Shown: positions 1 through 33,129 of the stretch, one piece after another
Position numbering within the stretch: the stretch's first letter is position 1
Layout of the letters: every line of letters begins with the position of its first letter
IMG/VR virus record: IMGVR_UViG_3300042485_002328
Location: 1-33,129 of that record
Direction: 5' to 3' (one strand)
Origin: a virus
Length of the DNA: 33,129 nucleotides
Position numbers and translations under genes: made by a program
The notes under the pieces: model-generated
Told to the model about the DNA's origin: nothing
Seen by the model: the letters and a program-made list of their open reading frames with translations, nothing else
The model's database searches: none

Positions 1-354
1 CCTAGAACCAACGCCTGCAAATAAAGAAAGAACATCGCCTCCTGATCTTGCTTTTCCTGTGTCTATTGTTCGTTTTGATTCTTCAACAACATTTCTTATA
101 ACTAGAAAATTGAATGATTTATCTGCTTTTATAATAGATAGCAATCTATGTTGACCGTCTATAAGACTTCCACTTTTATCAAATCTTATAGCGTCTCCAT
201 TAAAGCACCAGTAACCACTTTTCATATCAGCAACATATTTAGCAATTCTATTTTTATCAGGTCTCCTATTATTCAAATTTTTCTCTAAAAAACTTTGCGC
301 CAAACTTGGGCCTATATCTTCAAATTGTGCGGTTACTTCACCATGAAAAATCAT
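1..354 (-). CDS. DGQHR-motif (ParB/DndB-like) protein, 3' end outside window
   Basis: The first 118 or so residues are visible and the gene runs off the left edge. The start is the ATG at 354-352, overlapping the previous gene's stop in an ATGA junction. The visible part has the pattern found in many phage and mobile-element proteins: an NRRPDKNRIAKYVADM stretch, then SGYWCFNGDAIRFD, then the signature LIDGQHRLLSII. The DGQHR signature is known from DndB-type and ParB-like proteins. No specific role is established for stand-alone phage versions. It is the most distal visible gene of the leftward recombination operon. The family pattern is clear and the function is not. Confidence 0.8.
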   Translation of the reverse strand, partial: MIFHGEVTAQFEDIGPSLAQSFLEKNLNNRRPDKNRIAKYVADMKSGYWCFNGDAIRFDKSGSLIDGQHRLLSIIKADKSFNFLVIRNVVEESKRTIDTGKARSGGDVLSLFAGVGSR

Positions 355-653
355 TCTTGTTCCTTTATTGATTCCATTAAAAATTCCAGATCCATGCCAG
401 CGATCCACTTGATTGTCGTTTCCTCGCTCGCGCCAAAGTAAAAAACCAGTGCCAATAGCAATTCATCATCACTGGGCCTTTCACTGGCAGGGCGTGTAAA
501 GGCTTCAAAGTCGTCACGCTTAAACACGGTAGGGATAATTTCTTGATCCTGTGCGTCTACGAGCTGCTGAGCAATCAATGAGTCAGCCACTAACTGTTCC
601 ATTTCAATCGTTGGCGCGTAAGGTGCAATAATTGCGTTAAATAATTCATTCAT
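351..653 (-). CDS. hypothetical protein, 100 aa
   Basis: This small acidic protein is in the leftward operon, starting 3 nt after the exonuclease stop and ending in an ATGA overlap with the DGQHR gene. No motif is recognised. The C-terminal half is predicted helical, with an amphipathic LLLALVFYFGASEET segment. Tight coupling on both sides supports it being a real gene co-expressed with the recombination genes. It could be an accessory factor of the exonuclease/annealing pair, but nothing in the sequence shows that. Confidence 0.75.
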   Translation of the reverse strand: MNELFNAIIAPYAPTIEMEQLVADSLIAQQLVDAQDQEIIPTVFKRDDFEAFTRPASERPSDDELLLALVFYFGASEETTIKWIAGMDLEFLMESIKEQE

Positions 654-656
654 AAA

Positions 657-1340
657 TCACCCGATAAAATTCATTTTGTTGTACAAAGCGCGGCACTTAA
701 CAACATCTTGCTTGTTGTATTCGGCTATTTCTTCAATACGTCCATCAAGCCAGTAGTCATAGACTTTTGAGCCGTCAATATCGCCTTTCCCCTCGAAGCC
801 AAAAGCCTTGCTAAGTGCGTCCAAGCTACCAATACCGGAATATTGACTTGTACCCGTCCACGCAACTTTTGTGTCGAATACTTTTGAGTCCCAAGGCTTT
901 GCGTCATACGGAATATGAACGGATGGCCTCACGCCTAACATCACGCAGCGTTGCCAGATGAACCGCAAATCAAAGCCGGTGATGTAATGCCCTGACCAAG
1001 TAGAGATGTGGACCTTTTGTCCGTACTTATCCGTCAACTCGTTAATATCCACAAAGAACGCGCGTAATAAGCCAGCTTCATTATCATCATAACGATAATT
1101 GACATTAACCTCGCCATCATCCAGCGCCCACGCTATAGAGATGATCTCGCCCAATGCGCCATCAAAGGACTGTTTACGGTGCTGTTCATTGGCGGCATCA
1201 TCGGCTTTTTCCGCATACCATTTATCAATCGTGGCTTGCACTGACATAGTGGCAGGCGGTTTAATGTTTTCGCGGATAGCCTCGACAACCCCTTTTTTCT
1301 GGCTAGGGATAGTCTCAATATCAATATGAAGGATGCTCAT
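657..1340 (-). CDS. DEDD-family 3'-5' exonuclease (PolB-like exo2 type)
   Basis: The 227-aa protein matches the predicted PolB-like 3'-5' exonuclease family. Motif Exo I is HIDIETIPSQ (D7, E9), Exo II is GFDLRFIWQR near residue 124, and Exo III is the YNKQD pattern with Y208 and D212. These acidic residues bind the two catalytic metals in DEDDy exonucleases. The start codon overlaps the stop of the ERF gene (ATGA), so the two are probably translationally coupled. Next to an annealing protein, the likely role is processing DNA ends for phage recombination, or repair. That pairing is inferred from context; the nuclease family is seen directly. Confidence 0.9.
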   Translation of the reverse strand: MSILHIDIETIPSQKKGVVEAIRENIKPPATMSVQATIDKWYAEKADDAANEQHRKQSFDGALGEIISIAWALDDGEVNVNYRYDDNEAGLLRAFFVDINELTDKYGQKVHISTWSGHYITGFDLRFIWQRCVMLGVRPSVHIPYDAKPWDSKVFDTKVAWTGTSQYSGIGSLDALSKAFGFEGKGDIDGSKVYDYWLDGRIEEIAEYNKQDVVKCRALYNKMNFIG

Positions 1341-1864
1341 GCTGCCACCTCGGTTAATTTAGATTTCATTTCGTCCTTAATCTCAACAAAATTAGGTTGC
1401 ATGGGTTTAGGTATCATTTGCCAAGCCGATCCTAATTGCGTGACATTCTTTGCCGTTTCCAGCAAGGCTTTATAGTCCGGCTGTTTTTCTTGTCCGGTTG
1501 TTGCGTCTAATGCGTCATGCTCGACAATCTCAAGCGCTGATTGCCATAAGTAACGCCTTTGGTAAGTTTGCACAGCGCCCAAGTTTTGCACGTCATGACA
1601 GCCCTTTAAAGCCGCTGAGGACATGGGCGAAGTAATGGTTATCTTGCCGTCACCTTCATGTTCAAAGATGTTCAACTCGGCCAGTTCGATACCAAACGAC
1701 ACAATGCCCGTTAAGCCAACGTCATTAAAAATGGCTTGAATCTGTGGCAAGTAATCGCCCAATTCAAAATAGGAATATTTAGCAAAAGCATTAACACCGG
1801 ATTTATTAAGTGGCGTAGCTTGCAAGCGGATCCGCGCTTCCTGTAATTTCTTATAAATAGTCAT
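1337..1864 (-). CDS. erf: ERF-family single-strand annealing protein
   Basis: The 175-aa product resembles the essential recombination function family typified by P22 Erf, which forms rings on single-stranded DNA and promotes annealing during phage recombination and circularisation. The diagnostic stretch is at residues 79-122: SPMSSAALKGCHDVQN, then GAVQTYQRRY, then a hydrophobic segment leading to EHDALDATTG. The start at 1864 is chosen because AGAGG lies 7 nt upstream and the preceding small gene stops one base earlier. A longer reading to 1906 would overlap that small gene. It is shorter than P22 Erf (about 204 aa), mostly through a shorter C-terminal region. Confidence 0.88.
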   Translation of the reverse strand: MTIYKKLQEARIRLQATPLNKSGVNAFAKYSYFELGDYLPQIQAIFNDVGLTGIVSFGIELAELNIFEHEGDGKITITSPMSSAALKGCHDVQNLGAVQTYQRRYLWQSALEIVEHDALDATTGQEKQPDYKALLETAKNVTQLGSAWQMIPKPMQPNFVEIKDEMKSKLTEVAA

Positions 1865-1865
1865 G

Positions 1866-2012
1866 TTAGCCTCTGCTATAATGTGCGCTAGATTCAGCCA
1901 TCGCATAAAGATTGCCGTATCTAGCCAAGTAAAATTGGTTGTTTATCCGTCTTGCTGGCTTGTTCCGTCTAAAGTCATAGTCAGCAAGATTTTCAAATAA
2001 AAACTTAATCAT
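1866..2012 (-). CDS. small hypothetical protein, 48 aa
   Basis: A short reading frame starts at an ATG that overlaps the previous stop (ATGA) and lies behind a near-perfect GAGGAGG ribosome-binding site 7 nt upstream. It stops one base before the ERF start. The product begins MIKFLFENLADYDFRR and is basic and aromatic. No family is recognised. The perfect gene-to-gene packing and strong ribosome-binding site make it a likely real gene, though automatic callers may miss it because of length. Confidence 0.65.
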   Translation of the reverse strand: MIKFLFENLADYDFRRNKPARRINNQFYLARYGNLYAMAESSAHYSRG

Positions 2013-2194
2013 GTAAGCACCTCCTCGATCTGACAATGTTCAGTCATAAATAAAGTTATCTCGTTTACATCACCGTTTTTGTCAATCGCTAAAACGCGCA
2101 TTAGGCGTATAGGTGAATCATCCGGCATGAATAAAGTTTCTTGCTTGAATGAAATATCTTTAACGTGGTGTATCGAAAGCGAAGCGGCAGCCAT
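2009..2194 (-). CDS. small hypothetical protein, 61 aa
   Basis: The second gene of the leftward operon. Its ATG overlaps the stop of the upstream membrane protein gene (TAATG arrangement) and its TGA overlaps the start of the 48-aa gene. The product begins MAAASLSIHHVKDISFK and reads like a small beta-rich protein with a run of hydrophobic positions around RVLAIDKNGDVNEITLFM. No known motif is recognised. The operon position suggests an early function. Confidence 0.65.
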   Translation of the reverse strand: MAAASLSIHHVKDISFKQETLFMPDDSPIRLMRVLAIDKNGDVNEITLFMTEHCQIEEVLT

Positions 2195-2451
2195 TATTCT
2201 TTACCCCAGTAATCAACAAGACTCATAGGGCTAATTGGTTTAGCACAGTCATCAGCCTTGGCTTGGGTATTGACTAGATAAAGACTCATGAGTAAAACAA
2301 AGCCCACAAGCATGACTATCAAGAACTTGCTATCAGATTCAGGTTCGTAATGAAACTCCTCGTATTCTTCAACAACCGGAACAAATACTTTTTTGGCTTC
2401 GGACTTGATGAAGTCTTGACGTTCTTTTGATGCGTAATCGTACTTAATCAT
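2194..2451 (-). CDS. small single-pass membrane protein, 85 aa
   Basis: First gene after the PL leader. AAGGGG precedes the ATG by 6 nt. Residues 1-41 are charged and acidic, followed by one clear membrane segment (FLIVMLVGFVLLMSLYLV, about residues 43-60) and a short tail with one cysteine. The topology suggests a cytoplasmic N-terminus. Early phage membrane proteins of this kind often act in exclusion or host modification, but nothing here proves it. No homologue is recognised. Confidence 0.7.
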   Translation of the reverse strand: MIKYDYASKERQDFIKSEAKKVFVPVVEEYEEFHYEPESDSKFLIVMLVGFVLLMSLYLVNTQAKADDCAKPISPMSLVDYWGKE

Positions 2452-2536
2452 TTTGTACCCCTTAAAATTATTATTGTTTCGGCTTCACACCGTTTCGGAC
2501 ATTACACGCAAGTGAAATACAGTTGTCTAAGCTGTA

Positions 2537-2602
2537 TTCATAAGACTGCCTACCAAGCGTCAAGTCTCTCAAAAAAATCCGCGAGATAGACAGTCTTATG
2601 AA
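2537..2602 (-). repeat. 12-bp perfect inverted repeat in PL leader
   Basis: TTCATAAGACTG at 2537-2548 is exactly complementary to CAGTCTTATGAA at 2591-2602. It lies downstream of the leader terminator and upstream of the first gene. In the transcript it would close a 42-nt domain. It may fold as an RNA switch or be a protein site; the sequence alone does not say which. Confidence 0.6.
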
Positions 2603-2607
2603 CCCTC

Positions 2608-2633
2608 AAAAAAGCCCCGTATCGCTACGGAGC
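2608..2633 (-). terminator. intrinsic terminator in PL leader
   Basis: On the minus strand GCTCCGTA, loop GCGA, then TACGGGGC form an 8-bp stem (one G-U pair) closed by a GNRA tetraloop and followed directly by six T residues. It lies about 140 nt after the predicted PL start and about 160 nt before the first gene of the operon, so unmodified transcripts should stop here. Confidence 0.8.
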
Positions 2634-2658
2634 AGGTAGGAGTCACAACATGAGGACG

Positions 2659-2696
2659 TTGTATAAATAGCACTCGTTAAAATGCTATTTATACAA
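2659..2696. repeat. 14-bp perfect inverted repeat with 10-nt spacer
   Basis: TTGTATAAATAGCA (2659-2672) and TGCTATTTATACAA (2683-2696) are perfect complements around a 10-nt spacer. It has no T tract on either strand, so it is not a simple terminator. It sits just upstream of the leader terminator. It may be an RNA hairpin that influences termination, or a DNA operator. Confidence 0.7.
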
Positions 2697-2778
2697 AGAG
2701 CGTTGCTGCTAAGGTCTATCGGTATTTAGTTCCGGCCTTGCAATCCTTCGACGGGGATTTTCCGTTTCGTTGGATGCT

Positions 2779-2806
2779 ATTATCCGCCTAATGCGGATTA
2801 AGTCAA
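2779..2806 (-). promoter_or_regulatory. PL-like promoter for the leftward recombination operon
   Basis: On the minus strand the -35 is TTGACT (2806-2801), the spacer 16 bp, and the -10 GATAAT (2784-2779), giving a start near 2772. The operator at 2782-2798 lies in the spacer and shares GAT with the -10, exactly as the rightward operator does at PR. CI or Cro binding should therefore block it. Confidence 0.75.
2782..2798. promoter_or_regulatory. OL1 operator
   Basis: A perfect ATCCGC-CTAAT-GCGGAT dyad, 6+5+6 bp. The same half-site, GCGGAT, recurs at three other places around PL and PR, and nowhere in this pattern elsewhere that I noticed. It overlaps the PL spacer and -10. It is a predicted binding site for the phage CI and/or Cro protein. 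Confidence 0.75.
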
Positions 2807-2821
2807 CTGCAAATAGCGGAT
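2805..2821. promoter_or_regulatory. OL2 operator (one good half-site)
   Basis: AACTGC-AAATA-GCGGAT: the right half is perfect and the left matches 4 of 6 positions. The spacer is identical to that of OR2 (AAATA). Its centre is 23 bp from the OL1 centre, similar to the 24 bp between the two rightward operators, so cooperative repressor binding is plausible. It overlaps the PL -35. Confidence 0.6.
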
Positions 2822-2890
2822 ATTTCAAACAAAATAACACCTAAAACCACAAGTGATTGATTAATTGGGGGATTTATTTTTCGATAGGCA

Positions 2891-2915
2891 ATAAAAAGCC
2901 TCAGTTAAGAGGCTT
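2891..2915 (-). terminator. intrinsic terminator downstream of repressor gene
   Basis: On the minus strand AAGCCTC, loop TTAACT, GAGGCTT form a 7-bp perfect stem that runs into a T-rich tract (TTTTTAT). It lies about 100 nt beyond the repressor stop codon and just before PL, and so should insulate the PL operon from PRM transcription. Confidence 0.75.
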
Positions 2916-3018
2916 GATTGGGGTTAAAGCTGTTTTAATACTTATTTCTTCTTATCATTCTGCGGGGTGTTAATTACATTCAGATAGGTGTGTTGCCAAT
3001 TCCCATCTGTAAAACCGC

Positions 3019-3507
3019 TTATTTTGAATCTTCGTAGTCGTGCTGTACTGCTTCAATAAATTCCTTATCGGCTGGTTCGTCTCCCTGCCGCCTTCGATGA
3101 TAGGCAGATAAGGCATCAGGCAGGTTCACCCCCCCCCCCACATTTTCCGGTCGGGGTGTCAAGGGTTTATTTTCTTTATTTTGCGATAATTTGAAGTCAA
3201 TAAACTCATTAACTTCTTTTTGCTGATCTGCACAGAGTGAATTGAATTTATCTAATAGGGGAGATGATTGTTGTTTGTCATCAAGACGTTTTAATCCCTT
3301 TCCACGCATGAGCCAGTCAATATTAACATCAAATTTATCAGACAAAATAATTGCCAAATCCATTGATGGTAATTTCTCCCCTCGAAGCAACTCACTTACA
3401 AAAGATTTAGACAAGCCTAGCCACTCAGCAAATTTATATTGAGTTTTTGGCGCATCACACTCTATTTGTAGCGCCTTTAATCTACCAGCAAAACCTTTGT
3501 AGTCCAT
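3019..3507 (-). CDS. cI: CI-like phage repressor with HTH domain, no peptidase domain
   Basis: A 162-aa protein. Residues 22-48 form an HTH_3/Xre-type helix-turn-helix (TQYKFAEWLGLSKSFVSELL) followed by the usual LPSMDLAIILSDKFDVNIDWLM helix pair. The C-terminal 90 residues lack the Ser-Lys S24/LexA peptidase seen in lambda CI, so RecA-driven self-cleavage is not expected. An antirepressor or another trigger is more likely (inference). The start at 3507 is chosen because PRM ends exactly there. An upstream in-frame ATG at 3582 would cover the promoter and operators. An 11-G tract encodes Gly124-126; loss or gain of one G makes stop codons within five codons. Confidence 0.85.
   Translation of the reverse strand: MDYKGFAGRLKALQIECDAPKTQYKFAEWLGLSKSFVSELLRGEKLPSMDLAIILSDKFDVNIDWLMRGKGLKRLDDKQQSSPLLDKFNSLCADQQKEVNEFIDFKLSQNKENKPLTPRPENVGGGVNLPDALSAYHRRRQGDEPADKEFIEAVQHDYEDSK
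3129..3139 (-). repeat. homopolymer of 11 G (coding strand) inside repressor gene
   Basis: Eleven consecutive C on the plus strand, G on the coding strand, encode the end of Val, three Gly and the start of Val. Removing one G gives an immediate TGA, and adding one gives TGA after four codons. Long G tracts are classic slippage sites in phase-variable genes. Here it lies in an otherwise AT-rich gene. Confidence 0.9.
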
Positions 3508-3513
3508 AAAGTT

Positions 3514-3542
3514 ACTATATGCTAAAAATAATCCGCTGTTAA
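3514..3542 (-). promoter_or_regulatory. PRM-like promoter of repressor gene (leaderless)
   Basis: Minus strand: -35 TTAACA (3542-3537), a 17-bp spacer, -10 TATAGT (3519-3514). The seventh base after the -10 is the A of the repressor ATG at 3507. No ribosome-binding site precedes that ATG. A leaderless transcript is therefore predicted, as known for lambda cI from PRM. OR1 overlaps the -35 and spacer. Confidence 0.72.
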
Positions 3543-3547
3543 CAGTT
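3531..3547. promoter_or_regulatory. OR1 operator (one good half-site), next to PRM
   Basis: ATCCGC-TGTTA-ACAGTT: the left half is a perfect match to the shared half-site, the right half is weak (3 of 6). It overlaps the PRM -35/spacer and touches the PR -35. By lambda analogy, filling it would shut PRM off, or its weakness would set the order of filling. Confidence 0.55.
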
Positions 3548-3574
3548 GCAGTATTTCCGCAAATAGCGGATAAT
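3546..3574 (+). promoter_or_regulatory. PR-like promoter of cro operon (leaderless)
   Basis: -35 TTGCAG (3546-3551), 17-bp spacer, -10 GATAAT (3569-3574). The seventh base after the -10 is 3581, the A of the cro ATG. At most a few untranslated nucleotides are possible (only AGAG lies before the ATG). OR2 covers the spacer and part of the -10. Confidence 0.72.
3555..3571. promoter_or_regulatory. OR2 operator over PR
   Basis: TTCCGC-AAATA-GCGGAT, 11 of 12 half-site positions matching the OL1 dyad. Its geometry relative to the PR -10 (shared GAT of GCGGATAAT) is identical to that of OL1 at PL, so one protein should control both early promoters. Confidence 0.72.
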
Positions 3575-3580
3575 AGAGCC

Positions 3581-3778
3581 ATGAATATATTCCTTAAGTT
3601 AAAAGAAGATTACGGAACGCAAGAAAAAGCAGCGTTGGCTATAGATGTCTCAACGTCTACATTTTCCGAGTGGATTAATAACGTAAAGGCTCCAAGTAAA
3701 AGCAACATGAAAAAATTACGCAAAGCTGGTTTTTCAGCTGAAGAAATATTCGATTCCTGCTTTACGGACGGTAAATAA
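3581..3778 (+). CDS. cro: Cro-like HTH transcriptional regulator
   Basis: A 65-aa protein with a Cro/YdaS-type helix-turn-helix at about residues 13-39 (TQEKAALAIDVSTSTFSEWI), followed by a short tail. It is divergent from the repressor and first on the rightward transcript, the classical position of cro. Expected to bind the same GCGGAT operators and shut down PRM and the early promoters. The start codon coincides with the predicted transcription start, so it may be translated as a leaderless mRNA. Its size is typical of Cro proteins. Confidence 0.8.
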   Translation: MNIFLKLKEDYGTQEKAALAIDVSTSTFSEWINNVKAPSKSNMKKLRKAGFSAEEIFDSCFTDGK

Positions 3779-3781
3779 ATC

Positions 3782-3973
3782 ATGGCTCTCGACTTTGAAA
3801 TTAAAACCTCGGTTGACGAGGAAACCCATGACAACGCTCTTGTTGTTTCTAGAGCTTACGGCTTTAAGACTCGCGCGGAGTGGGCAAGATTTCTAATAGA
3901 ACGAGAGCTGTCATGGGCAACACCGCAAGTACATATTAACCGCATACCCGGTGTACTGAAAGGGCGAGAGTAG
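3782..3973 (+). CDS. small ribbon-helix-helix-like protein, 63 aa
   Basis: Begins 3 nt after the cro stop. Residues 5-12 (FEIKTSVD) could be the beta strand, and two helices (about 16-27 and 30-43, the second being TRAEWARFLIEREL) would complete an Arc/MetJ-like ribbon-helix-helix fold. The pattern of a polar strand, then a helix ending in Gly-Phe, then a Thr-Arg-x-Glu helix cap is typical. It occupies the place of cII in lambdoid phages, so it may be an early regulator, but it is not a recognisable CII. The fold call is by eye. Confidence 0.65.
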   Translation: MALDFEIKTSVDEETHDNALVVSRAYGFKTRAEWARFLIERELSWATPQVHINRIPGVLKGRE

Positions 3974-4030
3974 AGCCTTATTCGTCTACAAAATAAATTG
4001 AACTTTTTGAAAAGTAGTCTAGCGGTATTT

Positions 4031-4225
4031 ATGAGTCAAAAAAGAAACATTGCAGGGGATAAGCGGGCGGCAAGTTTGAAATTGCAACCTCGTCCTGCAC
4101 AGAAGAACACGTTTGGTAGAGGCTTTGGTAGAGGCTTTGAGTTTACGCCAGCACTTACCGACATGGATCACTGCGAAAGAAATCGTATTCAGCAGTGTAT
4201 TGCAATTATAAATAGTAAGAATTAA
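4031..4225 (+). CDS. small basic hypothetical protein, 64 aa
   Basis: Reading from the ATG at 4031 gives a basic protein (MSQKRNIAGDKRAASLKLQP) with a GRGFGRGFEF direct repeat and one His-Cys pair. A further in-frame ATG at 3998 would add 11 residues; neither start has a good ribosome-binding site. No family is recognised. It immediately precedes the structured RNA region and could be a small nucleic-acid-binding protein (inference from charge). Codon evidence is weak, so it might be non-coding. Confidence 0.45.
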   Translation: MSQKRNIAGDKRAASLKLQPRPAQKNTFGRGFGRGFEFTPALTDMDHCERNRIQQCIAIINSKN

Positions 4226-4740
4226 GACACGTCAACTCAGACTTGGCTGTTTAAAAAGCAACCGGAAGATTCAGGCTAAAAACGGGTTCGGTCTGGTTGT
4301 TAAGTGAGGGGAGAACGCACACGCCCTCAACGGTGGGAATCATCCCAATGATTTATTGCAAATCGAGACGAAAAACGGAACTTCAGCCTAATAGCTAAAG
4401 GTGATCCGGTTTAGTCTGGCAGTAAGTCAAGTGGACGACCAGAGCCGTAGTGAGGCATCTGCCATAGGTGTTAAGTCTGGTCAGCGGCAACAAAATATGT
4501 CTAGAGGATTGCCGTCCTGAGTGCTGCGACACTCTAAGTAGATTCGTTCTACCCGATTATTTGGGTAGGGGAATCTTTACCCCGAACACTGAGATTTACA
4601 GTGGTTTGGTTTTCAGCCCTAACCATAGGAATGTATTAAATGAGTCCTAAGAAAGGTACAGCAAATTTCGCTGAAACACTGGTTTGAAACGGGCTACAAC
4701 GAGCTTAAACAGCTACTAACACATGGTTAGGGCTAAGAGA
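4226..4740 (+). ncRNA. candidate large structured non-coding RNA (about 500 nt)
   Basis: No plausible gene exists on either strand here, yet helices are dense: 4259-4266 with 4292-4299; 4306-4310 with 4324-4328; 4334-4338 with 4343-4347; 4437-4443 with 4476-4482 (7 bp); 4485-4490 with 4509-4514; 4519-4523 with 4530-4534; 4540-4545 with 4571-4576, enclosing 4549-4554 with 4563-4568; 4587-4591 with 4599-4603; and a 12-bp perfect helix, 4615-4626 with 4723-4734, closing a multi-branched domain of 96 nt. It follows cro-operon genes in the same direction and ends just before the ribosome-binding site of the adenine methyltransferase. Phage-associated giant RNAs such as GOLLD and ROOL are known, but I cannot match this to them by eye. 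It lacks recognisable group I or II intron cores. Confidence 0.65.
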
Positions 4741-4747
4741 CGAATAA

Positions 4748-5746
4748 ATGAGTGATTCAAAAAAACTACTAACGCTAGAAAAGCTGATTGATAAAAACAT
4801 CAAAGCGGCTTGGTATCAAAACGGATTAATTTTAATGAAAATCCGTGATGAAAGGCTTTATGAAAAAAAATACATCACTTTTGAAAACTACCTAGAAACA
4901 AGGTGGGAGTTCGGGCAAAAAAGACGCGGTTATCAAATTATTAATGCAGCCGATTTAACGCAAAAAATCGCCTTTTATCAAGATGAAATTCTAACGGATA
5001 AAGACGCAAAAAGTGAACTAAAAGTGCACTTTTTACCATCGTCTGAGACTCACTTAAGGCCATTAATTGATAGTTTAAAGACTGACTCTGAACGTATAGC
5101 TGTTTGGCAAAATGTCGTTTATGACTCCCAAGGCAATAAAGTAAAAATCACCGCCGCTTTCGTACAAAAGAAAGTTGATGATTTTATTGCTTCCGGTGAA
5201 GTGATTGAAAATGTTGAGTATGAAACAAAAGGATTTACTTCAGCAACCTTGGCAACTTTAAACACAGGTGATGAAGAAAGTTACACGCCTGAAAAATACC
5301 TTGAGTCAGCTCGTTTGGTGATGGGCGGTATTGATCTTGATCCAGCATCAAACCCAATGGCTCAAAAAAACGTCAATGCAGATATTTATTATACACAAGC
5401 TGATGATGGGCTAACAAAGCAATGGAAAGGCAAGGTGTGGATGAATCCACCTTACACAGCAAGGATTATTAATGTATTCCTTGAAAAACTGGTAAGTCAT
5501 TTTGAAAACAATGAAGTAACTGAAGCGATTGTACTGACAAATAACAATACAGACACATCTTGGTTTCATAAATCAGCACAACAAGCCTCTGCTATTTGCT
5601 TTACAGCGGGGCGTATTAATTTCTTAAAGCGTGATGGATCAACATCAAGCCCAACAAACGGTCAGTCTTTTTTTTACTTTGGCAATAATCCAGAAGGGTT
5701 TAACAAAGAATTTTCACAATATGGATTAGTGATGGTGAAAGCATGA
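4748..5746 (+). CDS. dam: phage DNA N6-adenine methyltransferase (Dam, PF05869-type)
   Basis: A 332-aa protein in two parts. Residues 1-150 resemble a helical DNA-binding region common in phage proteins (TFENYLETRWEFGQKRRGYQ). The C-terminal half matches the phage N-6-adenine methyltransferase family: YTPEKYLESARLVMGGIDLDPAS (start about residue 179), then the catalytic DPPY-like motif as NPPY at 233-236, then TNNNTDTSWFH and a GRINFL segment. The reaction is S-adenosylmethionine-dependent N6 methylation of adenine in DNA. AAGAGA precedes the ATG. It overlaps the next gene by 4 nt. Likely to protect phage DNA or mark replicated DNA; target site unknown. Confidence 0.88.
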   Translation: MSDSKKLLTLEKLIDKNIKAAWYQNGLILMKIRDERLYEKKYITFENYLETRWEFGQKRRGYQIINAADLTQKIAFYQDEILTDKDAKSELKVHFLPSSETHLRPLIDSLKTDSERIAVWQNVVYDSQGNKVKITAAFVQKKVDDFIASGEVIENVEYETKGFTSATLATLNTGDEESYTPEKYLESARLVMGGIDLDPASNPMAQKNVNADIYYTQADDGLTKQWKGKVWMNPPYTARIINVFLEKLVSHFENNEVTEAIVLTNNNTDTSWFHKSAQQASAICFTAGRINFLKRDGSTSSPTNGQSFFYFGNNPEGFNKEFSQYGLVMVKA

Positions 5747-6282
5747 GTTTACCGGACACCATAAAGCACCCTGAAACTTTCTTAAATTCACCGGCGGCTG
5801 GTTATGACGGTGTTTTTGATTGGTCATGGACTCAAGGCGCCCTTGGAAAAGGAAGAATTACACCAATGGATTTTGACGGCGTTATAGAGAGAAAGGGTAA
5901 TTTCTTATTATTCGAAACCAAAGGCGTAGGCGTGCCAATTCCACTAGGTCAGATGTACACATTTGAGTCTGCTTTTAAGTTGGGGTGTTTCACGATTATT
6001 TTTATTGAAGGCAAGTTATCGCCAGAGAGTGCAAAGACTTGGTGTGCTAATGGCTTTAAAAACAATATAAAAATGGACAAGCACGCAGAGACAACACCAG
6101 AAAGGATGCACAACTTTGTCGCTGCTTGGTATGACTATGCTGATAAAAATCCAGCAAAACCAGTTGATATAACTTTTTTAAACAAAAGAATTAAACAGCT
6201 TGAAGAAACAAACTTCAATTTAAAAAAAATAATGGAGGACGCAGTAAAAGAATTGGGCGGGCTAGTGCATTGGCCTGCATAG
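5743..6282 (+). CDS. PD-(D/E)XK-like nuclease candidate
   Basis: A 179-aa protein starting inside the methyltransferase stop (ATGA). Residues about 41-68 carry MDFDGVIERKG, then NFLLFETKGVG, then IPLGQ. This is the D-X(n)-E-X-K arrangement of PD-(D/E)XK nucleases, with an ETK motif at the end of a hydrophobic strand. A coiled-coil-like tail (residues 145-172) may mediate dimers. Coupling to an adenine methyltransferase suggests a restriction-like or methyl-sensitive nuclease, or a recombination nuclease. Both ideas are inference; only the motif is seen. Confidence 0.6.
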   Translation: MSLPDTIKHPETFLNSPAAGYDGVFDWSWTQGALGKGRITPMDFDGVIERKGNFLLFETKGVGVPIPLGQMYTFESAFKLGCFTIIFIEGKLSPESAKTWCANGFKNNIKMDKHAETTPERMHNFVAAWYDYADKNPAKPVDITFLNKRIKQLEETNFNLKKIMEDAVKELGGLVHWPA

Positions 6283-6300
6283 CTTACCTTTAGACATGAA

Positions 6301-6338
6301 AAAGCCCACTGAAACCGGCAAAAGTAGACGTGGGCTTT
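6301..6338. terminator. 9-bp inverted repeat, possible terminator
   Basis: AAAGCCCAC (6301-6309) and GTGGGCTTT (6330-6338) are perfect complements separated by 20 nt. On the plus strand only three T follow; on the minus strand five T follow. It may attenuate rightward transcription before the helicase or stop antisense transcription. The following gene has its own ribosome-binding site. Confidence 0.5.
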
Positions 6339-6367
6339 ACTGAACTTAACCAGCAAGAGAATTATAC

Positions 6368-7831
6368 ATGATTTTAAGAGACTACCAAAACCAGATAATA
6401 AAAGACAGCCGTCAATCCTATGGCAAGGGCAATAGACGGATTATCTTACAAATGCATGTAGGCGCTGGAAAAACCGTAGTAGCGGCAGAAATAGCCCGTT
6501 CAGCGGTTAGTGGTTACAAGAAAGTATTGTTTTTAGTGCCACGCAGACAGTTGGCCTATCAAGCGGTGCAAACCTTTACGAATTATGGCATTAACACGGG
6601 CTTAATCATGGCTGGTGAAAGGCCTTTCGGTATGCCATTACTGCAAGTGGGTAGCTTTGACACCATTACCAGCCGCGTCAGTTCGGGGGCAATGCAGTTA
6701 CCGGCTGCCGATGTAGTTATGGTTGACGAAGCTCATGCGTGTTTTAGTCAGGCACGACTGGAATTATTAAAAAAGTATCCGTTAGTGATTGGCATTACTG
6801 CAACACCGGCACTGGCAAACGGTAAAGGCATGGGCGCATTTTATACCGATATAGTCGAGGGTTTATCTATGGCGGCTATGGTGGATCAAGGCTATCTAGT
6901 GCCTATGCGTTATTACGGGGCTGACGCGCCCGACTTGGCTTTGGTGAAACTTAACGCGGACGGTGACTATCAGGAAAAGGGCTTGGCAGAAGCTACCGAC
7001 AAGCCTGAATTGATTGGTTCCATTTATACGAATTACAAACGCATTGCTGGCGATAGAACCACGTTGATATTTGCGGTCAACTGCAAACATGCCCAGCACA
7101 TTCATGATGAATTTATGCGTCATGGGGTATCGTCTGAATATATTGACGGCTCAACACCGACAGAAGAACGGGAGGCGATAAAAGCACGCGTTATGTCCGG
7201 TAAAAGTAAGGTGATCGTTAATATAGGGGTTATGGCCTTTGGTACTGACTGGCCCATTATTTCTTGCGTCATTATTGCTAGGGTAACAAGGAACATTTCA
7301 AGCTGGATACAAATGATTGGGCGTGGCTCGCGCTTATATCCAGATAAGAAAGATTGCTTAGTGATTTATCACGGGGATAACTTTGATGACTTGGGGCGCA
7401 TTGACGATCCGATTGAGTGGACCCTAGACGATAAATCAACGATACGCGAACGCAAAGAAGCGGCACAAAAAGCGGCTAAAGAACCGAAAGATATTAAATG
7501 TAAATGTGGTTATGTGTTTCGGGCTAGTCGGGTATGTCCTTCATGCGGCTTGGCAATGATTCAACAAGGTGAGGCCATACCCTTCCACCAAGCCGATTTA
7601 AAAGAGTTAGTTAAAGCTGAAAAGTTTAGTAGTGAATACAAAGAAAAGTTTTATCAAGAATTATTAGGCTATTGTCGACGTAACAGCAAAAACGACGGCT
7701 ATGCCTTTCATTTGTACATTGAGAAATTCAAAGTGCAACCTGCATGGCGAAAAATAGCCGCAGATCCAACCCCAGAAGTAATTGGTTTTGTACAGCACCG
7801 TCAGATTGCAAGATCAAGGGCGGCAGCATGA
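6368..7831 (+). CDS. DEAD/DEAH-box superfamily 2 helicase with zinc ribbon
   Basis: A 487-aa protein with all main SF2 motifs: Walker A HVGAGKT (residues 30-36), motif II VDEAH (119-123), motif III-like TATP (144-147), and motif VI QMIGRGSR near residue 316. After the helicase core lies a four-cysteine zinc ribbon (CKCGYVF ... CPSCG, about residues 377-395). This architecture is common in phage replication modules. ATP-dependent unwinding at the phage origin is likely. Ribosome-binding sequence AAGAGA lies upstream. Its stop overlaps the primase start. Confidence 0.9.
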   Translation: MILRDYQNQIIKDSRQSYGKGNRRIILQMHVGAGKTVVAAEIARSAVSGYKKVLFLVPRRQLAYQAVQTFTNYGINTGLIMAGERPFGMPLLQVGSFDTITSRVSSGAMQLPAADVVMVDEAHACFSQARLELLKKYPLVIGITATPALANGKGMGAFYTDIVEGLSMAAMVDQGYLVPMRYYGADAPDLALVKLNADGDYQEKGLAEATDKPELIGSIYTNYKRIAGDRTTLIFAVNCKHAQHIHDEFMRHGVSSEYIDGSTPTEEREAIKARVMSGKSKVIVNIGVMAFGTDWPIISCVIIARVTRNISSWIQMIGRGSRLYPDKKDCLVIYHGDNFDDLGRIDDPIEWTLDDKSTIRERKEAAQKAAKEPKDIKCKCGYVFRASRVCPSCGLAMIQQGEAIPFHQADLKELVKAEKFSSEYKEKFYQELLGYCRRNSKNDGYAFHLYIEKFKVQPAWRKIAADPTPEVIGFVQHRQIARSRAAA

Positions 7832-8778
7832 GAGTTGATATTAAACAAGAGTGTATAGGCCGTTGGGCACCCATTTTGACAAATTTGGGCATAAACGCGC
7901 AGTTATTTAACGGTAAGCATCAACCTTGTATCTTTTGTGGCGGTAAAGATAGGGCTAGGTGGGATAGGGCAAAAGAATTTTATTACTGTTCACAATGCGG
8001 ACAAAAACAGCCAATAGACATGGCAATCGAACATACCGGATTGTCATTTAAAGAAACCACTAACTTAATCAGGCCAAACGTAATGAATACACCGCTCCAG
8101 ATCGTTAAGCCTGCCGATACAGAAAAAGCCGAGGCCAGAATACGCAAGATTCATGCAGGGTTAAAACAGATTGCCCCTGATTCAGCGGTATTTTTATACC
8201 TAGCTAAACGCGGCATCACAGTCTTACCCGATCATGATTGCTATGAACACCCCAGCCTAGATTATTGGGAGGAGGGCGTTAAAACCGGCAGTTATCCGGC
8301 AATGGTATCGGTGTTTAGAACACCAACAGGCGAAGTGTCAACCTATCACATTACTTATGTGACTAAGCAGGGGGGGAAAGCACCCGTACAAATACCCAGA
8401 AAGATATTACCCGTTATGCGTCCAATGGTAGGGAGTGCTATTAGATTATTTGAGGCCGAAGAAGTATTAGCCATTACGGAGGGCATAGAAACCGCGTTAT
8501 CAGTTCGACAAGATCAAAACATTCATTGTTGGGCAGCTGGATCCGCGCAAGCAATGGTTAATGTCGTGATTCCTGAGTCGGTCAAAATAGTGTGGATTTA
8601 TGCAGATTCAGACGAGAGTTTCACCGGACAGAAAGCGGCTTATGAATTAGCTAACAGATTGAAGGTTAAAGAAGGCAAAACCGTTCGAGTCGTTACTTTA
8701 ATCAATCAAGAAACCGTTGAGGATTATGGGCGCAAATGCGATTACAACGACTATGTGATTATGAAAGCGGCTAATTGA
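7828..8778 (+). CDS. Toprim-type DNA primase with N-terminal zinc finger
   Basis: A 316-aa protein. Residues 34-57 contain CIFC and CSQC, a P4/T7-type primase zinc-binding motif. Residues 212-262 contain the Toprim acidic motifs TEGIETA (E218) and YADSD (260-262), preceded by AITEG. It should make RNA primers for phage replication and pairs with the upstream helicase. The start at 7828 is chosen because it overlaps the helicase stop (ATGA) and follows AAGGGCGG; a longer reading from 7744 would run inside the helicase gene. A 7-G run at 8370-8376 encodes Gly-Gly near residue 182. Confidence 0.88.
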   Translation: MRVDIKQECIGRWAPILTNLGINAQLFNGKHQPCIFCGGKDRARWDRAKEFYYCSQCGQKQPIDMAIEHTGLSFKETTNLIRPNVMNTPLQIVKPADTEKAEARIRKIHAGLKQIAPDSAVFLYLAKRGITVLPDHDCYEHPSLDYWEEGVKTGSYPAMVSVFRTPTGEVSTYHITYVTKQGGKAPVQIPRKILPVMRPMVGSAIRLFEAEEVLAITEGIETALSVRQDQNIHCWAAGSAQAMVNVVIPESVKIVWIYADSDESFTGQKAAYELANRLKVKEGKTVRVVTLINQETVEDYGRKCDYNDYVIMKAAN

Positions 8779-8784
8779 CTGAAA

Positions 8785-8928
8785 ATGCAAGCATTAACGG
8801 ACAGCTTAGAAAGTAAGTTTGGCATACAAGCTAAAGCCATGAGACACAAGGGAAAAGTATTAATGAATGAAGGTAAGTTTCAGGGCGTTAGAGATATGAC
8901 AGTACCAAAGAGCAGGGGGTGGGGGTGA
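8785..8928 (+). CDS. small hypothetical protein, 47 aa
   Basis: A short basic reading frame follows the primase by 6 nt and ends 2 nt before the convergent antitoxin gene stop. The product, starting MQALTDSLESKFGIQAKAMR, ends in a Gly-Trp-Gly tail written by two G5 runs. Its upstream ribosome-binding signal is weak. Position in the replication operon favours it being real, but length and lack of homology leave doubt. Confidence 0.45.
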   Translation: MQALTDSLESKFGIQAKAMRHKGKVLMNEGKFQGVRDMTVPKSRGWG

Positions 8929-8930
8929 AG

Positions 8931-9212
8931 TTAAGCGGCAATATGCAAGTTAATATTCAGAGCCTTGATGATGCGCTGCACAGTATCCCATTTAGGCTGT
9001 GTTTTACCGGACAAGGCTTTGTAAAGGCTCTCACGGTTAAGCCCGGTATCAGTAGCAAGTTGGGCAATACCTTTGGCTTTGGCAGCATGACCCAGTGCAG
9101 CAACAAAAACAGCAGGGTCATCATCCAAAAATGCTTGCGTCAAGTAGTCGCCCATATCCGCTTGAGTCAACAAGTGATCGAAAGGGTTATAAAGTTTTGT
9201 TTCAGTTTTCAT
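8931..9212 (-). CDS. HigA-type addiction-module antidote protein
   Basis: A 93-aa protein of the putative addiction module antidote family: an N-terminal YNPFDHLLTQADMGDYLTQA segment typical of these antidotes, then an HTH at about residues 45-80 with GIAQLATDTGLNRESLYKAL. It should neutralise the toxin by binding it and repress the module through its HTH. It follows the toxin gene by 9 nt, the toxin-first order usual for HigBA-like pairs. The pair lies opposite to the surrounding phage genes, suggesting separate control and separate acquisition. Confidence 0.88.
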   Translation of the reverse strand: MKTETKLYNPFDHLLTQADMGDYLTQAFLDDDPAVFVAALGHAAKAKGIAQLATDTGLNRESLYKALSGKTQPKWDTVQRIIKALNINLHIAA

Positions 9213-9221
9213 CGGGAAGTC

Positions 9222-9515
9222 TCACAAGTTTTTAGCCAGTTCTTTGGCTTGTTTAATATCGTTTTGTTGGGAAGATTTATCACCACCACACAGCAATATA
9301 ACAATTTCGTTATTACGGATAGTGTAATAAATTCGATAGCCTGGGCCAACAAAAATACGCAGTTCACTCACACCATCACCAATGACTTTAGTATCACCAA
9401 AGTTACCACTAGCAACCCTAGCCAAACGCAACGCTATTGCCATAGCTGCTTGACGGTCTTTCAACTTGGCAGTCCATTTGTCAAAAACTTCAGTAGTGTG
9501 TATTTCGTAATTCAT
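9222..9515 (-). CDS. HigB/RelE-type toxin, phage-derived Gp49-like
   Basis: A 97-aa protein of the Gp49-like/HigB family, part of the RelE ribonuclease superfamily. Landmarks are TTEVFDKWTAKLKDRQA at the N-terminus, GVSELRIFVGPGYRIYY (about residues 48-64) and LLCGGDKSSQQNDIKQAKEL near the C-terminus. Family members cut mRNA on the ribosome. The start codon sits 7 nt after the predicted -10, so the toxin mRNA looks leaderless. In a phage the module may stabilise the prophage or block other phages; this is inference. Confidence 0.88.
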   Translation of the reverse strand: MNYEIHTTEVFDKWTAKLKDRQAAMAIALRLARVASGNFGDTKVIGDGVSELRIFVGPGYRIYYTIRNNEIVILLCGGDKSSQQNDIKQAKELAKNL

Positions 9516-9521
9516 GAGTCT

Positions 9522-9549
9522 ATTGTAGCTTATAGGCTACAAATGTCAA
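9522..9549 (-). promoter_or_regulatory. toxin-antitoxin promoter with palindromic operator
   Basis: Minus strand: -35 TTGACA (9549-9544, consensus), 16-bp spacer, -10 TACAAT (9527-9522). A dyad, TTGTAGC at 9523-9529 with GCTACAA at 9536-9542, fills the spacer and covers the -10, an ideal place for antitoxin autorepression. The toxin ATG begins at +1 by usual spacing. Confidence 0.78.
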
Positions 9550-9562
9550 GGGTAATTAGCGC

Positions 9563-9989
9563 ATGAAATTTACTTTTGTCATTGATGAACGTGGCCCGAT
9601 CGAAGCACAAAAAGCGTTGGGAAAATTACCGACTGACGGATCAATGGAAGTCGTTATACAAAAACACGTCAAGAAGCGCACCAGTGGACAGAACCGTTAT
9701 CAGTGGAAAGCCATACTCGGTGACATATCCAGACAAGTGCGAATAGACGGCAAAGGCTACACACCTAAAATCTGGCACGAACATTTAAAAGGATTATTTT
9801 TACCGGACGTACCCAGTGACGAATTAACCCTTGCCAGATTATGTGAAATGGGAAGAAATGCCAGACGGTACGTTAAAAATGGTCGGCAGCACAACAAAGC
9901 TAACCACGAATGGCATGAGTATCTATTTTGAACGGCTATACGCTTATGCGGTGACTGAGTTGGACGTGAGATTTACGAGTAACTTATGA
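9563..9989 (+). pseudogene. ninB: NinB/Orf-like recombination protein, frameshifted
   Basis: The first 90 residues read as NinB (PF05772): KKRTSGQNRYQWKAILGDIS, then an IWHEHLKGLFLP segment. The open frame then drifts into an unrelated tail and stops at 9931. In the +1 frame the true C-terminus is intact: KWEEMPDGTLKMVGSTTKL, then an FERLYAYAVTELDVRF helix, ending at 9989 in an ATGA overlap with the next gene, as the intact ancestor would. The shift lies between 9828 and about 9848, since the +1 frame has a stop at 9825. NinB (lambda Orf) is a recombination mediator that loads on SSB-coated DNA. Either a broken gene, a sequencing error, or rarely a programmed shift. Confidence 0.82.
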
Positions 9990-10270
9990 GTAAATTACGA
10001 GAAAGCGCACGCGGTCAAGAGTGTTTAGTCAGATTGCCGGGCGTATGTAATCGCAATCCTGAAACAGTGGTATTGGCACATTTAGGTGGTGGTGGTATGG
10101 CATTGAAGAAACATGACTTACAGGGTGCATTTTGTTGTAGCAGTTGCCATGACGAAGTAGACAGGCGCACTTGGGTATTTGAAAAAGATTATACAGAACT
10201 GGCACATAGACAGGGTGTTGAGAGAACTCAGAACTATTGGATAGAGAATGGCATGGTAACAACACGATGA
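9986..10270 (+). CDS. ybcO: YbcO/DUF1364 family nuclease
   Basis: The 94-aa protein opens with MSKLRESARGQECLVRLPGV, the hallmark of DUF1364 (E. coli YbcO). It retains the cysteines and histidines CNRN, HLGGGGMALKKHD and CCSSCHDEVD expected for the zinc-bound beta-beta-alpha nuclease-like fold. It lies between ninB and rusA, the usual neighbourhood in the nin-type recombination region. The start overlaps the reconstructed ninB stop. Proposed DNA structure-specific nuclease; family assignment is firm, substrate not. Confidence 0.88.
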   Translation: MSKLRESARGQECLVRLPGVCNRNPETVVLAHLGGGGMALKKHDLQGAFCCSSCHDEVDRRTWVFEKDYTELAHRQGVERTQNYWIENGMVTTR

Positions 10271-10620
10271 AATTACACCTACCTTGGCCTCCACAAGAAC
10301 TATCACCCAACGCTCGCGTACATTGGGCGAAGAAAAGCAAAGCAGCTAAAGCTTATCGTTTGCAATGTTGCTTGATGACAAAAGCCGCGAAGGTTGTTGT
10401 GCCAGAAACAGAAGGCAGATTACATCTGTGGATAACATTCTATCCACCGGACAAAAGACAAAGGGATGACGACAACATGATAGCGAGTTTTAAAAGTGGT
10501 CGTGACGGCATAGCAGATGCGCTTGGGATTAATGATTGTCGATTCATCACGCACCCATTTGTTAGTGATGACATGGGTAATTTTATCAAAGTATCAATAA
10601 CAGGTGGACCGGATGATTGA
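10267..10620 (+). CDS. rusA: RusA-type Holliday junction resolvase
   Basis: A 117-aa protein with the RusA signature: an N-terminal PWPPQELSPNARVHW strand-turn, then DDDN (67-70), SGRDGIADALGIND (with D80 and D90), matching the essential aspartates of RusA. It cuts Holliday junctions made by recombination and helps resolve branched DNA before packaging. The start at 10267 overlaps the previous stop (ATGA); an in-frame ATG at 10237 lies within that gene and is less likely. Shares its last 8 nt with the next small gene. Confidence 0.92.
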   Translation: MKLHLPWPPQELSPNARVHWAKKSKAAKAYRLQCCLMTKAAKVVVPETEGRLHLWITFYPPDKRQRDDDNMIASFKSGRDGIADALGINDCRFITHPFVSDDMGNFIKVSITGGPDD

Positions 10621-10696
10621 GTGGTTTTATCTACCGTTTTACGCAACCGTTCTATTCATGATCTACGTTATTTATTCAAACTACTGGGGATGTTAA
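10613..10696 (+). CDS. 27-aa membrane peptide
   Basis: A tiny reading frame begins at an ATG within the end of rusA behind AGGTGG, encodes MIEWFYLPFYATVLFMIYVI and seven more residues, and stops at 10696, where its TAA overlaps the next ATG. Nearly the whole peptide is one hydrophobic membrane segment. The strong ribosome-binding site and the coupled junctions at both ends support translation. Function unknown. Confidence 0.6.
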   Translation: MIEWFYLPFYATVLFMIYVIYSNYWGC

Positions 10697-10929
10697 TGCT
10701 ACCGGCTAAAAAAGAGAAAGAAACGATTGCTTGGTCCACTGACTCAGAAATTGAGTACATCAATCAAATAGGTACTTTTAGACCTGACAACAAAAATCGC
10801 ATTACATTTCTTAGGGGTTACATTGCCGCGATACCAAATAGGGTTAAGTGGGTGGGTATGGATAAGATGAGGATAGTTAAACACGCAAAAACATTGTTGC
10901 AAGAAAACTTAGAAAGGGAGTTGTGTTGA
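10696..10929 (+). CDS. hypothetical protein, 77 aa
   Basis: The start at 10696 is preferred (GGGGAT 6 nt upstream, TAATG overlap with the 27-aa gene); a longer frame opening with GTG at 10621 would mask that gene. The product is basic, with a C-terminal helix (MDKMRIVKHAKTLLQENLER). No motif is recognised. It sits among nin-region-like small genes. Confidence 0.65.
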   Translation: MLPAKKEKETIAWSTDSEIEYINQIGTFRPDNKNRITFLRGYIAAIPNRVKWVGMDKMRIVKHAKTLLQENLERELC

Positions 10930-11057
10930 TATTTTGGGGATTTAGGGGAATAGCGGAGTGGACCATCTTTCCTTGTGTAACATCAGATGAAAATGGCTGG
11001 ATATTTACCTGGCTATTTCTGTTTGCCGGTTATTTTGAGGTAGATATAGATGGATGA
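10923..11057 (+). CDS. small membrane protein, 44 aa
   Basis: Reads from GTG 10923 (AAGGGAG just upstream) or TTG 10926, both overlapping the preceding stop. It encodes a Trp/Phe-rich peptide with a likely membrane segment (WIFTWLFLFAGYF) and stops at 11057 inside the next gene. The non-ATG start and small size lower certainty, but the coupled layout matches its neighbours. Confidence 0.5.
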   Translation: MLIFWGFRGIAEWTIFPCVTSDENGWIFTWLFLFAGYFEVDIDG

Positions 11058-11223
11058 AGTTGAGTTTGATGAAGAATATCTTATCGCCAAAGCAAAGCTA
11101 TTACACAAGAAGGTGACTCTACAGCAAGAAGATGACTATATGGCAAGAGTACGGGTATTAGTTATCGATCAGAAGAAAAGCAACAGTGAGGCTCGGAGAA
11201 TGGCATTTGAGGAGATTATATGA
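11050..11223 (+). CDS. small acidic helical protein, 57 aa
   Basis: ATG follows GAGGTA by 7 nt, and the TGA overlaps the next ATG. The product, MDEVEFDEEYLIAKAKLLHK onward, is charged and predicted largely helical. No known family. Its tight spacing with both neighbours supports a real gene of the early operon. Confidence 0.6.
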   Translation: MDEVEFDEEYLIAKAKLLHKKVTLQQEDDYMARVRVLVIDQKKSNSEARRMAFEEII

Positions 11224-11492
11224 CGATTGAAGCAACGCTAGAAGAAAGAGGTAGCCGTTATGGTGCATTTACTGAACATGCGCGTATCACCCAAAACATT
11301 AAACGCGCTATGGCTGACAGTCCTAACTGGGATACTTTAAAAGACGATCAACGAGAGTGTTTAGAAATGGTGGCGCATAAGGTTGGCAGAATATTAAACG
11401 GGGATCCTGATTACCATGATTCATGGCACGATGTAAACGGGTACGTGAAGTTGGTGGCTGATTTGCTGATACCTGAGAAGTTACTTTTATGA
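11220..11492 (+). CDS. DUF6378-like phage protein, 90 aa
   Basis: The pattern ERGSRYGAFTEHARITQNIK near the N-terminus, followed by LKDDQRECLEMVAHKVGRIL and DYHDSWHDVNGYVKLVADLL, is recognisable from many siphovirus and podovirus proteins annotated DUF6378 or hypothetical. The His- and Asp-rich DYHDSWHD segment is strongly conserved in that group and may bind metal or nucleotide, but no activity is established. Overlaps the methyltransferase gene by 4 nt. Confidence 0.75.
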   Translation: MTIEATLEERGSRYGAFTEHARITQNIKRAMADSPNWDTLKDDQRECLEMVAHKVGRILNGDPDYHDSWHDVNGYVKLVADLLIPEKLLL

Positions 11493-12145
11493 AGTTTGCG
11501 TACTACAACGAATTTGATCCAAAAGCAGCGGCTTGGATTAAGCAGTTAATTAAAAATGGCATGATTGCTGATGGGGAAGTGGATGAACGCAGTATTACAG
11601 AAGTCACAGCAGACGAGATTAGAGGATTTACTCAGCACCATTTCTTTGCTGGCATTGGAGGCTGGTCATATAGTCTCAGATTGGCAGGATGGGCAGACGA
11701 CAGACCTGTTTGCACCGCCAGTCTCCCTTGCCAACCCTTCAGTGTTGCAGGAGCGCAAAAAGGAGTTGATGACGACCGACATTTGTTACCGCACTTTATC
11801 GAACTCGTTAAGCATTGCAATTTCCAAACAATTTTTGGCGAACAAGTACCAGGCGCAATCAAACACGGCTGGCTCGATGATTTATGTACTGAAATGGAGC
11901 GAGAAAAGTACCGAGTTGGGCAGATTGTACTCACAGCAGCAGGCGAGGGTGCGCCCCATATCCGACAAAGACTGTACTGGGTGGCCGACAGCATCAACAA
12001 GGGATCACAAGGGCGGTTATCTGGGTGGCAGGATCAGGAACGGGAAATTGTCAGTGGATACGCTGGATGTAGCGGCACAGTTGGGGGGTTATCCAACCCC
12101 GAAAACGGGTACGGGGGGGGGCGAACCACAACTCGCCACAAGTAA
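11489..12145 (+). CDS. dcm: C5 cytosine DNA methyltransferase, N-terminal catalytic part (frameshifted at G9)
   Basis: The 218-aa readable product contains C5-methyltransferase motif I FAGIGG (53-58), motif IV PCQPFS with catalytic C81, a motif VI-like GEQV (117-120) and motif VIII GAPHIRQRLYW (153-164). It lacks motifs IX and X, needed for a complete enzyme. Reading ends 24 nt after a run of nine G. With one G fewer the frame enters the displaced C-terminal half and runs to 12800, giving 436 aa. Motif VI has GEQV where ENV is usual. The enzyme would methylate cytosine in DNA; as written it is probably inactive. Confidence 0.85.
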   Translation: MKFAYYNEFDPKAAAWIKQLIKNGMIADGEVDERSITEVTADEIRGFTQHHFFAGIGGWSYSLRLAGWADDRPVCTASLPCQPFSVAGAQKGVDDDRHLLPHFIELVKHCNFQTIFGEQVPGAIKHGWLDDLCTEMEREKYRVGQIVLTAAGEGAPHIRQRLYWVADSINKGSQGRLSGWQDQEREIVSGYAGCSGTVGGLSNPENGYGGGRTTTRHK

Positions 12146-12729
12146 TGTCGGGGAATCATGGGATAAACTTGGAAGGGATGGCTCATGTAGTGGGATGGGC
12201 AACACCGAATTGCATGGACGATTTGCCTCAGAGATCGGACGAAGCATTAGCGAGAGCGAAACAGAAGGCAGGATGTTGCAATCTGAAAGATCAGATACCG
12301 TTAAGCGGATGGGCTACACCGAACACCAACAACACGAAGGGCGCGTATCTGGACATAGAGAAGAATCTGGCGAGAACAGCGAACGGGCGGCAGGTGAATC
12401 TGCAAGACCAATGCAAGCTATCGGGTTGGGCGACACCGAACACGCTGGACAATTTACCAGCAAGGAGTCAAGAAGCGATGCAACACCAATTCGACACAGC
12501 AAGACCGGGGCGAACAGCACCAGCGAATCTGAGGGAACAAGTACATCCAGAATTATATCCGAATGGACTGACCCAGACTGGCTCTACTGTAGAGACGAAA
12601 AGTACCGGCCAATTAAATCCGGCATTGAGCCGTTGGCTAATGGGCTTTCCAGAGGAATGGGATATAGCAGCGATCCAAGCGAGCCGATTGACCCCGACAA
12701 CACGCAAGAAGCGCGAGTCATGCGTTTAA
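11565..12729 (+). other. second long reading frame overlapping the cytosine methyltransferase
   Basis: In the +1 frame relative to the methyltransferase, before the G9 tract, the translation reads SDWQDGQTTDLFAPPVSLAN, then FLANKYQAQSNTAGSMIYVLKW, shortened here to FLANKYQAQSNTAGSM, then CTGWPTASTRDHKGG and LGGYPTP. After the tract, one frame further on, it continues with three GWATPN repeats and ends QLNPALSRWLMGFPEEWD before a stop at 12729. The same single-base change that restores the methyltransferase also joins these two parts. From memory, proteins with GWPTP repeats and a LNP-RWLMGFPEEW tail are often annotated in phages. Whether it is translated is unknown. Confidence 0.5.
12113..12121 (+). 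repeat. homopolymer of 9 G inside cytosine methyltransferase gene
   Basis: Nine consecutive G at the exact point where the methyltransferase reading frame is lost. Eight G would give a 436-aa enzyme with motif X; nine give a 218-aa truncation; ten give the enzyme's N-terminus joined to the GWATPN frame. This is the arrangement expected of a phase-variable or sequencing-sensitive tract. Confidence 0.9.
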
Positions 12730-12800
12730 AAGGTTATGGTAATGCAATAGTGCCACAAGTGGCGGCTTCTTTTATCAAAGCATTTATGGAGGCGACATGA
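12122..12800 (+). pseudogene. displaced C-terminal half of the cytosine methyltransferase
   Basis: This open frame lacks its own start signal. It contains a Ser/Glu/Gly-rich variable target-recognition region, then DPDWLYCRDEKYRPIKSGIE and the motif X sequence RLKGYGNAIVPQVAASFI. These are the standard end of phage C5 methyltransferases. Its TGA overlaps the ATG of the next gene behind GGAGG, showing that this frame is the ancestral end of the gene. Confidence 0.8.
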
Positions 12801-12973
12801 CTTGTTGGCCTATGCTTACGTTCCAGCCAATCAACCTGTTCAATGCGCCTGTTCGTGTTTCACACTGCAAACACACCCACTGGGCGACTTATGTTAGCTG
12901 GAAAAAACGCACTTGTGTAGATTGTGGTTTAGAAAAGCCACTTTATGAACTTGAAATTCAACATCAGAGGTAA
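12797..12973 (+). CDS. small Cys/His-rich (zinc-ribbon-like) protein, 58 aa
   Basis: ATG overlaps the methyltransferase TGA and follows GGAGG by 4 nt. The product carries HCKHTHWATYVSWKKRTCVDCG, here cut to HCKHTH and TCVDCG, about residues 23-44, a plausible one-zinc ribbon. No family is recognised. Tight coupling suggests co-expression with the methyltransferase. Confidence 0.6.
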   Translation: MTCWPMLTFQPINLFNAPVRVSHCKHTHWATYVSWKKRTCVDCGLEKPLYELEIQHQR

Positions 12974-12975
12974 TT

Positions 12976-13107
12976 GTGGATCTACAACTAGCAGCAGGGT
13001 TAATCGCACTGTGCATCGGTGTCATCGGTGTTACGGGTATCATCGTCAAGATAATTGCCAAGAGGTTTCAAGACCTGTTTGACAAAGATGAGGATGGGTA
13101 TTTTTAA
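12976..13107 (+). CDS. small membrane protein, 43 aa, GTG start
   Basis: AGAGG lies 5 nt before GTG 12976. The peptide has one strong membrane segment (AAGLIALCIGVIGVTGIIV) followed by a basic then acidic tail. The stop overlaps the next ATG. It could be a holin-like or accessory membrane peptide, but nothing specific shows this. Confidence 0.5.
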   Translation: MDLQLAAGLIALCIGVIGVTGIIVKIIAKRFQDLFDKDEDGYF

Positions 13108-13193
13108 TGGCGTTGAAAACCAGCAACAAGAATCGAAAGAAGAACGTGAAGTTCAAGAGTGATGAGAGTTCGTATCAAAACCGAATCGGTTAA
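13107..13193 (+). CDS. very small basic peptide, 28 aa
   Basis: Starts at the TAATG junction after the membrane peptide and encodes a Lys/Asn-rich peptide (MALKTSNKNRKKNVKFK onward). No clear ribosome-binding site beyond possible coupling. Its end lies in an ACCGAATCGGT dyad. It may not be a real gene. Confidence 0.35.
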   Translation: MALKTSNKNRKKNVKFKSDESSYQNRIG

Positions 13194-13201
13194 GTTATAA
13201 C

Positions 13202-13235
13202 CGAATTCGGCCTAACATAGCTAACTGTTATGTTA
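13202..13235. repeat. dyads in the early/late junction
   Basis: A 10-bp perfect palindrome, CCGAATTCGG (about 13201-13210), is followed by TAACATA (13213-13219) pairing with TATGTTA (13229-13235). No T tract follows, so termination is doubtful. They lie between the last early gene and the terminase genes, where a late regulator would be expected to bind. Confidence 0.4.
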
Positions 13236-13294
13236 AGTCGCTATTTATATGGCCTGCAATGTGATGAGGTTATCTGTATGAAAAAGTGCTTATA

Positions 13295-13321
13295 TTGCAT
13301 AAATAATAGATATAGTATAAT
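13295..13321 (+). promoter_or_regulatory. possible promoter upstream of terminase genes
   Basis: A consensus -10 TATAAT (13316-13321) with a TTGCAT -35 at a short 15-bp spacing, in a strongly AT-rich stretch 30 nt upstream of the terminase small subunit. The poor spacing suggests an activated or weak promoter. It would start the late operon. Confidence 0.45.
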
Positions 13322-13350
13322 AGAGCTATGATTTTATTAGATATAGTGTT

Positions 13351-13725
13351 ATGACTCCTAAACAAGAAGCCTTTGCTATTGCTGTCTCAAGCGGAATGAC
13401 ACAGGCCGATGCGTATCGTAGTGTGTATAACGTCAGAGCGAATACTAAGCAAGAGTCTATACATCAAGCTGCATCTACAGTCATGGCAAACATCAACGTG
13501 TCATCAAGGGTCGATGAGCTTAAGCAACAGCTTGCTGATAAAGAGCTGTGGACTAGAGAAGATAGCATTAGAGCGATGATACAAGTGATTGAAGAGCCTG
13601 ATAATCAGGGCTGTAAGATTAATGCGGTCAAAGTGATTAACGATATGCAGGGATTTAATGCCGCTACAAAAACTCAAGTGTCTGGGACGATAACGCATGA
13701 AAATGCTTTAGATATGCTCAGATGA
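13351..13725 (+). CDS. terS: terminase small subunit
   Basis: A 124-aa protein beginning MTPKQEAFAIAVSSGMTQAD, the N-terminal HTH of the Terminase_2-type small subunit, which recognises the packaging site on concatemeric DNA. It is followed by helices with ELWTREDSIRAMIQV. The stop overlaps the start of the large subunit (ATGA), the usual gene order. It lacks a good ribosome-binding site, so the exact start is the least certain part. Confidence 0.82.
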   Translation: MTPKQEAFAIAVSSGMTQADAYRSVYNVRANTKQESIHQAASTVMANINVSSRVDELKQQLADKELWTREDSIRAMIQVIEEPDNQGCKINAVKVINDMQGFNAATKTQVSGTITHENALDMLR

Positions 13726-15248
13726 CCTCAGATGAATTGATCATCAGACAGAAACTTAAAGATGACTTCGATCATTATTCAAATCGTTGCTTAAGCATAC
13801 GCACCAAAGAAGGCGGGATGGTACCGCTCCAGCTCAATGAAGCACAGAAATACATTCACCAGCAATTAGAAAAGCAACTGGAAAACACCGGCAAGATTCG
13901 TGCATTGGTATTAAAAGGAAGGCAGCAAGGTGTCTCTACCTACTCTGAGGCCAGATTCTACTGGAAGGTCACACACAGACGCGGTGTTAAAGCCTTTATC
14001 TTGACGCATGAAGCCGAGTCTACTGCTGCACTCTTTGAAATAGCACAGCGGTATCATGATAACTGCAATGAATTAGTGAAGCCGTCTACTGGAGCATCAA
14101 GCGCAAAAGAACTGTATTTTGATGGCTTAGATAGTGGTTACAAAGTGGGAACAGCGGGTAATAAGTCTGTTGGACGTGGTACTACTATTCAATACTTTCA
14201 TGGATCTGAAGTTGCCTTCTGGCCTCATGCGAGTGAACATGCAAAGGGTATCTTGCAAGCCGTTCCTGATGCGCGTGACACTGAAATCATCCTAGAGTCT
14301 ACCGGTAACGGCATAGGTAACTACTTTCACCAGCAATGGCAATTAGCCGAGCGTGGTGAGTCTGAGTACCAGGCAATCTTCGTACCTTGGTATTGGCAGA
14401 CAGAATATACAAAGCCGGTACCTATTGAATTTAAAGCCACTGATGATGAGCAGATGTTAGCCGAGCAATATGGCCTCAATCATGGCCAGTTGCAGTTTAG
14501 ACGCTCAAAGATAGCGGATCTATCAGTTGATGGTGTTGATGGCACAGTATCGTTTAAACAAGAGTATCCATTTAATGCTATTGAAGCCTTCCAAGTATCC
14601 GGTGGCGACACGCTTATCAATCCTGAATGTGTGATGAACGCCAGGCAGCAAAAGATTGAAGGACATGGCGGCATTATTATTGGTGTGGATCCTGCGCGTT
14701 ATGGCGAGGATAGAACCTCCATCATCTATCGTCAGGGTCGTAAAGCCTACAATCTCATTAGCTACAGTAAAAAGAACACGATGGAAGTCGCTGGTATCGT
14801 GCATACACTGATAGAGCGTGATAATCCTGCTCAAGTGGCTGTTGATGTCGGTGGCTTAGGTGCTGGTGTCGTTGATAGATTAATAGAGCTGGGTCATGGC
14901 GATGTAGTTGTCGCTGTCAATGCTGGATCATCGCCCCTTGATCAAGACAAATATAAGAATAGACGCGCTGAAATGTGGGGAGAACTTAAGAGCTGGCTTA
15001 ATGATACGGTGCCAGTGCAAGTACCTGATAGCGACTCATTACACTCAGATCTCTGTGCGCCATTTTATTCTTACGATAGCAATTCACGCTTGGTTATAGA
15101 GCGTAAAGAAGAAATGCGTAAACGTGGTGTTAGATCACCCGATGAAGCTGATGCACTCTGCTTAACCTTTGCTGAACCCATACGAAAAGCAAAAGCTACT
15201 TATAAAACCATTAACACATTTACAGGCGATACGATTACCGGCTACTAG
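13722..15248 (+). CDS. terL: terminase large subunit
   Basis: A 508-aa packaging motor. The ATPase part has the Walker A variant LKGRQQGVST (64-73) and Walker B TEIILESTGNG (about 188-198). The RNase-H-like nuclease has IIGVDPARYGEDRTS (about 321), VDVGGLGAGVVDRL, and the closing acidic motif SPDEADALCLTF (about 472). Size and motif set fit headful-type terminases. It cuts and pumps DNA into the prohead through the portal. No promoter separates it from the small subunit. Confidence 0.93.
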   Translation: MTSDELIIRQKLKDDFDHYSNRCLSIRTKEGGMVPLQLNEAQKYIHQQLEKQLENTGKIRALVLKGRQQGVSTYSEARFYWKVTHRRGVKAFILTHEAESTAALFEIAQRYHDNCNELVKPSTGASSAKELYFDGLDSGYKVGTAGNKSVGRGTTIQYFHGSEVAFWPHASEHAKGILQAVPDARDTEIILESTGNGIGNYFHQQWQLAERGESEYQAIFVPWYWQTEYTKPVPIEFKATDDEQMLAEQYGLNHGQLQFRRSKIADLSVDGVDGTVSFKQEYPFNAIEAFQVSGGDTLINPECVMNARQQKIEGHGGIIIGVDPARYGEDRTSIIYRQGRKAYNLISYSKKNTMEVAGIVHTLIERDNPAQVAVDVGGLGAGVVDRLIELGHGDVVVAVNAGSSPLDQDKYKNRRAEMWGELKSWLNDTVPVQVPDSDSLHSDLCAPFYSYDSNSRLVIERKEEMRKRGVRSPDEADALCLTFAEPIRKAKATYKTINTFTGDTITGY

Positions 15249-15250
15249 GT

Positions 15251-15345
15251 AATGGGTATAGGTATTATAGGTATTATCATTTTAATGGGTATAGGTATTA
15301 GCTTAAAGCCACGTCTTTTCTAGGTTTTAATGGGTATAGGTATTA
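15251..15345 (+). repeat. three 17-bp direct repeats between terminase and portal genes
   Basis: AATGGGTATAGGTATTA occurs exactly three times, at 15251-15267, 15284-15300 and 15329-15345, with TTTT before the last two. Starts are 33 and 45 bp apart. The 138-nt spacer otherwise holds no gene. The repeats resemble iterons, but their place is in the late region. Confidence 0.85.
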
Positions 15346-15370
15346 ATTAAATAATTTATATTTTAACGAA

Positions 15371-15382
15371 TGTCGGGAGACA
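15371..15382 (+). promoter_or_regulatory. TGTCGGGAGACA hairpin, copy 1 (before portal)
   Basis: A TGTC/GACA stem with a GGGA tetraloop. The loop and closing G make the ribosome-binding sequence GGGAG, 7 nt before the portal ATG. Flanking A and T extend the stem to ATGTC/GACAT. Confidence 0.75.
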
Positions 15383-15386
15383 TACG

Positions 15387-17627
15387 ATGCAAACTATGCA
15401 ACAGAACGACGAGTATGAACTCGATGATAACGCTGATGAAGAATCAGGTGAACAGATACAGGCACTGGGTTGGCGTTTAACTCGATTAGCACAAGAACAG
15501 ATTGGTATTCGTCAACAGACTGAAGATCGGTGGTTATCAGACCTTGAACAGTATATGGGTCATTATGATGCTGAGACGCTTGAGCGACTAAAGAAATCAG
15601 CGGGTAGTCAAGCCTTTGTCAACATTACACGGTCCAAGTCTACCGGTGCTGAAGCTAGGCTGGCAGATATGCTGTTTCCTTCTGATGACACCAACTGGGC
15701 GATTCAACCGACTCCGGTGCCTGAACTTCAGAAGATGGCTAACAATCAGGAAGTCGCTGGTCAAGATGAGCAGGGTAATGAAGTCACTCATGCTGATATG
15801 GCTAAAGAGATACTGAAAGAAGCACAGCAACGTGCTGAAGCCATGACACGGGAGATTGATGATCAACTTGTTGAAGCTAAGTATCATACGATAGCAAGAG
15901 AGGTTATTCATGATGCTTGTCTCTTTGGTACGGGTATTCTTAAAGGTCCAGTCGTTATCAATCGTAGTCGCAAGAATTGGAAGCAGTTAGATAACGCAGT
16001 CTACGAGTTAGATATCGTCCAAGAATATCGACCAGGTGTTGAGCGTGTCAATGTCTGGGACTGGTTCCCTGATATGTCAGCAACCAAGATTACCGAATGT
16101 GGCTTTATCTTTGAGCGACGTTATGTCACCAAGAAGCAGTTGATCGAGTTATCTAAACGACCAGGCTATCTAAAAGATCAAATCAAAAAGATTATTGCTG
16201 TTGATGCGAGGAATAACTCGAACGGCTCTAGTCATGTAGGCAGGTTACGTGAGTTATCCGGTGTGCAAGCGAACATCAATGACAATAGATATGAACTCTG
16301 GGAATATCACGGTCCTGCGACTAAAGAAGATTTAGAGTCCTGTGGTTGTGCTGTTGAAGATGATGACCTGATTGAACATGACGTGATCGTTAGTTTTATC
16401 AATGGCGTAGTCATTAAAGCTGATCTTAACCCCTTAGAAACAGGTGAATGTCCTTACAGCGTATTTGCGTATGAAGATGATGATACCAGTGTCTTTGGCT
16501 TTGGTATTCCGTATCTACTCCGCAATGAGCAACGCATTGTTAATGCCGCTTGGCGTATGTTGTTAGACAATGCTGCCTTATCGACTGGACCACAGTTAAT
16601 CATCAATAGAGAACTGGTGACACCTTCAGATGGTAGCTGGGATTTGAAAGCCCGTAAGGTCTGGTGGCTTACAGATCCAGAGCATCGGGTTAATGATGCT
16701 TTCGGTAGTCATGAGATAGCTTCACATCAAGCCGAGCTATCTGCCATCTTTGAGACAGCTAAGAACATGGCCAGTGAAGTCACTTCATTACCCATGTTAG
16801 CTCAAGGTGAAGTAGGAGGCGCACAAGATACGGCAGCTGGCCGTAGTATGTTGCTTAATGCCGCTAACACTGTGTTGCGTAATGTCGTTAAAGCCTTTGA
16901 TGATGGTATCACTAAGCCCTTCATCGGCAGGATGTACGATTGGAACATGCAGAACAGTGATATCGAAGAAATCAAAGGTGACTTTGAGATTGATGCTAGA
17001 GGCTCATCAGCATTGCTTGTTAAAGAAACACAGACACAAGCGCTGCTTAATCTAATGTCGGTATCACTACAACCTATCTATACCGACCTGACTAAACATC
17101 CTGAGCTGTATCGTAAGGCGATTCAAGCACAACATCTCAATCCAGATGACATTGTTAAAACCAATGATGAACTGGAAGCGGAAAAGAACAAGCCCGACCC
17201 CATGCAACAAGCGATGATGGAACAACAAGCGGTCATGATGCAACTGCAAGTACAAGAGCTGCAAGGTAAGATTGATAAGCTCACTGCTGAAACAGCGGAT
17301 ATCAATGTTAAGACACAGTTTAGTGCCATGCAAACAGCTGGTCAGATTGTGCAGATGCCTCAGATTGTACCAGTCGGTGATGAGTTGATGAAGTCTGCCG
17401 GCTATAAAGATGCTAACGGAACTCCCAGCACACAAGTACCGCAAGGTATGGAGCAACAAGCACCGGATATGCAACAAGATCAGATGATTCAACAAAACAC
17501 CAGTCCAGGCTCACCGGCTCTACCGGAAGATGGGATGCCACAAGATCCTAACCAACCACAGCAAGTCGATCCACAGTCAGCTGCTCAAGGCATGAATCAG
17601 GGTATTGAGACACAACAAATGGACTAA
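15387..17627 (+). CDS. portal protein (podovirus type)
   Basis: A 746-aa protein of the large P22-like/podoviral portal group by size and position. Features are a QTEDRWLSDLEQYMGHYD region near residue 45, SQAFVNITRSKSTGAEARLA, a central FGFGIPYLLRNEQRIVNAAW segment and an extended Gln/Met-rich C-terminal tail from about residue 605, likely the helical barrel and crown. It forms the dodecameric vertex through which DNA is packaged. Preceded by the GGGAG hairpin element. It follows the terminase as usual. Confidence 0.88.
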   Translation: MQTMQQNDEYELDDNADEESGEQIQALGWRLTRLAQEQIGIRQQTEDRWLSDLEQYMGHYDAETLERLKKSAGSQAFVNITRSKSTGAEARLADMLFPSDDTNWAIQPTPVPELQKMANNQEVAGQDEQGNEVTHADMAKEILKEAQQRAEAMTREIDDQLVEAKYHTIAREVIHDACLFGTGILKGPVVINRSRKNWKQLDNAVYELDIVQEYRPGVERVNVWDWFPDMSATKITECGFIFERRYVTKKQLIELSKRPGYLKDQIKKIIAVDARNNSNGSSHVGRLRELSGVQANINDNRYELWEYHGPATKEDLESCGCAVEDDDLIEHDVIVSFINGVVIKADLNPLETGECPYSVFAYEDDDTSVFGFGIPYLLRNEQRIVNAAWRMLLDNAALSTGPQLIINRELVTPSDGSWDLKARKVWWLTDPEHRVNDAFGSHEIASHQAELSAIFETAKNMASEVTSLPMLAQGEVGGAQDTAAGRSMLLNAANTVLRNVVKAFDDGITKPFIGRMYDWNMQNSDIEEIKGDFEIDARGSSALLVKETQTQALLNLMSVSLQPIYTDLTKHPELYRKAIQAQHLNPDDIVKTNDELEAEKNKPDPMQQAMMEQQAVMMQLQVQELQGKIDKLTAETADINVKTQFSAMQTAGQIVQMPQIVPVGDELMKSAGYKDANGTPSTQVPQGMEQQAPDMQQDQMIQQNTSPGSPALPEDGMPQDPNQPQQVDPQSAAQGMNQGIETQQMD

Positions 17628-17644
17628 AACCCGCTAAAAATATG

Positions 17645-17671
17645 CCACTATTGCAGAAATGCAATATGTGG
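17645..17671 (+). other. GAAA-tetraloop hairpin after portal gene
   Basis: TATTGCA-GAAA-TGCAATA forms a 7-bp perfect stem with a stable GNRA loop, extended by CCAC/GTGG across a one-base bulge. No T tract follows, so it is not an intrinsic terminator. It may protect mRNA ends or be a processing site between portal and the next gene. Confidence 0.65.
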
Positions 17672-17701
17672 TAACATTAACCCGCACATAATTCAAGACT
17701 T

Positions 17702-17908
17702 ATGATAGATATTACATCAGATACTTGGTTAGAGATTGAAAGTTTCATCGATGAACAACTGGCCGCATCAAGCCGCAAGCTGTCATCCGTCACACTGGAT
17801 TTTAATCTAACCATGTATCACCGAGGAATAGTATCGGCACTGACTGACTTAAAGTCACTGTCAAACAAACAACCTGTTTCATTACTCACCAGTAACGAAT
17901 ACAGTTAA
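17702..17908 (+). CDS. small hypothetical protein, 68 aa
   Basis: Between portal and scaffold. The sequence MIDITSDTWLEIESFIDEQL onward is acidic and helical, followed by TLDFNLTMYHRGIVSALTDL. No family is named with confidence; similar small genes commonly sit at this place in podoviruses with N4-gp56 capsids. The ribosome-binding site is weak. Probably a minor morphogenesis protein (inference). Confidence 0.6.
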   Translation: MIDITSDTWLEIESFIDEQLAASSRKLSSVTLDFNLTMYHRGIVSALTDLKSLSNKQPVSLLTSNEYS

Positions 17909-17920
17909 GTAACACCAGCC

Positions 17921-17932
17921 TGTCGGGAGACA
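17921..17932 (+). promoter_or_regulatory. TGTCGGGAGACA hairpin, copy 2 (before scaffold)
   Basis: Same 4-bp stem and GGGA loop, with GGGAG ending 9 nt before the scaffold ATG. Confidence 0.75.
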
Positions 17933-17938
17933 CGCACC

Positions 17939-18712
17939 ATGTCAGATAATAACACCGCTGATTACAGCCGTGATGATGAAGATTTTGAAGAATTATTTAA
18001 TGGTTTTGCTGAAGATGATGCAAAAGTAATTGAGGAGATAGTCCAAGAGTCAGTTGATGATGATAGTGAGTACGCAAGTGCTGATGACGTTATCGAAGAT
18101 TCAGTAGACGACACTCAAGCACTCAAGCAACAACTCGAAGTCCTGCGTAAAGAACGGGATGATTTTGAGCATAGCTTCAAGTCTCAAGTAGGCCGTGTTA
18201 GCGCCCTGCAAAAGAAACTGGATAGCGAAAGCCCACCAGCAAAGAAGTTTGATGATGATCTAGCGGTTGCGATGGAGGACTATCCTGAAATCGTAAAGCC
18301 CATGATCGATTACATTGAGCGCAAGTATGGTGACTTAGACCAACGTCTAGCACCGATACAGCAACAAAATGATCGTCAAGATGAGCAGCGCTACATCGAT
18401 AGCCAAATCAATATTATCGACTCGAACATACCGGACTGGCGAGATATCGTTGCGGGTAATGAGTATAAAAACTGGTTGACTGAGCAACCCTCAGCAATCC
18501 AAGCAATGTCTAGTAGTTATGATGCCCGTGATTATCAATATCTGATCGGCTCATTTCAAGGCACAAAGAACAAATCAAATGAATTGGCACAACGAAGGCA
18601 AACTAAATTAGCCGGCAATGTGGCAGTTCAGAGTAAGGGTGTCAGTAAATCATCATCGGCACCGGATGACTTTAGTTCAGCGTGGGAATACTACGCGAAC
18701 AAGAAGAAGTAA
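17939..18712 (+). CDS. scaffolding protein
   Basis: A 257-aa protein with a very acidic N-terminal third (DDEDFEELFNGFAEDD), a coiled coil at about residues 58-90 (ALKQQLEVLRKERDDFEHSF), an acidic to mixed middle and a basic C-terminus ending in AWEYYANKKK. Highly helical, charged proteins directly upstream of the major capsid gene act as scaffolds that guide prohead assembly. The basic tail is the usual coat-binding part. The assignment rests on composition and position. Confidence 0.8.
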   Translation: MSDNNTADYSRDDEDFEELFNGFAEDDAKVIEEIVQESVDDDSEYASADDVIEDSVDDTQALKQQLEVLRKERDDFEHSFKSQVGRVSALQKKLDSESPPAKKFDDDLAVAMEDYPEIVKPMIDYIERKYGDLDQRLAPIQQQNDRQDEQRYIDSQINIIDSNIPDWRDIVAGNEYKNWLTEQPSAIQAMSSSYDARDYQYLIGSFQGTKNKSNELAQRRQTKLAGNVAVQSKGVSKSSSAPDDFSSAWEYYANKKK

Positions 18713-18717
18713 GGCAC

Positions 18718-18729
18718 TGTCGGGAGACA
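18718..18729 (+). promoter_or_regulatory. TGTCGGGAGACA hairpin, copy 3 (no gene directly downstream)
   Basis: Stem extended to CTGTC/GACAG around GGGA. It lies 5 nt after the scaffold stop but 168 nt before the capsid ATG. No start codon follows within 50 nt, so here it cannot serve simply as a ribosome-binding site. Confidence 0.7.
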
Positions 18730-18896
18730 GGGCAAAGCGATAGGCAGAGTCTTATCGTTCCTTAAGCAGGAAACACCAAACAGTATGATGGTTTTGTAAC
18801 CCGCTAGCAGTGTTGGCCGGTCAAATAATAATCCCTTGTATAGATTTTGGAAAACAAACCGTTGTTTTCAATTATTTTTATATTTAGGAATTATTT

Positions 18897-19901
18897 ATGG
18901 CCAATACTACTTATGGCACCATTAGTCAAAGAACGGCAGCTTGGGCTGCAACTGAGATGTTATCTCACGCTGAACCTATTTTAGTTTTATCTAAATTCGG
19001 TCAGTCTAAACCACTACCATCAAACAAAGCCGACACTGTTAAATTTCGTCGTCCTGTGCCTTTCGCTATCTCTACTACTGCGTTGACTGAAGGTGTTACA
19101 CCGACTACTCAACAAATGACGTATGAAGATGTCACTGTTGCTATTGCTCAGTACGGTGCGGTTATTGCTATCACTGACAAAGTAGATGACTTGGCTGAAG
19201 ATCCTGTATTGAAAGATGCAGCGATGATGGCCGGTGAACAAGCCGCTGAAGTTGTTGAAATGATTACCTACGGTGCTATCAAAGCGGGTACTAACGTATT
19301 CTATGACACTATCGGTCACTCTACTCGTGTATCTGTCAACAGCAAGATTACTCTTGATCGTGTTCGTGCGGTTGTTAGATCTTTGCGTGCTAACCGAGGC
19401 AAACCGGTTACTTCAATGCTGTCCTCTTCACCTGGCTATGCAACAAAAGCGATTGAAGGTGGTTATATTGCTTTCGGTCATACTGATTTGGAAGCGGATA
19501 TTCGTGCATTAGCTGGTTTTACTCCAGTTGCGTCTTACGGTTCACGTCAACCATTATGTCCTGAGGAATTGGGTTCTGTTGAATCTATTCGTTTTATCTT
19601 GACGCCACTAATGGTGCCTTTCCAAGCCGCTGGTGCAGCGGTTGCCTCAACTGGCATGATTGCTGATAACGCGACTAACATCGATGTTTATCCACTGATA
19701 TTCGTTGCTAAAGAAGCGTATGGCTTAGTGCCATTGAAAGGTGCTAACTCAATCACTCCAAGTGTATTGAACCCTGGGACACCTTCTAAATCTGATCCAT
19801 TAGGACAAGTTGGCTTTGTAGGTTGGAAAACTTACTTCGCTGCCAAAATTCTTAATGAAAATTGGTTGGCCCGTATTGAGGTGGGAGCGACTGCGCTTTA
19901 G
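18897..19901 (+). CDS. major capsid protein, N4-gp56 family
   Basis: A 334-aa protein that fits the N4-gp56 family: TYGTISQRTAAWAATEMLSH at the start, ALTEGVTPTTQQMTYEDVTV, an AQYGAVIAITDKVDDLAEDP segment, and IFVAKEAYGLVPLKG near the end. It is an HK97-fold coat protein that builds the icosahedral head. AGGAAT precedes the ATG. The 184-nt upstream region holds hairpin copy 3 and an AT-rich stretch that may hold a promoter. The gene is followed by a strong terminator, implying its own high expression. Confidence 0.92.
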   Translation: MANTTYGTISQRTAAWAATEMLSHAEPILVLSKFGQSKPLPSNKADTVKFRRPVPFAISTTALTEGVTPTTQQMTYEDVTVAIAQYGAVIAITDKVDDLAEDPVLKDAAMMAGEQAAEVVEMITYGAIKAGTNVFYDTIGHSTRVSVNSKITLDRVRAVVRSLRANRGKPVTSMLSSSPGYATKAIEGGYIAFGHTDLEADIRALAGFTPVASYGSRQPLCPEELGSVESIRFILTPLMVPFQAAGAAVASTGMIADNATNIDVYPLIFVAKEAYGLVPLKGANSITPSVLNPGTPSKSDPLGQVGFVGWKTYFAAKILNENWLARIEVGATAL

Positions 19902-19929
19902 TTCCATTATATGATTGCATAATGACAAT

Positions 19930-19960
19930 GAGGGTACTTAGCAATAGGTACCCTCTTTTT
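19930..19960 (+). terminator. intrinsic terminator after capsid gene
   Basis: GAGGGTAC (19930-19937) and GTACCCTC (19948-19955) form an 8-bp perfect stem with a 10-nt loop, followed by five T. It should stop part of the late transcript and so boost capsid over the tail genes. Confidence 0.88.
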
Positions 19961-19980
19961 ACTTTAAATAAGGAAAGCTC

Positions 19981-20364
19981 ATGCTTGATTTTGAAACATC
20001 AGAGAACAAAGAAGAATTGATAGACCATGCTAAATCACTCGGAGTTGATGCTAATGCTCGCTTCAGTATAGATTCTATAAAGAAGCAAATCCGTGATGCA
20101 AGTAATACTGTGCCGGTTGTTGCTGATAAAAAAGTTAAACTCATGATCCATAAAACCGAAGGTGACACAGGCTCTATTGATGTGCCTATCTCGGTTAATG
20201 GTAAGACGTGGTTAGTTAAACGCGGTATGGAAGTGATCGTACCGGCATTTCTAGTGGAAGTGCTTGAACATGCTGTGAAAGACATTTATGTCCAAGATGA
20301 AGTCACTAAGTCGATTGTGAAACGTGAAGTCCCTGCGTATCCGTACAGCGCCATGGCCATCTAA
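19981..20364 (+). CDS. hypothetical head-region protein, 127 aa
   Basis: AAGGAAA precedes the ATG. The N-terminal 40 residues (ENKEELIDHAKSLGVDANAR onward) resemble a HeH/SAP/Rho-N-type small DNA-binding fold. A beta-rich segment follows (PISVNGKTWLVKRGMEVIVP). Proteins with this layout occur directly after N4-gp56 capsid genes in podoviruses. Its role is unknown; a minor capsid or DNA-contact role is inference. Confidence 0.65.
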   Translation: MLDFETSENKEELIDHAKSLGVDANARFSIDSIKKQIRDASNTVPVVADKKVKLMIHKTEGDTGSIDVPISVNGKTWLVKRGMEVIVPAFLVEVLEHAVKDIYVQDEVTKSIVKREVPAYPYSAMAI

Positions 20365-20997
20365 ATGAAACAGAGTGCGCTCATTGCGTTAATCAGACGT
20401 TACTCAGGGGATGATGTAGAACCTTATGTTGTTCCGGATACCGTATTGGCCAGCTTTATTAGTGAAGCTGAGACAGAAGCCGCTGAACGCGCTCAGTTCC
20501 TACGACTGGATAGCACTTACGATATAGCCGTCACCTCTGGTGTATCGGTCTATGCCATCAATCCCAGTGTTATTTTTATAGATTCAATTCGGTTGAGTGG
20601 CGAGAGCAAACCGCTTATAAAGACCACTCGACGCGAGTTGGATTTTAATATCAATAAATGGATTACCGAAGTCGCTACCCCCAACTACTACTTTCAGGAT
20701 GATACCAAGCTCACGCTGTATCCGATGCCTGATAAATCTTACACGATGCAACTGGACGGCTCACGTCGGCCTATTGTATCAATGGAAACACCCAGCCAGT
20801 ACCATGATGACTTAAGCAACTGGTGCCTGTTTCGTTTCTTCTCCATCAATAACAATGGCATGACAGACGTTAATAAAGCCCTTATGTACTCAAGTCAGTT
20901 TGATAAAGCCTTTGGTCACAAACGTAATGCGTTATATGACACGGTTAATCGAGCCGCCTCAGAACAATCTACTTTATATCGCAATCCATTCAACTAG
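20365..20997 (+). CDS. head-tail connector/adaptor protein
   Basis: A 210-aa protein whose start directly follows the previous stop. It has the helical N-terminal half typical of connectors (IALIRRYSGDD, then FISEAETEAAERAQFLRL) and a beta segment before YYFQDDTKLTLYPMPDKSYT. The KLTLYPMP pattern is common in phage adaptor-type proteins of this position. It would join portal and tail tube. Exact family is not certain. Confidence 0.7.
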   Translation: MKQSALIALIRRYSGDDVEPYVVPDTVLASFISEAETEAAERAQFLRLDSTYDIAVTSGVSVYAINPSVIFIDSIRLSGESKPLIKTTRRELDFNINKWITEVATPNYYFQDDTKLTLYPMPDKSYTMQLDGSRRPIVSMETPSQYHDDLSNWCLFRFFSINNNGMTDVNKALMYSSQFDKAFGHKRNALYDTVNRAASEQSTLYRNPFN

Positions 20998-21005
20998 GAC
21001 TACTC

Positions 21006-21707
21006 ATGGCCTCTACTACGCTTGCTAAAACAATCACCGACAAGGCTTCAGTATTTTTGGCTGATGCCTCACAAACTCGTTGGCTACCGTCTGAACTACT
21101 CAGTTGGTTGAATGACGGGCAATCTGAAATCTGTGCCTTAGTGCCTAATGCTAATCCTACTACCTCTACTGTTGCTCTAGTCGCTGGGACCAAACAATCA
21201 GCACCCACTGATGCACTGTATGTTAATGGCTTTATTCGTAACATGGGTGTGGGCGGGACAACGCCAGGCGGTGTCATACGGCAAGTCACTCGTAACTTCT
21301 TAAATTCATTTATAGTGGGCTGGCCCAGTGCAGCAACATCCATTGTCGTCAGTCACATTGCTTATGATCCTGCTGACAGTAATGTCGATTTTTACGTCTA
21401 CCCGCCACAGCCTGCATCAGGTATGTCCAGTATTGAAATTGTCTACTCACAAGTGCCTGCGGTTATTCCCTCTTCAGGAACACCGGTGATTACGGTTAGG
21501 GATATTTACGCTAATGCACTATTAGATTACGTTCTTTATCGCGCCTTCGGTAAAGATTCTGAATACGGCAATCAATCAGATCGTAGCCAGATCCATTACA
21601 AAATGTTCTCGCAAGCGATTGGCATTAAATACACCATTGAGAAATCTGAGAATAGTGGTTATTTACATACGGGTGAGCAAGCTCAACAAGCTAATCCACC
21701 ACAATAA
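21006..21707 (+). CDS. DUF6682-like connector protein, paralogue 1
   Basis: A 233-aa protein beginning MASTTLAKTITDKASVFLAD, then RWLPSELLSWLNDGQSEICA, VDFYVYPPQPAS and ALLDYVLYRAFGKDSEYG. It shares all these landmarks with the next gene. AGGA lies before the ATG. The pattern fits proteins grouped as DUF6682 in podoviral head-tail regions, possibly stacked rings below the portal. The family name is from memory and should be searched. Confidence 0.72.
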   Translation: MASTTLAKTITDKASVFLADASQTRWLPSELLSWLNDGQSEICALVPNANPTTSTVALVAGTKQSAPTDALYVNGFIRNMGVGGTTPGGVIRQVTRNFLNSFIVGWPSAATSIVVSHIAYDPADSNVDFYVYPPQPASGMSSIEIVYSQVPAVIPSSGTPVITVRDIYANALLDYVLYRAFGKDSEYGNQSDRSQIHYKMFSQAIGIKYTIEKSENSGYLHTGEQAQQANPPQ

Positions 21708-21716
21708 GGAACCCTC

Positions 21717-22388
21717 ATGGCCTCTACTACCGATGCTAAAACCATTATTGATAAGGCCTCATTACTATTGGCTGATGTCTCTCAATCCTTTTGGTTAGTC
21801 TCTGAACTACTAGGTTGGCTCAATGACGGTCAGCGTGATATTGCAACCGTCTTACCGCAAGCTAATGTTAAAAATAGTGCAGTGCAGTTGGTAGCAGGGG
21901 TTAAACAATCTCTGCCCAGCGATGGTATCTTGTTGCTGGATATACCGCATAACTTAGGTTCAGCAGGCACAACAGTCGGTGCAGTGATTACTCATGTGCC
22001 TAAAGAGATTATGCTCAAACGCATACCAGGTTGGACGACAACAATGGCTAATGGCGTTGTTAAACATTATGTTTACAGCACTTTAGATCCCTTAGTGTTC
22101 TATGTTTATCCACCACAGCCGGCTATAGCTAAATATGTGGAGTGCGTGTATTCAGCCCTACCGGCATTGATCGCTAATGCTAATGTCGGCACTAAGATTA
22201 CCATCCCAGACTACTTTCAAACCGAGTTATTAGACTATGTGTTGTATCGTGCCTTTAGTAAAGACTTTGATAACTCAGCACAACTCGCACGTGGTCAAGA
22301 ACACTATCAACTATTCATTAACGCTTTAACGGCAAAAGCGAATGCAGATGCTTCAGTAAACAATCCCACTAAAGCACCGCAGGCTTAA
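21717..22388 (+). CDS. DUF6682-like connector protein, paralogue 2
   Basis: A 223-aa protein with an almost identical start (MASTTDAKTIIDKASLLLAD) and the same WLNDGQ, FYVYPPQPA and LLDYVLYRAFSKD blocks as the gene before it, while the rest diverges. AAGGA precedes the ATG. A tandem duplication is evident. The two copies may form a hetero-oligomeric ring or have split functions. Confidence 0.72.
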   Translation: MASTTDAKTIIDKASLLLADVSQSFWLVSELLGWLNDGQRDIATVLPQANVKNSAVQLVAGVKQSLPSDGILLLDIPHNLGSAGTTVGAVITHVPKEIMLKRIPGWTTTMANGVVKHYVYSTLDPLVFYVYPPQPAIAKYVECVYSALPALIANANVGTKITIPDYFQTELLDYVLYRAFSKDFDNSAQLARGQEHYQLFINALTAKANADASVNNPTKAPQA

Positions 22389-22390
22389 TC

Positions 22391-25300
22391 ATGGCGATTA
22401 AAATTGATCAGTTCTCCGGTAAAGCACCAAAAGTCAGCGACCACTTGCTAAAAGATAATATGGCAACAGTCGCCACTAATCTGCGTATTGATAGTGGTGC
22501 GATTACAGCGTTAAAAGGTGTGACGCAAGTCTCTACGACGACCAGTAGCTATCGATCTATTTATCGCTATGAAGCACCTGAAAATACACCTAATTGGTTA
22601 GGATGGGATACACAAAACGTCAATGTCATTAGAAGCCCTGTACCTAATGATCGCTATCGACGCATCTATATCACCGGTAATGGTGAGCCAAAGTATCAAT
22701 ATTTTGATACCTCATTAACGACACCAGCACCCAGCAGTGAATATCTATTAGGTATGCCTAGACCCAGTGTGGTACCGGTATTATCTGAATCAGGTCCAAC
22801 CAGTGACACGCTAACAGGTGGTAAAACCTTTACGCCTGGTACATTAGGTCTGCTCGGTAACGCAACACAAGTGGCGGGTATTACCTCAACAGCAGGCGCG
22901 TTTGTGGTAGGCCGCTACTACACCATTACTTCACTCGGAACAACAACGACACAAGCTAATTGGAATACTATTGCGGGGACTACGGGAAAAACCTATGTCG
23001 TCACGCCTGTTAATGCAACAGATCTGAATCATTTTATCTGTGCTAATGTCGGTACAGGTAATGGTACCGCTATCTCGTCACCTGGACTGCAAAGAACCTC
23101 AACGGGTACAACCTGGACGGTACAAGGCTATTCTACCTTATCTTATAAAGATAATTGTGTACTGAGATTCTCTATTTCTAATTTAGGTCTAGCTGGTGCT
23201 GTTGTAGGTATTAATACAGATCCTAATTTAGATGCAGGCTTTAAAAATATCGATTGGGCTGTTTATGGTCTACCTAATGGGACTTACCAAGTATTGAATA
23301 GTGGCGCTGTCGTTGCGAGTGGAGCCACATTTACTTATGTGAGTACGGATGTATTCGAGATTGAATACATTGGCACCACCATTAATGTCAGTAAAAACGG
23401 AGCCATTGTTTATACAACCTTTGACCCTGTTAATACTAAAAAGAATAAAAAAGTAGTGGGTGGGCAAACATTTTTTATGGATGCTTCCCTGCAAGGCGCT
23501 GCATCAGGATCAGGTACTTTCTCATTAATTAGTAATATAGAATTTGGTCAATATGCCATTACCGCACTGACGGCAACCGTTGCAGCCGGTAACTTCATTG
23601 TAGGTCAGTCTTATAAGATACTGACACCGGGGGATACGAATTTCACTGCAATAGGCGCAGCTAATAATGTTGTGGGTACGCAGTTTACAGCAACCGGTGT
23701 TGGCGCTGGCACAGGTACAGCGACTGCGGCTAATATCTTTAAAGCAGATACCATTGCGCTCACAAGTAATAATGCTTATACCACCATCAATGGCACCAGC
23801 ATCTCAAAAACAAAAGGCGGCACTGGCTGGAATACCCAAGCCACCTCATCACAAAGCATTACAGGCGCTTGCATCACCAAGTTTCAATTTGGTAGCTTAA
23901 CGCTACCTGCTGCCGGTGGCTTAAATACAGCGCCCTTAACAAAAGCGGGTATGAATGACATTGACTTTGCCTTAGTCACTACGACAGCGGGACTTTTAAA
24001 GGTCTACGAAAATGGCGTATTTAAAGCAGATTGCGGCTCTTTTGCCTTAACCGATATATTCCAAGTCGAAGTCACATTAACCGGAAACGTCGTGTATTCC
24101 AAGAATGGCCTTGGCACTCCACTATACACCTCAGAAACCACCGTTGCCTTAACAAAAGCCTTTTACTTTGATTCCTCACTCAATAAAGTCGGGACATCTA
24201 TTACCGGCATACAGTTAGGAACAAACTTGACTAATAGCGATGTATTGACATCTGCTTATGCCGATCTCACCGAAAAAGATCGTAGTTATGTTTACTCCTA
24301 TGTCAGTCCTTTAGGCGAAGAAGGTCCTCCAAGTGGCGCTGTTAAGATTACTGTTAATGATTTACAAGTGGTGACCTTAACATTCCCAACCAGCATAACC
24401 GGTGATGTAACCCCTAAACTGGATACCACAACCGATGCCTCAAGACCTTATAATGTAACCGGTGGTAAAAGACGTATCTATCGCACTGCATCGGGTACAA
24501 CGAGTACAGAATACTTATTTGTTGCTGATGTCGATATAACCAATACTATATTTAATGATAATCTTCTCGATGTCGCTTTAGGCGAACCCATGCCTTCGCT
24601 GAACTGGTTCCCACCGCCACTCGATATGAAAAGCGTGACCTCAACACCGAATGGCTTTATTGTCGGTTACTCAGGTAATTCTTTGTGTGTCAGTGAAGCG
24701 ATGTTTCCTCATGCCTTTAATCCATTCAATCAATTAGGTTTTACTGGCAATATCACTGGTATAGCAACCACTGGCGACTCATTAGTGGTCTTTACCGATG
24801 ATGCGCCTTATTTGGTCACTGGCTCAACACCAGGCACCTTAAGCGCTATTCGCATAGATCATCAACAAACCTGCGCTAATAAAGCCAGTATCGTTAATAT
24901 GGGCGGCTATGTGTTATTTGCTTCACCGGACGGCCTCTGCTCGGTTACTGCTAATGACATGGCGATTGAGACACAAAATTACTTAACCCGTGATCAATGG
25001 CAAGCCTATTCACCGAGTACGATGCGGGGCTATTTATACGAAGGTGTTTATATTGGCTTTTCAGATACCAAACAATTCATGTTTGATCGTCGTCAAGATC
25101 CTGCGGTATTAACGGATATTTCAGGCTTTACGGTATCGTCTGGCTTTAATGATTTGAGTGAAGATCAGCTCTATGTGTTAGATAACACGGGTCATATCTC
25201 AACCTGGGAAACCGGCAGTAATCAAACTTATATCTGGAAAAGCAAGTTAGCAAGGGAGGCAACCGCTGTTTGTCCTGCTGCGCTAAGACTCTATGCAACA

Positions 25301-25480
25301 GGGGATGTGATCTTTAAACTCTATGCAGATGGTTCTTTAGTCTTTACAACAACAGTCACCAACAGCAGTATAGTGAGATTACCTGGCGGTTATCGTGCCA
25401 AAGAATTTCAAATAGAAGTATCTGGCAGTGGTGTCCTGCAATCCTTTGCAATCGCTAACTCAGTGAGTGAATTACAATGA
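22391..25480 (+). CDS. large tail (tubular/stabilisation-like) protein with inserted repeat modules
   Basis: A 1029-aa protein. Residues 1-130 (start MAIKIDQFSGKAPKVSDHLL, with NMATVATNLRIDSG) and about 620-1029 (SYVSPLGEEGPPSG, then SEAMFPHAFNPFNQLG and a propeller-like tail) belong to a conserved podoviral tail protein. Between them lie two tandem units, each a Gly/Thr-rich small domain (FVVGRYYTIT at about 173; FIVGQSYKIL at about 401) plus a lectin-like beta module with INTDPN or LNTAP, DIDFAL-type and KNG landmarks. The unit pair looks like an insertion. It ends in a 4-nt overlap with the fibre gene. Likely outer tail structure, perhaps sugar-binding. Confidence 0.75.
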   Translation: MAIKIDQFSGKAPKVSDHLLKDNMATVATNLRIDSGAITALKGVTQVSTTTSSYRSIYRYEAPENTPNWLGWDTQNVNVIRSPVPNDRYRRIYITGNGEPKYQYFDTSLTTPAPSSEYLLGMPRPSVVPVLSESGPTSDTLTGGKTFTPGTLGLLGNATQVAGITSTAGAFVVGRYYTITSLGTTTTQANWNTIAGTTGKTYVVTPVNATDLNHFICANVGTGNGTAISSPGLQRTSTGTTWTVQGYSTLSYKDNCVLRFSISNLGLAGAVVGINTDPNLDAGFKNIDWAVYGLPNGTYQVLNSGAVVASGATFTYVSTDVFEIEYIGTTINVSKNGAIVYTTFDPVNTKKNKKVVGGQTFFMDASLQGAASGSGTFSLISNIEFGQYAITALTATVAAGNFIVGQSYKILTPGDTNFTAIGAANNVVGTQFTATGVGAGTGTATAANIFKADTIALTSNNAYTTINGTSISKTKGGTGWNTQATSSQSITGACITKFQFGSLTLPAAGGLNTAPLTKAGMNDIDFALVTTTAGLLKVYENGVFKADCGSFALTDIFQVEVTLTGNVVYSKNGLGTPLYTSETTVALTKAFYFDSSLNKVGTSITGIQLGTNLTNSDVLTSAYADLTEKDRSYVYSYVSPLGEEGPPSGAVKITVNDLQVVTLTFPTSITGDVTPKLDTTTDASRPYNVTGGKRRIYRTASGTTSTEYLFVADVDITNTIFNDNLLDVALGEPMPSLNWFPPPLDMKSVTSTPNGFIVGYSGNSLCVSEAMFPHAFNPFNQLGFTGNITGIATTGDSLVVFTDDAPYLVTGSTPGTLSAIRIDHQQTCANKASIVNMGGYVLFASPDGLCSVTANDMAIETQNYLTRDQWQAYSPSTMRGYLYEGVYIGFSDTKQFMFDRRQDPAVLTDISGFTVSSGFNDLSEDQLYVLDNTGHISTWETGSNQTYIWKSKLAREATAVCPAALRLYATGDVIFKLYADGSLVFTTTVTNSSIVRLPGGYRAKEFQIEVSGSGVLQSFAIANSVSELQ

Positions 25481-28068
25481 GAGAAGTACCGAGCATACCC
25501 GCAGGCCTAGAGCCAAAATTACGCAATGTGTTATCGTCTGTACGGGAATCACTTAATTCAGCTATCACGAATATTAATGCCAATGCCGATAATCTAAACG
25601 GGCTGCGTCAATGGGTCATGCCTGCGCTGGAAGCTAATAACGATTTAGTGATATTTAATCAAGGACAGATTAATGCTGCCTTAGAAAGTGCAACCGGTGC
25701 TGATGGAGCAGCTGGTATTGCAGCTAGGGCCGTCTCATTAACTACGCCTAAGCAAAGTTTTACTTATGATACCAACGGGGCAAATCCCAGCCCATCTACT
25801 TCTGTGATTACAGCAACAATCTTTAATACAGTCGGTGTTGTTTATTATGAGTTCTTTTTGAATGATGTTAGCACTGGAACAGCTACCACTTCAAATACCT
25901 ATACCTATACGCCAAAATCTACATTTACTGGAATGCCAGATAAGTTAGAAGTGCAGATACGGGAGGATAGTATTACAGGCTCCATCGAAGCGCGTGACAT
26001 GATGACCATGATTGGCTTAAGAGCGGGCGCACATGGCATTACAGTGATGCTCAGTAATGAAGCACATACGCTGCCAAGATCGATTGCAGGTGTAGTTACC
26101 TATACGGGATCAGGGACTCAAATCAATGTGTGGGAAGGCACAACCGCTTTAACAGAAGATTCCATTAGTCCTTATGCCAATAGCACGTTTAGAGTCACAA
26201 ATACGCCAACAGGCATTACACCAGGTGCAATAACAGGCACAGGAACCACTACTTTAACGTATGGTGATGCAAGTAGCATGTCGACAAGTCCTGCTAAAAT
26301 AGATTTTACCATTATTGCAAAACGGCAAGATGGCACAGAAATAACAATAACAAAACAACAATCACTCTCTTATTCACAAGCTGGAGCAACAGGAGCAGGT
26401 GGCGATTCTGTGGATATTGTCTTTGTTAGGTCAGCAACACAACCTGCCACACCGACTGCTTCACCTGGCACACCCACTGCACCGATCACATGGTACACAG
26501 ATGTCGCTTCAGTACCTGCGAGTGCAAATCCACTATGGGCTTCAACGGGCTTTAAAGCGTCTGCTTCTGCAAATTACACATGGGATACACCGGTAAGAGT
26601 GGAAGGCACGTCCGTTGCAGAGGTCACTGTATTTACGCGTGGCGTTCCTACTACGACACCAACAGATGGCACTTATACCTTTAGTAATCCTCCTGTATTG
26701 GCTGTGCCAACGTCAACAGGTGCGACCTGGTACACGTCAGTACCTTCAGGCACAACGGCCGTCTATACCTCAAGAGCGGTGGTATCGACCTCAGCAGGCA
26801 ATACATCAGCAGTGGCAATTACTGGTTGGACAGTACCGGTTATTAGCTTTCAAAATGGCAATGATGGAGTCCATGGCAGTGATGGCAGTAGAGGACCATT
26901 TACAACTTATGCCGCTATTGGTTATCCAGGATGGGATTCTGCAACTGCTTATGCTGCTATTATGGCTATGCCCAATAATCAATCAACATTAGTTGTTGGC
27001 GATGAAGTGACCTTATGCTACCCCAATACGACAACACCGACTTGGGTATTAACACAATACGTTGCAACTATCGGCAATCCAGGTACATGGTCAGTGAGAG
27101 GTCAAGTCATTGATGGTAACTTAATGGTTACTGGTACTTTAAGTGCTGCTAGTTTAAAGACTAGCAACTTAAGTGCTTCAACCTCAATTACTGTAGGTAC
27201 TGTTAATGATGGTCTTATATTAAGTAGTATTGATAATACTTTTAAAGTTAAAAAAAGTTCTGCAAACAGAGTTACTATGGGTAATTTAGGGACTACTTAT
27301 GGTATTCAAGGATGGGATAATGCTACTCGTTCTGTATTTAAATTAGATGAAAATGGTTTGGATGCAAAAATAACTCAACCTGCGGTAAATCTGTTTGGTG
27401 GTTCTTATCATAATCGACTTATCGCTGACGGTGACTACACTTTCTATATTTACGGTAATGCATCAGAGACCGTTGTAATACCGATACCAATAATTACAAC
27501 CGGAATGTTCCGACTTAAGGTACAAATTACAGGTTATTGGGAAAATGATGCCTTTAACTCGGGATCGTATGCCGCCCAAGCAATGTGGCGGGAGATGTCA
27601 ATGGGTGTATATTATAAAAACGCTCATACAGCCTCTTCACTTACGGTTGATGGTTATGATAAAAGTACTATAGTCGGCATGACTGTTGTCTCTGAATCTA
27701 GTGGTACAACTCAGCCCACAAACTTTCCGGTAAATCGCGCGAATATGCGTGTGAATTCAACAACAGCTGCCACTCTTGTGCCTGGTCAAAATTACACCAT
27801 CACTACTGTCGGCAATACAAATTGGAATGCTGTTTCCGGTGGAGATTTGTCAACGCCTTATTTGATTGGAGATTCATTCACAGCACAAGTGGTGGGGACG
27901 GGAACAGGAGTGGCTTCCACAGGTTATCCAGAACTTGTCCTTGCCAGTGCTGTCGGCACCAATACTTATAGTGCTAATGGTTATCCCGAGACAGCAAATA
28001 ATACTACCGCCTACAGTTATCTTGTATGGGCAATAGATAATATCGCCTATCCTTTTGAGGTGTTTTAA
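25477..28068 (+). CDS. tail fibre or tail tip protein (host contact)
   Basis: An 863-aa protein, Thr/Ser/Ala-rich and mostly beta. A helical N-terminal attachment part (residues 1-90) is followed by a collagen-like GADGAAG, Ig-like repeats, a GNDGVHGSDGSRGPF segment near residue 470, then VIDGNLMVTGTLSAASL (about 547), a pattern common in J-like and fibre proteins. Residues about 764-812 repeat the small VPGQNYTITTVGNTNW domain seen in the preceding protein. The C-terminus probably contacts the host. Position before a fibre-assembly-like gene supports this. Confidence 0.78.
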   Translation: MREVPSIPAGLEPKLRNVLSSVRESLNSAITNINANADNLNGLRQWVMPALEANNDLVIFNQGQINAALESATGADGAAGIAARAVSLTTPKQSFTYDTNGANPSPSTSVITATIFNTVGVVYYEFFLNDVSTGTATTSNTYTYTPKSTFTGMPDKLEVQIREDSITGSIEARDMMTMIGLRAGAHGITVMLSNEAHTLPRSIAGVVTYTGSGTQINVWEGTTALTEDSISPYANSTFRVTNTPTGITPGAITGTGTTTLTYGDASSMSTSPAKIDFTIIAKRQDGTEITITKQQSLSYSQAGATGAGGDSVDIVFVRSATQPATPTASPGTPTAPITWYTDVASVPASANPLWASTGFKASASANYTWDTPVRVEGTSVAEVTVFTRGVPTTTPTDGTYTFSNPPVLAVPTSTGATWYTSVPSGTTAVYTSRAVVSTSAGNTSAVAITGWTVPVISFQNGNDGVHGSDGSRGPFTTYAAIGYPGWDSATAYAAIMAMPNNQSTLVVGDEVTLCYPNTTTPTWVLTQYVATIGNPGTWSVRGQVIDGNLMVTGTLSAASLKTSNLSASTSITVGTVNDGLILSSIDNTFKVKKSSANRVTMGNLGTTYGIQGWDNATRSVFKLDENGLDAKITQPAVNLFGGSYHNRLIADGDYTFYIYGNASETVVIPIPIITTGMFRLKVQITGYWENDAFNSGSYAAQAMWREMSMGVYYKNAHTASSLTVDGYDKSTIVGMTVVSESSGTTQPTNFPVNRANMRVNSTTAATLVPGQNYTITTVGNTNWNAVSGGDLSTPYLIGDSFTAQVVGTGTGVASTGYPELVLASAVGTNTYSANGYPETANNTTAYSYLVWAIDNIAYPFEVF

Positions 28069-28542
28069 ATGACAATTTATATAATTTATAGCAAAGATAC
28101 TGCGGTGGTTGAATCTTTATTCACTCAAATAGAGCAGTCAACCGGTGTAATACCAAGTCATTACGATGTTAATAACATTAATTTAAATGGTCACTCATCC
28201 ATTGAAAATGTAGTCACTGCATTTGAATTAGCGGATAGTATTACTTTAGATATGACTCAGCTCTCTATAGCTAATAAAGTGGCTATGCGACAACTAGAGG
28301 GCAATAATTATGTCGTTGTTACAACCCTATCAGATGAGGCTATCAATGACGATCTGAGTCATACTATTAAAGCAACAAGACAAACGCTGCTGATTGATTC
28401 TGATTGGACTGATACCGTCTCTGCACAAACCAGACTAGGTGACTTACTCTACCCAGCCTGGCAAGATTACCGGCAAGCACTACGCGATATTACCCTGCAA
28501 CCTACTTACCCATTGGATGTGATATGGCCGATAGCACCTTAG
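28069..28542 (+). CDS. tail fibre assembly/chaperone-like protein
   Basis: A 157-aa protein directly after the fibre gene behind GAGGTG. The last 30 residues (WQDYRQALRDITLQPTYPLD, then VIWPIAP) match the C-terminal motif of phage tail assembly chaperones and Tfa-like proteins, where W-x-x-YR-x-aLRD and a final WP-x-x-P recur. The N-terminal 110 residues are not recognised and may bind the fibre. Overlaps the next gene by 19 nt. Confidence 0.7.
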   Translation: MTIYIIYSKDTAVVESLFTQIEQSTGVIPSHYDVNNINLNGHSSIENVVTAFELADSITLDMTQLSIANKVAMRQLEGNNYVVVTTLSDEAINDDLSHTIKATRQTLLIDSDWTDTVSAQTRLGDLLYPAWQDYRQALRDITLQPTYPLDVIWPIAP

Positions 28543-28958
28543 ATAAACGCTTTGTCCTACAAGACATTCGCTTGGTCTGGGATAAGATTCAACCCAAGGT
28601 CGCTAAACTGCAACAGGAACGTAATTTCCCCTGGCGACCTGAAGATGTTTATGCCCAATGCCTGAGTGGTCAATCCTTTTGCTTTACCCTCGATGAAGTC
28701 TTTATTATCTGTAATCCGCAGGAAAATCAGTACACACTTGCCAAAGAATTGTTTATCTGGATATGGTATAGTGAATCAACCGAAGATTTTGCTGATTATC
28801 GCTATGCAATCAACGAGGTAGCCAAAGATATTTACGCCACTTCTATTATTTTTATCTCACCCCGCGAGGGCTTTAAACGCCTTGCCAAACGACATGACTG
28901 GCCGTCACTGACGACTTATACTTTACCTGTCGATAATATCTGCCCCTACTTGCCTTAA
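28524..28958 (+). CDS. hypothetical virion-associated protein, 144 aa
   Basis: The start lies within the end of the previous gene. The sequence has the strand-helix order FCFTLDEVFIICNPQENQYT, LAKELFIWIWYSESTEDFAD, then IIFISPREGFKRLAKRHDW, which resembles GNAT-like folds found in podoviral tail regions, though no acetyl-CoA motif can be pointed to. It precedes the ejection-type genes. A GNAT-like fold is only a suggestion. Confidence 0.6.
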   Translation: MADSTLDKRFVLQDIRLVWDKIQPKVAKLQQERNFPWRPEDVYAQCLSGQSFCFTLDEVFIICNPQENQYTLAKELFIWIWYSESTEDFADYRYAINEVAKDIYATSIIFISPREGFKRLAKRHDWPSLTTYTLPVDNICPYLP

Positions 28959-28972
28959 CGCTACACGCTTAC

Positions 28973-28984
28973 TGTCGGGAGACA
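28973..28984 (+). promoter_or_regulatory. TGTCGGGAGACA hairpin, copy 4 (before ejection genes)
   Basis: Stem extended to CTGTC/GACAG around GGGA. The next ATG is at 28998 and has its own GAAGGA ribosome-binding sequence between, so the hairpin is not needed as such a site here. Confidence 0.75.
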
Positions 28985-28997
28985 GAAGGACTCAAAA

Positions 28998-29588
28998 ATG
29001 AAGTTTTATAAACACTGGCTTTGTTTGATCTTGCCACATACTTTTTATGGTACAAAAACACAAGGTTCTACGTCTGCGCCTAATCCGTTGCAAGGGCAAT
29101 TAGCTAATATTGCTGAAGAACGGTGGAAAAATTATAAGGAAAAATATATTCCCATTCAAAATGAATGGATTAAGAATGTTAAAGACTTAGATAGTAAAGC
29201 TTATCATAACCAAGCTTCTGGATTAGTCTCCAATGAAATCAAAATGCAATCAGGACCTATAACACAAGGGTTGGCAAGCTCTACTATTGGCCATCGTTTT
29301 GGCGCTGGAAATTATATCAATCAAGCTAACGCCATTAGCCAAGCAGGTAATAAAGCAAATCTTGGCGTTACTAATCGTTACCTAAATGGTATGGGCGATG
29401 TTATTGCGCAAGGGCAAGGTCAAGCGTCAACAGCTATTAGTGGACTCGCTAATCTTGCTGGGCAATCAGTGGATGCACAAATACAAAATGATCAAAATGC
29501 AATGACTAGAAAGCAAGGTCAATTAAATACGTATGGCGCCCTTATGGGTGCTGGAGCGCGTGCTGGTAGTGCTATGGCTATGGCCTAA
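28998..29588 (+). CDS. internal virion/ejection-type protein A, 196 aa
   Basis: Begins with a short hydrophobic stretch (HWLCLILPHTF), then an Ala/Gly/Gln-rich helical body. Residues about 40-62, EERWKNYKEKYIPIQNEWIK, correspond to EQWDDYKKRFRPVEDQLIN in the next gene, showing common origin. The C-terminal GQGQASTAISGLANLAGQ and GALMGAGARAGSAMAM repeats are typical of DNA-ejection proteins that may cross the envelope. The ejection role is inferred from composition and position. Confidence 0.65.
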   Translation: MKFYKHWLCLILPHTFYGTKTQGSTSAPNPLQGQLANIAEERWKNYKEKYIPIQNEWIKNVKDLDSKAYHNQASGLVSNEIKMQSGPITQGLASSTIGHRFGAGNYINQANAISQAGNKANLGVTNRYLNGMGDVIAQGQGQASTAISGLANLAGQSVDAQIQNDQNAMTRKQGQLNTYGALMGAGARAGSAMAMA

Positions 29589-29617
29589 AATTTAGAATTA
29601 CTTATATAGGTATCATT

Positions 29618-30049
29618 ATGGGAGAAAGTAGCATATTTGGGATTGGTAGTAGTCAAAAATCATTACCAACCTCTGATCCAATAGCAATGGCAAAACAATC
29701 TAAGTTAATTAAAGAGCAATGGGATGATTATAAAAAACGTTTTCGACCTGTAGAAGATCAACTGATTAATGATGTAAGTGGTACTAAATACCATACAAAA
29801 TATAATCAAGAGGGATTAGATAATGCACAAGGGTTAGTAAATACTGCTTATGGCTCAGCAAAAGAGATGCAGGCAAGGGATCAGCAAAGAATAGGAGTAA
29901 GTTACACACCTCAGCAACAGCAAGCTATGGACTCAGCGGTGAATATTTATCAATCTAAAACACTTGATAACACTACTAATAATGCTAGGCAAGCAGATAT
30001 TGACAGAAAAAATGCTGTCATTAGCGGTGGTTTAAGTGGTGTAGCCTAG
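29618..30049 (+). CDS. internal virion/ejection-type protein B, 143 aa
   Basis: Related to the preceding gene through the EQWDDYKKRFRPVEDQL block and a following GLDNAQGLVN segment, but lacking its hydrophobic start and shorter at the C-terminus. Gln/Asn-rich and helical. AGGT precedes the ATG. Probably a diverged duplicate with a virion or ejection role. Confidence 0.62.
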   Translation: MGESSIFGIGSSQKSLPTSDPIAMAKQSKLIKEQWDDYKKRFRPVEDQLINDVSGTKYHTKYNQEGLDNAQGLVNTAYGSAKEMQARDQQRIGVSYTPQQQQAMDSAVNIYQSKTLDNTTNNARQADIDRKNAVISGGLSGVA

Positions 30050-30068
30050 TCTTACTCAGACTATAAAT

Positions 30069-30128
30069 ATGGACTTAGTACAAAATACAGCAGATAAACT
30101 GCAAAACCTATTAAGAGAGTACCTATGA
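30069..30128 (+). CDS. possible 19-aa leader peptide
   Basis: ATG 30069 opens a 19-codon frame (MDLVQNTADKLQNLLREYL) that stops in an ATGA overlap with the next gene. The next gene has its own weak AAGAGAG signal. The amphipathic peptide could be real or only couple translation. It is too short to judge. Confidence 0.3.
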   Translation: MDLVQNTADKLQNLLREYL

Positions 30129-30535
30129 GTTTATTAGACTTTGGAAATACGAACTACAAACAAGCCAATTATGCTAGTGAAGAATCGACTAGGTTGGCTA
30201 ATGCATTGCAAGCATCAAGATCAAGCATTAGAACCCAGGAAATAGCTGCAAAAGCAGCTGCACAAGGCGCTATGCTAGGTGCAGGGGTTGGTGCCGTATC
30301 AGATTATAAGTCTGCACCTAAGACTAATGCAAATACTAGCACCGCTATCTCTGCTGACCCAGTCAACCCTCAAGGACTAGGTGCTATCTCTGCTGACCCA
30401 GTCAACCCTCAAGGACTAGGTGCTATCTCTGCTGACCCAGTCAACCCTCAAGGACTAGGTAAATCTAGTTCAGTTGGATCAAGATCTAGTTCAGGCAATG
30501 ATCTATTGAGTAAGTTTAGTAACCTGTTTGAATAG
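30125..30535 (+). CDS. small virion-type protein with 13-residue tandem repeats, 136 aa
   Basis: N-terminus MSLLDFGNTNYKQANYAS, an Ala/Gly segment (AAAQGAMLGAGVGAVSDY), then three identical AISADPVNPQGLG units (about residues 74-112) and a Ser-rich tail. The hydrophobic Ala/Gly stretch resembles those in neighbouring ejection-type proteins. No family is known. The perfect repeats imply recent expansion. Confidence 0.6.
   Translation: MSLLDFGNTNYKQANYASEESTRLANALQASRSSIRTQEIAAKAAAQGAMLGAGVGAVSDYKSAPKTNANTSTAISADPVNPQGLGAISADPVNPQGLGAISADPVNPQGLGKSSSVGSRSSSGNDLLSKFSNLFE
30344..30460 (+). repeat. three perfect 39-bp tandem repeats
   Basis: Units 30344-30382, 30383-30421 and 30422-30460 are identical at the nucleotide level and in frame, each encoding AISADPVNPQGLG. 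Identity of synonymous positions implies very recent duplication or active slippage or recombination. Confidence 0.95.
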
Positions 30536-30552
30536 CAGTAGGAGATAAGACA

Positions 30553-32025
30553 ATGAGTTCAGGATTAAGTAGTCCAGGTTTTGCAGAAGGGTTTGTTAAT
30601 GGTTTCGGCATGGTGGATCAAGCTCTGCAACGACGACGCGCTAACGAGATTGAGAATAAAAAAATAGAGCAGGATCAAGCTAATAATCTAGCAACACTAG
30701 ATTTTAGAAATAAAGAGTTGGGTTTGCAAGGAGAGAAGAACTCTGCTGATGCGGCTTATAATACAAGTCATTTAGCCCTCACTAAAGCTAATAATGAAGC
30801 ATCTCAGCTGTATAACACTAATAAGTTACAAGCTGACAAAGAGCAAAATATTGCCCAGAATAGATTAACTTCTCAAAGTAATAACATTCAATTAGCGCAA
30901 GCTAATAAGCAAGCTGCACAAGCCGATAGAATATTTAAGAACGCGCAAGATAGATTAGCTATTGAGCAAGATAAGGCTCGCAGAGAAAAGCTACAGATAG
31001 ATAAATCCGATGCGATGCCTGTCATACAATCTATGTTAGCAACAGATCCTACCACTGGACAGACATCCGTGAGTCTTTCACATGATCCTAAAATGGCAAG
31101 AAAGCAAATTGAAGCATGGTCTACCGTAACCGGTTTAGACGGTAAAAGTATGATAGAAAATTCAGCAGCCTTTTCTGGGCATGTTGCAAATATTAAATCA
31201 GCCCTATCAGATCCCACTCATTGGGATCAAAACAAAACTAGTGTACTAGGTGCGCTGAATGCCACGATGCGTAAAGACATTGAAGCAGGCAAGATTGGTC
31301 AAAAGTATGACGGTATGGACCAGCAATACAAAGGTGGCATCATAGAGAATATCGAGATTAGTGATGTGATGCCAAATTCAGATGGCACAGCACTGGTCGC
31401 GGGTGTTAAGACTACTTATAAGATGCCGAATGGTCAATTAAAGTGGACTGATGCGCCTATGACGGATAAGCGAATGGCTAATGCCAATCTTGATCCTAAT
31501 GTACGCAACATACCCTTAGATGCAGTAGTGGGTAAGATTGATGCGATGGATCAATTTGCCAGCTATATCAACTCTGATCCTACTTCACTTAGGTTATTAC
31601 AAACACAGATAGCCCATGCTTATCCTAAAGAGAAAGGTGAGGATGCGTATACTTCAGAAACGATAACTGATAGCAATGGCAATCAAGTAGCAATTCCTTT
31701 CAATAAAAAAGAAGGAACGTATGGAACTCCATCAGATCAACAACAGGTTACTAGTGGGCAAGCACAATGGAAATCAACAATTAAACCTGTAGCCCAGCAA
31801 CAGCAACCACAAGGTAATAGCCAAACAGTCAATAATATTATTAACAGTGATCAGCAATCAGGTTTACAAGGACAATCTAATAGGGAATCTGTTAAAAATA
31901 ATGAACTGGAAAAGCAATATCGTGGGAGCTACAGGCCATTTAATGACATTTTAGATAATCCAGATTTAACAGCACAAGCTAAATTAAGTGCTATCAGAAG
32001 GATAGAGAACTCTCACAACAAATAA
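30553..32025 (+). CDS. internal virion/ejection-type protein C, 490 aa
   Basis: AGGAG precedes the ATG. After a short start (GLSSPGFAEGFVNGFGMVD) residues 25-155 are a long Gln/Asn/Lys-rich coiled coil (QANKQAAQADRIFKNAQDRL). A globular middle (about 160-370) follows and then a Gln-rich disordered tail. This architecture and its place before a very large protein fit podoviral ejection proteins that form a channel for DNA. No enzymatic motif is seen. Followed by hairpin copy 5. Confidence 0.65.
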   Translation: MSSGLSSPGFAEGFVNGFGMVDQALQRRRANEIENKKIEQDQANNLATLDFRNKELGLQGEKNSADAAYNTSHLALTKANNEASQLYNTNKLQADKEQNIAQNRLTSQSNNIQLAQANKQAAQADRIFKNAQDRLAIEQDKARREKLQIDKSDAMPVIQSMLATDPTTGQTSVSLSHDPKMARKQIEAWSTVTGLDGKSMIENSAAFSGHVANIKSALSDPTHWDQNKTSVLGALNATMRKDIEAGKIGQKYDGMDQQYKGGIIENIEISDVMPNSDGTALVAGVKTTYKMPNGQLKWTDAPMTDKRMANANLDPNVRNIPLDAVVGKIDAMDQFASYINSDPTSLRLLQTQIAHAYPKEKGEDAYTSETITDSNGNQVAIPFNKKEGTYGTPSDQQQVTSGQAQWKSTIKPVAQQQQPQGNSQTVNNIINSDQQSGLQGQSNRESVKNNELEKQYRGSYRPFNDILDNPDLTAQAKLSAIRRIENSHNK

Positions 32026-32050
32026 ATAGTACATTAATTATTGAGCTACC

Positions 32051-32062
32051 TGTCGGGAGACA
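32051..32062 (+). promoter_or_regulatory. TGTCGGGAGACA hairpin, copy 5 (before last gene)
   Basis: Same stem and loop; GGGAG ends 6 nt before ATG 32067, so it doubles as the ribosome-binding site. Confidence 0.75.
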
Positions 32063-32066
32063 ACAC

Positions 32067-33129
32067 ATGGCTTTAACCTTGCAGCAAGTAAGAGACATAC
32101 CTGAATTTTCTGGCATGTCAGATAGTGACATTATTGCTCATGGCAATGCCAATGGAATGGATACCTCTGCAATGATACCTGATACTTCAAATGAAGCAGA
32201 TGCCTTTCGGAGCAATGTATCAATCCCTTTACTAAAAGGTGTTGGCGATATTGGTGGTTCAATAGGTTATGGCTTAGAAAAAGCAGGTGCAACTAACTTA
32301 GGTCAAGGCTTACAGCAATCCAATGAGAAGCTACAAACGACCTTAACAGCACGACAATCACAGCAAGCTCAAGCAGATGCCCAGAAAACCTTAATTGATG
32401 ACAATGGCAATTACGGTGGCTATAACTTAGGTACATTAAGCCAAGATGTCTTTGGCTCTTTGCCTGGCACAGTTGTTATGGGTGCTGTCGGTGCGCCTTT
32501 AGCTACTGGTGCATCAATGGTATCAAAAGCGGCAGGTCTAGGTGGGAAAATAGCTGAAATTGCTAGTTCTGGTGCATTAGGTAGTAGTTTAGCAAAAGGT
32601 TTAACAGCCGCAACAATAGACACTACATTAGGTAGTGCAGCTGGTTTTGGTGCAGCAGAAGGTATTTATTCTGGCGCTAGTAACGCAGCACAAATACAAA
32701 ATCAAATACGCAGTACCGATATTAACACCTTAGCAGAACACCCTTTGTTTGCTGATGTTTATCACAAAGAAACTGACCCCTCCTTAACACCTGACGAAAG
32801 ACTTAAGCAAACCCGAGATATTTTAGCGACTAAAGCGGGTGATGATGTCTTTGCTAATACCGCTATCCAAACTGGTTTAATATCTATGGCTACCGGTGGT
32901 GGTGTCTACGGTATGTTGCGTGGCAATAGTTTAGCTAAAGATGAAATAAAAGATGGTGTCTTAAAAAGAGCCGCTAAAGGTTTTGCATTAGAAGGTTTAG
33001 CGCAAGAAGCACCACAATCAGCGTTAGAGCAGCGCACCAATAATCAAGCCTTGCAAGACTATGTTGATCCTAATCAAGAACTTAATCAAGGTGTGGTCAA
33101 CGCTGGCCTGCAAGGTGGTATTGCTGGTG
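32067..33129 (+). CDS. large internal virion/polyvalent-type protein, 5' part only
   Basis: Open from ATG 32067 to the window end: 354 residues visible, no stop. The start MALTLQQVRDIPEFSGMSDS is followed by Gly/Ala-rich, possibly membrane-active stretches (GSLPGTVVMGAVGAPLATGA at about 131). Near the end is ALEGLAQEAPQSALEQ, then NQGVVNAGLQGGIAG, a signature familiar from giant phage ejection and polyvalent proteins (PLxRFG type) whose later parts can carry lytic, protease or other domains. Those domains, if any, lie outside this window. Confidence 0.75.
   Translation, partial: MALTLQQVRDIPEFSGMSDSDIIAHGNANGMDTSAMIPDTSNEADAFRSNVSIPLLKGVGDIGGSIGYGLEKAGATNLGQGLQQSNEKLQTTLTARQSQQAQADAQKTLIDDNGNYGGYNLGTLSQDVFGSLPGTVVMGAVGAPLATGASMVSKAAGLGGKIAEIASSGALGSSLAKGLTAATIDTTLGSAAGFGAAEGIYSGASNAAQIQNQIRSTDINTLAEHPLFADVYHKETDPSLTPDERLKQTRDILATKAGDDVFANTAIQTGLISMATGGGVYGMLRGNSLAKDEIKDGVLKRAAKGFALEGLAQEAPQSALEQRTNNQALQDYVDPNQELNQGVVNAGLQGGIAG

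Follow-up and report, generated by a model that had tools for sequence, protein, structure and literature searches.

Neisseria, Haemophilus, Campylobacter, and Helicobacter possess simple-sequence contingency loci, in which poly-G or poly-C tracts give rise to phase variation. Among phage regulators, Lambda CI and LexA-like repressors carry an S24 peptidase. For SinR-type and SPC32H Rep-type repressors, we know of no tail that is controlled by a homopolymer. SPC32H Rep acts as a tetramer, which its antirepressor breaks up (PMC9638917). Here we analyze a window of viral DNA (33,129 nt; positions 1-33,129 of IMG/VR record IMGVR_UViG_3300042485_002328) with a lysogeny repressor that shares with Lambda CI and LexA-like systems an HTH domain, a divergent cro-like gene, and two candidate operator groups but is without the S24 peptidase. 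The repressor gene contains a G11 tract, which we consider likely to be a contingency locus: slippage of the poly-G run would toggle the C-terminal tail of a prophage repressor without a peptidase, and the cassette concerned is present on several diverged repressors. The features discussed are collected in Table 1.

Table 1. Features of the window, with positions counted from its first nucleotide.
Feature	Position	Strand	Basis or remark
Lysogeny repressor, 162 aa, ATG at 3507; HTH, two helices, Gly linker, tail	3019..3507	-	Pfam, PHROG, relatives
HTH DNA-binding region, untouched by slippage	3310..3444	-	Pfam HTH_3; AlphaFold helices 23-59, pLDDT ~90
Conserved linker SQNKENKPLTPRPEN, directly before the tract	3142..3186	-	Common to repressors of different HTH type
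Slip-prone G11 tract	3129-3139	- (C11 on + strand)	Last G of Val123, Gly124-126, first G of Val127
Switched C-terminal tail, residues 127-162, dibasic RR motif, predicted disordered	3022..3129	-	Substitution counts; AlphaFold
Divergent cro-like HTH gene	3581..3778	+	Pfam HTH_3 1.9e-5, weak P22_Cro
Candidate operators in the repressor-cro gap: ATCCGC at 3531; TCCGCAAATAGCGGA at 3556-3570	3531..3571	.	Palindrome and motif scan
Second candidate operator group: ATCCGCCTAATGCGGAT at 2782-2798; GCGGAT at 2816	2782..2821	.	Palindrome and motif scan
G9 tract in the cytosine-methyltransferase region	12113..12121	+	Closes two overlapping frames in this record
C-5 cytosine methyltransferase N-part (PF00145, phrog_363), cut at 218 aa by G9	11489..12145	+	Pfam, PHROG
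Overlapping frame: phrog_1008 N-part before the tract, phrog_363 C-part after it	11565..12800	+	PHROG, ORFs
Third frame: phrog_1008 C-part / phrog_31772	12145..12729	+	PHROG

The repressor matched only HTH families in Pfam (HTH_3, 2.3e-7; Phage_CI_repr, 6.1e-5), its PHROG assignment was transcriptional regulator, and full-length relatives were identified at 91, 69, and 58% identity; tblastn of the protein against phage GenBank records gave zero matches. No S24 peptidase domain was detected in the Pfam search, and residues 110-162 of the model were without secondary structure. Two groups of ATCCGC/GCGGAT palindromes flank the gene and are arranged alike in the related contig L018, where a gene 97% identical to the cro-like gene of the window adjoins the repressor. 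As judged from the sequence, the combination of a repressor, a divergent cro-like gene, and two palindrome groups resembles the immunity region of a temperate phage. No integrase was found within the window; among related records, an integrase scored above the cut-off in 11 of the 20 searched, and AntA, the sole antirepressor family sought, was present in 1 of 18 (G002). Elsewhere, the window encodes a toxin-antitoxin-like pair (8931-9515, minus strand), composed of a Gp49/ParE-like protein and an HI1420-type antidote, and a protein with three tandem copies of ISADPVNPQGLGA (30125-30535).

Loss of one G from the tract (G10) yields ...VGGG followed by an immediate stop, after Gly126 of the repressor, and gain of one G (G12) yields VGGGGEPA and then a stop, four codons on. 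With either length the repressor is deprived of its last 36 residues and keeps its HTH domain. An upstream ATG at position 3582 is an alternative start that would give a 187-aa form of the protein and leave the tract unchanged. The original prediction, made from the letters of the window, had thus located the tract and its Gly124-126 codons exactly, had given both TGA stops correctly, and had come within a residue of the loss (about 35) while rightly sparing the HTH domain; its lysogeny repressor without a LexA-like peptidase agrees with the HTH-only Pfam matches, the cro-like neighbor, and the operator-like palindromes. The genome, which it called AT-rich, is so, but only mildly (42.7% GC). 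As in bacterial contingency loci, the tract is an in-frame homopolymer far beyond chance length: 300 order-3 Markov simulations of the window produced zero runs of at least 11, and G 8-mers number 6 in comparison to the 0.22 expected, a count of 6 being reached in 0 of 100 shuffles. The longest other G/C run in the window is the G9 tract of Table 1, and the next is a G7.

The AlphaFold model of the window repressor comprises a confident HTH domain and helices at residues 83-89 and 93-109, with pLDDT below 50 over residues 123-162. On the basis of this distribution, with confident structure upstream and none from residue 123, slippage should spare DNA binding and oligomerization and remove a flexible tail. 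A fold search with the model gave weak best matches, which mostly concern the HTH (2kpj, 5d4z, 9sf2, and SinR, with E values of 2e-3 to 2e-2); SPC32H Rep (5d4z), SinR, and the phi106 repressor were among the top matches. In the tail of the L035 repressor, which is of a longer type, the model showed just one helix (147-188) of moderate confidence, and a Pfam search with the long tail type returned zero families. Long-type tails (L035, L025, L016, and L140) include a Cys-rich segment, CxxxxCYCEPxC, for which metal binding is possible.

A search of IMG/VR with the repressor protein returned eleven loci, 9 of which carry a G run or end at it. A DNA pattern, used also in degenerate form, added further loci, and L036, L038, L175, and L182 were obtained by genome searches. 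The linker LTxxxENVGGGG, or a near variant of it, recurs together with a run of G8-G16 at the homologous site and a C-terminal tail in about 25 IMG/VR contigs and four host-genome loci, and almost no locus has a longer G/C run than the tract; the distant L010 and L011 have a longer C-terminal domain, S24-like by eye, instead of the G run. At least three HTH types carry the cassette, pairwise similarity between types being absent or marginal, and several tail types exist. Loci with differing N-termini agree at 96-100% of positions over stretches of 41-52 bp before the tract, and L017 is a mosaic that joins the HTH type of L024 to the middle and tail of L014. These observations argue that linker, tract, and tail constitute a cassette capable of passing from one repressor to another. 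The picture thus differs from that assumed in the original prediction, in that the switch acts on a distinct and mobile cassette at the C-terminus and leaves the repressor core as it is.

Several candidates were rejected. A conserved TTGACA before the tract was dismissed as an internal promoter, the -10 box falling inside the G run and L139 and L140 reading TTGACT; the same two loci weaken any strict invariance of the element at the DNA level. Most loose-pattern matches were unrelated to the cassette, and L013, L032, L037, L039-L042, L138, and L141 were set aside after reading as matches by chance. In L141, which is another virus contig, a G11 run lies directly behind the stop of an unrelated HTH gene (~4412). 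L015 (G15) was excluded as a length variant of L033, as its contig ends 4 bases past the tract and its additional G most likely corresponds to a T. L033 has two repeat copies with G8 (1575 and 1870) close to the 3' terminus of its repressor gene.

The tail was readable in 27 loci. It was in frame in 18 and out of frame in 9 (viral L026, L034, L017, L029, and L022; host-genome L036, L038, L175, and L182), so that in-frame and out-of-frame copies of an otherwise intact gene coexist, as in a contingency locus; L027 was without a recognizable tail in all frames. The intended frame of each out-of-frame copy was taken to be the one that is open at another tract length and that contains DRR/DKR or another shared motif, and an RR/KR motif is present in most in-frame tails. 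Random lengths would place 1/3 of the copies in frame, in comparison to the 18/27 observed (p=4e-4), and with likely duplicates removed 16 of 21 viral contigs were in frame (p=7e-5). The excess indicates that the tail is favored, though absent in some copies.

That excess, together with the recurrence of the tract at one site in several diverged repressor types, bears on the simplest alternative, namely that the poly-G run is a Gly linker turned homopolymeric, with neutral changes in length and a dispensable tail. Such a linker would be compatible with the predicted disorder of the tail and with its being missing in 9/27 loci. Its glycines, however, are encoded exclusively by GGG, which makes up only 9.4% of the glycine codons in the other genes of the window, so the two to five consecutive GGG codons in every cassette member are not the result of codon drift. 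Furthermore, the long tail type (L016, L025, and L035) exhibits dN values of 0.03-0.04 and dS values of 0.4-1.3 (dN/dS ~0.02-0.09), and the short tail type, which includes the window, has a pooled nd/N of 0.17 versus an sd/S of 0.39. On these substitution counts the tail is translated and under purifying selection, and we regard a neutral linker as unlikely.

Closely related loci differ in tract length. Two contigs from two metagenomes, L026 (G10) and L034 (G12), show no difference in the 400 bp to either side of the tract, and over 3.8 kb (96.8% identity) their remaining gaps lie outside homopolymers. This was the one pair in which a long stretch around the tract is identical yet the length differs. 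L014 (G8) is in frame, whereas L017 (G10), which agrees with it at 112/112 downstream bases, is out of frame, and the window (G11) and L018 (G14) differ in length and are both in frame; L139 and L140 have the same length (G11), as do L021 and L025 (G14). Length thus differs between near-identical copies (L026/L034 and window/L018), as expected of a contingency locus, and the invariance that the original prediction had named as evidence against a switch does not hold at the level of near-identical contigs.

The out-of-frame lengths could nevertheless be errors of sequencing or assembly in a gene that is always in frame in nature. Every length in our set comes from an assembly consensus, and errors are common in homopolymers of 10-16; two-color sequencing mishandles poly-G. 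The contigs L005, L148, and L150 also terminate in or directly beside the tract, either because lengths were mixed in the sample or because assemblers simply fail there. Such errors are quite improbable as the explanation, however: the differences exceed one base (sister loci have G8, G10, and G12, and in-frame copies G11 and G14), the near-identical pairs compared contain no further homopolymer indel, and several MAGs, independent of one another, are out of frame, as is a 4.8-Mb contig. Homopolymers can slip in expression as in replication, and the immediate stop in the shifted frame would yield a clean truncated form, but programmed ribosomal or transcriptional slippage, by which each genotype would make tailed and tail-less repressor at a fixed ratio, is very improbable given that a programmed site is expected to hold one length and that length and frame differ among relatives.

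The host-genome copies come from the Methylococcaceae, one from a 4.8-Mb contig and the others from MAGs, the genome searches having covered the family of the two initial MAGs (Methylococcaceae). The host of the window is apparently a methane-oxidizing member of the Methylococcaceae, as suggested by these relatives. None of the 4 host-genome copies was in frame, in comparison to 18 of 23 viral contigs (Fisher p=0.007, for a post hoc comparison that includes four host loci). One out-of-frame copy occurs among phage genes in the 4.8-Mb contig (L182/L204), and another, on a MAG contig (L164), is accompanied by CinA, AntA, and an integrase. Because out-of-frame copies reside in bacterial genomes, truncation probably leaves lysogeny possible, and the tail-less repressor seems compatible with lysogeny. 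G runs of at least 11 were rare in host genomes, being present in 36 of 61, mostly at 1-3 per genome, and most were unrelated to the cassette. A 2.2-Mb genome of the family (G192) has 15 such runs, far above its relatives.

We return to the tract as a contingency locus. The slip switch is well supported, whereas its reversibility and its phenotype are what we infer from it. Slipped-strand mispairing would add or remove single G residues, and the resulting change of frame would toggle the tail while the HTH domain and the following helices were retained. Switching may be reversible within one population. The tail would then tune release of the repressor, as a docking or turnover module, rather than DNA binding, and the tail-less form would still maintain lysogeny, perhaps less inducibly; the contrast between host copies (0/4 in frame) and viral contigs (18/23) fits a tail needed for release rather than for repression. 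A more specific and tentative proposal, which we consider possible though doubtful, is that a partner (antirepressor or protease) grips the tail, that the tail-less form locks the prophage in, that lysogens drift between the two states at rates like those of mutation, and that the cassette is a mobile determinant of inducibility. Such drift would explain why the host copies are all out of frame and the viral contigs mostly in frame.

The original prediction also paired the repressor with the G9 tract in the methyltransferase. The pairing is fair in that this tract is likewise variable in length (G8/G9), but the methyltransferase, a putative regulator of phage fate in that prediction, is out of frame in the window. 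A length of G8 would join the N- and C-parts of phrog_363 and, at the same time, both parts of phrog_1008. In L046, which is 95-96% identical around the tract, the run is G8 and both frames are open; L102 has G9 and a closed methyltransferase frame. Most other relatives are without a G run here, and most have both frames open. Over most of their length (window 11489-12800), phrog_363 and phrog_1008 appear to overlap in different frames, and the majority of some 20 relatives show the same layout. In L004 (contig IMGVR_UViG_3300044715_000695), which is related to the window, there is a G9 run (820-828, minus strand) within a ParB-like/adenine methyltransferase gene.

If the heritable repressor switch is real, it would offer prophages another means, in addition to SOS cleavage and antirepressors, of hedging between dormancy and release. 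The slip-prone cassette suggests that phage dormancy is controlled in part by genetic switching that is rapid and probably reversible. The hosts are apparently methane-oxidizing bacteria, in which prophage stability bears on methane turnover. Phase variation of a phage lysogeny repressor, or a switchable mobile repressor tail, was not found in the open-access literature; a paper on C. jejuni CJIE1 was discarded as a precedent, its homopolymeric tracts lying in host genes (PMC4004267). Poly-G phase variation is already known, and our analysis suggests that its occurrence in a lysogeny repressor, where it would switch a mobile tail, is new. SinR-type and SPC32H Rep-type repressors combine an HTH domain with helical oligomerization, have no peptidase, and are switched off by a partner protein; the window repressor is likewise without S24 and matches their fold weakly. 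The methyltransferase tract resembles phase-variable DNA methyltransferases (phasevarions) in that a cytosine methyltransferase region carries G9 in the window and G8 in L046, but it is carried by a phage, and a single indel there affects two overlapping frames together, opening or closing both. The repressor tract is like the bacterial contingency loci in being an in-frame homopolymer of variable length with an on/off outcome set by frame. The targets of those loci are mainly bacterial surface structures and restriction-modification genes, whereas here the target is a phage lysogeny repressor, of which only the tail is affected.
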